A stretch of DNA of 64,000 nucleotides, taken from a virus. The stretch is from IMG/VR virus record IMGVR_UViG_3300031963_000064, positions 1 through 64,000 of that record. One strand, given 5' to 3'. Of this stretch, positions 1 through 64,000 are shown one piece after another; position 1 is the stretch's first letter; each line of letters begins with the position of its first letter. Position numbers and translations under genes: made by a program. A model generated the notes under the pieces. It was not told where the DNA came from. It ran no database searches and worked only from the letters and a program-made list of their open reading frames with translations.

Positions 1-150
1 AAAAATATATTCTTGCATCCAACCATAAGAAAGTGCTTCCCAAAAATCATCTGGAAAGTGCTCAATAGTATCATAACTATCCAAAGCATACCAGAAGTTA
101 TGGAAACCATCAAGGAAGAGTTCCCATTTTGTTGGGTTTTCAAATCTCAT
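1..150 (-). CDS. Hypothetical protein, 3'-truncated by window edge
   Basis: The ATG is at 150 and the frame stays open to position 1, so only the first 50 residues are visible. They are rich in aromatic residues (FHNFWYALDSYD, GWMQEYIF) and acidic. The start overlaps the stop of the next upstream gene by 11 bp, the usual packing of this early cluster. I do not recognise the family. Confidence 0.6.
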   Translation of the reverse strand, partial: MRFENPTKWELFLDGFHNFWYALDSYDTIEHFPDDFWEALSYGWMQEYIF

Positions 151-364
151 TTAGATTACCTGTATTAGGAGACCATAAGGTGCTTAACTTCTTACCTTTC
201 ACTATAACATTAAAGTGATCAATCTGTCCATTTTTACGAGTAATCCCAATCCACACACTATCAGGACCCATCACTTCCATATGAAATGTATCAATATCCC
301 GCACGATAATCTCATCGGGATTCTTACATTCTTCCTTTGGAAAATCGTTGCGGTCTTCTGTCAT
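140..364 (-). CDS. Hypothetical small acidic protein (74 aa)
   Basis: Small soluble protein with an acidic N-terminus and a predicted beta-rich core (SVWIGITRKNGQIDHFNVIV). ATG at 364 overlaps the preceding gene's stop as ATGA, indicating translational coupling in the early operon. No family recognised. Confidence 0.6.
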   Translation of the reverse strand: MTEDRNDFPKEECKNPDEIIVRDIDTFHMEVMGPDSVWIGITRKNGQIDHFNVIVKGKKLSTLWSPNTGNLNEI

Positions 365-657
365 TTCAAAACCTCATAAACATCAACGGCATCATAATCT
401 CCAATACCAAGTTTGAACCTTACAAAATCAGTGAGGTCAGTAGCATCACATTCATAGACACAATACCCACCATTATTATCACTTTGAACATAATTGGTGT
501 AGTAATCATCAATCACCACCATAATTGCAAGAGCACGGGATTGGTCGTGCTCTGTGATGGTTTTATGAGGATGTGCTACGATATTCGTGATACACTTAAA
601 GAGTTCTTCTCTTGTGTATGAGAATGCTTTTGCTTCTTGGTTGAGTGAATAAGTCAT
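361..657 (-). CDS. Hypothetical protein (98 aa)
   Basis: The reading frame also has a TTG at 660, but the ATG at 657 overlaps the upstream stop as TGATG and is preferred. The protein has a helical N-terminal half (MTYSLNQEAKAFSYTREELF) followed by an acidic C-terminal part. No signal peptide, membrane segment or known motif is visible. Confidence 0.6.
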   Translation of the reverse strand: MTYSLNQEAKAFSYTREELFKCITNIVAHPHKTITEHDQSRALAIMVVIDDYYTNYVQSDNNGGYCVYECDATDLTDFVRFKLGIGDYDAVDVYEVLK

Positions 658-893
658 CAAACCTCTCCGTATGCTTCCAGAATAGCACGGGCAACTGCGA
701 TTGCCAAATCCTTCTGTGCGATACTCATATCCTCACGAGCACCCCCTTCACAGGAAGTAATGAAGACACCAGCATTATCTACTGTAAGTTCTACCCGATG
801 AAAAATCTTTTCATCATCAGGGTCAGACATCGTGAAGACATCAATCTTACTGCGGAGCACATCAGTTCCAGGAAGTTTTGTGTAGAAAGGCAT
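657..893 (-). CDS. Hypothetical protein (78 aa)
   Basis: First gene downstream of a sigma70-type -10 element at 920-925. The protein reads as an alpha/beta domain (KIFHRVELTVDNAGVFITS) ending in a helix (AQKDLAIAVARAILEAY). It is coupled to the next gene through TGATG. Function unknown. Confidence 0.6.
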   Translation of the reverse strand: MPFYTKLPGTDVLRSKIDVFTMSDPDDEKIFHRVELTVDNAGVFITSCEGGAREDMSIAQKDLAIAVARAILEAYGEV

Positions 894-919
894 TAGGGAG
901 TTCCTTTGTGTATGAGACT

Positions 920-948
920 ATTATAGGGCATCAAGTGGCATCTGTGGA
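920..948 (-). promoter_or_regulatory. Putative sigma70-type early promoter
   Basis: On the minus strand, TCCACA and TATAAT are separated by 17 nt, about 20 nt upstream of the ATG at 893. The -10 is followed by AGTCTCATAC, a context also seen upstream of uvsW (10966-10986) and, in part, upstream of tRNA-Leu (22134-22154). Confidence 0.5.
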
Positions 949-1200
949 GTGCTCTTGTGCCACTTTCATAACTGTCTCATGCCTCTTGTTGCTTTCGTTT
1001 CCTTGTTCTTCAATCAGGTCAGCAAGGTTGTTCAAATCTTCTACAGAAATACTCTCCTTCATATTATACTTACGGGCAAAGGCATAAAGCACAGCACGAA
1101 TTGTGGTTGCCTGCAAATGTTCCATGCTGGTAAGAGAACCCCAAGGAGCAGCAGCACATTCATCGTTGTAGTATTCGTTATATCGGTCTATGAGTCTCAT
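931..1200 (-). CDS. Hypothetical protein (89 aa)
   Basis: Mostly helical soluble protein starting MRLIDRYNEYYNDE. The ATG at 1200 overlaps the upstream stop (1197) as ATGA. The 3' end overlaps the putative promoter at 920-948. No recognised family. Confidence 0.6.
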   Translation of the reverse strand: MRLIDRYNEYYNDECAAAPWGSLTSMEHLQATTIRAVLYAFARKYNMKESISVEDLNNLADLIEEQGNESNKRHETVMKVAQEHSTDAT

Positions 1201-1466
1201 GATAAAAATACCTTGAGTGTACGTCCTTCATCTTGTTCTGATATTTGAACATTAGAGCAGTCATATTGAACAAACTCTCGTCCATTCTTACCAATCACTT
1301 CTACACGATTGATAAGTGGATAAGACTTGATGTAATCACCATTCGGTGCATAATAATCTACATCGTCTTCACCCTCAAAATCACCATAATCAATTCCAAG
1401 TGATTCTAAGGCTTTGTTTTCTGCTTCTCGTTGTGCGGCAACTTCTAGCATTTCCTCATGGGTCAT
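1197..1466 (-). CDS. Hypothetical protein (89 aa)
   Basis: The frame is open to 1502, but the ATG at 1466 (MTHEEMLEVAAQREAE) overlaps the upstream stop as ATGA and is the likely start; the longer version would overlap the next gene by 40 bp. Helical N-terminus, then an acidic GDFEGEDDVDYYAPNGDY stretch and a beta-rich C-terminus. Function unknown. Confidence 0.6.
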   Translation of the reverse strand: MTHEEMLEVAAQREAENKALESLGIDYGDFEGEDDVDYYAPNGDYIKSYPLINRVEVIGKNGREFVQYDCSNVQISEQDEGRTLKVFLS

Positions 1467-1657
1467 ACACTCCACTCCCTTGCTTCCCAATCCATCAGGC
1501 ACATGTTAGTTTGCTCCTTATCAGTATAGTTGTCGTAAGCATACTGACGACACTCTTCTTCTGTGCCCTCAAACAGCATTTCATACATCTTGTGGTCTCC
1601 ATCGTAGGTAAACTTATAAAGCCCCCACTCATCATAGCAGTCGGGAAAGAATGGCAT
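1463..1657 (-). CDS. Hypothetical protein (64 aa)
   Basis: Short aromatic- and acid-rich protein (YDEWGLYKFTYDGDHKMYEM). It overlaps by 1-4 bp with both neighbours, consistent with membership of one transcription unit. No family recognised. Confidence 0.55.
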   Translation of the reverse strand: MPFFPDCYDEWGLYKFTYDGDHKMYEMLFEGTEEECRQYAYDNYTDKEQTNMCLMDWEAREWSV

Positions 1658-2244
1658 TATCGTAGTTTCCCCTTAATTTTCTTGAGACAATCGTTGAAAC
1701 CATCTACCGTGCATTCAACATACTCATTTTGAGAACCAGCAGAAGATTGTTCTTTCGGTAAGAACAACTCAATCCTATCTACCAAATCCTCAATAGAAGT
1801 TTCCATATCATCATTACTATTGGTTGTAAATACATCTTCCCACCAATCATAAATCAAATCAGTAAGATTTTGTGGTTTAGTAGAAGATGAAACTACACCT
1901 TGCTTGACTGCTTCCCTGAATGCTCCTTTCAATCCATCAGCAACTTGCTCTGGTGTTTGTGGAGTTGGTTCCCACTCACTCACATTTTGTTGATAAGCAA
2001 ACTCATAACCTGCTTGGAAACTTTCACTCACTTTCTTTTCTTTTGAGGCATTATATCCCATTTGAAATGCTCTCCACCTAATATCAAAAATATTATCAAC
2101 ACTTGGATTAGTTGGAGGATACACACCCATCCAATCTTTATATGCTTCTTCTACTGGTGATTTTGTTTTTTCCAGTTCTTCAAGGAAAGAGAGTTTCTTT
2201 TCAAGCACTTTAATTTCTGCTTTTGTTTTTTCAATTTCAGTCAT
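1657..2244 (-). CDS. Hypothetical protein with N-terminal coiled coil (195 aa)
   Basis: Residues 2-27 form a charged heptad-like helix (EIEKTKAEIKVLEKKLSFLE) likely to be a coiled coil. The middle has a WRAFQMGYNAS helix and a repeated-looking FQAGYEFAYQQN segment; the C-terminus is acidic then basic (CLKKIKGKLR). No catalytic motif is visible. Coupled to both neighbours. Confidence 0.6.
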   Translation of the reverse strand: MTEIEKTKAEIKVLEKKLSFLEELEKTKSPVEEAYKDWMGVYPPTNPSVDNIFDIRWRAFQMGYNASKEKKVSESFQAGYEFAYQQNVSEWEPTPQTPEQVADGLKGAFREAVKQGVVSSSTKPQNLTDLIYDWWEDVFTTNSNDDMETSIEDLVDRIELFLPKEQSSAGSQNEYVECTVDGFNDCLKKIKGKLR

Positions 2245-2405
2245 TTCCGTGCCTCCATTTTTATGCGATACTCACACCATTCTTCGTGATTTTCCAAGTA
2301 TCCGTTGATTTGTGGATCACTAATCTTACAATAAGAACAACGATAATAAGGATTATCACCACCAATAGGTTCTGTTGGGTAATCGCAGTAATACTTTTCA
2401 GTCAT
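2241..2405 (-). CDS. Small Cys/His protein, possible zinc-binding (54 aa)
   Basis: Start MTEKYYCDYPTEP at 2405, stop at 2241-2243; both ends overlap neighbouring genes by 4 bp, which supports it. It carries CSYCKI followed by an H and a C near the end (ENHEEWCEY), a C2HC-like spacing that could bind zinc. It closes an otherwise unexplained gap between 2244 and 2402. Confidence 0.6.
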   Translation of the reverse strand: MTEKYYCDYPTEPIGGDNPYYRCSYCKISDPQINGYLENHEEWCEYRIKMEARK

Positions 2406-2614
2406 TTTGCCTCCCAATACTTACCTTCCATTCCACATCCGTGATACTTTCTCATATTATCACAAAAACCACCATTAGATTTCCCAGTCACAACATTTCC
2501 AGACAGATGAGGATTGAGGCATAAGTCAAATGTGTCTCCATATCCAGTAATACGAGCACACCAATCTTTCTTGTAGTGCTTACAATCCTTACATAGACGA
2601 ATGGGTTCAGTCAC
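2402..2614 (-). CDS. Small cysteine-rich protein (70 aa)
   Basis: I choose GTG at 2614 because it overlaps the upstream stop as GTGA; a TTG at 2629 is the only longer alternative. Motif CKDCKHYKKDWC plus later Cys residues (CLNPHL, FCDNMRKYHGC) suggests a small metal-binding module. Adjacent to another Cys-rich small gene. Function unknown. Confidence 0.55.
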   Translation of the reverse strand: MTEPIRLCKDCKHYKKDWCARITGYGDTFDLCLNPHLSGNVVTGKSNGGFCDNMRKYHGCGMEGKYWEAK

Positions 2615-2832
2615 AGAGGTTCTCCACAATCACAATCAAAGTCAAGGTATTCTATCACAGGTTTCCTCAAGAAGTTACAAAGGTGCCACTGTGCTTCTTC
2701 AAATGTAGAATAATCACCATCCCTATATTCATCTACAAATATATTATACCAGAACAATCCAAATCTTTTGTGTTGTGGGTAATATCTGGTTGAGTGTCCG
2801 TCTGTGACTTTTTTGATACGATAGTTTTTCAT
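2611..2832 (-). CDS. Hypothetical protein (73 aa)
   Basis: Aromatic-rich small protein (FGLFWYNIFVDEYRDG) with a basic N-terminus and a CDCGEP C-terminus. ATG at 2832 overlaps the upstream stop as ATGA. Not recognised. Confidence 0.55.
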   Translation of the reverse strand: MKNYRIKKVTDGHSTRYYPQHKRFGLFWYNIFVDEYRDGDYSTFEEAQWHLCNFLRKPVIEYLDFDCDCGEPL

Positions 2833-3014
2833 ATATCATACGGCATTTGAGGGTCTTTAGTCCACACTTTTGTATACACTAACCACTTCTCTTGTCTGTT
2901 ATCCATTTCTGCTGTCCAGTGATACCCATTCTCATCAATAGCATCAAGGTAATGAATACCTTTTGTGATGTCAATAGTTCGTGTAACAGTTACAAACTTT
3001 ACTTTCTCAACCAT
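2829..3014 (-). CDS. Hypothetical protein (61 aa)
   Basis: Small predicted beta-sheet protein (VKFVTVTRTIDITKG, EKWLVYTKVWTKD). Start overlaps the neighbour's stop codon by one base. Not recognised. Confidence 0.55.
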   Translation of the reverse strand: MVEKVKFVTVTRTIDITKGIHYLDAIDENGYHWTAEMDNRQEKWLVYTKVWTKDPQMPYDI

Positions 3015-3259
3015 TAGAGTTCATCGTCCTCCAACTCATCAGCAAGACGCAGTATAGCACCCTTTACCCACTTCTGTCCCTTGATGAAATAATTTTTTTC
3101 CATACTCAATTCTCGGTCAGGGTCTGGTTCAATATTGAGACCCTCCACTACTTCACGGAGAGCAGCAGCAACGGCAGCATTATCATAATAATTTGGACCT
3201 GGACCCAACTTACTATAATACTCATTCATTACTTGTTGTGCTCTGTTTTTTCTACTCAT
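3014..3259 (-). CDS. Hypothetical protein (81 aa)
   Basis: Helical soluble protein with basic N-terminus (MSRKNRAQQVMNEYYSK) and acidic tail (DELEDDEL). ATGA overlap with the upstream gene. No family recognised. Confidence 0.55.
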   Translation of the reverse strand: MSRKNRAQQVMNEYYSKLGPGPNYYDNAAVAAALREVVEGLNIEPDPDRELSMEKNYFIKGQKWVKGAILRLADELEDDEL

Positions 3260-3447
3260 AGTGCTTCTACCTCATTGGCAAGTTCATACAATACATCAAC
3301 AGGACTTTGAAGTTCTCCACAATCAGTACAAAGTCGTGCTGCTGCTTCGTTGATGATAAAAGCAATCAGTTTCTTGCGGTCATCCTTCTGTGGTCGCAAT
3401 GTGAGTTCCATAGAAGCATCTAGGAGTTCTTGTGCCCTAGTCGTCAT
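3256..3447 (-). CDS. Hypothetical protein (63 aa)
   Basis: Short helical protein with one CTDC pair around residue 40. ATGA overlap upstream and downstream indicates co-translation with its neighbours. Function unknown. Confidence 0.55.
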   Translation of the reverse strand: MTTRAQELLDASMELTLRPQKDDRKKLIAFIINEAAARLCTDCGELQSPVDVLYELANEVEAL

Positions 3448-3707
3448 TTGTGTTCTTTATACCAACGAAGGTCTCTTGGTTTCCAATCAACTATACTACA
3501 ATCAAATTGAAATCGTTTGTATCGGATAAAACCACCGAACAAATGACTGGAACCAATACTCAACTGAAATGCTGGGAATAAATCATCACATCCATAATCA
3601 TCCCATTGGAGAGTAATATCCAACAGAGCAAATCTGCGGCATGAGAGAACTTGGAGAAACCATTCTTTCCCATAGTCCTCATAGGTTTCATAGTCAAAGA
3701 GTTTCAT
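3444..3707 (-). CDS. Hypothetical protein, paralogue of the gene at 5674-5958
   Basis: The ATG at 3707 (MKLFDYETYEDYGKEW) is preferred over 3728: it has a GGAGAGG ribosome site about 7 nt upstream and matches the N-terminus of its paralogue. Both share YGKEW, R-RF/YSLL, a central D-YG, QxSxG and a late F-FD. About 87 aa, aromatic-rich, no membrane segment. The two copies lie 2 kb apart in the same operon, so a tandem duplication with divergence is likely. Function unknown. Confidence 0.6.
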   Translation of the reverse strand: MKLFDYETYEDYGKEWFLQVLSCRRFALLDITLQWDDYGCDDLFPAFQLSIGSSHLFGGFIRYKRFQFDCSIVDWKPRDLRWYKEHK

Positions 3708-4143
3708 CAATCCTCTCCATTTTAGCAAGGGGTTCGTGTCCCCATTTCATAGGGTCATCATAGCATACCTGCATCATTTCAGGCCACTTTCTTTCCGAAT
3801 CCTCACTCTCAATAATACCTTCTTCTACTGCCCGTTCCCAAGAAAGTTTCTTACGAATAACACAGTGAAGGTCATAAAGAACTCCATTATTCTTGGGAAG
3901 GTCTGGATGCCCAATACCCAAAGAAACTTGAGGACAATCAATATCATCTACCATATGATTGCAAAGAATATTGCCAATCGTGCGTGTGTCTTCGTGAAGT
4001 TTGGTATAATCAGTCGGTTTTTTAAGAGGCAACCAATCCACAATCTCTTCCCACTGCCCCAACTGAACTCGTTGGAGTACATCAGTAGCATATTGCAGTG
4101 CCCGTGCCTGTTCTTCTGTGATAGTGAGAGTGTAGGTTTTCAT
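3694..4143 (-). CDS. Conserved cyanophage hypothetical protein (149 aa)
   Basis: Starts MKTYTLTITEEQARALQY, an N-terminus I associate with a conserved hypothetical protein of T4-like cyanophages. Alpha-helical, with H and C residues in ILCNHMVDDIDCPQVS but no motif I can assign. Overlaps both neighbours. Confidence 0.65.
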   Translation of the reverse strand: MKTYTLTITEEQARALQYATDVLQRVQLGQWEEIVDWLPLKKPTDYTKLHEDTRTIGNILCNHMVDDIDCPQVSLGIGHPDLPKNNGVLYDLHCVIRKKLSWERAVEEGIIESEDSERKWPEMMQVCYDDPMKWGHEPLAKMERIDETL

Positions 4144-4430
4144 GGATTTGTAGGTTGTTCAGGTGGCACAGGGGGTGGTGCTACTGGAGGTAGTATAACG
4201 GGTTGTTGAACTGCTTGCACTTGAGGTTGTGCCACTTGCTCAACTGGTTGTGCTGGTTGTGCTGGTTCTTCTAGTTTCTTTTCAAGTTCTTGGATTTTCT
4301 GTTCCAGAGTCTGTTCCAGAGGAGCAGTTTGTGCGTTTTTAATATCCTCAGAAATCTTCCAACTTGCAAGACCCACACTAAAAATACTAGCAAGGGCAGC
4401 AACAACAGAAACAGTTTTAGAAAAACTCAT
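4140..4430 (-). CDS. Membrane-anchored coiled-coil/proline-rich protein (96 aa)
   Basis: Residues 5-25 form one hydrophobic segment (VVAALASIFSVGLASW), probably a membrane anchor. Residues 37-55 are a charged coiled coil (LEQKIQELEKKLEE), and the C-terminal half is Pro/Gln/Val repeats (PAQPAQPVEQVAQPQVQ, then PPVAPPPVPP) that could span the periplasm. The layout resembles an inner-membrane spanin, but there is no holin/endolysin context, so this is only a possibility. Confidence 0.55.
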   Translation of the reverse strand: MSFSKTVSVVAALASIFSVGLASWKISEDIKNAQTAPLEQTLEQKIQELEKKLEEPAQPAQPVEQVAQPQVQAVQQPVILPPVAPPPVPPEQPTNP

Positions 4431-4609
4431 TGGTATTCGTCCTCAGGAAAAGTAAAGTATTCGTGAATCGCAGACATCACAGCATCTTCAATATGCTCAA
4501 TCACAGCACCTTCACTGGGGTTTTCTACATGTTTGTGTGCCCGATGCCATCCTTGACGCACACCCTCTTCAATTGCCTGTTCTAAAATGACATAAAACTT
4601 AGGTTTCAT
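4427..4609 (-). CDS. Hypothetical protein (60 aa)
   Basis: Small helical, His- and Glu-rich protein (QGWHRAHKHVENPSEGAVIE). ATGA overlaps on both sides. Function unknown. Confidence 0.55.
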   Translation of the reverse strand: MKPKFYVILEQAIEEGVRQGWHRAHKHVENPSEGAVIEHIEDAVMSAIHEYFTFPEDEYQ

Positions 4610-4779
4610 TCTTCTTCCTCACAAGGGAACATAGCATCATACTCTTCATCGGTCAGAGTCAGGTACTGAACATCAGCATCTTGGTGTTCTTCGGCATACA
4701 TCAGTTGATAGTGTGCGAAGTCAGAGAGACTTGTGCTCCCATATTCTACCAGACCATCAACCAAGCACAAGTAGTTCAT
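4606..4779 (-). CDS. Hypothetical acidic protein (57 aa)
   Basis: Start ATG at 4779 (MNYLCLVDGL) is preferred: GGGAGGT lies just upstream and it overlaps the neighbouring stop as ATGA, whereas 4791 would not. Acidic C-terminus (FPCEEEE). Function unknown. Confidence 0.55.
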   Translation of the reverse strand: MNYLCLVDGLVEYGSTSLSDFAHYQLMYAEEHQDADVQYLTLTDEEYDAMFPCEEEE

Positions 4780-4976
4780 AATACCTCCCAATCACATTCC
4801 CAATGACAATCGTTGTTTACATTGACCCAGAAGAAGTATTTCTGATTCTCGGATGCAAGAAACATCATACCATCACCCTTGTCTTGCTCAACAATACAAA
4901 CAGGATTGTTGCCCATCATATTACACAGACGGTTCTTCGCCTTGCTGCTTTTGGGTCTTACGGTTACTCTTTTCAT
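4776..4976 (-). CDS. Conserved cyanophage hypothetical protein (66 aa)
   Basis: ATG at 4976 gives MKRVTVRPKSSKAKNR, an N-terminus I recall from small conserved cyanophage proteins; a TTG lies two codons upstream. Basic N-terminus, then a beta-rich domain (CIVEQDKGDG, KYFFWVNV) with a CHWECDWEVL tail. It overlaps the next gene by about 56 bp, more than usual here. Confidence 0.6.
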   Translation of the reverse strand: MKRVTVRPKSSKAKNRLCNMMGNNPVCIVEQDKGDGMMFLASENQKYFFWVNVNNDCHWECDWEVL

Positions 4977-5193
4977 TTTCAATCTCTAGTTTGAGTTTAC
5001 GAATTCCAGTAATGAAGTAAGCAAAGTCACGGGTCTCTGTGATAGGTTTGGTTTCACCACACACATCACAGGTTGACGTATAAACAGAAGAACAACCTAC
5101 CGAATAAACACCATAGGTTCGTCCACAATCCATACAGGTATTATAAGCAGTTTCAAGTCTCTTGAGAAGTGCTTTCTTTTCTTTGAGGTTCAT
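4921..5193 (-). CDS. Putative zinc-ribbon protein (90 aa)
   Basis: ATG at 5193 (MNLKEKKALLKRLETAYNTC) is the likely start; the longer frame to 5301 reads through the gene at 5153-5347. Two CxxC pairs, CMDC and CDVC, spaced about 23 residues apart suggest a zinc ribbon, followed by a basic helical tail (ENEKSNRKTQKQQG). Possibly nucleic-acid binding; no specific role can be assigned. Confidence 0.55.
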   Translation of the reverse strand: MNLKEKKALLKRLETAYNTCMDCGRTYGVYSVGCSSVYTSTCDVCGETKPITETRDFAYFITGIRKLKLEIENEKSNRKTQKQQGEEPSV

Positions 5194-5347
5194 AAGGTCC
5201 AAGTTCAACACGGGGTTTTGTGTCTGCAAGGTAATCATACAGCATCTGGGCGAACCCGTACTGGGGTTTTGTGCCAGTTTCAATACTGGATGAGGTGGCA
5301 ACAGTCCACATTATATCAAGTTGTAGTTTATCAGGTAAGTTCTTCAT
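5153..5347 (-). CDS. Hypothetical protein (64 aa)
   Basis: ATG at 5347 lies inside the 3' end of the upstream gene and the 3' end overlaps the zinc-ribbon gene by about 40 bp. Composition (YGFAQMLYDYLADTKPRVEL) is protein-like. The overlaps lower confidence. Confidence 0.45.
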   Translation of the reverse strand: MKNLPDKLQLDIMWTVATSSSIETGTKPQYGFAQMLYDYLADTKPRVELGPYEPQRKESTSQET

Positions 5348-5681
5348 CTAAATCAACATCAATACCATCAGTAAGGTCTTTCAATCGGTCAAAGAAATCT
5401 TCATCAAGTGGATATACCTTTTCTTCTCCTCTATCAATTCTATCACACATTTCCATCAGGTACTCAAGAAACTCTTTGGGGTAGGTTTCATCTAGGTTGA
5501 TACTTGTCCAAAACCACTGGTAACATTCTTCATATGGGTCATCAGTTGGAAGTAGAGCATAGTCCTTATAGTTTCCACTGATGAGGTCTCTCCACATCTT
5601 GAAGTTATTCCACATCTCTCTCCAACCAGTTTGGAAGCAGTGACCAAAGTAATATTCAAACCAGTTTAGTTTTTTAGCCAT
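5331..5681 (-). CDS. Hypothetical Trp/Tyr-rich acidic protein (116 aa)
   Basis: Very aromatic N-terminal half (NWFEYYFGHCF, WREMWNNFKMWRD) and a strongly acidic C-terminal half (DRIDRGEEKVYPLDEDFFD). Composition resembles the truncated protein at 1-150. Overlaps the paralogue gene at 5674 by 8 bp. Function unknown. Confidence 0.6.
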   Translation of the reverse strand: MAKKLNWFEYYFGHCFQTGWREMWNNFKMWRDLISGNYKDYALLPTDDPYEECYQWFWTSINLDETYPKEFLEYLMEMCDRIDRGEEKVYPLDEDFFDRLKDLTDGIDVDLDEELT

Positions 5682-5958
5682 CTTTCAACTTCATATAATC
5701 TCTTGCACGGTAAAACAATTCATCACGCCAGTTACGACCACAAATATCAAAAGTGAAACCTAACCGACCAATAGAAAATAGAAAGGAGAATAGTCTTCCA
5801 TATCCCATAGAGATTTGAAGATAAGGAAATTCAATCCATTTCCCATACTCTCCATAATCAAAAGCAAGTTGAAGTAGTGAATATCGTCTTCCAGTACAAA
5901 GAGTCATATACCATTCTTTTCCGTAGTCGTTTCTTTCGCCAAATTGAATGAGTTTCAT
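5674..5958 (-). CDS. Hypothetical protein, paralogue of the gene at 3444-3707
   Basis: 94 aa, starting MKLIQFGERNDYGKEW. It aligns along its length with the 87-aa product at 3444-3707 (YGKEW, RRYSLLQLAFDYGEYG, LQISMGYGRLFSF, GFTFDI). Separated from the next upstream gene by 2 bp. A lineage-specific duplication within the early operon is the simplest explanation. Confidence 0.6.
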   Translation of the reverse strand: MKLIQFGERNDYGKEWYMTLCTGRRYSLLQLAFDYGEYGKWIEFPYLQISMGYGRLFSFLFSIGRLGFTFDICGRNWRDELFYRARDYMKLKDG

Positions 5959-5960
5959 AA

Positions 5961-6164
5961 TCAGTAAGGTAACGACTTCAGACCATCTAATACTTCTTGG
6001 AATCTTTCGGCACGACTCTTGTGGTGCTCTACATTCTCTTCCAATACACCTACAATATCGTCCAGCACAACATCCAGAGAGGCATCAGTATCAAAGTATT
6101 TCTGGATTGCTTCGGCAAGGTATCTCCTCCGACTCCATTCCATACTATAAGGACGATAATTCAT
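5961..6164 (-). CDS. Conserved cyanophage hypothetical protein (67 aa)
   Basis: Basic N-terminus (MNYRPYSMEWSRRRYLAEAI) and helical body. It is the first gene downstream of a consensus promoter (6186-6214) and so probably the first cistron of the early operon running to position 1 or to a later promoter. Function unknown. Confidence 0.65.
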   Translation of the reverse strand: MNYRPYSMEWSRRRYLAEAIQKYFDTDASLDVVLDDIVGVLEENVEHHKSRAERFQEVLDGLKSLPY

Positions 6165-6185
6165 AATCAGAAAGTATATGCAGGT

Positions 6186-6214
6186 ATTATAGGGTATCTA
6201 GGGCAGTTTGTCAA
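6186..6214 (-). promoter_or_regulatory. Consensus sigma70-type early promoter
   Basis: The minus strand reads TTGACA (6214-6209), a 17-nt spacer, then TATAAT (6191-6186): a perfect match to the bacterial housekeeping consensus at optimal spacing. It lies 22 nt upstream of the ATG at 6164. The -35 overlaps the stop region of the next gene upstream. Confidence 0.85.
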
Positions 6215-6414
6215 TCTTTGTTTTTTCTATCATACTGATGCCACTTGCACCAACCATCGGCAGCAATCTTTCCTTTTACTGCGGTACAGGCATTCGGTGG
6301 TCTCCACATATTACAATTGGAGCACTTCTCATTGCCCTTCGGATGATTTTGATATTTTGCTGTTTCCTTAGAAGACTTTTCTTCTTCTGCTATAAACTCT
6401 TGATAGGATTTCAT
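6211..6414 (-). CDS. Small four-cysteine protein, possible Fe-S or zinc site (67 aa)
   Basis: After a lysine/glutamate-rich helix (residues 1-28) comes CSNCNMWRPPNAC, 13 residues, then C in DGWCKWH. The CxxC-C-C arrangement resembles short HiPIP-like or zinc-binding proteins I associate with marine myophages. Which metal is bound cannot be read from sequence. Confidence 0.6.
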   Translation of the reverse strand: MKSYQEFIAEEEKSSKETAKYQNHPKGNEKCSNCNMWRPPNACTAVKGKIAADGWCKWHQYDRKNKD

Positions 6415-6417
6415 TGG

Positions 6418-6891
6418 TTAAGTTGTCTCTTGTAACATTTTTCTATAACAATCTCTGGCAATAATTGCTTCATCTATCGTATCATAAGTGCCAACATAGT
6501 AGTTAATCTTTTTATGCCACATATTGACTTGATATTTACCAGATGGGACTTTTTTTATATTTCTCAACTCACCATTGGGACATCTGCGATTTATATTTTG
6601 TGTAGAGTTGTCTGCCCATCTTATATTGCCAGGAATATATCCAGAGTTGTTGTTTATTCTATCAATAGAATATCCTTCTGGTCTTTCACCCAAATTTTCA
6701 TCAATATATTTTAGAAACTTTATAAAACCTGGCGGAGTTTGTGTGGTGCCGTGAAACCCTCTTTCAGACCACTCTTCAAAAATTTCTATCCCACGAGCAC
6801 CATACTCTGAATAGTTTATATTTTTTGGATCTTTACATCTGCGTATCATACCATTCCAAGTATGATATAGGGGGTGTTGTGATACTTTCAT
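6418..6891 (-). CDS. HNH-type homing endonuclease with AP2-like DNA-binding domain
   Basis: 157 aa. The N-terminal half carries the phage HNH-like signature: MIRRCKDPKN, YGARGI, DRINNNSGYIPGNIRWA, then Q-N-NRR. The C-terminal 45 residues (SGKYQVNMWHKKINYYVGTY) have the beta-strand pattern of AP2 domains found in homing endonucleases. Such enzymes nick or cut intronless or allele-lacking DNA to spread themselves. It is free-standing between early genes and has its own late promoter inside the loop of an inverted repeat (6894-6969), arguing for temporal control like that of T4 homing endonucleases. Confidence 0.8.
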   Translation of the reverse strand: MKVSQHPLYHTWNGMIRRCKDPKNINYSEYGARGIEIFEEWSERGFHGTTQTPPGFIKFLKYIDENLGERPEGYSIDRINNNSGYIPGNIRWADNSTQNINRRCPNGELRNIKKVPSGKYQVNMWHKKINYYVGTYDTIDEAIIARDCYRKMLQETT

Positions 6892-6893
6892 TG

Positions 6894-6969
6894 TAAGTCT
6901 TGGCGTGACTGATACTATTTATAATAACATATGTGTGGGTCTTACGCAACATAATTCCGCCAAGACTTA
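6894..6969 (-). repeat. 12-bp perfect inverted repeat enclosing a late promoter
   Basis: TAAGTCTTGGCG at 6894-6905 and its exact complement at 6958-6969 can form a stem in RNA reading through from upstream. The proximal arm ends 2 nt before the ATG at 6891, so the stem would cover the ribosome site. The late promoter lies in the loop, so late transcripts lack the distal arm. Confidence 0.75.
6916..6923 (-). promoter_or_regulatory. T4-like late promoter
   Basis: Minus strand TATAAATA, an exact match to the T4 late consensus, 25 nt upstream of the homing endonuclease ATG at 6891. Confidence 0.7.
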
Positions 6970-6985
6970 TTGTTGCTGCCCACCA

Positions 6986-7309
6986 TCAATCACGAGTGCG
7001 CCAATCAGTGTCATCTTCATCTCTCTTAAACCAATCGTGTAAGTCATCAGGAGAATCAAAACCACGACGACCAAATCTTTCGTGACCCAATCCACCAATA
7101 TCTAATTGATTCATAAAGTCGTCTAAGTCACCTTCTACCATATCTGGATTCTCTGCTCTCCTTCTTGCCTGACGAAGGATTGTTGCAGCACTTCGGTTTG
7201 CTTTGGCGAGTTTTTCACACCAAATCATTTCACTTAATTCAACTGACTCACCTTTTACAATCTTATCACAAATTGATTCAAGTCTGAGTCTGTATTGTGT
7301 GGAAAGCAT
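6986..7309 (-). CDS. Conserved cyanophage hypothetical protein (107 aa)
   Basis: Starts MLSTQYRLRLESICDKI, which I recall as a conserved hypothetical of T4-like cyanophages. Helical N-terminal 60 residues with basic ATILRQARRRAE, then an acidic tail ending DEDDTDWRTRD. No catalytic motif seen. Confidence 0.65.
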   Translation of the reverse strand: MLSTQYRLRLESICDKIVKGESVELSEMIWCEKLAKANRSAATILRQARRRAENPDMVEGDLDDFMNQLDIGGLGHERFGRRGFDSPDDLHDWFKRDEDDTDWRTRD

Positions 7310-7329
7310 ATTCTAACTCCAGATATGGG

Positions 7330-7563
7330 TTATTTATTTTTGTATTCATCCATTAACTCTTTTGCGAGTTTCATAGACCGACGCCACATAAGATACTTCA
7401 CAATCGGATTTGCAGGATTATGTAATATCCACCACTTTGTCTTTTCATATTGAACTCTTGCAAGTTGAGTGAGCATATAAAACCCTCTTGCGACTGATTG
7501 ATCGGTGATAATCAGATATGCGATGCAAAAGAATATGATAAAGTAAATGTATGAGGTACTCAT
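7330..7563 (-). CDS. Small membrane protein (77 aa)
   Basis: Residues 4-21 (SYIYFIIFFCIAYLIITD) form a single N-terminal transmembrane segment, followed by a basic amphipathic cytoplasmic part (KLAKELMDEYKNK). Overlaps the next upstream gene as ATGA. Role unknown. Confidence 0.6.
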   Translation of the reverse strand: MSTSYIYFIIFFCIAYLIITDQSVARGFYMLTQLARVQYEKTKWWILHNPANPIVKYLMWRRSMKLAKELMDEYKNK

Positions 7564-7733
7564 TGTCTTAGAGTTTTGAGATATTCTAACACATGCTCAC
7601 GAACAATCATGAGTTCGTTGTAACATTCTTGATTATGAGCACAGTTTCTCAATTCATGATCTGGTTTCAGAACACTCTCTTCAAATAAAGTCAAACCACG
7701 ATTCCATTTATCGGATTGAGATTCATTTTGCAT
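7560..7733 (-). CDS. Hypothetical protein (57 aa)
   Basis: Starts MQNESQSDKWNRGLTLF at 7733 and ends at a TGA overlapping the next gene's ATG. Helical, with two cysteines (NCAHNQECYN). It fills the first half of the gap 7564-7917. Coupled overlaps on both sides support it. Confidence 0.55.
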   Translation of the reverse strand: MQNESQSDKWNRGLTLFEESVLKPDHELRNCAHNQECYNELMIVREHVLEYLKTLRQ

Positions 7734-7893
7734 CTTTTTTAATCACCACAGGGCAGGATGGAATAGTTTCACGAATGAGATTGATAAGTTCTACTTTGAT
7801 TTCATTCGATAACATTTTATGTGTTCGAATTCGATTGATAACATCATGAGCTTGACCGCAGGTGATAATCGTAGTGAGAAACAGAGCAGTCAT
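7723..7893 (-). CDS. Small secreted or membrane-associated protein (56 aa)
   Basis: Starts MTALFLTTIITCGQAHD at 7893, preceded by GGAGAGAG. The N-terminus looks like a short signal or lipoprotein-like sequence, followed by a basic helix (VINRIRTHKM) and SCPVVIKK. I associate this with a conserved cyanophage small protein. Overlaps the next gene by 11 bp. Confidence 0.55.
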   Translation of the reverse strand: MTALFLTTIITCGQAHDVINRIRTHKMLSNEIKVELINLIRETIPSCPVVIKKDAK

Positions 7894-7917
7894 AGCTCTC
7901 TCCTATTCTCAAAATAT

Positions 7918-8124
7918 TTATTGACCAAATCCCTTGCTCTTAACCTTTTGTTTATCTTTTACGATGATAACATCTAAAAAATCGGGGATCTGGCAGTTCT
8001 GGAACCAGAACCCCTGAGCATCCGTCCAATTGTCGAAAAATACCTTTTTGTCATTTTTCAGGACAACTTCATAGGTATGTCTATCATAAGGGACATCAGA
8101 TGTGACTTTAAATGTCTGAGTCAT
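7918..8124 (-). CDS. Conserved cyanophage hypothetical protein (68 aa)
   Basis: Small beta-rich protein (FKVTSDVPYDRHTYEVVLKN) with basic C-terminus (KDKQKVKSKGFGQ). ATGA overlap with the next upstream gene. Function unknown. Confidence 0.6.
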   Translation of the reverse strand: MTQTFKVTSDVPYDRHTYEVVLKNDKKVFFDNWTDAQGFWFQNCQIPDFLDVIIVKDKQKVKSKGFGQ

Positions 8125-8342
8125 AGAAATTTGTCCAGTGATGAGACTGATTTGCCGTTCATTGCCTTCTGAATATAAGACTTGGCAGTCTTATAGGTGC
8201 TGGCAGTGTGAACTTGCTGCCCATTGTGAATGATAACAAACTTTTTACCATAAGGAACGGCAGCCCACATGCCATCCTTAGTCACATATCCGTTGGGGTC
8301 TCCTGGTTTAGGATTCAGAATACCTTCATTTTGTATATTCAT
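8121..8342 (-). CDS. Conserved cyanophage hypothetical protein (73 aa)
   Basis: Gly/Pro-rich N-terminus (NEGILNPKPGDPNGYVTKDG) and a beta/alpha body (FVIIHNGQQVHTASTYKTAK). Two bp downstream of the methyltransferase gene. Function unknown. Confidence 0.6.
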   Translation of the reverse strand: MNIQNEGILNPKPGDPNGYVTKDGMWAAVPYGKKFVIIHNGQQVHTASTYKTAKSYIQKAMNGKSVSSLDKFL

Positions 8343-8343
8343 T

Positions 8344-9132
8344 TCAGTTAAAAAATTGATCTAAAGGATTAAAAGATCGGATTCGTTCCATTGCCATATT
8401 AACATACTCCTCATGAATTTCAACTCCAAGATACTTCCGTTTCAAATCAATACATGAAATTGCAGTTGTCCCAGATCCCATAAAAGGATCAAGAACTAAA
8501 TCACCAATGTAACTGTAATACTTAATGATACGATCAGACAGTTCTTTTGGATAGGGCGCTAAATGATCTGAATGTGTTTCTGGATTGATCTTCCATACGT
8601 TAGATCGTTCATAGTCTTCATTGACAAGTGATTGCTCTAATACATCACCATCATAAGATCGAACAACTTTATCAATTAAGAATGGTGCTGGTTTCTGAAA
8701 TACAAAGATAGTCTCAGTTACAATGTTTGGTTTGTATGCAACTGGTTTGCGATGTTGAAAGAATCCACCATTACGATTAATTGATGCACCCTCAGGTTTT
8801 AACCAGATAATATCATCAATGTATTTCCATCCCATTTGTTCCATTAAAGTAAAAAAATGAAATGGAATTGCAAGACGTTTACTCTCATGTGCCCGTGATT
8901 GTCTTGCCTCAATCACTGGAGAAAGATTTACAACACACATTCTACCTGGTTGAGTGACTCTTAACACTTCAAGAAACACATTTCTCAAGAAGTCAAGATA
9001 CTCTTGGTAAGTTGGCCAAGTTGAATATTCTCTGGCGTTATAATATGGAGGAGAGGTGCAAGTAAGATGCACACTCTCACTTTCTATTTCTTTTAAAAGT
9101 CGGGATGAATCTCCCTGTAAGATCTGATCCAT
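8344..9132 (-). CDS. DNA methyltransferase, beta class (N4-cytosine or N6-adenine)
   Basis: 262 aa. Catalytic motif IV TSPPY at residues 26-30 precedes the AdoMet-binding motif DPFMGSGTT at 215-223, the order of beta-class amino-methyltransferases; YLGVEIHEEYV follows as in the family. SPPY favours N4-cytosine but N6-adenine is possible. No restriction enzyme is next to it, so self-protection against host restriction or an epigenetic role is more likely than an R-M system. Its 5' end overlaps the HNH gene by 40 bp. Confidence 0.85.
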   Translation of the reverse strand: MDQILQGDSSRLLKEIESESVHLTCTSPPYYNAREYSTWPTYQEYLDFLRNVFLEVLRVTQPGRMCVVNLSPVIEARQSRAHESKRLAIPFHFFTLMEQMGWKYIDDIIWLKPEGASINRNGGFFQHRKPVAYKPNIVTETIFVFQKPAPFLIDKVVRSYDGDVLEQSLVNEDYERSNVWKINPETHSDHLAPYPKELSDRIIKYYSYIGDLVLDPFMGSGTTAISCIDLKRKYLGVEIHEEYVNMAMERIRSFNPLDQFFN

Positions 9133-9557
9133 TGAATTTTTCTACTCGATGCTTTGTTACTATCACAATCACCGTTAATTAGTGATTTTCGACCATGACA
9201 CAGTTTACAATAAGTTTTAACATTGTCTGGAATATTGTTATGATGATCGCCATCTAGATGGTCAAGATCCAAACTGTTTTCAAATCCAACCCATCCATCT
9301 TTAGGAACTGGACAAGTCCATCCAAGATGTCCATCATGATTTTCACAATATGATTTCTTATGAATTGTAACTCCAGGAATTACTTTACCATTCTTTCGAG
9401 CACTAGTGCAACGGGAACATTCGGATTTGAAAGACCAATACTTCCATTCTCGCACAAGAACTTTATTATTACAACCATCATTGACACATGTAGGAAGTTC
9501 ATGCCCTTCGACAAAGAACTTCTCTTTCATTTGTTTGGAAAGACTCAACATAATCAA
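9093..9557 (-). CDS. HNH endonuclease with zinc-finger cysteines
   Basis: 154 aa. The HNH core is DLDHLDGDHHNNIPDN followed by TYCKLCHGRKS, with an upstream C-C pair (CSRCTSARKNG) and ENHDGHLGW. Start at 9557 overlaps the upstream stop as ATGA. The 3' end runs 40 bp into the methyltransferase gene, so the pair is translationally linked. Likely a free-standing homing endonuclease; no late promoter is seen here. Confidence 0.75.
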   Translation of the reverse strand: MIMLSLSKQMKEKFFVEGHELPTCVNDGCNNKVLVREWKYWSFKSECSRCTSARKNGKVIPGVTIHKKSYCENHDGHLGWTCPVPKDGWVGFENSLDLDHLDGDHHNNIPDNVKTYCKLCHGRKSLINGDCDSNKASSRKIQWIRSYREIHPDF

Positions 9558-9694
9558 AATACAATGTTAGAGGACATTACACGGGCATTTGGATATTGTG
9601 CAAGAGCAACTTGTATTGCTTCTTGACGATTGCGGGCATAACACTCAACATAGAATGTTTGTCCACTAACCATGCAGGTGACACGATGCTTCAT
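9554..9694 (-). CDS. Conserved cyanophage small protein (46 aa)
   Basis: ATG at 9694 gives MKHRVTCMVSGQTFYVECYA, typical of a short protein found beside uvsW in related phages; the longer frame to 9823 would lie inside uvsW. Predicted beta-hairpin plus helix (NRQEAIQVALAQYPNA). Eight bp downstream of uvsW. Function unknown. Confidence 0.6.
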   Translation of the reverse strand: MKHRVTCMVSGQTFYVECYARNRQEAIQVALAQYPNARVMSSNIVF

Positions 9695-9701
9695 AATTAC
9701 C

Positions 9702-10964
9702 TCAGCGTTTGATGGTGGAGATTGCAGGTTCGCCTTGAACAAAGATCGTCTCAGCGACACTCTGCAAACGTTTGGCAGTTGCGATGCCAACGTTACTATA
9801 CACGGGAACATGAATGAACCCATAGGACTTGTGATAGTCCTTCAACTGTCCAGGCACCAAAGAACCCTCTGAGAGGCGCTTAGAATCGTCTGGATGGAGG
9901 CGAATCACACGCCCAATGGTCTGTGCCATAGCAATGTAATCCATGTTCCTCATGAGGACGCAGGAGGTCAATCCAGGACAGTTGATACCCTCAGAAAGGA
10001 TGCTGTAGTGAAGAATGATGAACTTCTTCTCAGGATCCTTACCCCATGCAGTCAGAGTGTCAAAAAACAGTTCACGGGAAACCTTTTTGTTGTTGATGAA
10101 TGCACCATACTTTGCAGTCACCCACAATACATCATAACCATGTGACTGAACTTCTGTCATAAAATCAGTCTCAGCAAGCATTCGAACCAACACTTTAGTA
10201 TTGGGTGCTGCTACCAAAACCTTCTGCATATTGTCCTCATTGAGAATCTTATCCAGAAGAGTCATGCAATCACGCTCTGCTGCATCATCTTTGTCACGAA
10301 TTGCATTGATCTGACTCACACAAACCTGAGGAGGAACAATGAAACCACCTTCAACCAATTCAGGTGCAGCAACATTACAAATTACTTGACCATATACAGA
10401 TCCATCATTCATGCCAGGTTTGGAAATAGTAGCAGAATGCTTAGGAGTAGCAGTGAAGAAATAGCAGCGGTTAGCAGTAGCAGAGAAGTGTTTTGTAGCA
10501 GGGAAAAAATGACTCTTAACACTGTTGTGTGCTTCATCAAAGTAAATAGTGTCAATATGAATGTCTGCTTGCTGTAGACGCTGTAGAGAGTTGTAGGTAG
10601 TGAAGATCAGTTTGTGTTTGGGAGCATCAGGATTGAATGCACTAGTCACAATTTGATTCCAATACTGAATCTCAGAGGGTTTTGTAGTGCTAAAATGCCT
10701 TGTTTCCCCCGAATGGATATGAATAACAGATGCATTAGTAACATACTCCAAGAATTCAGCAGACAACTGTTCACTCAAAAGAATACGAGGAGCAACTACA
10801 ACAATAGTTTGAGGATCGCTATTGGAAAACTCTTTGATCGCATCAGCAATCATGGTCAGAGTCTTTCCAGCACCAGTCGGCATGATCAATTGACCAATAC
10901 GATACTTGAGCATTGCTTCAAGACCGCGTTGCTGGTGAGGACGGAGTTGAATCACAGGGATCAT
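9702..10964 (-). CDS. uvsW: UvsW-like superfamily 2 DNA/RNA helicase
   Basis: 420 aa from the ATG at 10964. Motif I MPTGAGKT is at residues 28-35, DEAH (YFDEAHNS) and TATPKHS follow, then the C-terminal helicase motifs including IGRVIRLHPD. In T4, UvsW unwinds R-loops and branched DNA, shifting replication from origin- to recombination-dependent mode and reversing stalled forks. The ATG at 10982 overlaps a possible -10 hexamer, so 10964 is preferred. Length is shorter than T4 UvsW (about 500 aa), as usual in cyanophages. Confidence 0.9.
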   Translation of the reverse strand: MIPVIQLRPHQQRGLEAMLKYRIGQLIMPTGAGKTLTMIADAIKEFSNSDPQTIVVVAPRILLSEQLSAEFLEYVTNASVIHIHSGETRHFSTTKPSEIQYWNQIVTSAFNPDAPKHKLIFTTYNSLQRLQQADIHIDTIYFDEAHNSVKSHFFPATKHFSATANRCYFFTATPKHSATISKPGMNDGSVYGQVICNVAAPELVEGGFIVPPQVCVSQINAIRDKDDAAERDCMTLLDKILNEDNMQKVLVAAPNTKVLVRMLAETDFMTEVQSHGYDVLWVTAKYGAFINNKKVSRELFFDTLTAWGKDPEKKFIILHYSILSEGINCPGLTSCVLMRNMDYIAMAQTIGRVIRLHPDDSKRLSEGSLVPGQLKDYHKSYGFIHVPVYSNVGIATAKRLQSVAETIFVQGEPAISTIKR

Positions 10965-10977
10965 TGCGTATGAGACT

Positions 10978-10983
10978 ATCATA
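10978..10983 (-). promoter_or_regulatory. uvsW: Possible uvsW promoter -10 element
   Basis: TATGAT followed by AGTCTCATAC, the same downstream context as the promoter at 920-925. No good -35 hexamer is visible, so this may be a middle-type or weak promoter. Confidence 0.35.
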
Positions 10984-10988
10984 GCAGA

Positions 10989-11021
10989 AAACCGTCCCTG
11001 ATGCGACTCAGTGGACGGTTT
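10989..11021 (-). terminator. Stem-loop, probable transcription terminator
   Basis: AAACCGTCC (10989-10997) pairs with GGACGGTTT (11013-11021), extended by CTGA/TCAG inside. On the minus strand the stem is followed by TTTTCTGC. It sits between the virion-gene transcript arriving from the right and uvsW, and could act in either direction. Confidence 0.6.
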
Positions 11022-11078
11022 CCTAAGTGTCCTATGAAGCTTTAGATTCTCATCTTCAACCGGGACAAAGGTAGTCTA

Positions 11079-11411
11079 CTAGGATTGTTGTTTTTTGTCA
11101 ATATCTTCAGCAATTTTTTGAAATTTTGAATCCCAAGTTTCTTTATCAGCATCCCATTTACTTAGTGGGCATGAGTCAAGGATAATTTTTGCCTTTGCAG
11201 GAACATAGCATCCACATTCTCTGCAACGATTTTCTAATTCATCATACTTATCACAACCTTTGCATGTTTCAATTCTTTGTTTATAAATTTCGTCAGAAAC
11301 AAAGAGAATTGCATCACGATTTTGAGTTATGTATTGAACTAATTCCCAAGAAAAATTAGCAAGATTTTTGGTTTGTTCTATAAGAGAAGGATAATTTTTA
11401 TCTTCAGACAT
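11079..11411 (-). CDS. Small cysteine-rich, likely zinc-binding protein (110 aa)
   Basis: Central motif CKGCDKYDELENRCRECGC followed by C in LDSCPLSKW gives six cysteines in about 35 residues, a zinc-ribbon/treble-clef-like arrangement that I associate with a conserved cyanophage family. Helical flanks. A late-type promoter motif lies 24 nt upstream, so it is probably expressed late, possibly for virion assembly. Confidence 0.65.
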   Translation of the reverse strand: MSEDKNYPSLIEQTKNLANFSWELVQYITQNRDAILFVSDEIYKQRIETCKGCDKYDELENRCRECGCYVPAKAKIILDSCPLSKWDADKETWDSKFQKIAEDIDKKQQS

Positions 11412-11434
11412 TGTTTTTATATTTCAACTAAAAA

Positions 11435-11441
11435 TATTTAT
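11435..11441 (-). promoter_or_regulatory. Late promoter motif
   Basis: Minus strand ATAAATA, 24 nt upstream of the ATG at 11411 and overlapping the end of the upstream adhesin gene. Confidence 0.5.
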
Positions 11442-12979
11442 TGTGGTTGATAAGATCCCTTTATAGTTGATGCATTTATTGATCCTGATATTGTATAATT
11501 TGATCCAACAATTGCCGATCCACCATTTCCTGCACCTGTAGCTCCTGTGGTGCCAGATCCAGATGTTGCCCAATCTCCACCAGAACCACCGGATTCTCCA
11601 TTTGATCCACGAGTAGCACCACAAGTTGATGGGCTATACGACAAAGTATATTGATCAACAGAGGTTATATAAATTCTTGCATTTGTATCATCTCCACTAT
11701 TGTCTCTCAACTTAACACCATTATCTCTAATTAGAACATTTCTTGGATTTCCAGAAATTTGCACCATATATGTCTTTGGAGATACATTAAAAGTATATCT
11801 TCTAATTCCATTTTTAAAATTCCATGAGAATATTTCTGCATACGCTGCAGTATTACCATCACGAACTCTAATCGTATCGTAACATCTACCATTAGTATTT
11901 GGATTATCATTTGTATCAATTTCCATAGTAATTCGGGCAGATCCACTCCCAGTTACATTTAAGAAAGCATCATCATTATTTTCTGTCCAGTAATATCCGA
12001 TAGATGATAAGGAATATCCAGCACCTGCAGGATCCGAACCAAGACCTCCAGGAGACCCTAATAAAGTTCCATCTTGATTATTATATCCTCTACCATATCC
12101 ACCTGTTCCTCCATATCCACCTGCTCCAGCAGTGATTGTTGAATATTGAGTACATCGACGATACTGAGTATTTTTCACACATCGTTCACAACAACCCCAG
12201 CACCAATCGCAAGTAGATTGACAACAATTCCCACCCCAAGTTCCAGCATCATTATAACCACTACCGCAACCAGGAGCTCCGCCACATCCTTGAGTCGTAT
12301 ATTCATTATAACAAGATCCTGCGCCTCCAGGAGCACCTTGAGATCCTCTCTCACCTCCACCGCCGCCACCATATACTTGTGCCGATGGTCTTAATAAAAC
12401 ATTAACATTATTTCCACCGATGGGAGATAACGAAAAAGCGTTTCCACCATTCTCACCTCCAGGATCAGGTGCGCCATTACCAGTTCCACCTCCTCTTCCA
12501 GAAGCACCAAAAATTTGACCAAAAACATCAATTACCAAATTATGTGCAATTGTATTCAATATTGCAGATGGAGTAGAAGTATTTACAGATCCACAGATTC
12601 CATCAATAAACAAAAATTTTCTAATGTTCTTATTTAAATTATTATTCCAAGATTGATTTGAGATATCAAGATTAAGTTCAGTATCACTTTGAGTAAGATA
12701 ATAATATTTTACTGAATTTCTAAATTGTGATGTTTTCCAATTATTTGATGTTGAAATATTGGCATTTTCGGTAGAATCTGGAACAACTGGGTCTGTATTT
12801 GTTGTACTTATGATTCTTTTTAGTTCTGAAACACTAATTTGACCAGTATCACTATTAAATGTCTCAGTTGTAGAAGAGGTTTGTTTTCTCTGCTGAGCAC
12901 GAAAATTAGATCTTAAAGAACTAAAGGAAATAGCACCTGAAGAGTAATAAGGACCAGCTTTTGATACTGTTACTGCCAT
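11438..12979 (-). CDS. Glycine-rich tail fibre/adhesin with a Cys/Trp cluster
   Basis: 513 aa. Residues 1-150 resemble the N-terminal part of a cyanophage virion structural protein (VSKAGPYYSSGAISFSSLR; NISTSNNWKTSQFRNS). From about 155 it has glycine-rich loops like gp38-type adhesins (GGGGGG at 204-209, GAPGGAG, GGSGGDW). Residues 223-276 hold about eleven cysteines and three tryptophans, densest at 252-267 (CCQSTCDWCWGCCERC), which I have not seen in such fibres. A beta-sandwich-like region follows (about 330-440). A late promoter is upstream and a halogenase gene is adjacent. Confidence 0.7.
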   Translation of the reverse strand: MAVTVSKAGPYYSSGAISFSSLRSNFRAQQRKQTSSTTETFNSDTGQISVSELKRIISTTNTDPVVPDSTENANISTSNNWKTSQFRNSVKYYYLTQSDTELNLDISNQSWNNNLNKNIRKFLFIDGICGSVNTSTPSAILNTIAHNLVIDVFGQIFGASGRGGGTGNGAPDPGGENGGNAFSLSPIGGNNVNVLLRPSAQVYGGGGGGERGSQGAPGGAGSCYNEYTTQGCGGAPGCGSGYNDAGTWGGNCCQSTCDWCWGCCERCVKNTQYRRCTQYSTITAGAGGYGGTGGYGRGYNNQDGTLLGSPGGLGSDPAGAGYSLSSIGYYWTENNDDAFLNVTGSGSARITMEIDTNDNPNTNGRCYDTIRVRDGNTAAYAEIFSWNFKNGIRRYTFNVSPKTYMVQISGNPRNVLIRDNGVKLRDNSGDDTNARIYITSVDQYTLSYSPSTCGATRGSNGESGGSGGDWATSGSGTTGATGAGNGGSAIVGSNYTISGSINASTIKGSYQPQ

Positions 12980-12996
12980 TACACTGAGTTTTTCCT

Positions 12997-14454
12997 TTAT
13001 TTATGAATGGCGTTTATAATTTCTTTATGTGATATTCTTTGATTTTCTAATTTTTTAATTTTCGTATATTCATAATGTTCTTTTGCAAATTCTAAAATCT
13101 GTTGTTTATTTCTTTTTGAATTTAAGAAATCTCGAATTGCATTTTTATCAAACATATTTAATCCGTTTGAAACTTGAATAAAATTATCAAGTGACCAAAC
13201 AAATTTGGTTGAATTATTGCCTAGATTTTTAGCATCTAAAAACTCGTACTTACATTTTTCCTCAAAATCTCTGACCCATTCAGTTTTATTTTCAGTCATG
13301 TATTTCCAAAAGTCAGAATCAAATCTATTTGTATTATAATGAAGACAAATAAAATCCACGATGACTTTATAAGCATTTAGGTTTATTTCATTAAATTTTT
13401 TTCTATTATATTCCAAGAAGGTTAAATTTGAATTTAAAGAAATAAAATCTTTAATTTGATTTATGATAATGTGAATACCAGTAGACTCTAGCGGTTCTAC
13501 AAATCCACTTGAAAGACCAATTGCTAAACAATTTCCAACCCATGCTTGATCATAATATCCAGGTTTATAGTAAATAATTTTGTCTGTTTGCAATCTAACT
13601 CCAAATTTTTCTAATAGCCAACAATTATATTTTGTTTTTGCTTCTTCATCTGAAGTAAATCTGGAAGAATAAAGATATCCAGTTCCATATCGATTTCCAA
13701 TTGGTATCTGCCATATCCATCCATTATCTGTCGCTTCTGCTAACGTGTAAGATGGCACTTCTTCAAAATCATATGGAATTTGTTGTGGAATTGCTCTGTC
13801 AATTGGCAAATAATCTGTAATGTCATTCCACTTTACCTTTAAGTTTTTAATTAACATAGAGTTAAATCCAGAGGCATCAATATAAAAATCTGCTTTTACA
13901 TTTCCACTATTTTTGAAATCTATACTTTCAATTTGATTATTTTCAATATTAATTTTTTCAGCAATATCATCAATAAAATCAATCTCGTTATTCATCTTTC
14001 CAAAAATATAATTTGAAAATTCTTGTGTATCAATGTGCAGCGCATGACTATAATCAAAAGTTTTTTTTGGTAATGTAGATGTTGCTTCATTATAAAGTAG
14101 ACCACCATTATAGCAATCGTTTAGAATAGAATAGATTGCACTTGATTGATCCGACTCCCCCCAAAAAGAAACTTCTTTAAATCCATGAAAATATTCTGTA
14201 TTGGGAATCCAATTTTTAAAATTTATTCCTAATTTTACACTTACATTTAAGTCTCTAATTAAATCTTCAGTTTTTATTCCCAGAGAATTAAGGAATAAAT
14301 GAATAATTGGTGTAGTACTTTCACCAACACCTATATTTTTTCTTTTGGCATCAAAATATAGAGAAACTTGAACTTTATCTCCCCAATATTTTTTAATCAT
14401 TGATGCTGCAATCAATCCAGAGGTTCCTGCCCCCAAAACAATAAATTTTTTCAT
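12997..14454 (-). CDS. Flavin-dependent halogenase (tryptophan-halogenase family)
   Basis: 485 aa. FAD-binding GAGTSG at residues 8-13; candidate catalytic lysine K74 in VKLGINFKNW (K-x4-F-x-N-W as in PrnA); the family signature WIWQIP at 246-251; and PLEST at 321-325 with E323 matching the PrnA active-site glutamate. These enzymes use FADH2, O2 and halide to halogenate an aromatic substrate; a flavin reductase is needed and none is seen here. Related viral halogenases (VirX1) are known from cyanophage. It sits between two late fibre genes, so the substrate could be a virion protein or a host metabolite; this is inference. Confidence 0.9.
   Translation of the reverse strand: MKKFIVLGAGTSGLIAASMIKKYWGDKVQVSLYFDAKRKNIGVGESTTPIIHLFLNSLGIKTEDLIRDLNVSVKLGINFKNWIPNTEYFHGFKEVSFWGESDQSSAIYSILNDCYNGGLLYNEATSTLPKKTFDYSHALHIDTQEFSNYIFGKMNNEIDFIDDIAEKINIENNQIESIDFKNSGNVKADFYIDASGFNSMLIKNLKVKWNDITDYLPIDRAIPQQIPYDFEEVPSYTLAEATDNGWIWQIPIGNRYGTGYLYSSRFTSDEEAKTKYNCWLLEKFGVRLQTDKIIYYKPGYYDQAWVGNCLAIGLSSGFVEPLESTGIHIIINQIKDFISLNSNLTFLEYNRKKFNEINLNAYKVIVDFICLHYNTNRFDSDFWKYMTENKTEWVRDFEEKCKYEFLDAKNLGNNSTKFVWSLDNFIQVSNGLNMFDKNAIRDFLNSKRNKQQILEFAKEHYEYTKIKKLENQRISHKEIINAIHK
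12998..13004 (-). promoter_or_regulatory. Late promoter motif
   Basis: CATAAATA on the minus strand, 19 nt upstream of the adhesin ATG (12979) and overlapping the 3' end of the halogenase gene. Confidence 0.6.
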
Positions 14455-14465
14455 AAAATTATAAA

Positions 14466-16250
14466 TTAATGGAAATCAGTCCACCCAACTCCAGTATATC
14501 CTTGAAATTTATTTGTATCCGTATTAAAAATAAATGCTCCAGCAACAGTTACTAAACCCACTCTTTGAGCAGTTGTTAGTCTTGGAGGTAACATATATGC
14601 TCTAGATCCAACGCCTTCACCGGGCAATAAACCTGGTGAAGATTTCCCAGCATCAGAAAAATCAACTGCAGAACGAACCGCTGTTGTTCCTACACCTACA
14701 CCTCCAGATCCTCTTATATAAAGTACAGAATTATATAAGTTTGTTGTTGCATTATATTGGACAATTGATTTTCCTTCTATATACAATCCCTCACCATTAG
14801 TGGTTGTAGTTCCAATTCCAACGTTATCACTAATAGTTTGCCCAGAAACTTTTAAAGCGACGGTAGGAATTTGTGCTGTTCCAACTCCTACATTTCCAAA
14901 AAGGGCAGTTTTTTCTCTAACATCTAGATTAGCAATTGGGATGGTTGTTCCAATACCAACACTATTAACAACACTCAAATTACTTGATATACCAACATTA
15001 AAGAATGTGGATATTCCAGATGTATTGCTAATATTTTTATTGTTAAGGATCGTTGGTAAATCAAACGTTCCGGCTGATATTGTACCAAGTATATTTACAT
15101 TTCCACTAAAAAATCCAGTTCCATTTGCATTAATTGTAACTCCAGTTCCAACTTGTAGATTTCCTTGTGGATCTGTATTCCCAATACCTAACCTTCCATC
15201 ATAAGTTAGTGTCATTAATTCGACAAATGTTTGTCCATAGAACCAATTAAACCTACCAGTGCCAATTCCCATAGGACCAGCATGTAAGTACATACTGAAA
15301 TCACCAGTATCATTGTTTAAAATCTCAAGTGTCCTGTCTATATCACCAAATCTTAAAAGTGCTGTGCTTTTTCCTACTCCAACAGATTGACCAATACTAA
15401 TTCTTGCATTTCCACTATTGGAAATAACTTCTAAGAGTGATCCAGATTCTTTTCTAATTTGCAATTCTGATGTTGGTAATGCTGTTCCAACACCAATTCT
15501 CCCAGAATTAAGAGCAGCAAATGCAGTTCCTCCAGTTCCAACATGAGATCTTGTAAATACTGTTGATACTCCAGTTGTTGAAAATCCACTATTAATTGAA
15601 TTGACTGTAATATCTGCTGTTGTTGTAATTGAAGATGCAGTTGATGCTATTCCAGTTAAATTTCCATAAAAACCCGTTGTTGCTGTTATAATTCCAACAT
15701 TAATATTTGATGGTAATCTTGCATTATCAATTGTTCCAGTTAATTGTGGAGCATTAAGACCAGTAAGACCAATACCAGAACCAGTGAAACTTGCTGCAGT
15801 TATAATTCCAGAATATGATGCATTTCCATTTGAATTAATTGTAACTCCAGTTCCAATTTGTAAATTTCCTCTTGGAATCGTAGTTCCTATACCAACGCTG
15901 AAGGATGTAGAAATTGTAGAATTACTGCTGTTTACATACCATCCATCAACAGCAATTGCATAGATGTCAGTTAATCCAGATGCACTTCCTGAAAATAATT
16001 CTGCTGTAACAACACCAGAAACTGATACATTTTGTGTTACACTCAAAATTCCTACTGTTGTAACACCAGAAACATTTAGATCTTTTGTTACTGTAGCACC
16101 AGTAACTCTAGTATCGCCATAAACATTTAACAAATATTCGGTAGGAACGGAAGTTCCAATTCCCACCAAACCATTTGCATTTACAACGAAATTATCATCA
16201 TCAACTTGAACACCATTTCTAAGGTTAAATGACTTTCTATAATTTGCCAT
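14466..16250 (-). CDS. Tail fibre-like structural protein (594 aa)
   Basis: Begins MANYRKSFNLRNGVQVDDDN and consists largely of repeated VGIGT/VTG beta-strand units (VGIGTTIP, GVTINSNGN, SGVTTVGILSVTQNVSVSG), typical of trimeric beta-helical fibres of cyanomyoviruses. The C-terminus ends with a short domain (GYTGVGWTDFH) that looks like a trimer cap. Late promoter 16269-16275 is upstream. Likely a tail or neck fibre. Confidence 0.75.
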   Translation of the reverse strand: MANYRKSFNLRNGVQVDDDNFVVNANGLVGIGTSVPTEYLLNVYGDTRVTGATVTKDLNVSGVTTVGILSVTQNVSVSGVVTAELFSGSASGLTDIYAIAVDGWYVNSSNSTISTSFSVGIGTTIPRGNLQIGTGVTINSNGNASYSGIITAASFTGSGIGLTGLNAPQLTGTIDNARLPSNINVGIITATTGFYGNLTGIASTASSITTTADITVNSINSGFSTTGVSTVFTRSHVGTGGTAFAALNSGRIGVGTALPTSELQIRKESGSLLEVISNSGNARISIGQSVGVGKSTALLRFGDIDRTLEILNNDTGDFSMYLHAGPMGIGTGRFNWFYGQTFVELMTLTYDGRLGIGNTDPQGNLQVGTGVTINANGTGFFSGNVNILGTISAGTFDLPTILNNKNISNTSGISTFFNVGISSNLSVVNSVGIGTTIPIANLDVREKTALFGNVGVGTAQIPTVALKVSGQTISDNVGIGTTTTNGEGLYIEGKSIVQYNATTNLYNSVLYIRGSGGVGVGTTAVRSAVDFSDAGKSSPGLLPGEGVGSRAYMLPPRLTTAQRVGLVTVAGAFIFNTDTNKFQGYTGVGWTDFH

Positions 16251-16267
16251 CTTATATGGTTTTTTAG

Positions 16268-19200
16268 TTATTTATCCGTAAGTTTTTGTTCAAGGTTTTC
16301 AACCTTCGCAGAAAGTTCCTTGATTGCTTCAACAAGAAGTGGAACGACCTTATGATAATCAACTGCCAAGTAACCATTATCTCTTGTTACAACCGCCTCA
16401 GGAAGAACTTCAAGAACTTCTTGTGCGATTACTCCAACATCATTTCCTTCCTTGCCAGACTTTTCATTCCAAGTATAAGTATTACCACTAATGGAAAGAA
16501 CTTTTGCAAGAGGATCATCAATTGGAGTAATATTATCTTTTAGTCTCTGGTCAGAGGTATAAAATGCAGTAATATCACCAGTTACATTTAAATCGGAATT
16601 GATTTGAGTTGTTGTATTAATTGCTACCTTTGATCCAGATACTGCACTTAATTTAAGATCTCCAGATGATGTGTCAATTGTATTATCATCAGTTTGTGCT
16701 AATTTAATATTTCCAAGTTGAACAGTAGAACAATTTAATGTGCCATTAATATAAACATTTTTACCAATTCCTACTCCACCAGAAATAATTAAATCCCCAG
16801 TTGTTGAAGAAGTAGACTCTGCTCCTTGTGTCAGTCTGACTGTATTATTAAATGTTGTTTGTGATTTTGCTCTAATTTCTTTATTAAATGTTACGGGACC
16901 ATCAAACTGAGAAAGAACTTGTCCAGATGCACCACCTTCTACAAGTAATCTCTCTTTAATTGTAACTTCATCAAATACGGCACTTAAACGATTAGGATTT
17001 TCACCAGTAACTGTTGGTTTTGGAATATCATAAGAAACAACCTCTCCACTTGCTGCAGATGTTTTGGTATTTCCATTATAAAAATCTCCAGAATTGTTCA
17101 TTCCAGTATATACAACAATACCACCAGAACGTTCCTGAGAGTTCGCTAAAAAGTTTTCTTGATCATTTAGTGTTTTAACCTGAACTTGTGGCAATCCAGT
17201 CGAATAGTTACCTGGACCATATCCAAGATATTCAAAGGTGTGCCCTGACGCACGAAGAATAGAAGGTCTTCTGAACTCAATTGCAATTGGATTAATTCTA
17301 CGAATCAACGAGTTGACATCATGATTTTCTTGAACTGTTCCAAGAGATCCACGAATTACAGTTGCAGAAGTATCATTACCACTGCTGGTAATTCTCATAA
17401 TTTCATTATCAATTTGAATATAACATCCAAGTGGCAATCTTTGTGCTGTTCCAATACCAGTATGACTAATATTAATTGTGCTTCCTGTTGTTAACTCAGA
17501 TGTTAAAATAAATGTTTGATTATCATAAAAAGAGACATTACGTGTTCCAAAATTTTCTCCATTTTCATCAGAAATTGCATTATTTGAAGAAAGTCCATGT
17601 TTTAAAACATATCCATTTGTTGCCGAAATTGAAGAGTTTGTAAGTGCTGTAAATGTCGTTACACTTTCTCTCTTATCGACAATGTAATCTCCTATATTAT
17701 TATTATTAGAATCAATTACACGGAAACGATTTCCAGAAAGAAGACCATGAGCATCGTAAGTTGTAAATGTTGTAATACCTGCTGAGGAGTTGTATGCTGT
17801 CCCGCTAATTCTAATTGATGAGTTAACGACAAAAGCGTATTGTCCAGTTTGTATTGTTGGATCTCCAACAGTTTTAGCGATTGCAATTGATGTTGAAGAT
17901 CCAATAGAAGTAATTCGATAATAACCATCTGTTACTGTTCCTGCACCGGTGATTTGAACAACGTCACCAATGTTTGTAGAAATTCCTGATGTTGAGACTG
18001 TGTAAAGAGCACCACTTCCAGCACCAATTTTACTTTGATCAAAATATAGAGATCCAGCAGTATAACCAGATCCAGGTGCCATAATTTCAACAGAAGTTAC
18101 AATTCCACTACTCACAATTACTTTTGAAGTTGCACCACTCCATGAACCTGTTTGAGATCCATTAAGAAGTTTAACATTATAATATGTTCCATTTGTATAA
18201 GATGTTCCACCATTTGAAATTGAACCAGTTACAATTCCTGAAAGACCATGAAATCTTGCAAAAGTTAATGTTGCAATTCCAGAACTTGATTCAACAGAAG
18301 AAATTGTAAGAGCAACTCCAACATTTTTAAGAGAGAGATCTGTTGTTTCACGTGTAATACTTTTCTTTAGATCATTTGTCTCAACCGCACCAATTGGAGC
18401 ACGTTTTGCAAATGTTTTTGCTGCTTGAGGGTTATCATTTACATTATCTCTATCTAATTGAGGATATAAATCGACAGGTAATTGTCCATACTTAAGATTT
18501 GTAAAAAGATTTGCACTAATTGCATTACTTGAGTTTAAAACATATAAGTGATAAATTCCATCTTGTTGATTGAAAATATATGGAGAAATAATTTCATTTC
18601 TGTAAACAAATAAATTACTTTGCCAATCATTCCTTTCAAATCTTGGTAGATTTTGATCTCTAGTTGATGTTGTATCTGTAAATGTTCCAGCAGATTGTGT
18701 TACGCCCGTAATTGTATTTGTTGTTGTATATCTAAAGGTATATGCATCAATAATATTAGATACAATGAATCTACCATTGTATCCAGAATCAAATCTTCCC
18801 GTAGAATTTGTTGAACTTTTAACATTTCTAATTGTTACTACTTCACCAACTTGAACATTATGTGGAAGTTCAGTTAATACCGTAACTACATTTGAACTTT
18901 CTGAACAAGATGCAATCAATCTTGGATTTTTTAAATATGCATAATCAGTGCTTGCAATGCTAGTTCTTGTAAAATCAGTGTCAGTTCTAACACCTGTAGT
19001 GCTGGATTCTTGAAGAATAAATCCCGTTTCTGGATCTTTTGCGTTTGCAAATTCTTTTGGAATAACAACTCTCAACTTATAAATTTTTTCGTCTAAACTT
19101 CTTTCATCAGAAATACGCTTCACATAAGCAAGATCTGTTGTTGGACCAAAAGTTATCGTTCCACCAATACTCAATGCATTATAAATTTCATTGTTTTGAT

Positions 19201-21478
19201 TAACGTGAATAAACCAGTTATTATTTTGACTATCAAATTGAATAGGTGATCCAAGTTCTCCAGATTCCCTGTCAGAAACTCTACTTAAAATGTGAAGATT
19301 TGTACCACCTACAACTTGAATTGGTTTGTTTTGAAGAGCATTTGTATACGATGCTGCAAGTTTTACTGTATTATTATCTCCAGGATTAATTGCATAGTAA
19401 ATTTGATGAGGATCAATATTTTCTGGCAAATCTCCATCATCACTTATGATTATGATCTTTTCACCCGTTAACAGATTGTTAGATCCAATTGTAAATGATG
19501 TCGTAAATCCAGTTGGAGGTGTAGTGGTTGCATCATAAAATTTAACAGAACTTGTTGTTCCTAATGCAGTTGTAAGTCCAGAAGAACTAATTGCATTATT
19601 ACACATGTAAATATTTGCTTCACTAGTTCCAGTTCCCAAAGGAACGTATAACTTATCATTTAATTTTGCACCGATTCGATATCCTTGTGTAAGAGATGAT
19701 GGGGCAACATTAATTGAGTTAAATCCAAAAAGATAAAGGTGACTTGAGATACCAACTTGAGTTGTAAGTCCTACGTTTAAAGATAACCACTCAATGTTAT
19801 CTTCAACAGAAGAAACTGATCTTGGTGTGACTATAGAGGTAATAAAAGCTTTATTATCCTTATCAAATGCTTCTTTTTTAAATCCAGAAGAATTTAATGA
19901 AATTTGACCAAAGTTTGAGTTTGAGTTTGTAATTGATGCATCACCACCAGTTTCTGCATCAAAATGCTTATTAAATCCAATTGCAAATACAGAAACAATT
20001 TGAATGAAAGCATCATTTGTAATTTTAATATGACTTGTTTCCCATCCTTGACGATAGATAGCGTCTGGATCTAAATGATAAACTCTATTTGTATCTGTTT
20101 GAGATGCTCCATTTGGAAGATCTCCACCAGAAACAGTAGTGTAATCAATTTTTTCATAAGATCTAGAAGATTTATTATATTTTGCAAAGGCACGATCATC
20201 CTTTTGAAGAGATACTGCAGTAAATTGTGCAACAACGGTGCTTCTAAATCCTGATGCTTTGCTACCATCAGCATGAAGACCATTCATACCCCAGACAGAG
20301 CGTAATGAACAGTTAAAAATGTAAGGGGATGCGCCAGATACAGTATCAGTCTCAACTGTTACTGTCGCTCCGGCAGCACTTGGACTTGGAATTGTAGGAA
20401 CTGTTGAAAGAAGGTAAGTAAATGATGTTGAACTTAAAACAGATTGAACAGTTGTTGAAACATTATAAACCCCTACACCAACTCCTTTAACTTTAATTGG
20501 AGTACCTACGTTTAAACCATGCTCTGTTGTGGTTGTAACTGTAACACGTGCGTCTGCAACACTGCCATTACCAGAAAATATTGAAGCAATTGTAATTGGA
20601 TCTGAAGCAAAAGCACCGACAATTTGAAACTCTGGATCTCTCTTTGCAAAACCAAGAGGATTCGTTGGATATTTATCTTCTGCTTTAATTTCACGATATG
20701 CATTATAAGCATTTGAGACTTTGCTATAATACATATCAAGATCGGTGAGACCTGTTGCAGTTCCACCAGCACCACCAATAGGCAATGTAATATTATTTAC
20801 ACCATCACAAAATTCAAAACAAGTTACTTTATGGTGTGAAAAATTAGGTGTTGAGCGATAGATTGATGAAAAATCATCTGGATTTGTATATACCGTGCTA
20901 CTTGCATCTGCATCAAAAATAGAAAATTGCCAAAAATAACAAGCACCAGTAATTCTAAAAATTGCAGATTTAGATACAGTATCATCTGTTGGATTTGGAA
21001 CATATTTTGGACGAATTTTGGTCTTTCTTAAATCAAGACCAACAATAGAAGTTCCTCTTGGAACAACAACACCACCATACCAACTATTAAACTTATAAAG
21101 AATATTATCTTCTTGTGCAAGATCAAAGTTTGAATTTAATCCAAGTGAAAAAACATTTGTAGCAGTATCTTGACCACCAGATCGATTGACTGCTTTTGCT
21201 CCACTGTTATTATAAACTGCATATCCAGGTCTATTATCAATTAAATGCTCACCGGGAAATAGTAAAATTGTGGTTTTTTCTACTAAATCATTATTATCTC
21301 CAGCAATATATGAGAATCTTGCCGCTTCTAATAATGCTCTTTGTATTGTTTTGAAAGGGCGAGCAAGAGAATTACCTTGATTCTCAATACTATCAGTTGA
21401 ATCAAGATCATTTGGATTGACGTAAAGAATACGACCTTCTGTATTCTTGATAAAATTGTCAAGTTTATTCAGACCCAT
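16268..21478 (-). CDS. Large tail fibre protein with C-terminal S74 self-cleaving chaperone
   Basis: 1736 aa. The N-terminal part (residues about 10-330; YVNPNDLDSTDSIENQGNSL) matches a large cyanophage structural protein with a right-handed beta-helix. The middle has many beta-rich repeats (for example ITGAGTVTDGYYRI). The last about 110 residues form a peptidase S74 intramolecular chaperone: TSDQRLKDNITPID with the nucleophilic Ser and a Lys, then GVIAQEVLEVLPEAV and a C-terminal coiled coil. S74 domains help fibres trimerise and then cut themselves off at the Ser. Likely a distal fibre or host-recognition protein. Confidence 0.85.
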   Translation of the reverse strand: MGLNKLDNFIKNTEGRILYVNPNDLDSTDSIENQGNSLARPFKTIQRALLEAARFSYIAGDNNDLVEKTTILLFPGEHLIDNRPGYAVYNNSGAKAVNRSGGQDTATNVFSLGLNSNFDLAQEDNILYKFNSWYGGVVVPRGTSIVGLDLRKTKIRPKYVPNPTDDTVSKSAIFRITGACYFWQFSIFDADASSTVYTNPDDFSSIYRSTPNFSHHKVTCFEFCDGVNNITLPIGGAGGTATGLTDLDMYYSKVSNAYNAYREIKAEDKYPTNPLGFAKRDPEFQIVGAFASDPITIASIFSGNGSVADARVTVTTTTEHGLNVGTPIKVKGVGVGVYNVSTTVQSVLSSTSFTYLLSTVPTIPSPSAAGATVTVETDTVSGASPYIFNCSLRSVWGMNGLHADGSKASGFRSTVVAQFTAVSLQKDDRAFAKYNKSSRSYEKIDYTTVSGGDLPNGASQTDTNRVYHLDPDAIYRQGWETSHIKITNDAFIQIVSVFAIGFNKHFDAETGGDASITNSNSNFGQISLNSSGFKKEAFDKDNKAFITSIVTPRSVSSVEDNIEWLSLNVGLTTQVGISSHLYLFGFNSINVAPSSLTQGYRIGAKLNDKLYVPLGTGTSEANIYMCNNAISSSGLTTALGTTSSVKFYDATTTPPTGFTTSFTIGSNNLLTGEKIIIISDDGDLPENIDPHQIYYAINPGDNNTVKLAASYTNALQNKPIQVVGGTNLHILSRVSDRESGELGSPIQFDSQNNNWFIHVNQNNEIYNALSIGGTITFGPTTDLAYVKRISDERSLDEKIYKLRVVIPKEFANAKDPETGFILQESSTTGVRTDTDFTRTSIASTDYAYLKNPRLIASCSESSNVVTVLTELPHNVQVGEVVTIRNVKSSTNSTGRFDSGYNGRFIVSNIIDAYTFRYTTTNTITGVTQSAGTFTDTTSTRDQNLPRFERNDWQSNLFVYRNEIISPYIFNQQDGIYHLYVLNSSNAISANLFTNLKYGQLPVDLYPQLDRDNVNDNPQAAKTFAKRAPIGAVETNDLKKSITRETTDLSLKNVGVALTISSVESSSGIATLTFARFHGLSGIVTGSISNGGTSYTNGTYYNVKLLNGSQTGSWSGATSKVIVSSGIVTSVEIMAPGSGYTAGSLYFDQSKIGAGSGALYTVSTSGISTNIGDVVQITGAGTVTDGYYRITSIGSSTSIAIAKTVGDPTIQTGQYAFVVNSSIRISGTAYNSSAGITTFTTYDAHGLLSGNRFRVIDSNNNNIGDYIVDKRESVTTFTALTNSSISATNGYVLKHGLSSNNAISDENGENFGTRNVSFYDNQTFILTSELTTGSTINISHTGIGTAQRLPLGCYIQIDNEIMRITSSGNDTSATVIRGSLGTVQENHDVNSLIRRINPIAIEFRRPSILRASGHTFEYLGYGPGNYSTGLPQVQVKTLNDQENFLANSQERSGGIVVYTGMNNSGDFYNGNTKTSAASGEVVSYDIPKPTVTGENPNRLSAVFDEVTIKERLLVEGGASGQVLSQFDGPVTFNKEIRAKSQTTFNNTVRLTQGAESTSSTTGDLIISGGVGIGKNVYINGTLNCSTVQLGNIKLAQTDDNTIDTSSGDLKLSAVSGSKVAINTTTQINSDLNVTGDITAFYTSDQRLKDNITPIDDPLAKVLSISGNTYTWNEKSGKEGNDVGVIAQEVLEVLPEAVVTRDNGYLAVDYHKVVPLLVEAIKELSAKVENLEQKLTDK
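16269..16275 (-). promoter_or_regulatory. Late promoter motif
   Basis: GATAAATA on the minus strand, 19 nt before the ATG at 16250 and overlapping the last codons of the 1736-aa fibre gene. Confidence 0.55.
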
Positions 21479-21510
21479 TTTTATTGATTTTAACTCTTAT
21501 TATCTTCTAT

Positions 21511-21816
21511 TTAGTTAGTCAAATCTTCCTCATCATACTCATATTCTATCTCTTCTGGCATATCTTCAGGATTTTCTAACTCAACTGGAAAGAGACAGGG
21601 GTGTGCCTCCTCATCAATCAAGTAGAAAGAACTTCTATATAAATCGTCTGGTTCAAATGTGCGATTCTTATCTGCTTCTCTGCACAAATCTTGATCGTAT
21701 AAGTGTCCCTCTGGCAACTCATCGAAGGTAAATGGAACAGAGTTGATAAAATACATCTTCACAATCATACTGCCGTCATTGTACCAGCAGTATGCAGAAT
21801 CTATACGATAAGACAT
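21511..21816 (-). CDS. Hypothetical acidic protein (101 aa)
   Basis: ATG at 21816 (MSYRIDSAYCWYNDG) is used; the longer frame to 21876 runs into the tRNA-Leu gene. The C-terminus is highly acidic (EEIEYEYDEEDL). A late-type promoter (21837-21843) precedes it. Not recognised. Confidence 0.6.
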   Translation of the reverse strand: MSYRIDSAYCWYNDGSMIVKMYFINSVPFTFDELPEGHLYDQDLCREADKNRTFEPDDLYRSSFYLIDEEAHPCLFPVELENPEDMPEEIEYEYDEEDLTN

Positions 21817-21836
21817 AGGGGTTTTCCCATATCTTA

Positions 21837-21843
21837 TATTTAT
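21837..21843 (-). promoter_or_regulatory. Late promoter motif
   Basis: Minus strand AAATAAATA, 21 nt upstream of the ATG at 21816 and 7 nt past the tRNA-Leu 3' end. Confidence 0.5.
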
Positions 21844-21849
21844 TTTTAG

Positions 21850-22131
21850 TAGGAGCGGCGAGACTTGAACTCGCATAGCCGAAGCCGACGGATTTTCTTA
21901 CCACTACGACTTTCGCCGCCTCATAGAGTTTGTGGTCTGGACTATACCTTCACCATATCTTGTGATTTAGGTGCTCCCCGTCTAGTCTCTACACCTTCAT
22001 CTTTCGATGCTTGGCTCGGTATTGCCATTTTACAGGTTTCACCGAATTTGAGGAGTTACACTCATGAGGTTTCCCAAATGAGGCTCAATTTTACATAAGT
22101 CCGTTGTGTCTACCAATTCCACCACGCTCCC
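21850..22131 (-). tRNA. tRNA-Leu(UAA), interrupted by a group I intron
   Basis: Exon 1 is 22131-22097 and exon 2 is 21896-21850. Spliced, it gives acceptor GGGAGCG/CGCTCCT (one G-U), anticodon stem ACGGA/TCCGT with loop CTTAAAA (anticodon UAA), a class II long variable arm (CGGCTTCGGCTAT) and T-arm GCGAG-TTCAAGT-CTCGC. No CCA is encoded; A is the discriminator. The intron enters between anticodon positions 34 and 35, the same site as in cyanobacterial tRNA-Leu(UAA). A promoter (22145-22173) starts 14 nt upstream. UUA decoding suits this A+T-rich genome. Confidence 0.92.
21897..22096 (-). ncRNA. Group I self-splicing intron in tRNA-Leu(UAA)
   Basis: 200 nt. The 5' exon ends CTT and pairs with GAG in ATTGAGCC (P1, with the U-G at the splice site). 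Core elements match the cyanobacterial tRNA-Leu type: CGGTGAAACC and GGCAATACCGAGCCAAGC (P4-P6), GAGACTAGACGG paired with TAGTCC (P7, guanosine site), CACC/GGTG (P8), a GAAA-capped P9 region, and a terminal G at 21897. No ORF or endonuclease is present. Subgroup IC3 is inferred from the resemblance; length is shorter than the 240-300 nt usual in cyanobacteria. Confidence 0.9.
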
Positions 22132-22144
22132 GTGATGTGAGACC

Positions 22145-22173
22145 ATTATAACTCAAAGAGTTGTAGTGGTCAA
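22145..22173 (-). promoter_or_regulatory. Sigma70-type promoter for tRNA-Leu
   Basis: TTGACC (22173-22168), 17-nt spacer, TATAAT (22150-22145). The predicted start falls about 7 nt before the tRNA 5' end. The downstream GGTCTCACA resembles the context of the promoter at 920. Confidence 0.75.
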
Positions 22174-22174
22174 G

Positions 22175-22248
22175 TGCAGGTTGTGGGGATCGAACCCACC
22201 TTAGCCGAATTATGAGTTCGGTGCTTTCAACCAGAGAGCTAAACCTGC
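22175..22248 (-). tRNA. tRNA-Met(CAU)
   Basis: 74 nt: acceptor GCAGGTT/AACCTGC, anticodon stem CCGAA/TTCGG with loop CTCATAA, T-arm GTGGG-TTCGATC-CCCAC, discriminator A. The C27-G43 pair fits elongator Met better than lysidine-modified Ile2(CAU), but Ile2 is not excluded. D-stem has one C-A mismatch. CCA is not encoded in full. Confidence 0.88.
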
Positions 22249-22252
22249 ACGA

Positions 22253-22324
22253 TGGGAACAGCGGGAGTTGAACCCGCGCTAAGCACTTATAAGGTGCCCG
22301 CTCTAACCATTAAGCTATGCTCCC
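22253..22324 (-). tRNA. tRNA-Ile(UAU)
   Basis: 72 nt: acceptor GGGAGCA/TGTTCCC, D-arm GCTT/GAGC, anticodon stem GGCAC/GTGCT with loop CTTATAA (anticodon UAU, reading AUA), T-arm GCGGG-TTCAACT-CCCGC, discriminator A. Bacteria normally decode AUA with a modified CAU tRNA, so a UAU tRNA gives the phage an independent AUA reader. Confidence 0.88.
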
Positions 22325-22326
22325 AT

Positions 22327-22349
22327 AAAAAACTCAGAGTATCACTGAG
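22327..22349 (-). terminator. Rho-independent terminator
   Basis: Minus strand CTCAG-TGATACT-CTGAG followed by TTTTTT (22332-22327). The loop contains the TGA of the Phd-like gene. It would end the short early transcript before the tRNA genes. Confidence 0.6.
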
Positions 22350-22515
22350 CTTCGTTGTTTAATTCAGTGTGTATTCGTATCAGATCGTCGTCTGCGGGCA
22401 TCATTACTGCTGCCTTTCCATTCTCATCCACAATACCTAAAGTTTCTCCATTTTCAACTCGTCCCATCAGTTCATCAAACCTCTCTTGAAACTCTTCCAC
22501 TGTGAAAATTTCCAT
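22342..22515 (-). CDS. Phd/YefM-like antitoxin-fold small protein (57 aa)
   Basis: Starts MEIFTVEEFQERFDELMGRV and continues ENGETLGIVDENGKAAVMMP, the pattern of Phd/YefM antitoxin N-terminal domains (DNA-binding dimers). The toxin-binding C-terminal tail is short and no toxin gene is adjacent, so it is an orphan. It might act as a repressor or neutralise a host toxin; this is inference. A consensus promoter is upstream and a terminator overlaps its stop. Confidence 0.6.
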   Translation of the reverse strand: MEIFTVEEFQERFDELMGRVENGETLGIVDENGKAAVMMPADDDLIRIHTELNNEAQ

Positions 22516-22537
22516 TTCCGATATTTATATTATAGCA

Positions 22538-22738
22538 TCACTCGCCATAAACTGCAAGGTCTGCGTATTCAATTTGATCGGGTTCAAGATTAGCAGTGAC
22601 AACTTCAAGGACGTTCATAAACTCTTGAACAGTATCACATTCTACCAGACGCTCGTTGCCTTGATCACTCAGGAGCAAGAAGGTACGACTGCATACATCA
22701 ATTACAATGCCCTGTACGGTCTCTTGTGCAGTGCTCAT
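22538..22738 (-). CDS. Conserved cyanophage early protein (66 aa)
   Basis: Small alpha/beta protein (GIVIDVCSRTFLLLSDQGNE, then EYADLAVYGE). First gene after the consensus promoter at 22764-22792. I associate it with conserved cyanophage hypotheticals; function unknown. Confidence 0.6.
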   Translation of the reverse strand: MSTAQETVQGIVIDVCSRTFLLLSDQGNERLVECDTVQEFMNVLEVVTANLEPDQIEYADLAVYGE

Positions 22739-22763
22739 GGGGTGTTCCGTTGATTACCCCCAT

Positions 22764-22792
22764 ATTATAGGGGGTCTTGGTGCTGGTGTCAA
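22764..22792 (-). promoter_or_regulatory. Consensus sigma70-type early promoter inside a palindrome
   Basis: TTGACA (22792-22787), exactly 17 nt, TATAAT (22769-22764). The -10 lies in the centre of ACCCCC (22756-22761) / GGGGGT (22770-22775), an inverted repeat that could be an operator or a start-site hairpin. Confidence 0.85.
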
Positions 22793-22799
22793 GAGGTCT

Positions 22800-23477
22800 T
22801 TAAGAGTAATTTTTAATTACACCAATGGACCCAACGATTCTTGTGTTTTCTTCTTGAAGATCTTTAATTGTAAAATTCTGCCCATATCTCTCAAACTCAT
22901 ATTCTCTTCTTTCAGTTTTAATTTGATTTGAGCTAGTAATTAAACTTGTTAGTTCACTTCTTAAAGATACAATTTGCGATTGCTTTGATGTTATAGATGA
23001 TGCGTGTGAGACGCAAACTGAAGATGTACAAGGTATTCTGTAACAAGAAGACAAGTTACCATATAAACTTCCGATTCCAGACTGTGTAGAATCATTTTGT
23101 GTGTAAACTAACCACGTACCTATACCTACATTTGATGTGACCAAAAATGTGCTAGTACTATCAAAAGGATCTTCACCGTTATAAGTTGGTGAGGACATAT
23201 TTTCACTATAAACTCTTACAACATCAGGAAAAACAGTTGAAACGCCAACAGTTGTTCCACACCCAACAGCATATGCATTTTGTGAAAGAGATACTATTTC
23301 CGTTTGAAGAACAACTATTGATGCTGCAATAGAAACTATCTTTTTATCAATGTTTGTACAAGGGGGTGAAAATGATTCGATGCTTTCTTGCGATTCTCCT
23401 TTACTCTCATTGAGGAAAGAGATTGCATCCGTATTTGCAGATAATTTTTCACTTAATATTTCACTTAGAAATTTCAT
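22800..23477 (-). CDS. Virion structural protein of unknown role (225 aa)
   Basis: Helical N-terminus (MKFLSEILSEKLSANTDAIS), helical segment 45-70 rich in V/I/S, a central beta domain (VRVYSENMSS, NVGIGTWLVYTQND), and a C-terminal coiled coil (QIKTERREYEFERYGQ). Six cysteines. It overlaps the S74 gene by 17 bp within the late tail cluster, so it is probably a baseplate or fibre-associated component. Confidence 0.6.
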   Translation of the reverse strand: MKFLSEILSEKLSANTDAISFLNESKGESQESIESFSPPCTNIDKKIVSIAASIVVLQTEIVSLSQNAYAVGCGTTVGVSTVFPDVVRVYSENMSSPTYNGEDPFDSTSTFLVTSNVGIGTWLVYTQNDSTQSGIGSLYGNLSSCYRIPCTSSVCVSHASSITSKQSQIVSLRSELTSLITSSNQIKTERREYEFERYGQNFTIKDLQEENTRIVGSIGVIKNYS

Positions 23478-24135
23478 TTATTTTCTCCTTCAGTTCTTCA
23501 ATTTGTTTTTGTTGTTCTTTAATTGCTTCAATTAAAAGACCGACAATGTTTCCATATTGGACACCTTTGTATCCATCAGGATTTTCTCCAACAACTTCTG
23601 GTATGATTTGTTCAACTTCTTGTGCAATAACTCCAATTTGTGGTTGTTTAGTTTCTTTAAAGTCAAAAGATACTCCACGAAGAGCAGAAACTTTATCTAG
23701 TGCATTTTCAATTGTATGAACATTTTCTTTGAGTCGTATGTCGGAAGTTGGGAGTTTCTTACCTAATGCAAGTTCTGCTTCTAGATCCTTACCATTAATT
23801 CTAACCTTTCCAAAAAAATTAGTTCTACCAATAACGGTTAATCTTCCAGATATGTAACTTAGTCCAAATAGATAAACTCCAGAAAAATTCAGAATTTTTC
23901 CCCTAGTTCCTATAATATTTGGAGGTGCTTTTAAATTAAATGGATTTTTAAGCATCCATAAATTTCCACAAACAGCTTGCTCACCAAGAATTAAAGAATT
24001 ACTTTGTCCTATTAACTGCCCAGTGACTTTTACATTTTGATTAAAAGTGCTATTATCGTGATAAAATTTTTCTTTACCTTTTTCAGGAAGAGTTGGAAAT
24101 CCAATTAAACTGAATAAAGTATTTACTACTGACAT
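23461..24135 (-). CDS. Short tail/baseplate fibre with S74 intramolecular chaperone
   Basis: 224 aa. The N-terminal half is a short beta-repeat fibre (FNQNVKVTGQLIGQSNSLIL, LTVIGRTNFFGKVRINGK). The C-terminal about 110 residues form an S74 domain: PTSDIRLKENVHTI with the Ser/Lys catalytic elements, PQIGVIAQEVEQIIPEVV, and a coiled-coil end. Second S74 protein in the window. Its place between hub genes suggests a small baseplate-attached trimer. Confidence 0.8.
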   Translation of the reverse strand: MSVVNTLFSLIGFPTLPEKGKEKFYHDNSTFNQNVKVTGQLIGQSNSLILGEQAVCGNLWMLKNPFNLKAPPNIIGTRGKILNFSGVYLFGLSYISGRLTVIGRTNFFGKVRINGKDLEAELALGKKLPTSDIRLKENVHTIENALDKVSALRGVSFDFKETKQPQIGVIAQEVEQIIPEVVGENPDGYKGVQYGNIVGLLIEAIKEQQKQIEELKEKINEISK

Positions 24136-24701
24136 TAACCTACTCCTACAATTGCTTTAATTGCGCCAATTACATTTAATCCACCAACAAACACATCAGT
24201 AATATATTCATTTCCTACAGGTGAGAGTGAGAATGCTCTCTTTCCAAAAGAGTCAAGAATAGCATTACCAGTCAGTGCTACTTGATCTATTTTGTTTGCT
24301 TTCATAATAATGCGACCAGATCCTGATATTGCATTAATATTTCTACCCGCTTTTAAATCTAAATCTTCTACTGCCTCAATCATAATAGTTTTTCCTTTGA
24401 TCTTCACTGTACCATTACTCATTGCAGTGATACAAATATCTCCACCCATTCCAGTGAGACAAATATCAACATTTCCCTCAGATCCTGTATTTCCAGCGAC
24501 GATTTCAATTCCTTTATCATTTAAAATCTTATAAGACCCTGTTTCAGTAAAAGTCTGCAAATGAACATCATTATCATTTGTATAAGCATACATGTGATAA
24601 ACAGATGTTCCATCCATTCCCATTAAGGGATCATTTGTAGTAATTCTAAATTTTGGTCCTACACTAATATAATCTCTTGCTTCGTAATTTCTATGAGTCA
24701 T
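24135..24701 (-). CDS. Beta-helical baseplate spike protein, gp5 C-terminal-like
   Basis: 188 aa. Repeating short beta-strands (GNVDICLTGMGGDICITAMS, VKIKGKTIMIEA, LDLKAGRNINAISGSG) resemble the triple beta-helix of the T4 gp5 C-terminal domain or VgrG spikes. It lies directly downstream of the gp5-type OB-fold hub gene, as if the gp5 spike were encoded separately. The membrane-piercing role is inferred. Confidence 0.65.
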   Translation of the reverse strand: MTHRNYEARDYISVGPKFRITTNDPLMGMDGTSVYHMYAYTNDNDVHLQTFTETGSYKILNDKGIEIVAGNTGSEGNVDICLTGMGGDICITAMSNGTVKIKGKTIMIEAVEDLDLKAGRNINAISGSGRIIMKANKIDQVALTGNAILDSFGKRAFSLSPVGNEYITDVFVGGLNVIGAIKAIVGVG

Positions 24702-24702
24702 T

Positions 24703-26733
24703 TTATGTTGGACAATCTATTGATGTTTGAATACCTACTTTATCTCTAATTGTTTGTTGAGATATTGTACCAAGAATTGGTTTCAAGATAGCACCAAATC
24801 CAGTGTCTGAGTTAACTGTAATTACAGGAATATCAGAAACCTCCAAAATATTTAGAGGTGTTGCCGAAAGTATTCTACCATTATCAACTGTTAAACTATA
24901 AGTATTTCCAAGATTATCGGTTGCAGTATCATTGTTAGAGTATTCTAATCCAGCAGTTTGTACTATAACATCAGTAACACCATAAGCATCTTGATTTTGC
25001 ACTAATGGATATCCTTCACCAGAAGATAGCATATAAATTGCAGTTACTTCTCCAGCATCATTGATTACTGCTCTACCTTTTGCACCATATCCTAATCCAC
25101 AACTATCACTAAATTCAACAAAGGGTGGAAACCGATATCCAGAACCAGGATTTGTAACTACAGATCCAATAATACTTGCAGTCTGTGTTACATTATTGAT
25201 TGCATTTATGAGTGGATTTCTAGCACCAAGAATGGCAATTGCTGTTGCTCCAGATCCTCCTCCACCAAAAATGTTAATTGTAGGAGAACCACAAGTCGCT
25301 GGGAATGTTGGAATACACTCACCCAATCCGTTGACAGCATCCTGTAAGATATCGTTTGAGAATACATCTGCAATTCCTGCAACACCTTCAACTGCAGAAG
25401 TTACATCTCCAACAACACTACCAATAGTGTTTGCAATATCAAAAATACTATTAAATGATTCTAGAGGATCTATACTACTCTTTGGACCAACTCCAACTAC
25501 CCATTCTTTAGTTCCATCACACTTATTATTGCTTTGATTACAGTCAAAGAGACCACCAGATCCACTAAATAAATCTTTTGCACTTTTAATAAAATCAACA
25601 ACACTAAAAACACCACCCAATAAAGCAGAAATACCATCTAAAGCAGAAGATAATCCATCAGCAATCGCATCGGTAATTGTATTAATAAGAGATCCGATGA
25701 ATTGCTCTGCTATACAAGTTACAAATCTTTCAACATTTTCGAGAAGTGATTCAAGTAACTGAATAATCAAATCTTTAAGACCCTCAACAATTGCATTTGC
25801 GACACAAGAAAGTGCTTCTTCTAGAACTTTAATCGGAATTACAAAAACTTCATTAGACTTATATCCTGCAGTATGTGCTGCTGCTGGACTACCAGTTGCA
25901 GCAAGAACTGACCCATAAACACTAATATACAGTGCTTGTAATGCTTTTGGAATAATTCCTGGATTTTTCTCATCACCAACTAGATACTCATAAATTATAT
26001 TAAAAATTTCACCAACTAACCAGTTGACTGCACCTTTAATTACCTCAGCAGTATTTTGAATTGCCTGTTTAAAATCAGAAATTTTTCCTTGGGCATCTTG
26101 TATATCTTTAAGTAAATTATCAACTTCGGATTTTACTGTTTTAATTGTTGTATCTTCACAAGTATCGGCAAATACAACTTTTTTTCCAATACCACTATAA
26201 GCAGATATTTCTTTTAATCTTGCTGCTACTTCTGGAGGAACTGCTCTTGGACTTTTTTGAGATTGCTCTGTTGCTTCATTTGATTCATCAGATTCTATTC
26301 TACCAGTTCCTTTTGGACTTTTTACTCTAGATGTGTGTCCAGTAAAAGGAGTAAAAGGATTTTTATATTCGGCAGTTGACCAATCACTTGTATGACCAAG
26401 TGTTCCCATAATAACTGGGATTTGTGCATTATCACCATCCATGAAAAATCCAATGACCATATCGCCAGGTCTTATTTTTGGATTTACTGCATACTTTGCT
26501 GCACCACTTCCAGTAGTAGTTGGGAACATAACCTGCGCCCATGGAAGATCATCATTTGATAATTCAGAAACGTCTAAAGGATGGTATCCTATAATTCTAA
26601 CTTTGTATCTGTATCCCCATCCACCACCATTTGCTTGCTCTTCCCACGATTCTACCGGTGCAATTTGACCTAACCACCAACGAAAACCGTCTCTACCAAT
26701 AAAATGACTTTGAAGTAATGATTGATCTAACAT
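24703..26733 (-). CDS. gp5: Baseplate central hub protein, gp5 OB-fold type
   Basis: 676 aa. Residues 30-120 match the gp5-type OB fold (YRYKVRIIGYHPLD, LPWAQVMFPTTTGSG, GDMVIGFFMDGDNAQIPVIMG). A long helical, hydrophobic-rich middle (about 190-420) and a beta-rich C-terminal part (GGGGSGATAIAILGA, GSGYRFPPFVEFSD) follow. No T4 gp5-like lysozyme domain is seen; that activity appears to sit in the gene at 28080-30008. Confidence 0.75.
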   Translation of the reverse strand: MLDQSLLQSHFIGRDGFRWWLGQIAPVESWEEQANGGGWGYRYKVRIIGYHPLDVSELSNDDLPWAQVMFPTTTGSGAAKYAVNPKIRPGDMVIGFFMDGDNAQIPVIMGTLGHTSDWSTAEYKNPFTPFTGHTSRVKSPKGTGRIESDESNEATEQSQKSPRAVPPEVAARLKEISAYSGIGKKVVFADTCEDTTIKTVKSEVDNLLKDIQDAQGKISDFKQAIQNTAEVIKGAVNWLVGEIFNIIYEYLVGDEKNPGIIPKALQALYISVYGSVLAATGSPAAAHTAGYKSNEVFVIPIKVLEEALSCVANAIVEGLKDLIIQLLESLLENVERFVTCIAEQFIGSLINTITDAIADGLSSALDGISALLGGVFSVVDFIKSAKDLFSGSGGLFDCNQSNNKCDGTKEWVVGVGPKSSIDPLESFNSIFDIANTIGSVVGDVTSAVEGVAGIADVFSNDILQDAVNGLGECIPTFPATCGSPTINIFGGGGSGATAIAILGARNPLINAINNVTQTASIIGSVVTNPGSGYRFPPFVEFSDSCGLGYGAKGRAVINDAGEVTAIYMLSSGEGYPLVQNQDAYGVTDVIVQTAGLEYSNNDTATDNLGNTYSLTVDNGRILSATPLNILEVSDIPVITVNSDTGFGAILKPILGTISQQTIRDKVGIQTSIDCPT

Positions 26734-28080
26734 TTACGTTTTTCTTGCCTCTACATTGACTCCAAATGTATCACGAATGAGTTTCATAGATGTATATGAA
26801 TTCTCAACATCAAAATGATGACATAGTTCTTTAATCATATATAGACCACTTGTTTCAGGGTCAAATTCTTTTGCATTTGATTGAGTGATTTTTGGAAAGT
26901 TGCATTCAATGATATCACCAGCTTTTAGATTTGTATTTGACGGTACAACAATATTAACAACCTGAGTAAACAATGTGTTATATCTCATGAGTGATTGTGA
27001 TTGATAATCTATTGGATCTGCATTTAGATTTTTAGATACATCTTTTTCCATTGTTCCAACATCTAAAATTCCAGTGATAATTCTAGTTGGAATATCTCCA
27101 AGAGTTTGACTTGAATTATTATCTAATCTTGGAAGATTAAATGATTTTCTTCCAAGATTACTTGTTTTTCGATCATAATTACTTTGTTTGAATACTTCTT
27201 TACCTGGAGATGTGATTGTTCCATTTAATGGATTAAAGAAAATTCTATAATTTGCATAAGTTCCTAAACGAAGTTTTTCAAGTAAATTTTGATTTTTATC
27301 AACATAGTAATTCAAAATTTTAAAATCATTATTTACTTTTTTATCATTCTCATCATAAGATGTTTGAGATTCTGTATAAGTATAAGTTGCTTTTGGACTT
27401 TGTTTCATTAGTTCATCAAGAGATCTAAATTGAAACCCATCTTGAGTTTGATAGAAGACAAAACCAGCAGTAGCACTTCCAGAACTTTCAGGAACTGCTT
27501 TTGATGCTAACCAAACTAAAACTGTAAATGGTTTTCTTAGATTGCCAATGAAACCATATTTGTTAGATGAAGGATTTATTGTTCCTAATTTATTTGTTTT
27601 TAATGTATCCCTTAAAATTGCCGATACAGAATCACTAATTCTTAAAGAAGTTGGAAATTTTTTAGAAACTCTTACTGTTTCATTCGTGATTGCTTCTCTT
27701 GATACTAAATGCAAAGTAAATGTTTCTCTGTTTGTTTCAGATATTACATCAGTGATGCTTGAAACATAAAAATAGTCATCTGCTTTCTTAGAAAAATTTA
27801 ATCCTGGATTTGTTGCTGAGTTGCCAGCGATATTTAAAGAAACCCTTTCTCCCCCACGAAGAGGAAGACCATTATAAATTGACTGCTTATCCCCACTTTT
27901 ACCATCTGCTGGTGTGATAACATTTCCATTATCAATGACTTTAAGTTTTGCAGTGATTGTTGGTGAAAAAATATCTTCATAATACTCAAATAAAATAGCA
28001 CCAGTTATTAGATCAATCGTTCTTGATCCGTCATTTGATTCTAAAATAAGTTCATTGTATAAGGACTTTTTAATTGACAT
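26734..28080 (-). CDS. Baseplate hub protein, probable gp27 counterpart
   Basis: 448 aa. Domain layout is that of tail-hub proteins: an N-terminal beta-barrel (ITGAILFEYYEDIFSPTITA, VSLNIAG), a middle helical part (NRETFTLHLVSREAI), and a C-terminal beta domain (NIVVPSNTNLKAGDIIECNF). It overlaps the cell-wall hydrolase gene by one base and precedes gp5, the T4 hub order. Assignment is by position and pattern. Confidence 0.6.
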   Translation of the reverse strand: MSIKKSLYNELILESNDGSRTIDLITGAILFEYYEDIFSPTITAKLKVIDNGNVITPADGKSGDKQSIYNGLPLRGGERVSLNIAGNSATNPGLNFSKKADDYFYVSSITDVISETNRETFTLHLVSREAITNETVRVSKKFPTSLRISDSVSAILRDTLKTNKLGTINPSSNKYGFIGNLRKPFTVLVWLASKAVPESSGSATAGFVFYQTQDGFQFRSLDELMKQSPKATYTYTESQTSYDENDKKVNNDFKILNYYVDKNQNLLEKLRLGTYANYRIFFNPLNGTITSPGKEVFKQSNYDRKTSNLGRKSFNLPRLDNNSSQTLGDIPTRIITGILDVGTMEKDVSKNLNADPIDYQSQSLMRYNTLFTQVVNIVVPSNTNLKAGDIIECNFPKITQSNAKEFDPETSGLYMIKELCHHFDVENSYTSMKLIRDTFGVNVEARKT

Positions 28081-30008
28081 TATAGATACGCCAGATCGAG
28101 CAAGAGTTTGTTCTTAATAAAATTATTTAACAGTTTAAATTCGGTGATTGTTGGAGTAACTGTAGGTTGTTGAGATGGGTATGATACTTGTGGTGCTTGT
28201 GCCTGTGGTTGTGTATCATCAATGAATATTATTTGTGATCCTTTTCTTTCGGGAGTCATTGCCGCTGGTTGTCCCATTCGTGAAGATGGGAAAGAAATTT
28301 GTGCGGGTGGAGTACTAGGTTGTGATGTTATTGCTCCAGGTTTAGCATATTTTAAAGGGTGTCTTTTTAACCAGGATCCTGGATCTTCAAAAGAAGTAAA
28401 CTGCCCATTACTTTGTGGAGGATTATTTGAGATTTCCCAGTGTAAATGTGGTCCAGTTGATTCACCTGTGCTTCCAACATAACCCATCAAAGTTCCCTGA
28501 TTAATAACTTGTCCAACACTTACAGAAGGACGATTTCTCATATGACCAAAGAAATGATATGCACCATACATATCATCTTGCCAAACAACCCAGTTTCCGT
28601 AACCAGCAGAAGATGCAGTTCCATCTATACCAATATGAGTTACTTTTCCAGGAAAATATGCATATAAAGGAGTTCCACTAGCAGCAGCAATATCATATCC
28701 TTTATGTTGTTTTCCCCATCTCATTCCTTTTCCTGAGGTTATTGTTGCTCCAGAACCAGGTTTAAATGGACTATATGGAACACTTAAAGGTTTATTACCC
28801 ATTGATGCACCACTTGTTCCAGTTACAGGTGTAAAACTTGTTGCTAAAGGAGTTTGTGGAGTAACCGATGGTTTTTGTGGTTGTCCTGATGAAGGTTTAA
28901 AGTTTTTAATAAATTGATTGTGTTTTCTTCTCCGTTCAGCATAAACTCCTTTAGATGGATTCTCCCATTGTATCATCCAGTCATCTGCCGCCTCTTCTGG
29001 AGTATTAAACTGTTTTCTTAAATATAATGGAGTATTTGGATCATTCTTTATTGCAAAATCAACTTGTCCTTTCCAATTAGTTTTATAATCAGGAACTGCT
29101 TTTAAAAATGCGTTTTTTCTTGACGGAAAAGAATATTGAAATAATCCAACACCAGATTTTGTCCCACCTTTTTCAGTAACTCCAATTTGAAATCCACTTT
29201 CTCCTTGTATATTTGCCAAAATACCAAGTGCATGAATATGGGGCACTCCCAACTGTCTTAAATATGAATAAACTGCCTGAGGACTTACTGTTCCACTACT
29301 AGCAGTATCTTCTTCAGGAAACATAGTATCAGGTCTTTCTTCATCAAGAGCAGGTGCTTGTTCTCCGGTTTCTACAGATTCATTAAGTGGTGTGGTAAAA
29401 AGTCTGAATGTTTCTGTAATTTCATCACCTAAACCTTGAACTGCAAGATTAAGTTCATCAAAAGATTGTGCAACACTTCCCTCACTAAACGAATTAAAAT
29501 CAAGTGTAATAATTGCATTGAATGAATTCTCTAAAACAGATCCAAATGATTTGATAATATTTTGCATATTACCGACCATATTATACATCGTTCTACCAAA
29601 TATCTGAATTCTAGTTACAAACTCTTGACCCATAAAAATCCAAGTCGGTAGATTTTCTACAATCCATCCAGCAGTTATAAATCCTAAAAATCCAACCAAT
29701 CTCCCTAAAGGTCCCTTATCACTTCTCCCTGCAAAGGCAAGTCCTCTTGAAGGAGATGTTGATACTCTAGAAGATTCTAACTGATCCTCAATTTCTTGTC
29801 TTTTTGCTGCTTCTCTTCTTCTAGATTCAATAAGTTGAGTATTTGCAAATAATTCTCTTTTAACTCTAGTATTTGTCGCAATAATTTTAGAGATATTACT
29901 AACAGAATCATTAACAGAAGAAACACTTCTCTTTGTTTCAAACAAAGATTTAGAAATATTGGTAATATTAATTGATGATGTTCTAAGTGAATCTGATATT
30001 GATGCCAT
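28080..30008 (-). CDS. Tail protein with lysozyme-like and M23 peptidase domains
   Basis: 642 aa. Residues 1-90 are a coiled coil, and 100-125 contain a hydrophobic GFITAGWIVENLPTW segment. Residues 244-365 look like the phage tail lysozyme family (YSYLRQLGVPHIHALGILANIQGESGF with E270; GVGLFQYS). Residues 425-535 form an M23/LytM endopeptidase: H435 and D439 in HKGYDI, HFFGH at 485-489, HLHW at 521-524, all zinc-ligand positions present. Two peptidoglycan-cutting domains in one tail protein would open the cell wall at infection. Confidence 0.85.
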   Translation of the reverse strand: MASISDSLRTSSINITNISKSLFETKRSVSSVNDSVSNISKIIATNTRVKRELFANTQLIESRRREAAKRQEIEDQLESSRVSTSPSRGLAFAGRSDKGPLGRLVGFLGFITAGWIVENLPTWIFMGQEFVTRIQIFGRTMYNMVGNMQNIIKSFGSVLENSFNAIITLDFNSFSEGSVAQSFDELNLAVQGLGDEITETFRLFTTPLNESVETGEQAPALDEERPDTMFPEEDTASSGTVSPQAVYSYLRQLGVPHIHALGILANIQGESGFQIGVTEKGGTKSGVGLFQYSFPSRKNAFLKAVPDYKTNWKGQVDFAIKNDPNTPLYLRKQFNTPEEAADDWMIQWENPSKGVYAERRRKHNQFIKNFKPSSGQPQKPSVTPQTPLATSFTPVTGTSGASMGNKPLSVPYSPFKPGSGATITSGKGMRWGKQHKGYDIAAASGTPLYAYFPGKVTHIGIDGTASSAGYGNWVVWQDDMYGAYHFFGHMRNRPSVSVGQVINQGTLMGYVGSTGESTGPHLHWEISNNPPQSNGQFTSFEDPGSWLKRHPLKYAKPGAITSQPSTPPAQISFPSSRMGQPAAMTPERKGSQIIFIDDTQPQAQAPQVSYPSQQPTVTPTITEFKLLNNFIKNKLLLDLAYL

Positions 30009-30009
30009 C

Positions 30010-31626
30010 TTATGTTACCACATTATAATTTAACTGAGAATATAAAACATAAAAATTATCAGGATTTGCAGAGTTAATCAAAGGAACATCAGATAATGCT
30101 CCACTTGTCAATGGAACATTTGCTTGTTGATTAGCATTATTTGATGATTTAATCATTGTTATTGATGGTTGTGGTTCTGGCAACTGACCAACCTGTGTTG
30201 GTGGTTTTGCAGGTGGTGTAACTTCTGCTGGAGATGCTACAACAGCATCTGGCAATCTCATTTCGGACCAATTGTATCCTTTAGATGCTGCCCAAGATTT
30301 TGCTTGTTGCTTTTCTTCTGGAGTCATTTTACTCCATGCATCTTCAATTCTCCCTCTTGCAAAGGGATTATTTCTATATTGCCATGCCTGTTCAAATTTT
30401 GAAACCATTTCTGGACTTGGAGCAGATGGCATCATGGTAGTTTGTGGTTGCACTGCAGCAGGAGCAGGTGCTGGTGCGGCCGCAGGTGCAGGTTCTGCTG
30501 CTGGTTTTGGAGATTCTTTTGGTTTTTCTTCTGCTGCTGGTTTTAGAGATTCTTTAGGTTTTTCTTCTGTTAAAATTCTAGTATTTGTTTCAGTTTTTCC
30601 AAAAAACTTATCATAAATTTCTTTTCCAAACTTTTGACCTGGACCATATGCAAGAGCACCAGAAATAAGTCCTGTTCCTGGAATAGGTATTAAAGATCCT
30701 AAACCAAAAGCGGCAGCAGAAGTAATCATACCGCTCGTGGCACCTGCAACTGCTCTGGCAGGATTTTCTCCTCCAGCAATGTCAAGTCCTGTCATCAATG
30801 CACCAATTGCAATATTACTTCTTACATTAAGACCACTACCAGGTTTTGGTCCAGCAGGTTTTGGTCCAGCAGGCTTTGGACCGCCAATACGAGGGAGTAA
30901 TGCTGCTGCAATTGCTAAAGGTTTTGCAATTAATAATCTTGTTAATCCAAAAGCAATTCTACCAATTGTATTTTTAACAATCGAAAATCCTGCACGAATT
31001 GCTAGTAAACCACCACCAATGATTGCAAGATTTTTAATAATATTAAATTTAATATTATTAAAGAGACTTGTATTCTTATCTTCAGATGCTTGTATTGCTT
31101 GGACAACTTGATTTGTTAACCAACCACCAAATAAAATTCCAAGTGCAGCACCAATTCTACCAAAGACATCATCTACCTTTGGAGTTAATTTCTGAACTGG
31201 AGTAACAAGAGCATTTTGTATCTTTTGCTCTAATTCATTCTCTTTACCAATTCTAACTTGTTGTTCTGCTAATCTTCTTTCTTTCTCTTGTTCTGCTCTT
31301 GTTCTAGATATTTCTTCAGCATTATCTTGTTGGAGAAGTGTTGCAATGCTTGCAAGACCTGTTCCTAACTTACCAATATCAGATCTTAATGCTTGAATAT
31401 TAGAATTAAATCCTAAGAGTGCTTGCTCTTGAGACTGAATCACTCTAACATTCTGGTTATCAATTTCTCTTTTTCTATTTTCAGATTCTATTAATTGATT
31501 TCTGAAAACAGATTGATCAATTATTGATTTCTTTAAAAGTGCATTTCTAACTTCTTGAGACAGAGGAGATCCCGTGCCTGGATCTATTCCAGATCTACCA
31601 ACTTTTTCGGGATCTAACTCAGCCAT
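30010..31626 (-). CDS. Tail protein, possible tape-measure-like component (538 aa)
   Basis: Coiled-coil N-terminus (residues 20-150; ENRKREIDNQNVRVIQSQEQ), then hydrophobic segments (IGAALGILFGGWLTNQVVQ, LAIIGGGLLAIRAGFSIV), then Pro/Ala-rich low complexity (about 345-395). The pattern of coil plus membrane-like helices resembles tape-measure proteins, and the next gene shares a similar coil-plus-GGW segment. T4 gp29 similarity cannot be claimed from reading. Confidence 0.55.
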   Translation of the reverse strand: MAELDPEKVGRSGIDPGTGSPLSQEVRNALLKKSIIDQSVFRNQLIESENRKREIDNQNVRVIQSQEQALLGFNSNIQALRSDIGKLGTGLASIATLLQQDNAEEISRTRAEQEKERRLAEQQVRIGKENELEQKIQNALVTPVQKLTPKVDDVFGRIGAALGILFGGWLTNQVVQAIQASEDKNTSLFNNIKFNIIKNLAIIGGGLLAIRAGFSIVKNTIGRIAFGLTRLLIAKPLAIAAALLPRIGGPKPAGPKPAGPKPGSGLNVRSNIAIGALMTGLDIAGGENPARAVAGATSGMITSAAAFGLGSLIPIPGTGLISGALAYGPGQKFGKEIYDKFFGKTETNTRILTEEKPKESLKPAAEEKPKESPKPAAEPAPAAAPAPAPAAVQPQTTMMPSAPSPEMVSKFEQAWQYRNNPFARGRIEDAWSKMTPEEKQQAKSWAASKGYNWSEMRLPDAVVASPAEVTPPAKPPTQVGQLPEPQPSITMIKSSNNANQQANVPLTSGALSDVPLINSANPDNFYVLYSQLNYNVVT

Positions 31627-31792
31627 TTGTGTTGTTCTTTAAGTTTTCTTCTTCAATATATTGTTTGAGAAGAGCAATATAAACTTCCCTTTCCCAAGGT
31701 ATAAGATTTTCTATTTCTGTCAATGAATATTTATGGTGTTGAACAAGAGAAAAGTTAGTTTTATAATATGACTCAAGATTTTCATGAGCCAT
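31619..31792 (-). CDS. Small tail-assembly ORF after gp26 (possible frameshift domain)
   Basis: 57 aa, starting MAHENLESYYKTNFSLVQHH and ending LKNNTNG. It overlaps the start of the next gene by 8 bp. The Y-x-H-x-S-x-EIE-PWER-Y pattern recalls the short second part of tail-assembly chaperones. It begins 3 nt past the gp26 stop and is in the -1 frame relative to gp26, which ends with a slippery T_TTT_TTC (31807-31801). It may be made separately or as a gp26 fusion. Positionally it matches T4 gene 51, but it is far shorter. Confidence 0.6.
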   Translation of the reverse strand: MAHENLESYYKTNFSLVQHHKYSLTEIENLIPWEREVYIALLKQYIEEENLKNNTNG

Positions 31793-31794
31793 TC

Positions 31795-32514
31795 CTAAGC
31801 GAAAAAACTTGATAACCCTTCCAGTAATACTTCACTCTCAACTCCAGTATTTGGATTCTTGACTTTAAGTGTATGAGAAAGTTTAGGCATCGTTGCAAAA
31901 AACTTTTCAACTTCTTTGAATTGCTTTGAACTTAACTGATCAATAAATTCAGAAAGTTCTTTTGCTGTGCAATCAGATGCTGACCAAGATTCTTCTTCAT
32001 TATAAACTTGTTCCACACAAGACATAATCAAATCAAAAGTATCATCAACACTCATGTTAAAGTCATTTCCAAAGTTTGTTTTGATAAACTCTTTCATTGA
32101 TGGATACTTCATTCTAAGAGTTAGATTAGAATCTAATTTAATATCTCTAGAATGTTCTTCATTTACACTAATTTTAATATCATCAAGATTAATGCTGATT
32201 GGAACTTGTGTTTGACCATCATCAGGACAAGTAATTAAAACATCAACATTTTCACCAACAGACTTTCCACGAATATTAAGAAACAAATATTCAATATCAA
32301 AGGTTGCAAGTTGATCAACCTTAATTCCTTTTGTTAAAATACAATTGCTAATGACATTTTTAACAGCATCAGCAATTTGTTTTGAGTCTTCACTCTCCAT
32401 TGCAATAATCAAGATCTTTTCTTCTTTTACAAGAAAAGGGCGATATTTGATTTCTTTTTTAAGAGATGGAATTTCTAAACTATAAGACGGAGTTACAACA
32501 GTGGGTAATGGCAT
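31795..32514 (-). CDS. gp26: Baseplate protein gp26 (T4_baseplate family)
   Basis: 239 aa from the ATG at 32514 (MPLPTVVTPSYSLEIPSLKK), chosen over a GTG at 32520 because family members start MPLP and AGGTG lies just upstream. KYRPFLVKEEKILIIAMES is the family hallmark. In T4, gp26 takes part in baseplate hub assembly. The 3' end carries the slippery heptamer described separately. Late promoter at 32539-32545. Confidence 0.85.
   Translation of the reverse strand: MPLPTVVTPSYSLEIPSLKKEIKYRPFLVKEEKILIIAMESEDSKQIADAVKNVISNCILTKGIKVDQLATFDIEYLFLNIRGKSVGENVDVLITCPDDGQTQVPISINLDDIKISVNEEHSRDIKLDSNLTLRMKYPSMKEFIKTNFGNDFNMSVDDTFDLIMSCVEQVYNEEESWSASDCTAKELSEFIDQLSSKQFKEVEKFFATMPKLSHTLKVKNPNTGVESEVLLEGLSSFFA
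31801..31807 (-). other. Candidate -1 programmed frameshift site
   Basis: The heptamer T_TTT_TTC sits in frame two codons before the gp26 stop codon. A -1 slip yields FF-R-L-G and then runs straight into the MAHENLE frame with no stop, giving a fusion of about 300 residues. Confidence 0.5.
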
Positions 32515-32538
32515 ATTCACCTACAAATCAGATAAAAT

Positions 32539-32545
32539 TATTTAT
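32539..32545 (-). promoter_or_regulatory. Late promoter motif
   Basis: Minus strand GATAAATA, about 25 nt upstream of the gp26 ATG and overlapping the stop of the gp54-like gene. Confidence 0.6.
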
Positions 32546-33360
32546 CTATACTTTTGCAGATCCGTCCCGTAAAGAGACTCATATAAAGTTTGACCAGCAG
32601 GTAACAATTCTACACCATTTGAAGGAATAGATCCAGGAGATCTTGGAACTAATCTTGGTTTTGGATCTCTTTGTGGTTGTTGTGGAGGTTGCCCGACTTC
32701 GTTATTATTATCAATATTCTCAAAAATATCTTTACTATAAGATTTACCAACTACATAACGCTCAATTTTAAATGTTGCTTGCATAGACATCACGTTTGAT
32801 TGTGAGTATGAAACTGGAATTGATGCAATATTATAAGGATACAAACCGATAAAAGTATATTCCAATTCTCTCTTATAATCACGATCAAATTTAATAATAC
32901 GAGTGCGATTTGATTTGTAATATTCCGGATACTGCATTCTAGTAAAATATCCTTGATCAACATTATTATTGATTGGATTTAATTGACTATCAATTGGATT
33001 AGTAGATCCACTTGCGATGAATTCCATCCAATGTTCAAGAAACTTCAAGGTTTTATAATTTTTATCGACATAAAATTCTAGACTAATATCTTGATAGACT
33101 CTACGATGAGCAAAATTTTCTGTGATTCCAATATAGTTTCCAGAAACTTCTGCTACTGAAAGTTGTGTTGTTGGAAGAGCAGCATTATTACATAAAAGTC
33201 CAACATCTTCTGCAATGAATCGACGATCAATTCCTTTTCTACTTAGATAAGATAATAATTGTGGAGGAAGACCACCAAACTTTACTTCATAATGAGAAGT
33301 TTGAGCAAGGTTAGTGAATAATGGTTTTATATCCGATATTCTACGGGGTCTAACTGCCAC
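32542..33360 (-). CDS. Baseplate tail-tube initiator, gp54-like
   Basis: 272 aa from a GTG at 33360 (MAVRPRRISDIKPLFTNLAQ). The core (DISLEFYVDKNYKTLKFLEHW; SMQATFKIERYVVG) has the tail-tube fold pattern seen in T4 gp54 and gp19-related proteins. Its C-terminus is proline-rich and disordered-looking. It is the first minus-strand gene left of a divergent point opposite gp4. gp54 versus another tube-cap protein is judged from position and pattern. Confidence 0.6.
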   Translation of the reverse strand: MAVRPRRISDIKPLFTNLAQTSHYEVKFGGLPPQLLSYLSRKGIDRRFIAEDVGLLCNNAALPTTQLSVAEVSGNYIGITENFAHRRVYQDISLEFYVDKNYKTLKFLEHWMEFIASGSTNPIDSQLNPINNNVDQGYFTRMQYPEYYKSNRTRIIKFDRDYKRELEYTFIGLYPYNIASIPVSYSQSNVMSMQATFKIERYVVGKSYSKDIFENIDNNNEVGQPPQQPQRDPKPRLVPRSPGSIPSNGVELLPAGQTLYESLYGTDLQKYR

Positions 33361-33400
33361 TCTAAATACCTTATATGAGTCTTATAGTATAAGTATTTAG
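33361..33400. promoter_or_regulatory. Divergent intergenic region with late-type motifs
   Basis: Forty bases between the gp54-like (minus) and gp4 (plus) starts. The plus strand has TATAAGTA at 33388-33395, the minus strand has TATAAG in the centre. Both are one-off matches to the late motif; the plus one is only 5 nt before the ATG, so its use is uncertain. Confidence 0.4.
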
Positions 33401-33838
33401 ATGTCATACAAAGGAAAATATAAACCATCATTTCCAGATAAGTATCGTGGAGATGTTACAAATATCATATATCGTTCTTTATGGGAAAGAAAATTTTGCA
33501 CTTATTGCGATCTAAATGAAAATATAATTGAATGGCAATCTGAAGAAAAAGCGATTCCCTACCGTTCTCCAGTGGACGGGAAGATACATCGTTACTTTCC
33601 AGATTTTCTTATTAAAGTCAAAGAATCGAATGGGTCAATCAAAAAATATATGATTGAGATTAAACCATCAAAGCAAACGGTTCCTCCTATCAAACCTCAA
33701 AGACAAACGAAGAGATATATCAGTGAGGTTTATGAGTATGCTAAAAATCAATCAAAGTGGGAAGCAGCAAAAGAATGGTGTGCTGATCGTGGATATGAGT
33801 TCAAAATCATCACAGAACACGAACTAGGTATCAAGTAA
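33401..33838 (+). CDS. gp4: Head completion protein gp4
   Basis: 145 aa, close to T4 gp4 (150 aa). Matches the T4 sequence pattern IIYRSLWERK, WQSEE-IPY, RYFPDFLI, MIEIKPSKQT and QRQTKRYI, ending in KWEAAKEWC. The D-x(n)-EIK arrangement resembles a PD-(D/E)XK nuclease fold. In T4, gp4 completes filled heads so that tails can attach. First gene of the plus-strand block; its stop overlaps the next ATG. Confidence 0.88.
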   Translation: MSYKGKYKPSFPDKYRGDVTNIIYRSLWERKFCTYCDLNENIIEWQSEEKAIPYRSPVDGKIHRYFPDFLIKVKESNGSIKKYMIEIKPSKQTVPPIKPQRQTKRYISEVYEYAKNQSKWEAAKEWCADRGYEFKIITEHELGIK

Positions 33839-34434
33839 TGGCACTCACAGGATACGAAAAACCATTAGATCAATATAACCAAAAAGAATTAGTAGAAATT
33901 GCTAAAGAATATAATCCTTATTATCAGACAGCAAGTGGAAAGGGAAAACTTGCAGGATATGAAAGATTAACTAAGCAACAACTGATTAATATTATTAAAG
34001 TTGATATTGATTATATTGAAGCAAATCCAAAACTTCCTAGAAGAGTTAAAGGTCCCACTTATAGTAAAAGTAAATCAAAAAGTCTTACTGAGTTAAAAGA
34101 ATCTTTATTAGGAGTAGAAACCCCCGATGAGCTCATGAATGAAATATTATCCAGACTTAGTGGAAGTGAAACACCTCTTCCACCTGCTCCTGGAAGATAT
34201 TATACTTATGTTTATTATGCTAAAACTCCAAGAATTCTTTATGATCGATACCCATTAATTATTGTTGATAGTTTATTACCAAAAGGATTTAGAGGTTTTA
34301 ATTTTCATCTTGGAAAATATAGACAATACAATACTCAAGATGGAGATCGATTAGTTAGCGGATTATATGAATTGAGCAGAGATGAATTTTCAATTTTACT
34401 AAGAATTCCCTACGGAAAAATAATTCAAAACTAA
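33838..34434 (+). CDS. Unknown protein in virion-assembly block (198 aa)
   Basis: The N-terminal 60 residues (QKELVEIAKEYNPYY, LTKQQLINIIKVD) look like a small helical SAP-type module. The C-terminal half (YVYYAKTPRILYDRYPLIIV, FRGFNFHLGKYRQYN) is a conserved-looking domain I have seen in phage virion-assembly loci but cannot name. Lies between gp4 and gp48 and is translationally coupled to gp4. Confidence 0.6.
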   Translation: MALTGYEKPLDQYNQKELVEIAKEYNPYYQTASGKGKLAGYERLTKQQLINIIKVDIDYIEANPKLPRRVKGPTYSKSKSKSLTELKESLLGVETPDELMNEILSRLSGSETPLPPAPGRYYTYVYYAKTPRILYDRYPLIIVDSLLPKGFRGFNFHLGKYRQYNTQDGDRLVSGLYELSRDEFSILLRIPYGKIIQN

Positions 34435-34436
34435 CA

Positions 34437-34443
34437 ATAAATA
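34437..34443 (+). promoter_or_regulatory. Late promoter motif
   Basis: Plus strand ATAAATA, 14 nt before the gp48 ATG at 34458 and just after the previous gene's stop. Confidence 0.55.
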
Positions 34444-34457
34444 GTTAGAAAAAATAA

Positions 34458-35351
34458 ATGGCAGATTACTTCCGATATCCGATTAAAAATATTGGAAATC
34501 AAGACGACTATTTTAAGATTCAGGTGATTGAATATAAAGCACCTGGTCTTAATTTAACGGGTGGTTTTGCATTAAGAACAACAGAAGAAGCATTAAATCA
34601 ATCTGGAAATATCAAAAATTCTCTGGCAACAATTATACTTCCAATGCCAGCAAATATTCAAGACAATAATGCTGCAGATTGGACATCTGGAACTATGAAT
34701 CCAGTTCAAGCAACTCTTGCTGCAGGTGGAAATAGTGCTATATTAAGTTCCAATCTTGTAGGATCGGTTGGGGAATCAATTACAAAAGCATTTGGAAATA
34801 TTACTGAAGCCATAAAATCTGGAGAAGGTCAAAAAGCAACTGCAGCAGGTGCAGCAGGTGCAGCAATGGCGGCAGCATTAGGTCAAGGAGATATTAATTC
34901 AATTATTTCCAGAGCAACTGGACAAATTTTTAATCAAAACGTTGAACTACTATTTAATGGTGTAACTCTTCGCCCAGCATATCAATTTTCTTTTGATATG
35001 GTCCCAAGATCTCAAAAAGAGTCTGAAATGATTAAAAATATTATTAGAATATTCAAAAAGAATATGACTCCTCGAAAAGGGACACCAGACCAAAATGGTG
35101 GTGGTTTATTTGTTAAAGCACCAAATGTATTTAAGTTAGAATATATGAGTGGTGGAAAGCAGCATCCATTCTTACATCGTTTTAAACCATGTGCTTTAAC
35201 ACAAATAAGTATTAATTATAATGGTTCTTCACAATATGCAACATATGCTGATGCAACTCCTGTTCATATGCAAATGACGTTACAATTCCAAGAACTGTCT
35301 CCAATTTACAATGAAGATTACAAAGAAACCGATATTGGAGTTGGTTACTAA
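34458..35351 (+). CDS. gp48: Baseplate tail-tube cap protein gp48
   Basis: 297 aa. The second half has the gp48 family pattern: FSFDMVPRSQKESEMIKNII, FKLEYMSGG, HPFLHRFKPCALTQISINY, MQMTLQFQELSPIY. An Ala/Gly-rich segment (GAAGAAMAAALGQG) divides the protein. In T4, gp48 sits on the baseplate and starts tail tube polymerisation. Its stop overlaps the gp53 ATG. Confidence 0.75.
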   Translation: MADYFRYPIKNIGNQDDYFKIQVIEYKAPGLNLTGGFALRTTEEALNQSGNIKNSLATIILPMPANIQDNNAADWTSGTMNPVQATLAAGGNSAILSSNLVGSVGESITKAFGNITEAIKSGEGQKATAAGAAGAAMAAALGQGDINSIISRATGQIFNQNVELLFNGVTLRPAYQFSFDMVPRSQKESEMIKNIIRIFKKNMTPRKGTPDQNGGGLFVKAPNVFKLEYMSGGKQHPFLHRFKPCALTQISINYNGSSQYATYADATPVHMQMTLQFQELSPIYNEDYKETDIGVGY

Positions 35352-36001
35352 TGTCTTATTTTAGAACACTACCAAACTTAGAATATCAATCATTCTTATC
35401 AGATAAGACTTCTGTTGATGAGTATTTAACTGTAAAAAACTTATTCCGTAGAGTCAAACTTCGTGATGACTTACAAAATGTTTTTACAGTTTTTGACAAA
35501 TATCAAATCATTGATGGTGCTCGACCAGATACTATTGCGGAAGAACTTTATGGTAGTTCGCAATATGATTGGGTTATTTTAATTACTGCAGGAATTACTA
35601 GAGTTAGAGATCAATGGCCGCTGTCTGATGCACAAGTTTATGATTATGCAGAGTCAATTTATGGTGCAGATTTAAATTCAATTCATCATTATGAAACAAC
35701 GGAAGTCAAAGATTCTGAAGATCGTTTAATTCTTCCAGCAGGTAAAGTTGTTGATGTTGACTTTACAATTCCAAAACCAGGAGATCCAACTGCATCTTTA
35801 AATCCAGTTGTTGGTATTTCAAACTATGAGTATGAAGTTCTAAAAAACAATGACAAAAGAACCATTTATGTTCTCAAACCAGTTTATTTGCAACAAGTTT
35901 TAAATGATGTAAGAAAGGAGATGACTTATGATCAATCATCTCAGTATGTTAATGATAAAGTAATTAGAACTGAGAACACAAGAGCGTCAAGTCCACAATA
36001 A
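35351..36001 (+). CDS. gp53: Baseplate wedge protein gp53
   Basis: 216 aa. The N-terminal 130 residues show the gp53 signature: YQIIDGARPDTIAEELYGSS, YDWVILITAG, WPLSDAQVYDY, SIHHYETTEV. The C-terminus (VYLQQVLNDVRKEM) is helical. gp53 joins wedges in T4 baseplates. Its 3' end overlaps the convergent Mom-like gene by 15 bp. Confidence 0.82.
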   Translation: MSYFRTLPNLEYQSFLSDKTSVDEYLTVKNLFRRVKLRDDLQNVFTVFDKYQIIDGARPDTIAEELYGSSQYDWVILITAGITRVRDQWPLSDAQVYDYAESIYGADLNSIHHYETTEVKDSEDRLILPAGKVVDVDFTIPKPGDPTASLNPVVGISNYEYEVLKNNDKRTIYVLKPVYLQQVLNDVRKEMTYDQSSQYVNDKVIRTENTRASSPQ

Positions 36002-36577
36002 TTTTAATTTCTTATCAAAAACCATCACATATCGGTGTTTGCGGGAGCGTTCTTTCCATTCTCCTGCAGCACCTTTAACTTTGCCTCTAGAGTGTTTAGT
36101 TCCGTCTGCATAATAGAAATCTTTCTTTGGATCTGAAAGTCCGCAATATTTAAAATTACAAGCGCGATAGATTGTACCATTGTGGAAATCACTATCAGCG
36201 TAAGAGATGATTGCTTTAACTTCAGTATCCTTCCGTAACTGTCTAATCGATCTTGAAACAAACCAAGAAGTGATATTATGCTCGGTTCCTTGTGTTTCGG
36301 GGTGTATGCAAAGACGGGAAAGTTCAAAGAGTCCTTCTTGTTCATTCCGTTCTAATCCAAATGCTCCTTTTGCAATTTCAGGTACAGGAAGTCCAGTAAA
36401 GATACAGACTCCCTGAATACCACCAATATTCAACGGGCAAAAGTCATTGCCCTTATAAAGACCGTAGTTGTAACCTGACTTAAAGGATTTGGAAAAGTCC
36501 TTAAGATAATGAAACCGCAGAAGTAACTCTGCGGCTTCGGATTTACTTACACGGTCAATGTAGTAATCTGTTTTCAA
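35987..36577 (-). CDS. Mom-like GNAT-fold protein (putative DNA base modification)
   Basis: 196 aa. FKSGYNYGLY, GGIQGVCIFTGLPVPEIAKG, FELSRLCIHP, IISYADSDFHNGTIYRACNF and RSRKHRYVMVF are the conserved blocks of a widespread phage family related to Mu Mom, a GNAT-fold protein that modifies adenines against restriction. Whether this member modifies DNA is inferred. It overlaps the gp32 stop by 4 bp, so it is transcribed with replication genes. Confidence 0.65.
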   Translation of the reverse strand: MKTDYYIDRVSKSEAAELLLRFHYLKDFSKSFKSGYNYGLYKGNDFCPLNIGGIQGVCIFTGLPVPEIAKGAFGLERNEQEGLFELSRLCIHPETQGTEHNITSWFVSRSIRQLRKDTEVKAIISYADSDFHNGTIYRACNFKYCGLSDPKKDFYYADGTKHSRGKVKGAAGEWKERSRKHRYVMVFDKKLKLLWT

Positions 36578-37497
36578 TCTTCGGCAAGACGGGCGAAATA
36601 CGACAACGCATCATCATCGTCATCCTCCACAGGTGCCGCAGCACGGCGAGTAGGTTGAAGATTGTTGAGTTCACTGCGAAGATCTTCATCAAGGTCTTTC
36701 ACAGGACCACGAGTATTATCCTCATCAAACTCTTCAGGGTCCTGATAGCGAGGAGTGCCTTTGGTGCCAAGCACATAGTCCAGACGCTTCTTCAAATCAT
36801 CATAAGACTTGAACTGATCGGCAGCAACGAGTTCAGCAAGCGAATACTGCTTTTTCCAGATTGCTTCCATTGCGTCATCGTCGTCCAGAAGAGGGGCAGA
36901 TGCAGCAAACTCAGAGGAGTCATAGTTACGATAACCAGCAACGTTCTTTGCCTTCAGTTTGAAGTTGGCACCTTGCCAGAAGTCAAATGGATCAATTGCT
37001 TCCTCATCTTCAAACTCAGGTTGCATTGCAGCGGTAAGTTTATCAAAGATCTTCTTACCATACTTGAACAGGAAGACCTTACCTTCGTTGGCGGGGTTCG
37101 CAGGGTCCTTCACCACGTAGATGTTGGAGATATAAGTCAGTTTACGCTTTTGCTTACGTGCCAGTTCTTTACCAGCATCAGTGCCGTTGTTCCACAGTTC
37201 GGAGTTCAGTTCGGACACAGGATCCTTCTGATTCAAAGTGGTGAGACTGTTTTCAATATACCAACCACCAGAACCCTGAAATGCGTGACTGTAGAGTTTC
37301 ACGAACGGCAGGTCTTCACCGTTAGGAGCAGGGAGGAAACGGATCACGGCATAACCATTATTTGCTTTGTCGCATTCTAATTTCCAGAAGCGTTCATCAC
37401 TAGAACCGCTACTAGTATTCATTTTTTCTACTTCTTTGACCAATTTGGCAGTAAGATTGCCCAGCTTGGACTGTTTTTTAAGGTCGGAAAACGACAT
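36574..37497 (-). CDS. gp32: Single-stranded DNA-binding protein gp32
   Basis: 307 aa from the ATG at 37497 (MSFSDLKKQSKLGNL), chosen because GAGGT lies 8 nt upstream and the promoter start site excludes the upstream TTG-frame extension. Basic N-terminus for cooperativity (residues 8-30), an ssDNA-binding core with FWKLECDKANNGYAVIRFLP and WYIENSLTT, and a very acidic C-terminus (VEDDDDDALSYFARLAED) that binds partner proteins such as gp59. Central to replication and recombination. Confidence 0.92.
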   Translation of the reverse strand: MSFSDLKKQSKLGNLTAKLVKEVEKMNTSSGSSDERFWKLECDKANNGYAVIRFLPAPNGEDLPFVKLYSHAFQGSGGWYIENSLTTLNQKDPVSELNSELWNNGTDAGKELARKQKRKLTYISNIYVVKDPANPANEGKVFLFKYGKKIFDKLTAAMQPEFEDEEAIDPFDFWQGANFKLKAKNVAGYRNYDSSEFAASAPLLDDDDAMEAIWKKQYSLAELVAADQFKSYDDLKKRLDYVLGTKGTPRYQDPEEFDEDNTRGPVKDLDEDLRSELNNLQPTRRAAAPVEDDDDDALSYFARLAED

Positions 37498-37541
37498 TTG
37501 GATTACCTCGGATAGTTTGGATTCGGGGGATTTACTTAGAT

Positions 37542-37570
37542 AGTATAGCGAAGATTGAATCACCTGTCAA
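37542..37570 (-). promoter_or_regulatory. Sigma70-type promoter for gp32
   Basis: TTGACA (37570-37565), 17 nt, TATACT (37547-37542), 45 nt upstream of the gp32 start. It lies within the end of the upstream gene, giving gp32 its own supply. Confidence 0.8.
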
Positions 37571-37892
37571 TATATTGCTTGAGTGATTCAATGGTCTTGT
37601 TCATACTACTGAATAAAACTTGCATATCAGTCTCTGGTGGGAAACCCATCAAGGCAACTGACTTGCGTAGGTTCTCTTTCATTTCAACCGCTTGAGGGTC
37701 GTCTGAAAGGGACAACCTAGTATACATCACTCTCTGCTTTTCTAGCAAGAGCTCAAGTTTCTCAATGTGCTCCAATTTGGTCTCACGGGACATTCCACCG
37801 AAAGTTAAAATACTTCCGTAGATTTCTTCTTGTAACTTGTTAATTTCTTTCAGTTCTTCCTGAATAATATCAGAATCGAAAAAGCTACTCAT
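37560..37892 (-). CDS. DUF1825-like protein (110 aa)
   Basis: MSSFFDSDIIQEELKEINKL and LEKQRVMYTRLSLSDDPQA match the pattern of DUF1825, a short helical family found in cyanobacteria and their phages. Function unknown; the position between gp32 and gp59 suggests a replication or transcription role. Possibly acquired from a host ancestor. Confidence 0.65.
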   Translation of the reverse strand: MSSFFDSDIIQEELKEINKLQEEIYGSILTFGGMSRETKLEHIEKLELLLEKQRVMYTRLSLSDDPQAVEMKENLRKSVALMGFPPETDMQVLFSSMNKTIESLKQYIDR

Positions 37893-38481
37893 CTATAATG
37901 TCCCTTAAAATTTTCTTGTAATTGAACACGTCAATATTTAGAAATGGTTTATACTTTGAAATTTTCAAACTGACGGTTTCCCACACTGGGTCCAGGAGTT
38001 GCTTATCAAAGGTCTTCCCGAACAGGAATATTCTATCCCATATAGTAAAGGTTTCTATACTAATCTTCCCGCTCAGGAACTTTTTTAGAATGACTGGATG
38101 TTGCTTTGAAGCATCAAGAACCTGCTTTAAGTTGCTTTCAGACAACATATCTTCCGATTCTTGCTTGAAGATATAAGACAAACTTTGCTGGCGTCTCATC
38201 CAGTCAGCATAAGTTCTCTCACCCGAATTGATGATCTCACCGATCCAGAGATTACCAGGCGTGTCTGATGCTACAAAGTTTGATACTAGAAAATCTACAA
38301 TTTCCTTGTCCGAAAATTTGCGACTCGTGCGTTCGAAGAAATACTTATCTTTGCGTCGATTAAAGGACGTTATACTCGCACGAGTCTTCGCACCGTACTT
38401 AAAGAAGTCGTATTTTGGATTTGTAAAATGATTTTTGAGTGACAGATAATGTTGATAAGTTTCAAAGGGTGTCACGGTCAT
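37885..38481 (-). CDS. gp59: Helicase loader gp59
   Basis: 198 aa from the ATG at 38481 (MTVTPFETYQHYLSLKNHFT), which overlaps the gp33 stop as ATGA; a longer frame to 38538 is unlikely. T4 gp59 landmarks: YDFFKYG, FNRRKDKYFFERTSRKF, NLWIGEII, YADWMRRQQSLSYIF. gp59 loads the gp41 helicase onto gp32-coated DNA. The genes for gp32, gp59 and gp33 cluster as in T4. Confidence 0.9.
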   Translation of the reverse strand: MTVTPFETYQHYLSLKNHFTNPKYDFFKYGAKTRASITSFNRRKDKYFFERTSRKFSDKEIVDFLVSNFVASDTPGNLWIGEIINSGERTYADWMRRQQSLSYIFKQESEDMLSESNLKQVLDASKQHPVILKKFLSGKISIETFTIWDRIFLFGKTFDKQLLDPVWETVSLKISKYKPFLNIDVFNYKKILRDIIDE

Positions 38482-38738
38482 AGAGGCAGTTTTGCTTTCG
38501 AAGTTCGCTTCATAAAGTTCAAACGGGTTGCATCCCATTTGAGTCGCTCTTTCAGAGGTTTTGAAATGAGTTTTGTTACTGATTCTACTTCAAGACTATT
38601 GATTTCACAATAGTGAACGATTGCGTCAATATAGTTGAAGTTTTCTTCTGCAACAATCTTTTCAATCTCAAGAGCAAACTTAGAAGGAGTTAAAAACTTA
38701 TTTTCGATTGCCTGTTCCAGTTCTTTATTTGGTTCCAT
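38478..38738 (-). CDS. gp33: Late transcription co-activator gp33
   Basis: 86 aa from the ATG at 38738 (MEPNKELEQAIENKFLTPSK), a 14-bp overlap with the nuclease gene. Resembles T4 gp33 in ALEIEKIVAEENFNYIDAIV and the helix that follows, and ends in a short hydrophobic tail (KAKLPL) where T4 gp33 has its sliding-clamp-binding end. gp33 bridges RNA polymerase and the clamp at late promoters, which fits the ATAAATA motifs here. Confidence 0.75.
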   Translation of the reverse strand: MEPNKELEQAIENKFLTPSKFALEIEKIVAEENFNYIDAIVHYCEINSLEVESVTKLISKPLKERLKWDATRLNFMKRTSKAKLPL

Positions 38739-39405
38739 AGAGTTCCAGTTTATCTCTAACAAACTTTCTAATGTATTCTGTGAGAAGTTTGATGTACTTT
38801 GATTTGTTTCTTTCTTCATAAACGACGCATTCTCCATTTTCACAAGCCATAATGATTACAAGTTTTTTGACTGAAATACCAGTCAGTTCGTATAGCATAC
38901 ATCCGTAAGCCATACATTGAACAAAGTAGTGTTCGATCCACTCTCGTGGTTTTGGTTTTTTAGAAGTTTTAAAGTCAATTATTGCTAACTCGCCGTCATA
39001 TTCAGCGATACAATCAACTGTCCCAGCAATACCTAATTGCTTACTATATAGGGACCCTTCTAGGGCGTAAATATTATTTATGCGATTGAGTTCTGTTTTT
39101 GAGATTTTAAAGAGAAAGTCTGAAAGAGGTTGAACTGAGGGCAGGTCACGATTATAAAGATAGTTCTCTACAAGCGTGTGCATATCAGTTCCACGACTCG
39201 TTGCCGCTTTCGTGACACGATCCGCTTCTTCATCTCCAACTTTCTTACGCCAATTAACAAAGATCTCCTTATTAAAATGACTGGTCACCGAAGTAATGGA
39301 GACCAGTCGGAGAAGTTCTTCTTCATCAGGAATTGAGTAGTATCTTACACCATCAATTGTCTCACGCTCCAACTTAGGGAGTTCAATATCAATATGTTTG
39401 AACAT
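38725..39405 (-). CDS. PD-(D/E)XK nuclease, RecB/Cas4-type
   Basis: 226 aa. GTVDCIAEYDGELAIIDFKT contains the D and D-x-K catalytic positions, preceded by GTDMHTLVENYL and followed by QCMAYGCMLYE (motif QxxxY). This is the RecB-family single-strand exonuclease/Cas4-like arrangement found in T4-like cyanophages. Likely role: host DNA breakdown or recombination. Adjacent to PhoH. Confidence 0.82.
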   Translation of the reverse strand: MFKHIDIELPKLERETIDGVRYYSIPDEEELLRLVSITSVTSHFNKEIFVNWRKKVGDEEADRVTKAATSRGTDMHTLVENYLYNRDLPSVQPLSDFLFKISKTELNRINNIYALEGSLYSKQLGIAGTVDCIAEYDGELAIIDFKTSKKPKPREWIEHYFVQCMAYGCMLYELTGISVKKLVIIMACENGECVVYEERNKSKYIKLLTEYIRKFVRDKLELYGTK

Positions 39406-40163
39406 TAAAAACCAGCATCCAATTTAGCAATAATGTACTCTTTAACAAGTCCAGAACGAACAATGTCTTCTACACCAAATTCAATTATATCAAAAGATGG
39501 CATTTTACGCAAGACAGTCATAAAATCAACAATACCATTTCGTTCGTTAGTCTTCTGTAAGTCTGATTGAGAAGCATCACCACAGAAACAAATCTTGGTA
39601 TTCTCACCAACACGAGTGATAATAGAATCCAATTCGTGAAAGTTTAGGTTTTGGAACTCATCCACAATAATGATAGCGTTATCAAGGGTCGTTCCACGCA
39701 AGAATGAGGTGCTCCAAAACTTAATGGTTTCTTGAGACTTTAAGTTACCATAAAGCATCTCAAAGTCAGCATCAGAAGGCATCTGGAACATATACTTCAC
39801 CATATTCTTATAAGGAATCTGGTAAATATCTGCCTTATCATCGTGAGTTCCAGGCAGAAATCCAATCTCTCTGGTTGCAACAAGTGAACGAACAAGATAA
39901 ATTCTTTCGTATGGTGTTCTTTCATCGAGAACATCTGCAAGGGCATTATAGAGTGTGATAAAGGTTTTACCTGTCCCAGCACATCCATAGGCAACAATAT
40001 GTTTACCATCATTATAAGACTCAAACAAACGTTTTTGATTGTCTGTAAGGGGATCAATGTCAACTAAGTAATCAGCACTTAGAGGTTTTCTCCTCTTCAT
40101 CTGCTTTGCAGTCAAACCAACTCCGATAGGTTGATCAACGTTGCCTCTTTTTCTTCTTGCCAT
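39405..40163 (-). CDS. phoH: PhoH-like P-loop ATPase
   Basis: 252 aa. Walker A GCAGTGKT at residues 60-67, Walker B IIIVDEFQNL, plus RSLVATREIGFLPGT and CFCGDASQSD typical of PhoH. Very common in marine phages; possibly RNA-related ATPase/nuclease activity, with the phosphate-starvation link unproven in phages. The stop overlaps the next gene's start by one base. Confidence 0.9.
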   Translation of the reverse strand: MARRKRGNVDQPIGVGLTAKQMKRRKPLSADYLVDIDPLTDNQKRLFESYNDGKHIVAYGCAGTGKTFITLYNALADVLDERTPYERIYLVRSLVATREIGFLPGTHDDKADIYQIPYKNMVKYMFQMPSDADFEMLYGNLKSQETIKFWSTSFLRGTTLDNAIIIVDEFQNLNFHELDSIITRVGENTKICFCGDASQSDLQKTNERNGIVDFMTVLRKMPSFDIIEFGVEDIVRSGLVKEYIIAKLDAGF

Positions 40164-40181
40164 TAGATTTTATTCAGATGT

Positions 40182-40430
40182 TTAAATTTTCTTTACTCTT
40201 GAGCCCGGAGCCTTGCTGGCTTTCGCAAGCACATCGTTCCATCCGGGGTTCCTTGCAACCAGTTTGTCCCGCCATTCCCCAATTTCACAGGCACTTGGTG
40301 CGGTTGATGGATCACTCCAGTCCCTAATCCAGTCAACATTATCCTTTGACCATTGATCCCAGTCGTGAATACTCATAACAACTTCTTTTTGTTCCCCAGT
40401 TTTTTTATTAATGATTGGGTATGTTGGCAT
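40182..40430 (-). CDS. Conserved T4-like cyanophage protein (82 aa)
   Basis: ATG at 40430 (MPTYPIINKKTGEQKEVVMS) preferred over the GTG/other start at 40445. Helical with several Trp (DWDQWSKDN, WIRDWSD) and a C-terminus KASKAPGSRVKKI, a pattern I associate with a conserved cyanomyovirus protein. Late promoter at 40464-40470. Function unknown. Confidence 0.65.
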   Translation of the reverse strand: MPTYPIINKKTGEQKEVVMSIHDWDQWSKDNVDWIRDWSDPSTAPSACEIGEWRDKLVARNPGWNDVLAKASKAPGSRVKKI

Positions 40431-40462
40431 TTTTTTTACTCTCAAAACTTGTATATAAAAAA

Positions 40463-41110
40463 TTATTTATTGGTATTTCTTGTAAAGGTTCTTCCTCTCC
40501 TCCAACCTTGAGGTATTTCATTTTCCTTAAAAACATATCTACTTTCATTGCCATCAGTAATCCACATCATAACACTTTTCCCACTATTCCAAGATTTTTT
40601 ACCATACCTATGATTTTTTTCACCAATTTGTCTCTCACTCAATTTTCTTTTAGTTTCTTCACTCCTTTTTGATCCATAGGATGGATGATCTTTACCAAAC
40701 TTACCATACATATGATTTTTTTCACCTTTTTGGCGGTCACTAAACATTTGTAAAACATCTTTACTATGTCTATATCCGTAGGCAGGATGTTTCTCTCCTA
40801 TTTTACCATACATTGGGTTATTTTTTCCATTCAAACAATAGTAGAATTTAGTTGAAGTCTGTTTTGCTCTATTCGCAAAATGAGGATTTTTATCTACTTC
40901 ATAAAAATTGTGAAGAATTATTTCTGCTTCAAGTGCTTCTTCTACACTATCAAAAGTTTCTAAAATAATCTTTTGAGATGGATTAAAGTTCTTATCGTGA
41001 AAACTTCCAAAGTAATTTACATCTTTTTCTGGAAGACAATCACATTCTCTTTTTCCAATATAACCCCTCCCATATTCCTCATAGGAATAATACACATAAA
41101 AATGTTTCAT
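40463..41110 (-). CDS. GIY-YIG homing endonuclease with NUMOD3-like repeats
   Basis: 215 aa. The catalytic N-terminus reads FYVYYSYEEYGRGYIGKRE, a SegE-like GIY-YIG form, with E in ALEAEIILHNFY. Four PMYGKIGEKHPAYG-type repeats follow (about 95-170) with SEETKRKLSERQ, matching NUMOD3 DNA-binding motifs. The C-terminus (WITDGNESRYVFKENEIPQG) is shared with other phage homing enzymes. Paralogue of the gene at 42624-43214. A TATAAATA promoter lies 26 nt upstream within an inverted-repeat loop. Confidence 0.85.
   Translation of the reverse strand: MKHFYVYYSYEEYGRGYIGKRECDCLPEKDVNYFGSFHDKNFNPSQKIILETFDSVEEALEAEIILHNFYEVDKNPHFANRAKQTSTKFYYCLNGKNNPMYGKIGEKHPAYGYRHSKDVLQMFSDRQKGEKNHMYGKFGKDHPSYGSKRSEETKRKLSERQIGEKNHRYGKKSWNSGKSVMMWITDGNESRYVFKENEIPQGWRRGRTFTRNTNK
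40464..40470 (-). promoter_or_regulatory. Late promoter motif
   Basis: Minus strand CAATAAATA, 34 nt upstream of the ATG at 40430, overlapping the end of the homing endonuclease gene. Confidence 0.55.
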
Positions 41111-41135
41111 ACTACTCTTAACTTGGTGACATAAG

Positions 41136-41143
41136 TATTTATA
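41136..41143 (-). promoter_or_regulatory. T4-like late promoter
   Basis: Exact TATAAATA on the minus strand, 26 nt before the ATG at 41110, inside the inverted-repeat loop. Confidence 0.7.
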
Positions 41144-41147
41144 ATAG

Positions 41148-41169
41148 AAAGGGGCATTTCTGCCCCCTT
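41148..41169 (-). terminator. Hairpin, probable terminator after thyX
   Basis: Minus strand AAGGGGGCA-GAAA-TGCCCCTTT, a 9-bp stem with GAAA loop and a weak T-rich tail (TTTCTATTAT). Confidence 0.55.
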
Positions 41170-41209
41170 ATTCTGCCTTAAATGTGTCACCAAGTTAAGG
41201 CACATTTAT

Positions 41210-41962
41210 TTATGGACTCAGACGAGCACGATGCAGTCTTTTCTCTTCATAATACTTCCAAACATTTGGTGACCATTTTTGAAGAAGAGGGACAAATTGC
41301 TCACACAATGCTTGAATCTCTAATTGTGCATCCATTTTTGCTCGCAGATCCATAATATGAAGAACAGAACGTAAGTTAAAAGAAACCACAAAGTTCTGAC
41401 GAATTGCTTGTGCAAGATAGTCCCTAATGTGCTCTTCGCACATTCCTTTTTCGTATTTTGTCGCATAACGCTTGCAACCTTCTACAATCCAGTTTAGTTC
41501 GTCTTGATAATCTTCTGCTGTCCAATCATACTTCTTACCATACCGATTAGTATAAAATCCAGGAGGACGCACAAAAAATACATCTTCTGGTTTAAGTTCA
41601 CCGCTTGCAACTTTGATTACTCGCTTACCAGTGTAACGTTGAGATTGAACATCGAAAGTTACACCCACTCTATGAGTTCGTGCCTGCATCGCAACATTAT
41701 GAACATACCCAGACACTGAAAAAGTAATAGAAGGGTGTTCTAGGGGGCCCCAGTGCCCTTTCTCATTGCTTAGTAGACGCTCTACAACCCATTCACCACA
41801 TTCATTTGGACTAGGAATAGTTTGGTTGTGAATTGGAGTTTCAGAATAATCACATTTACCTGCCTGATAAATGACTTGTTCTGGAAGTGCATAGCATTGA
41901 AGAACTACTACTTCAAGATTTTTATCAAGTTCAAGAAGATCTTTTGCTTTAATAGGTTTCAT
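41210..41962 (-). CDS. thyX: Flavin-dependent thymidylate synthase ThyX
   Basis: 250 aa. The ThyX motif appears as RTHRVGVTFDVQSQRYTG (residues 95-112; the cyanophage variant of RHR-x7-S), with HPSITFSVSG before it and DLRAKMDAQLEIQAL after it, as in the family. It makes dTMP from dUMP using FAD, NADPH and methylene-tetrahydrofolate, supporting phage DNA synthesis. The gene is flanked on both sides by GIY-YIG homing endonucleases. Confidence 0.93.
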   Translation of the reverse strand: MKPIKAKDLLELDKNLEVVVLQCYALPEQVIYQAGKCDYSETPIHNQTIPSPNECGEWVVERLLSNEKGHWGPLEHPSITFSVSGYVHNVAMQARTHRVGVTFDVQSQRYTGKRVIKVASGELKPEDVFFVRPPGFYTNRYGKKYDWTAEDYQDELNWIVEGCKRYATKYEKGMCEEHIRDYLAQAIRQNFVVSFNLRSVLHIMDLRAKMDAQLEIQALCEQFVPLLQKWSPNVWKYYEEKRLHRARLSP

Positions 41963-42126
41963 TTCTTTCCAAATCCTTTTGATGTTTTTGCTTCCAGTTC
42001 TGCGAGTTCTTCTTTCAATGCTCGCAGTTGTTGTTTCATTTCTATAATTTTTTCAGCAGTGTAAAGATGCTCTTGTTTTGTAAGTTTCTCAAGCAACTTT
42101 ACCAGTTCTTTTGCTCTATTAGTCAT
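41959..42126 (-). CDS. Small coiled-coil protein (55 aa)
   Basis: Start MTNRAKELVKLLEKLTKQEH at 42126, stop overlapping the thyX ATG as ATGA. Leucine heptads (MKQQLRALKEELAELEAK) predict a coiled coil. Conserved-looking cyanophage protein; function unknown. Confidence 0.6.
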   Translation of the reverse strand: MTNRAKELVKLLEKLTKQEHLYTAEKIIEMKQQLRALKEELAELEAKTSKGFGKK

Positions 42127-42292
42127 CTAAATCAGAGTCCTCAAAAATTTCGTCGTAATCTAAAATTGGTCGTTTTCTTACTTCTGGTTCTGTGTACTTA
42201 TATGCAGATGTATCAGAATAAATTTCTGCCTTAAGAGAATCAACCAAGAGTTCAAGATTACGAACAATCAGTTTTAGTTTGTCTTTGTCCAT
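42119..42292 (-). CDS. Hypothetical acidic protein (57 aa)
   Basis: Starts MDKDKLKLIVRNLELLVDSL and ends in an acidic DEIFEDSDLDD. Overlaps the next gene by 8 bp. Helical N-terminal half. Function unknown. Confidence 0.55.
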   Translation of the reverse strand: MDKDKLKLIVRNLELLVDSLKAEIYSDTSAYKYTEPEVRKRPILDYDEIFEDSDLDD

Positions 42293-42323
42293 AAGATATC
42301 ATTCTCTCTCAAGATTTTAGCAT

Positions 42324-42350
42324 AAAAAAAGGAGGGGATCAACCCTCCTT
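42324..42350 (-). terminator. Rho-independent terminator
   Basis: Minus strand AAGGAGGG-TTGATC-CCCTCCTT followed by seven T. Its stem is the same as that of the terminator at 45068-45093. Ends the short transcript of the two small genes to its right. Confidence 0.8.
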
Positions 42351-42354
42351 AATG

Positions 42355-42447
42355 TCATCGCATTGCCATTGCAAGTTGTGCTTTGTATTTACGATCTTCT
42401 TTTTTCTTTTGATCTTTAATAAGTTGAAGTACATTAATTTTCTTCAT
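42355..42447 (-). CDS. Very small basic protein (30 aa)
   Basis: Starts MKKINVLQLIKDQKKKEDRK, ends AMAMR. AAGGAGGGG lies 8 nt before the ATG, and the ATG overlaps the previous stop as TGATG. The strong ribosome site and coupling make this a real gene despite its size. Function unknown. Confidence 0.6.
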   Translation of the reverse strand: MKKINVLQLIKDQKKKEDRKYKAQLAMAMR

Positions 42448-42584
42448 CACTTATGCCCCTCCTTTACAAACTTAACACCACGATAGGTTTCGTTGTATTG
42501 TTGGGGTTGCTGCATCATCTGTTGTTGATACTCAAGACGCTTTTGAGTATCATATTCAATGCCGCGATATACGACTTTAGACAT
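42447..42584 (-). CDS. Small protein with YRG motifs (45 aa)
   Basis: Starts MSKVVYRGIEYDTQKRLEYQ, has a Gln-rich middle (QQQMMQQPQQ) and a second YRGVKF. The YRG-Y motif recalls DUF4278, a short cyanobacterial family. Coupled to the 30-aa gene by TGATG and ends before a strong terminator. Confidence 0.6.
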   Translation of the reverse strand: MSKVVYRGIEYDTQKRLEYQQQMMQQPQQYNETYRGVKFVKEGHK

Positions 42585-42623
42585 TAGGTTTCTCCTTAGT
42601 TTTTTAGGTTAAAGAGCGTTCCT

Positions 42624-43214
42624 TCAGTCGGCGTTTGCGTTCGGTATTTGCGAATACCGAATGAACGACCTACTCTTTTTCCACCTACGAATAGAAGTAT
42701 GACTAGTCCCATACATTTCACCAAGTTCTCTAATAGGTATATCTAAGATAGAAGGATTTTTATCTACGTCTTCCAAGAAAACTTTATATCCACCACCCCT
42801 TCTTCTATCATTTAGATATTTTTCAGGAGTGTTGATATAAGTAGATAAATCTCTCAGTCTACCTTTAACCCAACCATTAGGTATTTGGTTTTTATGGACT
42901 AGTTTTTCTTCTATTCCATTATTCACACGAACCATACCATAGGAGCATAGACCAACTTTTGTTGACTTCACCTTATTAGCGAAGTGTTGATTCTCATCAA
43001 CAGAGAAGAACTCATGGAGTTTTATTTCTGCTAAGTGTGCATCTTCTCTAGTCTCGTGGATGGATAGGATAATTTTTTCAGTTGGACTGAAAGTTTCATC
43101 CGTATAACTCCCCATATAAAAATCCATAGAAGGTTCTACAGAAGAACCCCTAGAACCAATATATCCACGACCATAAGGTTCGTATGAGTAGTAGGTATAG
43201 AAAAACATAGGCAT
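42624..43214 (-). CDS. GIY-YIG homing endonuclease, second copy
   Basis: 196 aa. The N-terminal about 85 residues are clearly paralogous to the gene at 40463-41110 (YTYYSYEPYGRGYIGSRG, SPTEKIILSIHETREDAHLAEIKLHEF shortened here). It lacks the NUMOD3 repeats; instead the C-terminus has a helix-turn-helix-like IRELGEMYGTSHTSIRRW. The start could be the ATG at 43214 or 43208. A sigma70-type promoter at 43265-43293 suggests early expression, unlike its paralogue. Confidence 0.82.
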   Translation of the reverse strand: MPMFFYTYYSYEPYGRGYIGSRGSSVEPSMDFYMGSYTDETFSPTEKIILSIHETREDAHLAEIKLHEFFSVDENQHFANKVKSTKVGLCSYGMVRVNNGIEEKLVHKNQIPNGWVKGRLRDLSTYINTPEKYLNDRRRGGGYKVFLEDVDKNPSILDIPIRELGEMYGTSHTSIRRWKKSRSFIRYSQIPNANAD

Positions 43215-43264
43215 CCCGTTCCGCGTCGGCTTACTTCCGTCTGTTTCCAGATGAACGTAAGGTC

Positions 43265-43293
43265 ATTATAGACCTTTTCAGATTATATAGCAA
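43265..43293 (-). promoter_or_regulatory. Sigma70-type promoter with palindromic -10
   Basis: TTGCTA (43293-43288), 17 nt, TATAAT (43270-43265). The -10 is the centre of the palindrome AGGTCATTATAGACCT (43260-43275). Confidence 0.55.
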
Positions 43294-43339
43294 TATTACT
43301 GTGTATAAAATGTTACACTTTTACAAATCTTAAGGGGGC

Positions 43340-43368
43340 AAAAAAATTGCCGGGATTTTTTCCCAGCA
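43340..43368 (-). terminator. Rho-independent terminator
   Basis: Minus strand TGCTGGGA-AAAAA-TCCCGGCA then ATTTTTTT: an 8-bp stem (one G-U) and T tract directly after the gene at 43378-43731. Confidence 0.75.
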
Positions 43369-43377
43369 TTTTGTAAA

Positions 43378-43731
43378 TCACTTTCGCTTTTTCTTTTCGG
43401 GGGATTTGTAACCCCAGAGTTTTGGATTGACTCGTCCGTATCCAAAGTCAATACTCTTCAGATTGCCACGAAACTTATCCCAGTACATATCAAACAATTT
43501 AATTCTACTTCCTCTTGTAAGATCAAAACAGATCTTTTCATCTACAAAATACTTTATGATATAAGCATCATTTGGAGCTTCTTTAGTACAAACGTCAGTA
43601 TATGAACCATTTTCAATCAGAATATCACAACCATAACGTGACTTACAAGTTTCTTTTTCTGCTGATGTCCAATGGTCCATATTATTTTCCGTATTTTGCT
43701 TTACTCCAATTACATCATGAACTTGACTCAC
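43378..43731 (-). CDS. Conserved cyanophage protein (117 aa)
   Basis: Starts with GTG at 43731 overlapping the previous stop as GTGA (MSQVHDVIGVKQNTENNMDH). Contains CKSRYGCDI and ICFDLTRGSR, ends in a basic SPEKKKRK. I recall it as a conserved protein next to the DUF6433 gene in cyanomyoviruses. Function unknown. Confidence 0.6.
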   Translation of the reverse strand: MSQVHDVIGVKQNTENNMDHWTSAEKETCKSRYGCDILIENGSYTDVCTKEAPNDAYIIKYFVDEKICFDLTRGSRIKLFDMYWDKFRGNLKSIDFGYGRVNPKLWGYKSPEKKKRK

Positions 43732-44333
43732 GAACGACCTCCCCAGTGAATATCAGGATATGCCTCAGAGACAATTTCCTTTGTGAGTTTATATTTTTCT
43801 CCAAGTTTTTTATCCTTACATAAAATTAGGATTTCTGCTTCAAGAGGATGAAGTCCTTGAAGAATATTAATAAACATTGTTTCTCTACGAAGAGAACTCA
43901 GACTATCATTCCCACCTTTAATAAAATTATAAAATTTATCATATTCTTTACGAATTGAAGAAAATCCTTGATCTTGTGATCCAAGAGAATTACTTCCTAC
44001 CTCTTGCATTTTAGTAACAGCATCTCCAATTTTTTCACTCATGGTGCCGCTAAATGAATTTTGTTCCCCAACACTTGCATAAGGAACGTCTCCAGGTGGA
44101 AGAATTGAAATAACACTTTCATCAAAATTCCAAATAAAAATCGCTTTCAATGAAAGATGTTCATATTTTTTTAGAACTTCAACTTTTTTTACATTTGATC
44201 TTTGTTTCGAAACAAGTTGAAGAACTTCAAATGCAAAAGGATTGGTTGGCAATTCTTTAATTTGGTCGTCTGTTGTTTTAACAGAAATAACTTTTGCTTT
44301 AGTCGATGCTTTTTTTTGTGTTGTCGTAGTCAT
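43728..44333 (-). CDS. DUF6433-like protein (201 aa)
   Basis: Matches the pattern I know as DUF6433: FEVLQLVSKQRSNVKKVEVL, IFIWNFDESVISILP, SSIRKEYDKFYNFIKGGNDS and the C-terminal EAYPDIHWGGRS. Mostly helical with a disordered basic N-terminus. Widely conserved in T4-like cyanophages; role unknown. Confidence 0.72.
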   Translation of the reverse strand: MTTTTQKKASTKAKVISVKTTDDQIKELPTNPFAFEVLQLVSKQRSNVKKVEVLKKYEHLSLKAIFIWNFDESVISILPPGDVPYASVGEQNSFSGTMSEKIGDAVTKMQEVGSNSLGSQDQGFSSIRKEYDKFYNFIKGGNDSLSSLRRETMFINILQGLHPLEAEILILCKDKKLGEKYKLTKEIVSEAYPDIHWGGRS

Positions 44334-44369
44334 AAAAATCCAGAATCTAAAATCATTTACAATATTTAG

Positions 44370-44603
44370 TTAATCTTCATCATCCTCATCTAAATCCTCA
44401 TCAAGGAAATAATCAGGATTAAAACTTACTGCTAAAACTTCATCTGCAATTACATTTCCTTTGTCATCAAAAAATTCTGGATGAAGTTTAGGTGTATCTT
44501 GATAATTCATCATATATTCTCTTGCTACCCAACCAGTTATAAGTCCCACTATAAGAAACAGTATGGTTAGAAAGGAACCAAAGACTAAACTAACTGCTAA
44601 CAT
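44370..44603 (-). CDS. Small membrane protein with acidic tail (77 aa)
   Basis: Residues 3-26 form one transmembrane segment (VSLVFGSFLTILFLIVGLIT), followed by a soluble, very acidic C-terminus (LDEDLDEDDED). The ATG at 44603 follows GGAGAAAG. Its 5' leader is long and strongly structured (44604-44783), so expression may be controlled by RNA folding. Function unknown. Confidence 0.6.
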   Translation of the reverse strand: MLAVSLVFGSFLTILFLIVGLITGWVAREYMMNYQDTPKLHPEFFDDKGNVIADEVLAVSFNPDYFLDEDLDEDDED

Positions 44604-44783
44604 TTTTCTTTCTCCGGGAAATTACTTTTCTTTTCCTTGCCTTAAAGGAAAACTCAAAATAGATAGTAACTTCCCGATTCAGAAAGCAAACTATCTTCTC
44701 AAAAATGATATGGAATGGTTGAGTTTGCTTTCGTTTGCCTCCATTAAGAATGAGTTCAACACCACGATTTCTGTGGTCAGAGT
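44604..44783 (-). ncRNA. Structured 5' leader or small RNA
   Basis: About 180 nt without a convincing gene but with four stems: GAAAGCAAACT (44682-44692) with its exact complement 44722-44732; 44615-44626 with 44665-44676 (12 bp, one mismatch that becomes G-U in minus-strand RNA); TTTTCCTT/AAGGAAAA (44631-44638/44645-44652); ACCAC/GTGGT (44761-44765/44773-44777). A late promoter starts it and the ribosome site of the membrane-protein gene abuts the last stem. Confidence 0.5.
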
Positions 44784-44790
44784 TATTTAT
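44784..44790 (-). promoter_or_regulatory. Late promoter motif
   Basis: Minus strand CATAAATA upstream of the structured leader, overlapping the glutaredoxin stop region. Confidence 0.5.
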
Positions 44791-44797
44791 GTTTTTA

Positions 44798-45034
44798 TCA
44801 GACAATTTGTTTCTCTTTCAAAAACTTAACTGTATCAGTACATCCTCCTAGTTTTTTATCATCACAAATGACTTGAGGAAATGTGGAACTTTCTCCAAAT
44901 TCTGCGTAAAATTCGTCTTTGGTAAAATGTTCTCCTAAATTATACACTACAAAGTTACTTCCTGTCAATTCTAATACTTGTTTAACTTTATAGCAATATG
45001 GGCAATTTTCTTTTGAGTATACAGTAAAATTCAT
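44798..45034 (-). CDS. Glutaredoxin
   Basis: 78 aa from the ATG at 45034 (MNFTVYSKENCPYCYKVKQV); the longer version would need a TTG. Active site CPYC, cis-Pro motif TFPQVIC and GGCTDT match glutaredoxins. Likely reduces ribonucleotide reductase or other disulfides, as T4 NrdC does. Confidence 0.9.
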   Translation of the reverse strand: MNFTVYSKENCPYCYKVKQVLELTGSNFVVYNLGEHFTKDEFYAEFGESSTFPQVICDDKKLGGCTDTVKFLKEKQIV

Positions 45035-45067
45035 AAGTAGCAAAAGATTTATAGTAATTTATAATAG

Positions 45068-45172
45068 AAAAAAAGGAGGGTAATACCCTCCTTATGAACC
45101 ACCAACTCACCTCTCCCACCACAGAGAAGTGGTCTTCATTCCCAAAGTTACAAGGATTGTGAAGACTTGAAT
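45068..45172 (-). ncRNA. Putative small RNA between consensus promoter and terminator
   Basis: Transcription from the promoter at 45173-45201 would give about 100 nt ending in the terminator AAGGAGGG-TATTA-CCCTCCTT plus T7 (45093-45068). A second stem pairs CACTTCTC with GAGAGGTG (8 bp, loop TGTGGTGG) near the middle. The only ORF is a 10-codon MKTTSLWWER. No gene is cotranscribed, so an RNA product is the best explanation. Confidence 0.6.
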
Positions 45173-45201
45173 ATTATAAAGGATTTTGAATCAGGTGTCA
45201 A
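45173..45201 (-). promoter_or_regulatory. Consensus sigma70-type promoter for the small RNA
   Basis: TTGACA (45201-45196), exactly 17 nt, TATAAT (45178-45173): perfect hexamers and spacing, 2 nt beyond the stop of the upstream gene. Confidence 0.85.
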
Positions 45202-45202
45202 G

Positions 45203-45598
45203 TTAAAGAGCATGAAGAGCAGCAGATGCTTCAGAAAGTTTTTCTGTGGCCGCGGTCTGTTTTTCCAATGCAGTTTCTTCATCACCAGAACTTCTTGCTG
45301 TTTCAGATTCTAAAAGAAGTGATATAGACTTCAAGTAAAAATTTGCAACTGAGTTATATTCTTCTTCAGTCAAAACTTGAACACTATTTTTTCCACAAGG
45401 ACTTACAATCGTCGTTACTGCAGTTGAGTCTGGAACTTCAGAAAGACAAACATCTACACCTTCGGAATCTTTTAACCAAACTTTCACGTCCAGTCCAGCA
45501 TATTCTTTATAAGGATGTCTCTTATAATTTGGTTCTGAAAGTTCACAACAAAAAGAATTATTGTTATCATCAACATAATAATGTTTGATATATTGCAT
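45203..45598 (-). CDS. Hypothetical protein (131 aa)
   Basis: N-terminal beta-rich part (YIKHYYVDDNNNSFCCELSE, AGLDVKVWLKD) and a C-terminal helical part (VANFYLKSISLLLES, then an Ala/Glu-rich tail). Late promoter at 45621-45627. Function unknown. Confidence 0.6.
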   Translation of the reverse strand: MQYIKHYYVDDNNNSFCCELSEPNYKRHPYKEYAGLDVKVWLKDSEGVDVCLSEVPDSTAVTTIVSPCGKNSVQVLTEEEYNSVANFYLKSISLLLESETARSSGDEETALEKQTAATEKLSEASAALHAL

Positions 45599-45615
45599 TG
45601 TAATTTGAAAAATCT

Positions 45616-46281
45616 TTAATTATTTATGGCAATCCCATACTTTTGAGAGAGTTCCTTGTTTTGATCATCCATTGTAGGAAACCCTTTGACCTTTGCCCAG
45701 CAAACAATCGAATATCTTTTTCCTTTTGTGACTGGTTCGACTCCATGCTTATAATGATGATTAGATGGGAAGCAAACCATCATTCCTGGTTCTGGTCTCA
45801 CACGAATCTTGAGATCTGGAAATATAAAATCGCCACCTTCAAAGTCATCGTTCAGATAAAAGACCATTGATAGATCTCGTTCGGTTGATTTCTTCCAAAT
45901 CAGTTCACCATCAGGAGTCTGCCAAAGAGATTCACCATCAATATGTGGGCAGTAGTGACCTCCAATTCCATAGGACAAAATCTGAGGAACTTCACTTTCG
46001 CAGATTTCTACACCATAAAAAGGATTGACAACTTCTTTGACGACATTGTGCATCAACTCAATGATCTTTGGTTGAATCGGGCCCATCTCAATATGTTGTG
46101 TGTCACGAATGGTCTTATCGACTCTCCATTCCTTACCACCAGTCTCATTTGACTTATGTGGATCAAAGACTGCTAGATCAGTTGCTGTTGAAGACTTGAT
46201 ATGTTGAACTATTTCTTGAACACCATGTTCATTGATCACATTTGGTTTGATCAAAACATAAGATAAAGGATTTTCAATCAT
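45616..46281 (-). CDS. 2OG-Fe(II) oxygenase, prolyl-hydroxylase type
   Basis: 221 aa. Iron ligands HxD in HYCPHID and the distal His in HYKHGVEPV, then R in KGKRYSIVCW for 2-oxoglutarate: a P4H/PKHD-type arrangement. FYLNDDFEGGDFIFP and PGMMVCFPS fit the family. Such enzymes hydroxylate proteins or other substrates; common in cyanophages. It lies next to a giant Pro/Gly-containing repeat adhesin, a possible substrate (inference). Confidence 0.85.
   Translation of the reverse strand: MIENPLSYVLIKPNVINEHGVQEIVQHIKSSTATDLAVFDPHKSNETGGKEWRVDKTIRDTQHIEMGPIQPKIIELMHNVVKEVVNPFYGVEICESEVPQILSYGIGGHYCPHIDGESLWQTPDGELIWKKSTERDLSMVFYLNDDFEGGDFIFPDLKIRVRPEPGMMVCFPSNHHYKHGVEPVTKGKRYSIVCWAKVKGFPTMDDQNKELSQKYGIAINN
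45621..45627 (-). promoter_or_regulatory. Late promoter motif
   Basis: Minus strand CATAAATA, 23 nt before the ATG at 45598, overlapping the end of the oxygenase gene. Confidence 0.55.
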
Positions 46282-46306
46282 AAGTTTTTGAATATTATAA
46301 CACTAA

Positions 46307-49300
46307 TTATACGTTAAATGATGCAGGGTATGTCGGTTGTGGCAATGCGTTTGCTCTTGCGCTTGATGCTGCAAGAGACCTACGAGCAACACTTAATGCT
46401 GCACCAGGAACTGCTGCTGTTGTATCTGATGAATAAGTGACCTTATCCATTGTTGAGAATGTACCAGGACCACCACCACCAAAATAACCAGCAGTTGAGT
46501 TTCCTGATGCTGCCAGACGATAACGTGTTCCACTTAATGCGGCACCAGGAACTGCTGCTGTGGTGTCTGATGAATAAGTGACCTTATCCATTGTCGATGG
46601 TGCAGGAGAACCACCACCAAAGTATCCAGAAGATTGATTACCTGTTGCAGCAAGTTGAGAACGAGCAACACTTAATGCTGCACCAGGAACTGCTGCTGTT
46701 GTGTCTGATGAATAAGTGACCTTATCCATTAATGATGATGTAGGAAGACCACCACCAAAGTATCCAGCAGTTGAGTTTCCTGTTGCGGCAAGATAACGAC
46801 GAGCAGCACTTAATGCGGCACCAGGAACTGCTGCTGTGGTGTCAGATGCATAAGTAACCTTATCCATTGTTGAGTAATTGGGTATAGGGAATGCTGATCC
46901 CACTCCACCACCGAAGTATCCTGCAGTTGAAGATCCTGTTGCAGCAAAACTAAAACGACCAACACTTAATGCTGCACCAGGAACTGCTGCTGTTGTATCA
47001 GTGGAATAAGTAACCTTATCCATTGTTGACTGGGGACCAGGAAAACCACCACCAAAGTATCCTGCGGTTAAGGATCCTGTTGCAGCAAGTCCATAACGTG
47101 CTGCACTTAATGCAGCACCAGTAACTGTTGCTGTTGTATCTGTTGAATAAGTAACTTTATCCATTGTTGATCTTGTACCACCAGGATTAAAACCACCACC
47201 AAAGTATCCAGTGTTCGGAGTCGGTGCGAATGATGGGGTCTCAAAGGTTGGTTGTGGCAATGCATTTGCTCTGGCACTTGATGCAGCAAGATCACTACGA
47301 GCAACACTTAATGATGCACTAGGAACTGCTGCTGTTGTATCATTAGAATAAGTGACCTTATCTATTCTTGAAAAAAGAGGAAGACCATAAGACGCTCCAC
47401 CACCAAAATATCCTGCATTTGAGTTTCCTGTTGCAGCAACTTTACAACGATTGGTGCTCAAAAATGCACCAGGAACTGCTGCTGTAGTATCAGTCGCATA
47501 AGTGACCTTATCCATTGTTGATCGATCAACACCAGTCAATCCCGGACTGGGTGGAGTGCCACCACCAAAGTAACCTGCGGTTGAGTTTCCTGTTGCTGCC
47601 AGATGATAACGTGCTGCACTTAATGAGGCACCAGGAACTTGTGCTGTAGTATCAGTAGAATAAGTTAACTTATCCATTGTCGATCTTAGTTCTGTACTAG
47701 TACCATAACCACCACCAAAGTATCCTGCGGTTGAGTTTCCTGTTGCAGATCCGTAAGTGCGACCTACACTCAAAAATCCAGCAGTAGGAAGTGCTGCTGT
47801 GGTATCAGATGAATAAGTTACCTTATCCATTGTTGATATTTGTGAGGGAAATCCATATCCACCACCAAAGTATCCTGCTGTTGAAGATCCTGTTGCACTT
47901 GATATTTCACGAGCACTAGATAGTTTAGCCAATGGAACTGCTGCTGTGGTGTCTGATGAATAAGTGACCTTATCCATTGTTGAATAATTTCCGACACCAG
48001 GAACCTGACCACCACCAAAGTATCCTGCGGTTGAGTTTCCTGTTGCTGCCAGACGATAACGAGCAGCACTTAATGCTGCTCCAGGAGCTGCTACTGTTGT
48101 ATCAGTTGAATAAGTGACCTTATCCATTGTTGATCTTACACCAGGAGCAGAACCACCACCAAAGTACCCAGTGTTTGGTGCTGTTACATTAACTGTTCCT
48201 GGTGTTGCAGTGAGTGCTGGTGGTTGTGGTAGTGCATTTGCTCTTGCGCTTGATGCAGCAAGACCAAATCGGGGATAACTTAAGTTTGCACCAGGAACTG
48301 CTGCTGTGGTATCTGATGAATAAGTGACCTTATCCATTTCTAAGAATCCAGGACCACCACCAAAGTATCCTGCTGTTGAATTACCTGTTGCACCAAGATA
48401 ACCACGTGCTGCACTTAATGCGGCACCAGGAACTGCTGCAGTGGTGTCTGATGAATAAGTGACCTTATCCATTGTTGAGAATGTTTGACCACCACCAAAG
48501 TATCCTGCTGTTGAGTTTCCTGTTGCGGCAAGACCATAACGAGCAGGAACACTTAATGCGGCACCAGGAACTGCTGCAGTGGTGTCTGATGAATAAGTGA
48601 CCTTATCCATTGTTGATCTTGGACCAGGATTACCACCACCAAAGTATCCTGATGTTGAGTTTCCTGTTGCGGCAAGATAGTAACGAGCAACACTTAAGGA
48701 TGCTCCAGGAACTGCTGCTGTTGTGTCGGTTGAATAAGTGACCTTATCCATCAATGTAAGTCCTAAACCACCACCAAAGTATCCTGCTGTTGAGTTTCCT
48801 GTTGCGGCAAGATAAGAACGACCAACACTTAATGCGGCACCAGGAACTGCTACTGTAGTATCAGATGCATAAGTAACCTTATCCATTATGTCTGTAAAAT
48901 AACCACCACCAAAATATCCTGCTGTTGAGTTACCTGTTGCTGCCAAACCATAACGTGCAGCACTTAATGATGCACCAGGAACTGCTGCTGTAGTATCAGA
49001 CGCATAAGTAACCTTATCCATTGTTGTATGAAATCCACCACCAGATCCACCACCAAAGTATCCAGTGTCTGGTGCTGGTGTTGCATCAGTAAATCTTGTT
49101 GGTGGGTCTGATGGAGCAAAGAAAAATGCACTTGATGCTGCAAGATTAACCCGAGCAACACTTAATGAGGCACCAGCAACTGTTGTTCGTGTGTCAGTAG
49201 AATATGATACCTTATCCATCGTCGATCTTACTGGTATGGGAAATCCTGGAGAACTATTTCCACCACCAAAGTATCCTGCTGTTGAATTTCCTGTTGCGGC

Positions 49301-50143
49301 AAGATTATAACGATCAGCACTTAAAAATGTGCCAGGAATTACTGCTGTGGTATCAGACGCATAAGTAACCTTATCGATTATTGATCTTGCACCACCAGAA
49401 GATGTTCCACCACCAAAATATCCTGCGGTTGAAGATCCCGTTGCAGCAAGACTAAAACGAGCATCACTTAAAAATGCACCAGGAACTGCTGCTGCTGTAT
49501 CAGATGAATAAGTCAACTTATCCATTATCGAATATATTGGTTGAGGAACTACATTTTGAGTACCACCACCAAAGTATCCAGCGGATGAAGATCCTGTTGC
49601 AGCAAGATAATAACGAGCAGCACTTAATGCGGCACCAGGAACTGTTGATCTAGTATCAGTTGAATAAGTGATCTTATCCATTGTTGTCACATATGCTGGT
49701 TCAGATCCACCACCAAAGTATCCTGCGGTTGAGTTTCCTGTTGCTCCAGATCCATAACGAGGAGAACTTAATGAAGCACCAGGAATTGTTGATCTTGTAT
49801 CAGTCGAATAAGTGACCTTATCAGTTGTTGAGTGAATTGGTCCGGAGGAATTTCCACCCGCAAAATATCCAGCAGTAGAAGATCCCGTTGCTCCTAAACT
49901 ATTACGAGCAACACTTAAGTTTGCACCAGGAACTGCTGCTGTTGTATCAGATGCATAAGTAACCTTATCCATCGTTGATCTTGGAGCAGGAGAAAGAAAA
50001 CCACCACCAAAGTATCCTGCAAGTGGCAGTGCTAATGGAGAAGGAGATATCCAAACATCAGATAATGAAATCCATCCATTAGTAAAAGGTATTTTTTCTT
50101 CTCTAATATATGTTAATGTAAATACTCCTCTGGTGTTTGGCAT
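46307..50143 (-). CDS. Giant kelch-like repeat adhesin 1 (24 repeats, 4 x 6)
   Basis: 1278 aa. N-terminal 55 residues (MPNTRGVFTLTYIREEK, LSDVWISPSP) match a virion attachment motif shared by all three giant proteins. Then come 24 repeats of about 48 aa: STAGYFGGG, a variable loop, STMDKVTYSSDTTAAVPGA, LS-AR-LAATGN. Linkers of the type ASSARANALPQP (nt about 49065-49130, 48168-48255, 47208-47275) split them into four sets of six. The GGG turn and length fit kelch-type propeller blades, so four six-bladed propellers are predicted. Probably a tail fibre for receptor binding. Shadow ORFs in other frames are artefacts. Confidence 0.75.
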   Translation of the reverse strand: MPNTRGVFTLTYIREEKIPFTNGWISLSDVWISPSPLALPLAGYFGGGFLSPAPRSTMDKVTYASDTTAAVPGANLSVARNSLGATGSSTAGYFAGGNSSGPIHSTTDKVTYSTDTRSTIPGASLSSPRYGSGATGNSTAGYFGGGSEPAYVTTMDKITYSTDTRSTVPGAALSAARYYLAATGSSSAGYFGGGTQNVVPQPIYSIMDKLTYSSDTAAAVPGAFLSDARFSLAATGSSTAGYFGGGTSSGGARSIIDKVTYASDTTAVIPGTFLSADRYNLAATGNSTAGYFGGGNSSPGFPIPVRSTMDKVSYSTDTRTTVAGASLSVARVNLAASSAFFFAPSDPPTRFTDATPAPDTGYFGGGSGGGFHTTMDKVTYASDTTAAVPGASLSAARYGLAATGNSTAGYFGGGYFTDIMDKVTYASDTTVAVPGAALSVGRSYLAATGNSTAGYFGGGLGLTLMDKVTYSTDTTAAVPGASLSVARYYLAATGNSTSGYFGGGNPGPRSTMDKVTYSSDTTAAVPGAALSVPARYGLAATGNSTAGYFGGGQTFSTMDKVTYSSDTTAAVPGAALSAARGYLGATGNSTAGYFGGGPGFLEMDKVTYSSDTTAAVPGANLSYPRFGLAASSARANALPQPPALTATPGTVNVTAPNTGYFGGGSAPGVRSTMDKVTYSTDTTVAAPGAALSAARYRLAATGNSTAGYFGGGQVPGVGNYSTMDKVTYSSDTTAAVPLAKLSSAREISSATGSSTAGYFGGGYGFPSQISTMDKVTYSSDTTAALPTAGFLSVGRTYGSATGNSTAGYFGGGYGTSTELRSTMDKLTYSTDTTAQVPGASLSAARYHLAATGNSTAGYFGGGTPPSPGLTGVDRSTMDKVTYATDTTAAVPGAFLSTNRCKVAATGNSNAGYFGGGASYGLPLFSRIDKVTYSNDTTAAVPSASLSVARSDLAASSARANALPQPTFETPSFAPTPNTGYFGGGFNPGGTRSTMDKVTYSTDTTATVTGAALSAARYGLAATGSLTAGYFGGGFPGPQSTMDKVTYSTDTTAAVPGAALSVGRFSFAATGSSTAGYFGGGVGSAFPIPNYSTMDKVTYASDTTAAVPGAALSAARRYLAATGNSTAGYFGGGLPTSSLMDKVTYSSDTTAAVPGAALSVARSQLAATGNQSSGYFGGGSPAPSTMDKVTYSSDTTAAVPGAALSGTRYRLAASGNSTAGYFGGGGPGTFSTMDKVTYSSDTTAAVPGAALSVARRSLAASSARANALPQPTYPASFNV

Positions 50144-50145
50144 TA

Positions 50146-50964
50146 TTAATAATACTTATGATTAGAATACTTCCAGTATTCCAAGTTACTATACCTATTT
50201 AGAATCTCATCACTCAAAATACTTTCTGGTTTTGAGGACACTTTTTCCAATTTACCACGAACATGATGCATGTCTTTGAGATACCACTGATCATCAATCT
50301 CACGATGTGTATTCTCAATGTGATCAAAGTTATGAGTATAAGAATCTACTCCCAGAAACTCATAGATTCGATTCATGGTTTCATTGGGTTTTTCAATCAA
50401 ATCATCATACTCAACCATTAACAGATGCTTTTGATCACCACGAATGAATGCCTGTGATTGTGCCCAGAGTGCCTGTTCCACAATACCTTCTTTACTCATC
50501 AGATAGTGACACCGATTGTCATCCGTGATTGGATATCCTTTTTCAATCAGGTGCTGATCAATAAAAGAAACCTGATCTGAATTGCGTCGGATCATGGTAA
50601 TAAAGGAAGTCAGAATCTCTGTGATGTTTCGAACAGGACAGATAATCTTTGGTTCTGGTGTGATATAAGTTTTGATGCGTTCAATATTATTACTCCATGC
50701 CCTACAGTGATCGATGATGATAGGTTTCTCCACATCAAAGTAGTAGTCTTCAATGATCGTGGAAACAATCCGATGTGCCGATTTTGGTTTTGGATACCCA
50801 AGATACTGCTCACTATCAGAAAAGTAATGATCGTTCCAATACATCAGTTCCATGACAGGACTCACTGGTTCTGTATGAAGTTCTGGATTCTGATTCAAAA
50901 TACTTTTCAATAGAGTGCTGCCAGATCGTGGAAGACCTGCCATAAAATAATAAGTTTTATTCAT
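50146..50964 (-). CDS. Sulfotransferase
   Basis: 272 aa. The PAPS-binding loop GLPRSGSTLL is at residues 10-19, the 3'-phosphate region CPVRNITEILTSFI lies near 115-130, and LMVEYDDLIEKPNETMNRIYEFLGV matches the sulfotransferase C-terminal motif. It would move sulfate from PAPS to a sugar or protein. Two bp downstream of giant adhesin 1, so likely co-expressed; surface modification is inferred. Confidence 0.85.
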   Translation of the reverse strand: MNKTYYFMAGLPRSGSTLLKSILNQNPELHTEPVSPVMELMYWNDHYFSDSEQYLGYPKPKSAHRIVSTIIEDYYFDVEKPIIIDHCRAWSNNIERIKTYITPEPKIICPVRNITEILTSFITMIRRNSDQVSFIDQHLIEKGYPITDDNRCHYLMSKEGIVEQALWAQSQAFIRGDQKHLLMVEYDDLIEKPNETMNRIYEFLGVDSYTHNFDHIENTHREIDDQWYLKDMHHVRGKLEKVSSKPESILSDEILNRYSNLEYWKYSNHKYY

Positions 50965-50965
50965 A

Positions 50966-51580
50966 TCACCATTCAGTAGGATTAAAGAAAAATAATTGAA
51001 CTAGACGACCATTTTGTAGATTGGTTCCGAAGTTATAATTATGAGAGTGCCACAGATTTGTTTTGAATATGACTATTCTATTATACTTCATGGGTGAAAG
51101 CAAGTATCGAGTCCATTTAGAACGATCTAAACCTTCACCATAAACTGTTGTCCACCATGCTTCTTTTGCCGATGAGTATCCATGATACTTTGCTTCATCA
51201 TCTGTGCGTGGACAGGTTTCTGTATGAGTTTTATTATGGACCCAGAATGATGTGCCACCCTCATTAATGACTTGTTCTGGTGGATTGAGATAACAGACGG
51301 CACCAAACTCCCAGACAGGATCGACATGAACATCCTGACGGTAGGTATCCGTCTCTAATGACAAACGAAAATATCCGTTTGGTTGTGCAGGAGTCAGTTT
51401 ACGATTCAGAACTGACTCAAACTTTTGATGTAGTGATTCTGGGTAGTAACCGTCTCTTGAGTTCTTTCCAGGATAAGTGTACCCATCCGTTGGTTCTGGA
51501 TATGATTCATTCAGAGCAAACTGTCGAATCTCATCAGGGTTTGAATAGAAATCATCAATGACAATAATATTACGTCTCAT
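50966..51580 (-). CDS. DUF6445-type 2OG-Fe(II) oxygenase-like protein
   Basis: 204 aa. IDDFYSNPDEIRQFAL, GYFRLSLE, HVDP (H-x-D), AVCYLNPPEQV, KYNRIVIFKTNLWHSHNYNFG and GRLVQLFFFNP show the beta-helix fold with plausible Fe ligands H-D-H and an Arg for 2-oxoglutarate. Second oxygenase of the accessory region. Target unknown. Confidence 0.75.
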   Translation of the reverse strand: MRRNIIVIDDFYSNPDEIRQFALNESYPEPTDGYTYPGKNSRDGYYPESLHQKFESVLNRKLTPAQPNGYFRLSLETDTYRQDVHVDPVWEFGAVCYLNPPEQVINEGGTSFWVHNKTHTETCPRTDDEAKYHGYSSAKEAWWTTVYGEGLDRSKWTRYLLSPMKYNRIVIFKTNLWHSHNYNFGTNLQNGRLVQLFFFNPTEW

Positions 51581-51605
51581 AGTTTTTTGAATATTATAAC
51601 ACTAA

Positions 51606-54600
51606 TTATACGTTAAATGATATTTGTGAATTACCTGGTAATGCATTACTAGTTGCACTTGATGCTGCAAAATTATTACGAGCAACACTTAAAAATGCAC
51701 CAGGAACTGCTGCTGTTGTATCAATGGAATAAGTGACCTTATCCATCGTTGATCTTGAACCACCACCACCAAAGTATCCTGCCACTAAAGATGATGTTGC
51801 AACAACACTATCACGAGCAGCACTTAATGAGGCACCAGGAATTGTTGATCTTGTATCAGTGGAGTAAGTTAATTTATCCATTGTTGAATATGCATTGGGA
51901 TTAACAAAACCACCACCAAAGTAACCTGCTGTTGAGTTTCCTGTTGCGGCAACATTACTACCAACACTTAAAAATCCTGCAGTGGGAAGTGCTGATATAA
52001 AATCATTTGAATAAGTGATCTTATCTACTGTTGTTCTTGCACCTGGAAGTGGAGTAAAGTTATTTCCACCACCAAAGTATCCTGCAGTTGAGTTTCCTGT
52101 TGCACTAGCACCATAACGAGGAGAACTTAAGGAAGGAATTTGCGAAATAATTTCAGTAGAATATGTAAGTTTACTTGCATTTGAATATGGTCCAGGTGCA
52201 GCGGGAAAACCACCGCCACCAAAGTATCCTGCTGCTGGAGAACTTACTGCAGCAATATTTCTACGATCTCTGGTTATACTGGATCCAGATATAATTGTTT
52301 TTGTATCTGTTATATAATAAATTTTATCCATTAAAGAATAATCCGAACTAGACCCTGGCTGGGGACCTCCAGAAAAATATGCTGTTGTTGAATTTCCGGT
52401 TGCACAATGATTATAACGAGCACCATTTAATGCTGCACCAGGAACTGCTGCTGTTGTATCTGATGCATAAGTAACCTTATCCATTGTTGAATATACGAAA
52501 GAAGCAATACCACCACCAAAATATCCAAAATTTGAAAATATTGTTCCTGTCTGAAAAGTCGGTTGAGGTAGTGCATTTGCTCTGGCACTCGCTGCTCCAA
52601 GATAAGTGCGAGCAGCACTTAATGCGGCACCAGGAACTGCTGCTGTGGTATCTGATGCATAAGTAACCTTATCCATTGTTGCCACTATGGCACCACTAAA
52701 ACCACAACCAAAGTATCCAGCGGATGAAGATCCTGTTGCAGAAAGAGAATAACGTGTTGCACTTAATGCGGCACCAGGAACTGTTGATCTAGTATCAGTT
52801 GAATAAGTCACCTTATCCATTGTCGATGATGCAGGAACACCACCACCAAAGTATCCTGCTGTTGAAGAACCTGTTGCGGCAAGAGAATAGCGAGCAATAC
52901 TTAATGCTGCACCAGGAACTGCTGATGTAGTATCGGTCGAATAAGTGACCTTTTCCATTGTTGTTAATGGACCAGGAAAACCACCACCAAAGTATCCTGA
53001 TGTTGAGTTACCTGTTGCAGCAAGACCACTACGAGCACTTAATGAGGCACCTGGCAGCGCAGCAGTGGTATCTGATGAATAAGTCAATTTATCCATTGTC
53101 GATGCCACAGGATTACCACCACCAAAGTATCCTGCGGATGAAGATCCAGTTGCGGCAAGGTATTTACGAGCAGCACTTAAAGCAGCGCCAGGAACTACTG
53201 CTGTTGTATCTGATGCATAAGTCACTTTATCCATTGTTGAATATAAATTAGGAGATACAATACCACCACCAAAGTATCCTGATATTGAATTTCCAGTTGC
53301 AGCAGAACCTCGACGTGCCACACTTAATGAAGCACCAGGAACTGCTACGGTAGTATCTGATGAATAAGTAACCTTATCCATTGTTGATGATGATGTTGAA
53401 GGACTAGGACCTCCCCCACCAAAGTATCCAGTGTTTGGTACAGATGCATTGAAAATTGTAGGTGTTACTGTCGTTGCTGGTGGTTGAAACAATGCATTGG
53501 CTCTGGCACTTGATGCGGCAAGATCATAACGAGCAACACTTAATGCGGCACCAGGAACTGCTGCTGTGGTATCTGATGAATAAGTGACCTTATCCATTGT
53601 TGAGCTTACAGGACCAGAAGTACCACCACCACCAAAGTATCCTGCTGTTGAAGATCCTGTTGCGGCAAGACCATAACGAACAGCACTTAATGCAGCACCA
53701 GGAACTGCTGCAGTAGTATCAGTAGAATAAGTGACCTTATCCATTGTTGAATGATAATTAAATGCAGATCCCGTAAAATAATAACCACCACCAAAGTATC
53801 CTACTGTTGAGTTACCTGTTGCAGCAAGAGCGGCTCGAGCCGCACTTAATGAAGCACCAGGAACTGCTGCAGTAGTATCAGTCGAATAAGTGACCTTATC
53901 CATTCTTGATATATTATTAAATCCACCACCAAAATACCCTGCCGTTGAGTTTCCTGTTGCGGCAAGTTTACTGCGACTAATACTTAATGCTGCTCCAGGA
54001 AGATCAGACATAGTATTTGAATTATAACTTAATTTAGACATTCTAGTGCCAGGACTACCACCACCAAAGTATCCTGCTGTTGAGTTTCCTGTTGCGGAAA
54101 GACCATAGTTGATTGAACTAAAAAATGCTGTGGTTGGTGCTACTGCATTTGTATCTGCCGCATAAGTTATTATCTGTACCGATGAAACAAAATTTGATAT
54201 ACTATAATCAAATCCACCTCCAAAGTATCCTGCTGTTGTGTTACCTGTTGCACCTTGTTGAGCTCTTGCAACCGCAAAAAAAGCACTAGGAATTGCTGCA
54301 GTTAAATCTGTTGAATAGTTTAATTTATCAACTGTGGCGCTGGAAGCACCACCTGCAAAATATCCTGTTTGTGGAGATAAAGTTCCATCAATAAATTTTG
54401 ATGATGCAGATGATGGTAAAGTACTTACTACTCCCGGCAGTGCATTTGCTCTTGAACTCAGTGCAGCAAGAGTATTGCGAGGAATACTTAAAGCTGCTGT
54501 AGCAACTGCTGAAGTATTTTCTGTTGCAAAAGTCAACTTATCCATCGTCGAACTTACGCCAGGTGAATTTCCTCCACCAAAGTATCCTGCTGTTGAGTTT

Positions 54601-55445
54601 CCTGTTGCAGCAAGACTACTACGTACAGTGCTTAAATTTGCGCTAGTTGGTGCTAAAGCAGTTGTATCTGATGAATATGTAAGTTTATCCATCGTAGATA
54701 CGTTAGAAGGAGATAATCCACCTCCAAAGTATCCTGCTGTTGAAGAACCTGTTGCGGCAAGAGAATAGCGAGCAACAGTTAAGTTTGCACCAGGAATGAG
54801 ACTACATGTGTCATAAACATATGTAACCTTATCCATTGTCGATCTTGGAGATCCCTCAAAACCACCACCAAAGTATCCTGCTGTTGTGGATCCTGTCGCA
54901 CCAAAACCAAAACGAGCAACATTTAATGCGGCACCAGGAACTGCTGCTGTAGTATCAGTTGAATAAGTCAACTTATCCATTGTTGAATATGTACCAGGAA
55001 CACCAGGAAATAGACCACCACCAAAGTATCCTGCCGTTGAGTTTCCTGTTGCAGCGAGAGCACGACGAGCAACACTTAAGAATGCACCAGGAACTACCGC
55101 AGTAATATCAGTAGAATAATTAAGTTTATCTACTGTCGAATAAGCACCAGGAGCAAAACCACCACCAAAGTATCCTGCTGTTGAGTTTCCTGTTGCAGCA
55201 AGTTGATAACGAGCAGCACTTAATGCAGCACCAGGAACTACCGCAGTAATATCAGTAGAATAATTAAGTTTATCTACTGTCGAATAAGCACCAGGAGCAA
55301 AACCACCACCAAAGTATCCAGTATTTGATGCTACTGATTGTAGTGGTGATGGTGAAACCCATATATCAGTTAGCGGAACATAATCTCCTGCTAATGAATT
55401 ATCAACAACATCAAATAGTCCAAAAACCCCCCGTGTATCAGGCAT
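51606..55445 (-). CDS. Giant kelch-like repeat adhesin 2 (24 repeats, 4 x 6)
   Basis: 1279 aa. N-terminus MPDTRGVFGLFDVVDN, VPLTDIWVSPSP, then 24 repeats in four sets of six divided by linkers near nt 54355-54445, 53428-53505 and 52528-52585. More diverged than copies 1 and 3: several blades are altered (AYFSGG, GYFGCG, STVDKLNY). The first two blades are almost identical over 91 nt, a recent 48-codon duplication. The last codons and the following intergenic sequence match those of adhesin 1. Predicted receptor-binding fibre. Confidence 0.75.
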   Translation of the reverse strand: MPDTRGVFGLFDVVDNSLAGDYVPLTDIWVSPSPLQSVASNTGYFGGGFAPGAYSTVDKLNYSTDITAVVPGAALSAARYQLAATGNSTAGYFGGGFAPGAYSTVDKLNYSTDITAVVPGAFLSVARRALAATGNSTAGYFGGGLFPGVPGTYSTMDKLTYSTDTTAAVPGAALNVARFGFGATGSTTAGYFGGGFEGSPRSTMDKVTYVYDTCSLIPGANLTVARYSLAATGSSTAGYFGGGLSPSNVSTMDKLTYSSDTTALAPTSANLSTVRSSLAATGNSTAGYFGGGNSPGVSSTMDKLTFATENTSAVATAALSIPRNTLAALSSRANALPGVVSTLPSSASSKFIDGTLSPQTGYFAGGASSATVDKLNYSTDLTAAIPSAFFAVARAQQGATGNTTAGYFGGGFDYSISNFVSSVQIITYAADTNAVAPTTAFFSSINYGLSATGNSTAGYFGGGSPGTRMSKLSYNSNTMSDLPGAALSISRSKLAATGNSTAGYFGGGFNNISRMDKVTYSTDTTAAVPGASLSAARAALAATGNSTVGYFGGGYYFTGSAFNYHSTMDKVTYSTDTTAAVPGAALSAVRYGLAATGSSTAGYFGGGGTSGPVSSTMDKVTYSSDTTAAVPGAALSVARYDLAASSARANALFQPPATTVTPTIFNASVPNTGYFGGGGPSPSTSSSTMDKVTYSSDTTVAVPGASLSVARRGSAATGNSISGYFGGGIVSPNLYSTMDKVTYASDTTAVVPGAALSAARKYLAATGSSSAGYFGGGNPVASTMDKLTYSSDTTAALPGASLSARSGLAATGNSTSGYFGGGFPGPLTTMEKVTYSTDTTSAVPGAALSIARYSLAATGSSTAGYFGGGVPASSTMDKVTYSTDTRSTVPGAALSATRYSLSATGSSSAGYFGCGFSGAIVATMDKVTYASDTTAAVPGAALSAARTYLGAASARANALPQPTFQTGTIFSNFGYFGGGIASFVYSTMDKVTYASDTTAAVPGAALNGARYNHCATGNSTTAYFSGGPQPGSSSDYSLMDKIYYITDTKTIISGSSITRDRRNIAAVSSPAAGYFGGGGFPAAPGPYSNASKLTYSTEIISQIPSLSSPRYGASATGNSTAGYFGGGNNFTPLPGARTTVDKITYSNDFISALPTAGFLSVGSNVAATGNSTAGYFGGGFVNPNAYSTMDKLTYSTDTRSTIPGASLSAARDSVVATSSLVAGYFGGGGSRSTMDKVTYSIDTTAAVPGAFLSVARNNFAASSATSNALPGNSQISFNV
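55085..55319 (-). repeat. Recent 144-bp tandem duplication of one blade
   Basis: 91 nt at 55085-55175 are repeated without change at 55229-55319, offset 144 nt (48 codons), within the first two blades of adhesin 2. The spacing equals one repeat unit. Confidence 0.85.
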
Positions 55446-55944
55446 TTCTTATTATTATCTTCTGATAAAGCATAGAGTTATTTAGTTTACTCTCATAAGA
55501 ATGCCAACGATTTCCGCGGAACAAAACCATTCGATTATACCTTGCAGGAATGTTACCGTACTCTTTCCACAAACTCAGATCAGAAGAGAAGACTTGACTC
55601 AGTTGACTCTCATCAATCTGATATTGAATCATCTCTTCCTTTGTTGGAAATGTTTCTAATCCCGTTGCAAGGTGAGAGTAAAACTTGACTCCAAACTCAC
55701 CAAATGACTCAAGAGGTAGAGTCAAATAAATCAGAGCGATCCAATCACACTCAAGGTGTGCAACTACACCAGGAAGACTTCCAGTTTGATTGGATGCTGA
55801 TATAATTTCAATCGGATTCCCAATGATCTGTGAGATTTTTCCTACAGTCTCATCAGTAATCACACACTGGTTTTCAAAAAAACCTTTATGATACTGGTGT
55901 GCAATATCATAAAGGTCATCAACGATAATGATCTGTTCGGTCAT
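55438..55944 (-). CDS. DUF6445-like 2OG-Fe(II) oxygenase-like protein
   Basis: 168 aa. IIIVDDLYDIAHQYHK, AHLECDWIALIYLTLP, GVKFYSH, ARYNRMVLFRGNRWHSYE: the same layout as the protein at 50966-51580 (ARYNRMVLFR versus KYNRIVIFK). The first metal motif is H-x-x-C-D, so activity is less certain. It overlaps the start of adhesin 2 by 8 bp and the upstream gene's stop as ATGA. Confidence 0.65.
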   Translation of the reverse strand: MTEQIIIVDDLYDIAHQYHKGFFENQCVITDETVGKISQIIGNPIEIISASNQTGSLPGVVAHLECDWIALIYLTLPLESFGEFGVKFYSHLATGLETFPTKEEMIQYQIDESQLSQVFSSDLSLWKEYGNIPARYNRMVLFRGNRWHSYESKLNNSMLYQKIIIRNA

Positions 55945-56792
55945 TCTTCGGTATAGGTTCCAGAAATCTTTTTCTGTTCTTCTGCAGGTTTGATTGCGGC
56001 ACCATAACCAAGATCAGCACCAGTGATCTTCTCATAACCTCTCATCACTTTACCCTGAAGATCATTGATAAACTCCATTCTTCCCTGATGATCAAGAAGT
56101 TTATTCATTGGCAGATAACCTTCCTTGAAATTGTTTCTTGGATCAACCATTGCAGGAGCAGATGCACGACGCATTGCCTGTAGGTTTGCACCAGAGATAC
56201 CAGTCTGTGCTGCCATCAGATCGTCCAGTGCCTGTTCTGCAAGACGAGTATCCCAATACTCTTGGTTCTCTTCCAGGAACTGCTCTCTGGTAGGAGGAGT
56301 ACCACCGTTCTGTTCGACCAGTTTTGCAAGCATCTTATCCAGGTGCTGCATCTGGTGTAGACGATCACGAATTTCCATCTCACTACCTTTCAGATAATGA
56401 GTTAGTTCAAGTTCTTCAAGATCATACCAGCAGAGTTTCTTACCACCACCAGGACCACCAGTTTCCCACATGATGGGTTGAGTCTTATCCTTATCGTTCC
56501 ACTTGTACTCAAACTCACGAACTCTCTCTTTCATTTCGATGAGTTTGAACATGTATCCCGATGCCATGATACGACGTTCTTTTAGAATGTGCTCGAAAGA
56601 TACAGAGATATTATGAGTATTCAGACCAATGAACTTTTCAATTTGGAAGTTGGTTCTTCCCTGTGCCATTTCCTTATCACTTTCTTCCCAGGCAAAAACA
56701 TTCTGAGATGCCTGTGCCAGGTAATCATCATTCAGAACTGCTTCTTGTGCGTTGATTGGTGTATAAGTCAATGCAAAATTTTCTTTAGTCAT
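55941..56792 (-). CDS. Unknown helical protein (283 aa)
   Basis: ATG at 56792 (MTKENFALTYTPINAQEAVL) preferred to 56816, which sits almost on the -10 element. Helical, with EHILKERRIMASGYMFKLIE, a GGPGGGKKLCWYDLEELELT segment (not a true P-loop) and RLHQMQHLDKMLAKLVEQNG. Possibly virion or host-takeover protein; not recognised. Confidence 0.6.
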   Translation of the reverse strand: MTKENFALTYTPINAQEAVLNDDYLAQASQNVFAWEESDKEMAQGRTNFQIEKFIGLNTHNISVSFEHILKERRIMASGYMFKLIEMKERVREFEYKWNDKDKTQPIMWETGGPGGGKKLCWYDLEELELTHYLKGSEMEIRDRLHQMQHLDKMLAKLVEQNGGTPPTREQFLEENQEYWDTRLAEQALDDLMAAQTGISGANLQAMRRASAPAMVDPRNNFKEGYLPMNKLLDHQGRMEFINDLQGKVMRGYEKITGADLGYGAAIKPAEEQKKISGTYTEE

Positions 56793-56824
56793 AACTTCTG
56801 TCAAATGTATAGACATTTTATCAT

Positions 56825-56853
56825 ATTATATAGGGTAATTTCAAGAGACGCAA
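56825..56853 (-). promoter_or_regulatory. Possible sigma70-type promoter
   Basis: TTGCGT, 17 nt, TATAAT (56830-56825). The -35 is weak. TSS would fall near 56818, upstream of the ATG at 56792. Confidence 0.4.
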
Positions 56854-58544
56854 CTTTGAGCAAGAACTTGATTAGCAATTTCTTTTCCCCACTTCTGTTC
56901 AAAATAATTTCGATAATTTTTTTCTCGCTCTAAGGTTACTTCTTTTGATTCAGATCCTCTCCAAGTTGATTTACCACAAAAATGAAGTAGATAAGATTCG
57001 CAGTTAATATCAACATCAAATCCAAGTTGTTGTGCTCTTAATCGATAGTCCGTATCTTCAGCACCGTTCTTAAAGTTTTCATCTAGAAATCCAACTTTTA
57101 ATAGAACTTCACAAGGAATATAAAAACAATAAAATCCAATAATTGTTTTATTAAGATTTAATGTTTTTGAATCGATCAACTTAGAAAATGTATTTAACTC
57201 CTGTTCTTTATTATCATAATCTTCAATATCCATCACTGATTTAATTTTCAAACTCCCATATTCTCCAGGTAATTTTTGGTTACACAATGGAACTAAAATT
57301 TTGTTTCTAGCAGTGAAGTTTTGATTCCAGTCTTCAGTAAAAACTATATCATTACTTAAACCAAAAAAGTCAACTCGATCAACAGCAGCAAGTTTCATGA
57401 TAAAGTTCATATTCTCCGCAAAAGTTTTTGGAGTATTATTTGAAATTACAGTGATTTTATTTTGATAATTTGAAAGTTGATATTGATTGTCATTATCAAT
57501 TAAGAAAAATTTATCATGTTCATTTAAATCAGTATTTTTGAAGAAAGAATCAATTGCCAAGTTAGTGTATTGCTCTGTATCATGAGTGCTTACCATACAA
57601 TAATACACTGGTCTTTTCTCTACACTTTTATTTTGTATCGTATCAATCAGATTTTTCCATTGCTCTGCAATCTTTTTCCAGTCATATTTTTCGGTCACAT
57701 AATCCGAAATGATCTTAGAAACTTCTTGATAGAACTTCGGTTCCTTTTCATAATAATCCAATGCCAGGCAACAGGCATTAGCAAAGTTAACCAGGAAATT
57801 CTCAGTGACCTTCCAACCTTTGGATGTATTCTCACCTTCAATTGGAACCACAGTTGCATTCTTCTCTCCAGCAACCTCTGCGAGTGCTCCAATATTTGTG
57901 ATGATTGGATAAGCACCACAACGCATTGCCTCACACATTGATTGGCAAAATGTTTCTTCCCAAATATTCGGATGAATAAAAAATGCAGACTCTTGATAAT
58001 GTTTTACTAATTCTTCCTGAGTAACTGCGCGGGAGTATTCTACATTTGGTAATGTTTTAATATGTTCATAAAGTTCAATAAAAGGATCATTTGAAATTCC
58101 ATACAAAGACATCGAAGAAAAAATCTTAAACTTTGTATCTGGATGAAATTGTTGGATCAATGGGATCACTTTTGATAATACTTCAAGACCCTTATAAGGA
58201 ATTGAAGTAAAGATCATTGTTTTTGTTTTTTGAATTGAATGTGAAAAAATATCATAGATTCCAACTGGAATTACTGTAATTTTGTGTTCAGGAACATTTA
58301 AGTATTTTACAAACTGATCCTTATTCCATTGAGAAGGAGATACAATATGATCTACAATTGTATGATCAAAATTTAAAAATATTGGTTGATCATAAGCATG
58401 ATGTGCCCAAAGAATTTTATATTGATGATTCGATTTTTTAATTTCTTCTGGTAAGTGTGATACAAAAACATTTTCAGGTAACTGATAATGTTCTGCCAAT
58501 CGAATATAACATTTTTCAGTTCCACCTGTAATTTGAGTTGCCAT
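56841..58544 (-). CDS. Two-domain glycosyltransferase (GT-B + GT-A)
   Basis: 567 aa. Residues 1-300 resemble GT4-type GT-B enzymes: ITGGTEKCY, VSPSQWNKDQF, VIPVGI, and the acceptor-end motif HPNIWEETFCQSMCEAMRCG. Residues 318-560 resemble GT2-type GT-A enzymes: YYCMVSTHDTEQYTNLAIDS, FLIDNDNQ, NDIVFTEDW, GAEDTDYRLR. Probably adds two sugars in sequence to a phage or host surface target. Its neighbour is another glycosyltransferase. Confidence 0.8.
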   Translation of the reverse strand: MATQITGGTEKCYIRLAEHYQLPENVFVSHLPEEIKKSNHQYKILWAHHAYDQPIFLNFDHTIVDHIVSPSQWNKDQFVKYLNVPEHKITVIPVGIYDIFSHSIQKTKTMIFTSIPYKGLEVLSKVIPLIQQFHPDTKFKIFSSMSLYGISNDPFIELYEHIKTLPNVEYSRAVTQEELVKHYQESAFFIHPNIWEETFCQSMCEAMRCGAYPIITNIGALAEVAGEKNATVVPIEGENTSKGWKVTENFLVNFANACCLALDYYEKEPKFYQEVSKIISDYVTEKYDWKKIAEQWKNLIDTIQNKSVEKRPVYYCMVSTHDTEQYTNLAIDSFFKNTDLNEHDKFFLIDNDNQYQLSNYQNKITVISNNTPKTFAENMNFIMKLAAVDRVDFFGLSNDIVFTEDWNQNFTARNKILVPLCNQKLPGEYGSLKIKSVMDIEDYDNKEQELNTFSKLIDSKTLNLNKTIIGFYCFYIPCEVLLKVGFLDENFKNGAEDTDYRLRAQQLGFDVDINCESYLLHFCGKSTWRGSESKEVTLEREKNYRNYFEQKWGKEIANQVLAQSCVS

Positions 58545-58548
58545 AATA

Positions 58549-59202
58549 CTATCCTTGATAAATGTGATAACCAGTATGATTCAGTTTGATTGTTGTGTCT
58601 AACCAGATACTATAACCGACTGATTGTGCTCTGTGGAAAAAACTCTTATCCTCTGACATAAATCCATTCTGACTCTGATGCTCCGCAAAGTAATGATAAG
58701 AATTATTCATCTCTGCTGGAGTATGTGGAGTATCAGAATGATAGTCTGATGGAATGTATTTAAGATTTGGATATTGTTTTGCGATGTCTAGAAACACCTG
58801 TCGATGAATCAGAACAAATCCCATTCCATTTCCATTGATCTTGACTAGATCTCCGTGTCGTTCTTCTGGTTGAACGATATCTACACAGTATCGTTCTGGG
58901 ATGATCTTCATTGGATAGGCACCAGAAACAATTGGAACTTGATGTGCCATTAATTTTAGCACATCTTCTGGATTAAATCCAATGTCACTATCCAGGAAAA
59001 AGAGATACTCGTGTTCTGTATTGTTAATGAAAAAGTTGGCAACCTTAGATCTTGCCTGAGTAATCAGAGAAGAGTTTGTCAGGGTCAGGAGTCCGTGATG
59101 AACATTGTTACGGACTAGTGCTTTCCCTAGATTGAAAAGTCCAAGAGTTGTTTTTTCACTCACAATTCCTCCCATGCAGGGAAGACCAATCATTAAAGTC
59201 AT
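58549..59202 (-). CDS. GT-A fold glycosyltransferase
   Basis: 217 aa. MIGLPCMGGIVSEKTTLGLF, TNSSLITQARSKVANFF, and the metal-binding DSDIGF with YLFFLDSD before it indicate a GT-A nucleotide-sugar transferase; VSGAYPMKI and a late HRAQSVGYSIWLD support the family. Lies 4 bp upstream of the two-domain enzyme and just downstream of adhesin 3. Confidence 0.75.
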   Translation of the reverse strand: MTLMIGLPCMGGIVSEKTTLGLFNLGKALVRNNVHHGLLTLTNSSLITQARSKVANFFINNTEHEYLFFLDSDIGFNPEDVLKLMAHQVPIVSGAYPMKIIPERYCVDIVQPEERHGDLVKINGNGMGFVLIHRQVFLDIAKQYPNLKYIPSDYHSDTPHTPAEMNNSYHYFAEHQSQNGFMSEDKSFFHRAQSVGYSIWLDTTIKLNHTGYHIYQG

Positions 59203-59230
59203 ATAGTCTTTTTGATTATTATACCACTAA

Positions 59231-62200
59231 TTATACAACAAATGGTCCAGGTGCTGTTTCTGGAAGTGCATTTGCTCTGGCACTTGATGCTGCAAGACCA
59301 TTACGAGCAACACTTAATGCTGCACCAGGAACTGCTGCTGTGGTATCTGATGCATAAGTAACCTTATCCATTGTTGATCTTATGCTACCACTAAAACCAC
59401 CACCAAAGTATCCTGCTGTTGAGTTACCTGTTGCGGCAAAAGCAAAACGTGCAACACTTAATGCGGCACCTGGAACTGCGGCGGTGGTGTCTGATGCATA
59501 AGTGACCTTATCCATTATTGATGATGTAGGTGAACCACCACCAAAGTATCCTGCGGTTGAGTTTCCTGTTGCAGCAAGAAGATAACGAGCAACAGTTAAG
59601 TTTGCACCAGGAACTGCTGCTGTGGTGTCTGATGCATAAGTAACCTTATCCATTGTTGATACTAAACTAGGGGAAGCACCACCACCAAAGTATCCTGCTG
59701 TTGAGTTTCCTGTTGCAGCAACACCATGTCGTGCTGCACTTAATGCGGCACCAGGGACTGCTGCTGTGGTATCTGATGAATAAGTGACCTTATCCATTGT
59801 TGAATAAAAACTAGGAGGTACAGTGCCACCACCAAAGTATCCTGCTGTTGAGGATCCTGTTGCAGCAAGACCATTACGAGCAACACTTAATCTGGCACCA
59901 GGGACTGCTGCTGTGGTATCTGATGAATAAGTGACCTTATCCATTGTTGATACTGGACCAGGTTCGCCACCACCAAAGTATCCTGCTGTTGAGTTTCCTG
60001 TTGCAGCAACATATCTACGAGCAACACTTAATGCGGCACCAGGAACTGCTGCTGTTGTATCTGATGCATAGGTCACCTTATCCATTGTCGATGCCACAGG
60101 ACTACCACCACCAAAGTAACCAGTGTTCGGAGTAGGTGCGAATGATGGAGTCTCAAAGGTTTGTGGTAATGCATTTGCTCTTGCGCTTGATGCAGAAAGA
60201 GTATTACGAGCAACACTTAATGCAGCACCAGGGACTGCAGCAGTAGTATCAGATGCATAAGTGACCTTATCCATTGTTGATCTTGGACCAGGATTACCAC
60301 CACCAAAGTATCCTGCACTTGAGTTCCCGGTTGCAGCAAGAAAATATCGAACAGCACTTAATACAGCACCAGGAACTGTTGATCTTGTATCAGTAGAATA
60401 AGTGACCTTATTCATTGTTGATAATGGACCAGGAGCACCACCACCAAAATATCCATCAGTTGCATTTCCAGTAGATCCAGTTCCACCAATAGTAGTGCTA
60501 AATGATGCACTAGGAATAGCACTATTAGTATCCGTTGAATATGTCAACTTATTCATTGTTGATAAAGTACCACCAGGAGAAGTACCACCACCAAAGTATC
60601 CTGCATCTGAATTTCCTGTTGCAGAAAATTCACCACGAGCAGGATTAAATGCGGCACCAGGAACTGCTGCTGTGGTATCAGTCGAATAAGTAACCTTATC
60701 CATTATTGAATAATTATTTGGTGAGACACGACCACCACCATAATATCCTGCTATTGAGTTACCTGTTGCTGCTAAATAAGCACGAGCAACACTTAATGCG
60801 GCACCAGGAACTGCTGCTGTTGTGTCTGATGAATAAGTGACCTTATCCATTGTTGAATATATTGCAGGAAAAGCAAGTCCACCACCAAAGTATCCAGCGG
60901 TTGAGTTTCCTGTTGCAGCAACACCATAACGAGCAGCACTTAATGATGCACCAGGAACTTGTGCTGTTGTATCTGATGAATAAGTGACCTTATCCATTGT
61001 TGATACTGGACCAGGAGAACCACCACCAAAGTATCCAGTGTTTGGTGATGATGCGAATACAGTTGCTGGTGTGGGTGTTGCTGCTGGTGGTTGAGGTAGT
61101 GCGTTTGCTCTGGCGCTTGATGCGGCAAGACCATAACGAGCAACACTTAATGATGCACCAGGAACTGCTGCTGTGATGTCTGATGCATAAGTGACCTTAT
61201 CCATTGTTGATAATGGACCAGGAGCACCACCACCAAAGTATCCTGCTGTTGAGGATCCTGTTGCAGCAAGAGTATCTCTAGCAACACTTAATGCAGCACC
61301 AGGAACTGCTGCTGTGGTGTCTGATGAATAAGTGACCTTATCCATTGTTGAGTATAATACTGGTCCAGGAGTATTGCCACCACCAAAGTATCCGGCAGTT
61401 GAGGATCCTGTTGCAGCAAGAGCATAACGTGCTGCACTTAATGCGGCACCAGGAACTGCTGCTGTGGTGTCTGATGCATAAGTGACCTTATCCATTGTTG
61501 ATCTGGGACCACTACCACCACCAAAGTATCCTGCTGTTGAGTTTCCTGTTGCAGAAAGTCCATATCGTGCCGCACTTAATGCGGCACCAGGAACTGCTGC
61601 TGTGGTATCAGATGAATAAGTGACCTTATCCATTGTTGATCTTGAACCACCACCACCACCACCACCAAAGTATCCTGATGTTGAGTTACCTGTTGCAGCA
61701 AGACCACTACGAGCAACACTTAATGCTGCTCCAGGAACTGCTGCTGTGGTGTCTGTTGAATAAGTGACCTTATCCATTGTTGATCTTATAGGAAACCCAC
61801 CACCACCAAAGTACCCTGCGGTTGAAGATCCTGTTGCGGCAAGAAGATAACGAGCAATACTTAATGCTGCTCCAGGAACTGCTGCAGTGGTGTCTGATGA
61901 ATAAGTAACCTTATCCATTGTTGATCTTGCAGGAAACCCACCACCACCAAAGTATCCAGTGTTTGGTGATGGAGTTGCATCAGAAAATCTTAGTGAAGGT
62001 CCTGACTGGAGAGGTAATTCTGGAAGTGAATTTGCTCTGGCACTTGATGCAGCAAGTCCATAACGAGCAGCACTTAATGCGGCACCAGAAACTGCAGCGG
62101 TAGTTTCTGATGAATAAATTAATTTATCCATTGTTGATCTTGGAGAAGCGCCGCCACCACCAAAGTATCCTGCTGTTGAGTTTCCTGTTGCACTTAAATA

Positions 62201-63022
62201 ATTACGAGCAGCACTTAATGATCCAGTAGAAGGAAGAGTAGTTCTAGTATCATTTGAATAAGAAATCTTATCCATTGTCGTTAAATCTACATTAGTAGGT
62301 TGCCTACCACCACCAAAATACCCTGCAGTTGAGTTTCCTGTAGATGCTGCACCACGTCTACCACCACTTAAAGCAGCGCCAGGAACTGCTGCTGTGGTAT
62401 CTGATGAATAAGTGACCTTATCCATTGTTGAAATTGAAGAAAATCCACCACCAAAGTATCCTGCAGTTGAGTTTCCTGTTGCAGTAAGTCCTTGACGAGG
62501 GATACTTAATGCAGCACCAGGAACAGCAGCAGTAGTATCAGTTGAATAAGTAACCTTATCCATTGTTGAATAAGTTGCTGGTGCAGGAGTACTACCACCA
62601 CCAAAGTATCCTGCTGTTGAGTTTCCTGTTGCAGCAAGAGCACTACGAGCAACACTTAAAAGTCCTGAACCAGGAAGTGCTATGGTTGTATCTGTTGAAT
62701 AAGTTACCTTATCGAGTGTTGAGTAATTTGGGCCGACGGAACTTCCACCTCCAAAATATCCTGATGTTGAGTTTCCTGTAGCAGCAAGAGTATAACGAGC
62801 AACACTTAATCTGGCACCAGGGACTGCTGCTGTGGTATCTGATGAATAAGTGACCTTATCCATTGCTGATTGTACTGCTGGACCAGGAACAACACCACCA
62901 CCAAAGTATCCAGTGTTTGGTATTGGTGCCAATAACCAAACATCATTTAGTGGAACCCATTCATCAAGACGTTTTATCTTATATGCAAGTTTTAAACTAA
63001 AAACACCACGAGTATCTGCCAT
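59231..63022 (-). CDS. Giant kelch-like repeat adhesin 3 (24 repeats, 4 x 6)
   Basis: 1263 aa. N-terminus MADTRGVFSLKLAYKIKR, VPLNDVWLLAPIPNT. 24 repeats in four sets of six, with linkers near nt 61960-62040, 61035-61110 and 60118-60175. Most regular of the three: TMDKVTYSSDTTAAVPGAAL recurs nearly unchanged, while the loop after GYFGGG varies in length and sequence from blade to blade. A likely rigid propeller string with variable tips for receptor binding. Followed closely by two glycosyltransferases. Confidence 0.75.
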   Translation of the reverse strand: MADTRGVFSLKLAYKIKRLDEWVPLNDVWLLAPIPNTGYFGGGVVPGPAVQSAMDKVTYSSDTTAAVPGARLSVARYTLAATGNSTSGYFGGGSSVGPNYSTLDKVTYSTDTTIALPGSGLLSVARSALAATGNSTAGYFGGGSTPAPATYSTMDKVTYSTDTTAAVPGAALSIPRQGLTATGNSTAGYFGGGFSSISTMDKVTYSSDTTAAVPGAALSGGRRGAASTGNSTAGYFGGGRQPTNVDLTTMDKISYSNDTRTTLPSTGSLSAARNYLSATGNSTAGYFGGGGASPRSTMDKLIYSSETTAAVSGAALSAARYGLAASSARANSLPELPLQSGPSLRFSDATPSPNTGYFGGGGFPARSTMDKVTYSSDTTAAVPGAALSIARYLLAATGSSTAGYFGGGGFPIRSTMDKVTYSTDTTAAVPGAALSVARSGLAATGNSTSGYFGGGGGGGSRSTMDKVTYSSDTTAAVPGAALSAARYGLSATGNSTAGYFGGGSGPRSTMDKVTYASDTTAAVPGAALSAARYALAATGSSTAGYFGGGNTPGPVLYSTMDKVTYSSDTTAAVPGAALSVARDTLAATGSSTAGYFGGGAPGPLSTMDKVTYASDITAAVPGASLSVARYGLAASSARANALPQPPAATPTPATVFASSPNTGYFGGGSPGPVSTMDKVTYSSDTTAQVPGASLSAARYGVAATGNSTAGYFGGGLAFPAIYSTMDKVTYSSDTTAAVPGAALSVARAYLAATGNSIAGYYGGGRVSPNNYSIMDKVTYSTDTTAAVPGAAFNPARGEFSATGNSDAGYFGGGTSPGGTLSTMNKLTYSTDTNSAIPSASFSTTIGGTGSTGNATDGYFGGGAPGPLSTMNKVTYSTDTRSTVPGAVLSAVRYFLAATGNSSAGYFGGGNPGPRSTMDKVTYASDTTAAVPGAALSVARNTLSASSARANALPQTFETPSFAPTPNTGYFGGGSPVASTMDKVTYASDTTAAVPGAALSVARRYVAATGNSTAGYFGGGEPGPVSTMDKVTYSSDTTAAVPGARLSVARNGLAATGSSTAGYFGGGTVPPSFYSTMDKVTYSSDTTAAVPGAALSAARHGVAATGNSTAGYFGGGASPSLVSTMDKVTYASDTTAAVPGANLTVARYLLAATGNSTAGYFGGGSPTSSIMDKVTYASDTTAAVPGAALSVARFAFAATGNSTAGYFGGGFSGSIRSTMDKVTYASDTTAAVPGAALSVARNGLAASSARANALPETAPGPFVV

Positions 63023-63026
63023 AAAA

Positions 63027-64000
63027 TTATAAAGTTATTTTTTTACCTGATACTTGAACGTCGATTGTAGAAGTTTGGTCAACTTGAACTTTAATTATAT
63101 CATTTGGATTTAATCTTTTCTGTGTATCTAAAATTTCTACACTTGCATATTTTGGAATAATTAAATTATCAACTAAATTAATTGTTGTAAGTCCACTTGT
63201 TATTGAAACTGAAATTGGATAACCACCAGAGTCTGTTCTATTTGCTAATCGAATAGATTGTACAACACTTGGAAAAGTTGTTGATGTATATAATGTAGAA
63301 AGATCCGTTGTTCCAATTCCAACAGTTCCCAGTCCAACACCAAAATAATTTGTATCTATTCTTTCCTGATAGGTAACATAAACTTGAGCAATACTGTCAA
63401 TTCCAACTCTATTGTAATCAGTGGATCTCATTACAATGCTATCAGATGGATTCAAAACTTGAGGTTGTTTTAAAAGTTCTACGGATGTTCCTGTTGGGAC
63501 GGGAATATTGTAAGCAAAATAACTTCTTTCCCCACCACTAAAATCAAAGGCACCAATAACATTAATTTCTGTGTTTCCAGCAGCAACATTTGCAACGTTA
63601 ATTGAATAAATTAAATATCGCCTTTCAGTAGTTGATGGTAAACTAAGAATGTTTGCACCAAGACCAGTCAGTGTTGTTGAAAAAGCACTTGTAACTCCAA
63701 CATTAAAATTTGTCCCATCAACGGCACGAGTTGCATCACCATAATATGTTATAATTCCAGTGGTTGCACTAGCAATTCCAGAACTAATTTTCAGAGTTCC
63801 TAATGTCGATACACCTGATACAAATAATTGAGATGTTGATGTTCCACTACCAGTTACTGTAAGAGTATTCGTTGCATTTGTTGTTCCAATACCCAGATTT
63901 CCTGTTGATGGAACGAAAACAAGTGGAGTTGATGTTGAAGAAATTCCAAGTACAGATGTTGATGAACTTGCTACTAGTGTTACATAATTAAAAGATGAAG
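63027..64000 (-). CDS. Tail fibre-like structural protein, 5'-truncated by window edge
   Basis: The frame is open from 63027 to the window end (at least 324 codons); the apparent start at 63455 is an internal TTG. Contains fibre repeats (VPSTGNLGIGTTNATNTLTV, VSGVSTLGTLKISSG) like those of the 594-aa protein at 14466, then a beta-sandwich-like C-terminal domain (ERSYFAYNIPVPTGTSVELL; SVEILDTQKRLNPND). Likely a fibre or neck protein. Confidence 0.7.
   Translation of the reverse strand, partial: SSFNYVTLVASSSTSVLGISSTSTPLVFVPSTGNLGIGTTNATNTLTVTGSGTSTSQLFVSGVSTLGTLKISSGIASATTGIITYYGDATRAVDGTNFNVGVTSAFSTTLTGLGANILSLPSTTERRYLIYSINVANVAAGNTEINVIGAFDFSGGERSYFAYNIPVPTGTSVELLKQPQVLNPSDSIVMRSTDYNRVGIDSIAQVYVTYQERIDTNYFGVGLGTVGIGTTDLSTLYTSTTFPSVVQSIRLANRTDSGGYPISVSITSGLTTINLVDNLIIPKYASVEILDTQKRLNPNDIIKVQVDQTSTIDVQVSGKKITL

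Follow-up and report, generated by a model that had tools for sequence, protein, structure and literature searches.

A putative mobile 5' leader cassette predicted to limit the translation of free-standing homing endonucleases of cyanophages to late infection

In an 85-kb virus contig (IMG/VR record IMGVR_UViG_3300031963_000064), for which the freshwater Synechococcus phage S-SRM01 is the closest named phage, the gene of an HNH-type homing endonuclease is preceded by two complementary arms which flank a late-promoter motif. This raises the question of what such an arrangement does and whether it belongs to this one gene or to homing endonuclease genes more widely. The stretch analysed, in the following called the window, comprises positions 1 to 64,000 of the record. 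An inverted repeat around the late motif had been described here in the initial annotation, and the two 12-nt arms at 6894-6905 and 6958-6969 are indeed complementary at 12/12 positions, lie 52 nt apart and flank an exact TATAAATA. The locus comprises the following features:

6415..6985, minus strand: putative inserted unit of leader and HNH gene, directly after the upstream stop codon (6986-6988)
6418..6891, minus strand: HNH-type homing endonuclease gene, 157 aa, start ATG 6889-6891 (ORF and PHROG homology)
6894..6905, minus strand: proximal arm CGCCAAGACTTA, 2 nt (CA) from the ATG, covarying with the distal arm across class B (see below)
6916..6923, minus strand: late-promoter motif TATAAATA in the loop, exact, a form of the published cyanomyovirus motif NATAAATA (PMC2984593)
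6935..6950, minus strand: 3' strand of the class B presenting hairpin, GTTGC-GTAAGA-CCCAC (alignment, pair counts, match of covariance model R1)
6958..6969, minus strand: distal arm TAAGTCTTGGCG, in the apical loop of the presenting hairpin
6972..6983, minus strand: 5' strand of the presenting hairpin, GTGGG-CA-GCAAC (same evidence)

On the minus strand the leader thus reads ...TGA-TG-GTGGG-CA-GCAAC-AA-TAAGTCTTGGCG-GAATTAT-GTTGC-GTAAGA-CCCAC-ACATATGTTAT and continues with TATAAATA-GTATCAGTCA-CGCCAAGACTTA-CA-ATG. The gene upstream is conserved (PHROG 507) and had tblastn matches in 460 cyanophage records.

The HNH assignment is borne out by PHROG family 374 (HNH endonuclease, E=4.9e-36) and by further HNH families of PHROG. 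The AP2 part of the initial label found no confirmation, as no Pfam AP2 match was obtained at E<=1. No Pfam domain was found above the cut-off; the sole match, Peptidase_M61, lay below it and was judged spurious. Relatives of the gene occur at eight loci, three of them with 88-90% protein identity, and dN/dS was 0.10-0.18 in comparisons with three relatives. Arms that are lost or not conserved in close relatives would have spoken against the initial interpretation, but both 12-nt arms are identical in all eight, while the loop sequence differs among them. The late motif of the relatives L007-L009 is GATAAATA, and its variation never leaves NATAAATA. At L009:3001-3471 the HNH gene contains an in-frame stop behind an intact leader, possibly a sign of recent decay.

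A second gene of the window, encoding a GIY-YIG endonuclease, carries a comparable leader:

40463..41110, minus strand: GIY-YIG endonuclease gene with NUMOD3 repeats, 215 aa, class A leader
41117..41131, minus strand: class A proximal arm TGTCACCAAGTTAAG
41136..41143, minus strand: class A late motif TATAAATA
41144..41167, minus strand: terminator-like hairpin GGGGGCAGAAATGCCCC followed by TTTCTAT, within the class A loop; the stem covaries in the alignment
41185..41199, minus strand: class A distal arm CTTAACTTGGTGACA, covarying in the class A alignment

The distance from motif to ATG is 24 nt at the HNH gene and 25 nt at the GIY-YIG gene; the near-equal spacing noted earlier is thereby confirmed, its values of 25 and 26 nt reflecting a counting convention. 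Elsewhere in the window, between 46307 and 63022, three paralogous ORFs of about 1270 aa are composed of GYFGGG...TMDKVTYS repeats, with oxygenase- and glycosyltransferase-like genes between them.

For an estimate of how often late motifs are bracketed in this way, every NATAAATA site was scanned without regard to genes in the window, the L002 contig (G001), S-SRM01, G009 and G010 (325 sites), and the chance expectation was derived by re-pairing upstream and downstream halves at random. Arms of at least 12 nt were found around 12 sites against 0.07 expected, and arms of at least 9 nt around 27 against 3.0. In the window alone two of the 18 NATAAATA sites had arms of at least 12 nt, both before endonuclease genes. 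The exact TATAAATA on its own shows no excess over chance (three occurrences, 4.8 expected). At least 20 of the 24 distinct ORFs behind bracketed motifs are nuclease-like, mostly GIY-YIG, HNH and endonuclease-VII-like; two had no PHROG match, and one, behind the site L119:6137 with its 9-nt arms and odd geometry, is not a nuclease, so that this site was taken as chance. Unbracketed NATAAATA sites precede 129 ORFs, mainly structural or other late genes, plus about 20 of nuclease type. The latter, several of which show imperfect arms, lack arms of at least 9 nt, so that the device is common but not universal among such genes. The same follows from two putative minus-strand endonuclease ORFs of the window without a bracketed NATAAATA, an HNH-like one at 9093-9557 (DHLDGDHHNN) and a GIY-YIG-like one at 42624-43214. 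In T4, S-PM2, P-SSM2, S-SM2, S-CBWM1 and DSL-LC03 the scan detected no class A or B leaders and at most one bracketed site per phage; in T4, arms of at least 9 nt bracketed 0 of 65 NATAAATA sites. A third layout, in which arms of 9-20 nt lie tightly around the late motif as a short hairpin, precedes endonuclease-VII-like, HNH and GIY-YIG genes (L102:6349 and L103:2578 in S-SRM01, L133:5942 and L126:8675 in G010, L398:1122 in DSL-LC03).

Comparison of the leaders allowed a distinction of two families, class A, to which the leader of the window GIY-YIG gene belongs, and class B, that of the HNH gene, each of which stands before several unrelated nuclease families. In a refined form this bears out both parts of the earlier suggestion, that the control arose twice or travels with homing genes. 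Class A is arranged as (A/G)CC(T)TGA, distal arm, TCAGGT, terminator-like stem with U-run, TATAAATA, about 4 nt, proximal arm, TAGAGTAG and ATG. Class B consists of GTGGGCAGCAAC, distal arm, GTTGCGTAAGNCCCAC, NATAAATA, proximal arm and ATG, the distal arm being presented within a conserved GGGCAGCAAC...GTTGCGTAAGNCCC hairpin. A pattern scan of 2.9 million viral contigs yielded 64 distinct class B leaders, most of them with arms, motif and ORF, and the class A core pattern 84 distinct leaders, all (84/84) followed by an ORF whose N-terminus, judged by eye, resembles a homing endonuclease. Since sequence patterns were used to pick the sets, part of the conservation in their cores was imposed by the selection, which placed no such constraint on the arms. 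NATAAATA lies between the arms in nearly all leaders, and the geometry is fixed across well over 100 of them. The arms of the two window genes are unrelated to each other, as stated in the initial annotation, but this does not hold generally, for the HNH arm is common to many GIY-YIG leaders. Two GIY-YIG genes of G009 (L109:2631 and L119:11711) have nearly the same arms, both with AACCGCA.

The class B covariance model R1 matches the window at 6890-6987 (E=7.6e-17). A search of whole phage records with it, 1.7 Mb in total, gave six instances, one of them in S-SRM01 and none in T4, S-PM2 or DSL-LC03. By blastn against named phages the class A leader matched S-SRM01 only and the class B leader none. 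The class B core had five matches in 257 Gb of bacterial genomes, 0/5 with a late motif behind it. Five loci, among them that of the window HNH gene (L010), were compared with 4227 Rfam families, and their leaders gave no match at E<=1; a weak hit to a Listeria sRNA was considered irrelevant.

If the arms pair with each other, their changes should be compensated. In the class B alignment 92.9% of the cells are paired, compared to 27-48.5% for slid partners; both-sided changes occur at 8 of 12 arm pairs, the covariation score is 0.286 against 0.081 after shuffling, and the outer pairs of the presenting hairpin covary as well. The class A alignment is paired to 87.2%, with double changes at 9 of 10 arm pairs and at 6 of 7 pairs of the terminator stem. 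The window GIY-YIG gene has 41 relatives, close and distant, whose start is covered, and these keep complementarity through at least six different arm sequences. Because the leaders are related by descent, these pair changes are not counts of independent events. AT-rich phage DNA commonly contains short inverted repeats, and the repeat could in principle be a chance product or a by-product of insertion with no regulatory role; given the permutation test, the covariation and the fixed geometry of well over 100 leaders, we give this practically no credence, and for both families as a whole it is already refuted.

Where the arms are imperfect, G.U or U.G stands at 26 positions and A.C or C.A at three. 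This excess points to RNA in the mRNA sense, and it bears on a reading at the DNA level, in which the repeat would be an operator: the endonuclease, or some other protein acting as a dimer, would bind the repeat or the promoter and repress its own late promoter. Such autoregulation has a precedent in I-TevI, and probably I-TevII and I-TevIII, which bind sites overlapping their own promoters (PMC2988022), and the repeat at the window HNH gene does flank the promoter. A DNA palindrome, however, does not predict G.U rather than A.C mismatches; the arms vary freely as long as complementarity is retained, and the specificity of one enzyme cannot account for the same leader and arm before HNH, GIY-YIG and other genes. 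The asymmetry of the mismatches and the sharing of leaders between enzymes disfavour an operator or cruciform, which we hold to be quite improbable as the explanation of the arms, although an operator role in addition to an RNA switch is still conceivable.

As we read the observed arms, motif, geometry, conservation, compensatory covariation, nuclease link, leader sharing and empty sites, the element is very probably a mobile 5' leader cassette which allows a free-standing homing endonuclease to be translated only late in infection. Transcripts reading in from upstream genes would contain both arms, and the distal arm, shown in a hairpin loop, would pair with the 12 nt that directly precede the start codon and so keep ribosomes from loading. 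Late in infection RNA polymerase with the phage late sigma factor would initiate at NATAAATA in the loop, some 20 nt before the ATG, and the resulting mRNA, devoid of the distal arm, would have an open start region and be translated. The leader would travel with its gene and also be traded between unrelated nuclease genes. Promoter activity, read-through transcription and translational block are what we infer from sequence, as is the selective reason, namely that the nuclease be kept silent until late.

Folding calculations, in which the late RNA was modelled as starting 5 nt after the motif, are consistent with such a switch. The median cost of opening the region -16..+3 was 10.1 kcal/mol in the read-through RNA and 2.5 kcal/mol in the late RNA for class B, and 12.2 and 3.5 kcal/mol, respectively, for class A; it was higher in the read-through RNA for 49/49 class B and 81/81 class A leaders (130 in total). 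The window HNH leader showed a smaller difference (6.9 versus 3.3 kcal/mol), as the nested model lets the presenting hairpin compete and cannot score a pseudoknot, in which both structures could coexist. Without downstream context the long helix is absent from its nested minimum-energy fold; with downstream context it does form, with a z of only -1.2. In most class B late RNAs the proximal region (in the window 6894-6910) can form a small hairpin of its own (AGUC...GACU). The upstream gene has its own AATAAATA (7331-7338), so that late transcripts may also read through into the HNH gene. Class B proximal arms (e.g., CGCCAAGACTTACAATG) contain no clear Shine-Dalgarno sequence and nothing resembling GGAG or AGGA, and class A has only the weak TAGAGTAG.

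The class A loop calls for a further consideration, since its terminator-like stem would by itself halt read-through, so that the arms might act otherwise. The read-through RNA might end at the in-loop stem, and the distal-arm hairpin, freed as a short terminated RNA, might then act in trans as an antisense on its own, an incoming or a competing late mRNA. The class A distal arm in a loop, followed by a GC-rich stem and a U-run, is indeed built like many bacterial small RNAs, and with a good terminator a cis helix would rarely be useful, yet the arms are strongly maintained. The window HNH leader, on the other hand, has no U-run after CCCAC, the known T4 cases act in cis, and avoidance of cross-pairing among the leaders of one genome was a trend only (p=0.13). 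We consider action in trans unlikely, both as the function of the repeat and as the fate of the terminated RNA, though a little less so than the operator. If true, each leader would be a self-encoded RNA silencer that also decides which incoming endonuclease genes are expressed.

The proposed cis-acting leader cassette is also taken to be mobile, and on this point the flanking sequences are informative. In S-SRM01 (L001), which lacks the HNH gene, the flanking genes overlap (ACTGATGAAATC; also written GACTGATGAAATC), and empty sites with directly joined or overlapping flanking genes were also found in L193 and L327. In the window the insertion begins at the leader hairpin, with its first base pairs, and 43 of 56 class B leaders start 4-10 nt past the stop codon of an ORF that lies upstream and has 50 codons or more, compared to 5% of random positions. 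Empty sites and leader starts right after upstream stops indicate that leader and gene act as a single unit of insertion. Leaders of GIY-YIG genes share 84-89% identity with the window HNH leader (89% for the GIY-YIG gene of L197), yet their enzymes show no similarity by blastp to the HNH enzyme. Identity is as high as 93-96% between other leaders whose enzymes are dissimilar by blastp, e.g., those of L175 and L193; pairs with 97-99% involve L161, whose ORF call is doubtful. Near-identical leaders in front of dissimilar enzymes imply that arms and promoter move between enzymes, which suggests that it is the switch itself that travels and is swapped.

Hairpins at the start site combined with late promoters are established for I-TevI, I-TevII, I-TevIII, segB and mobE, and for I-TevI and mobE the regulatory logic has been established experimentally (PMC2988022, PMC3014915). 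As predicted here, early and middle read-through RNAs of T4 I-TevI, and likewise of I-TevII and I-TevIII, hide the start region, and the late promoter of I-TevI is sited so that the late RNA lacks the 5' arm (PMC2988022). The layout differs, however: in I-TevI the hairpin is compact and its 5' arm includes the late motif AATAAATA, whereas here the motif lies in a loop of 50-60 nt between the arms, and the known T4 cases have a consensus Shine-Dalgarno sequence, which class B lacks. T4 segB and Aeh1 mobE, GIY-YIG and HNH genes that are likewise free-standing, also have a late promoter and a hairpin that covers the ribosome-binding site, but they were described as separate cases and not as a leader family exchanged between unrelated enzymes (PMC2988022, PMC3014915). 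The T4 genes e and soc have late promoters within an inhibitory structure which forms on the longer early transcripts only (PMC3014915); the logic is the same, but these are phage genes and not mobile endonucleases, and have no portable leader. Ordinary late genes of the scanned records share the cyanomyovirus motif NATAAATA without bracketing arms. A literature search, confined to open-licence papers and hence weak evidence, revealed no cyanophage case and no shared leader, and in the S-SRM01 paper there is no mention of promoters or hairpins. T4 I-TevI, segB and Aeh1 mobE already follow this logic; what appears to be new is the layout, the swapping and the scale.

In T4 a handful of silenced endonuclease genes were found singly, whereas here a modular cassette occurs in two families with about a hundred arm sequences. 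Class A and B leaders provide a sequence tag for mobile endonucleases in unannotated phage genomes, where most such ORFs are labelled hypothetical. With natural allelic sets of arms and simple, predicted compensatory mutants, the question why homing endonucleases stay silent until late would become directly testable. If the switch is confirmed, it would mean that selfish genes recruit and exchange a ready-made device for late-only expression.
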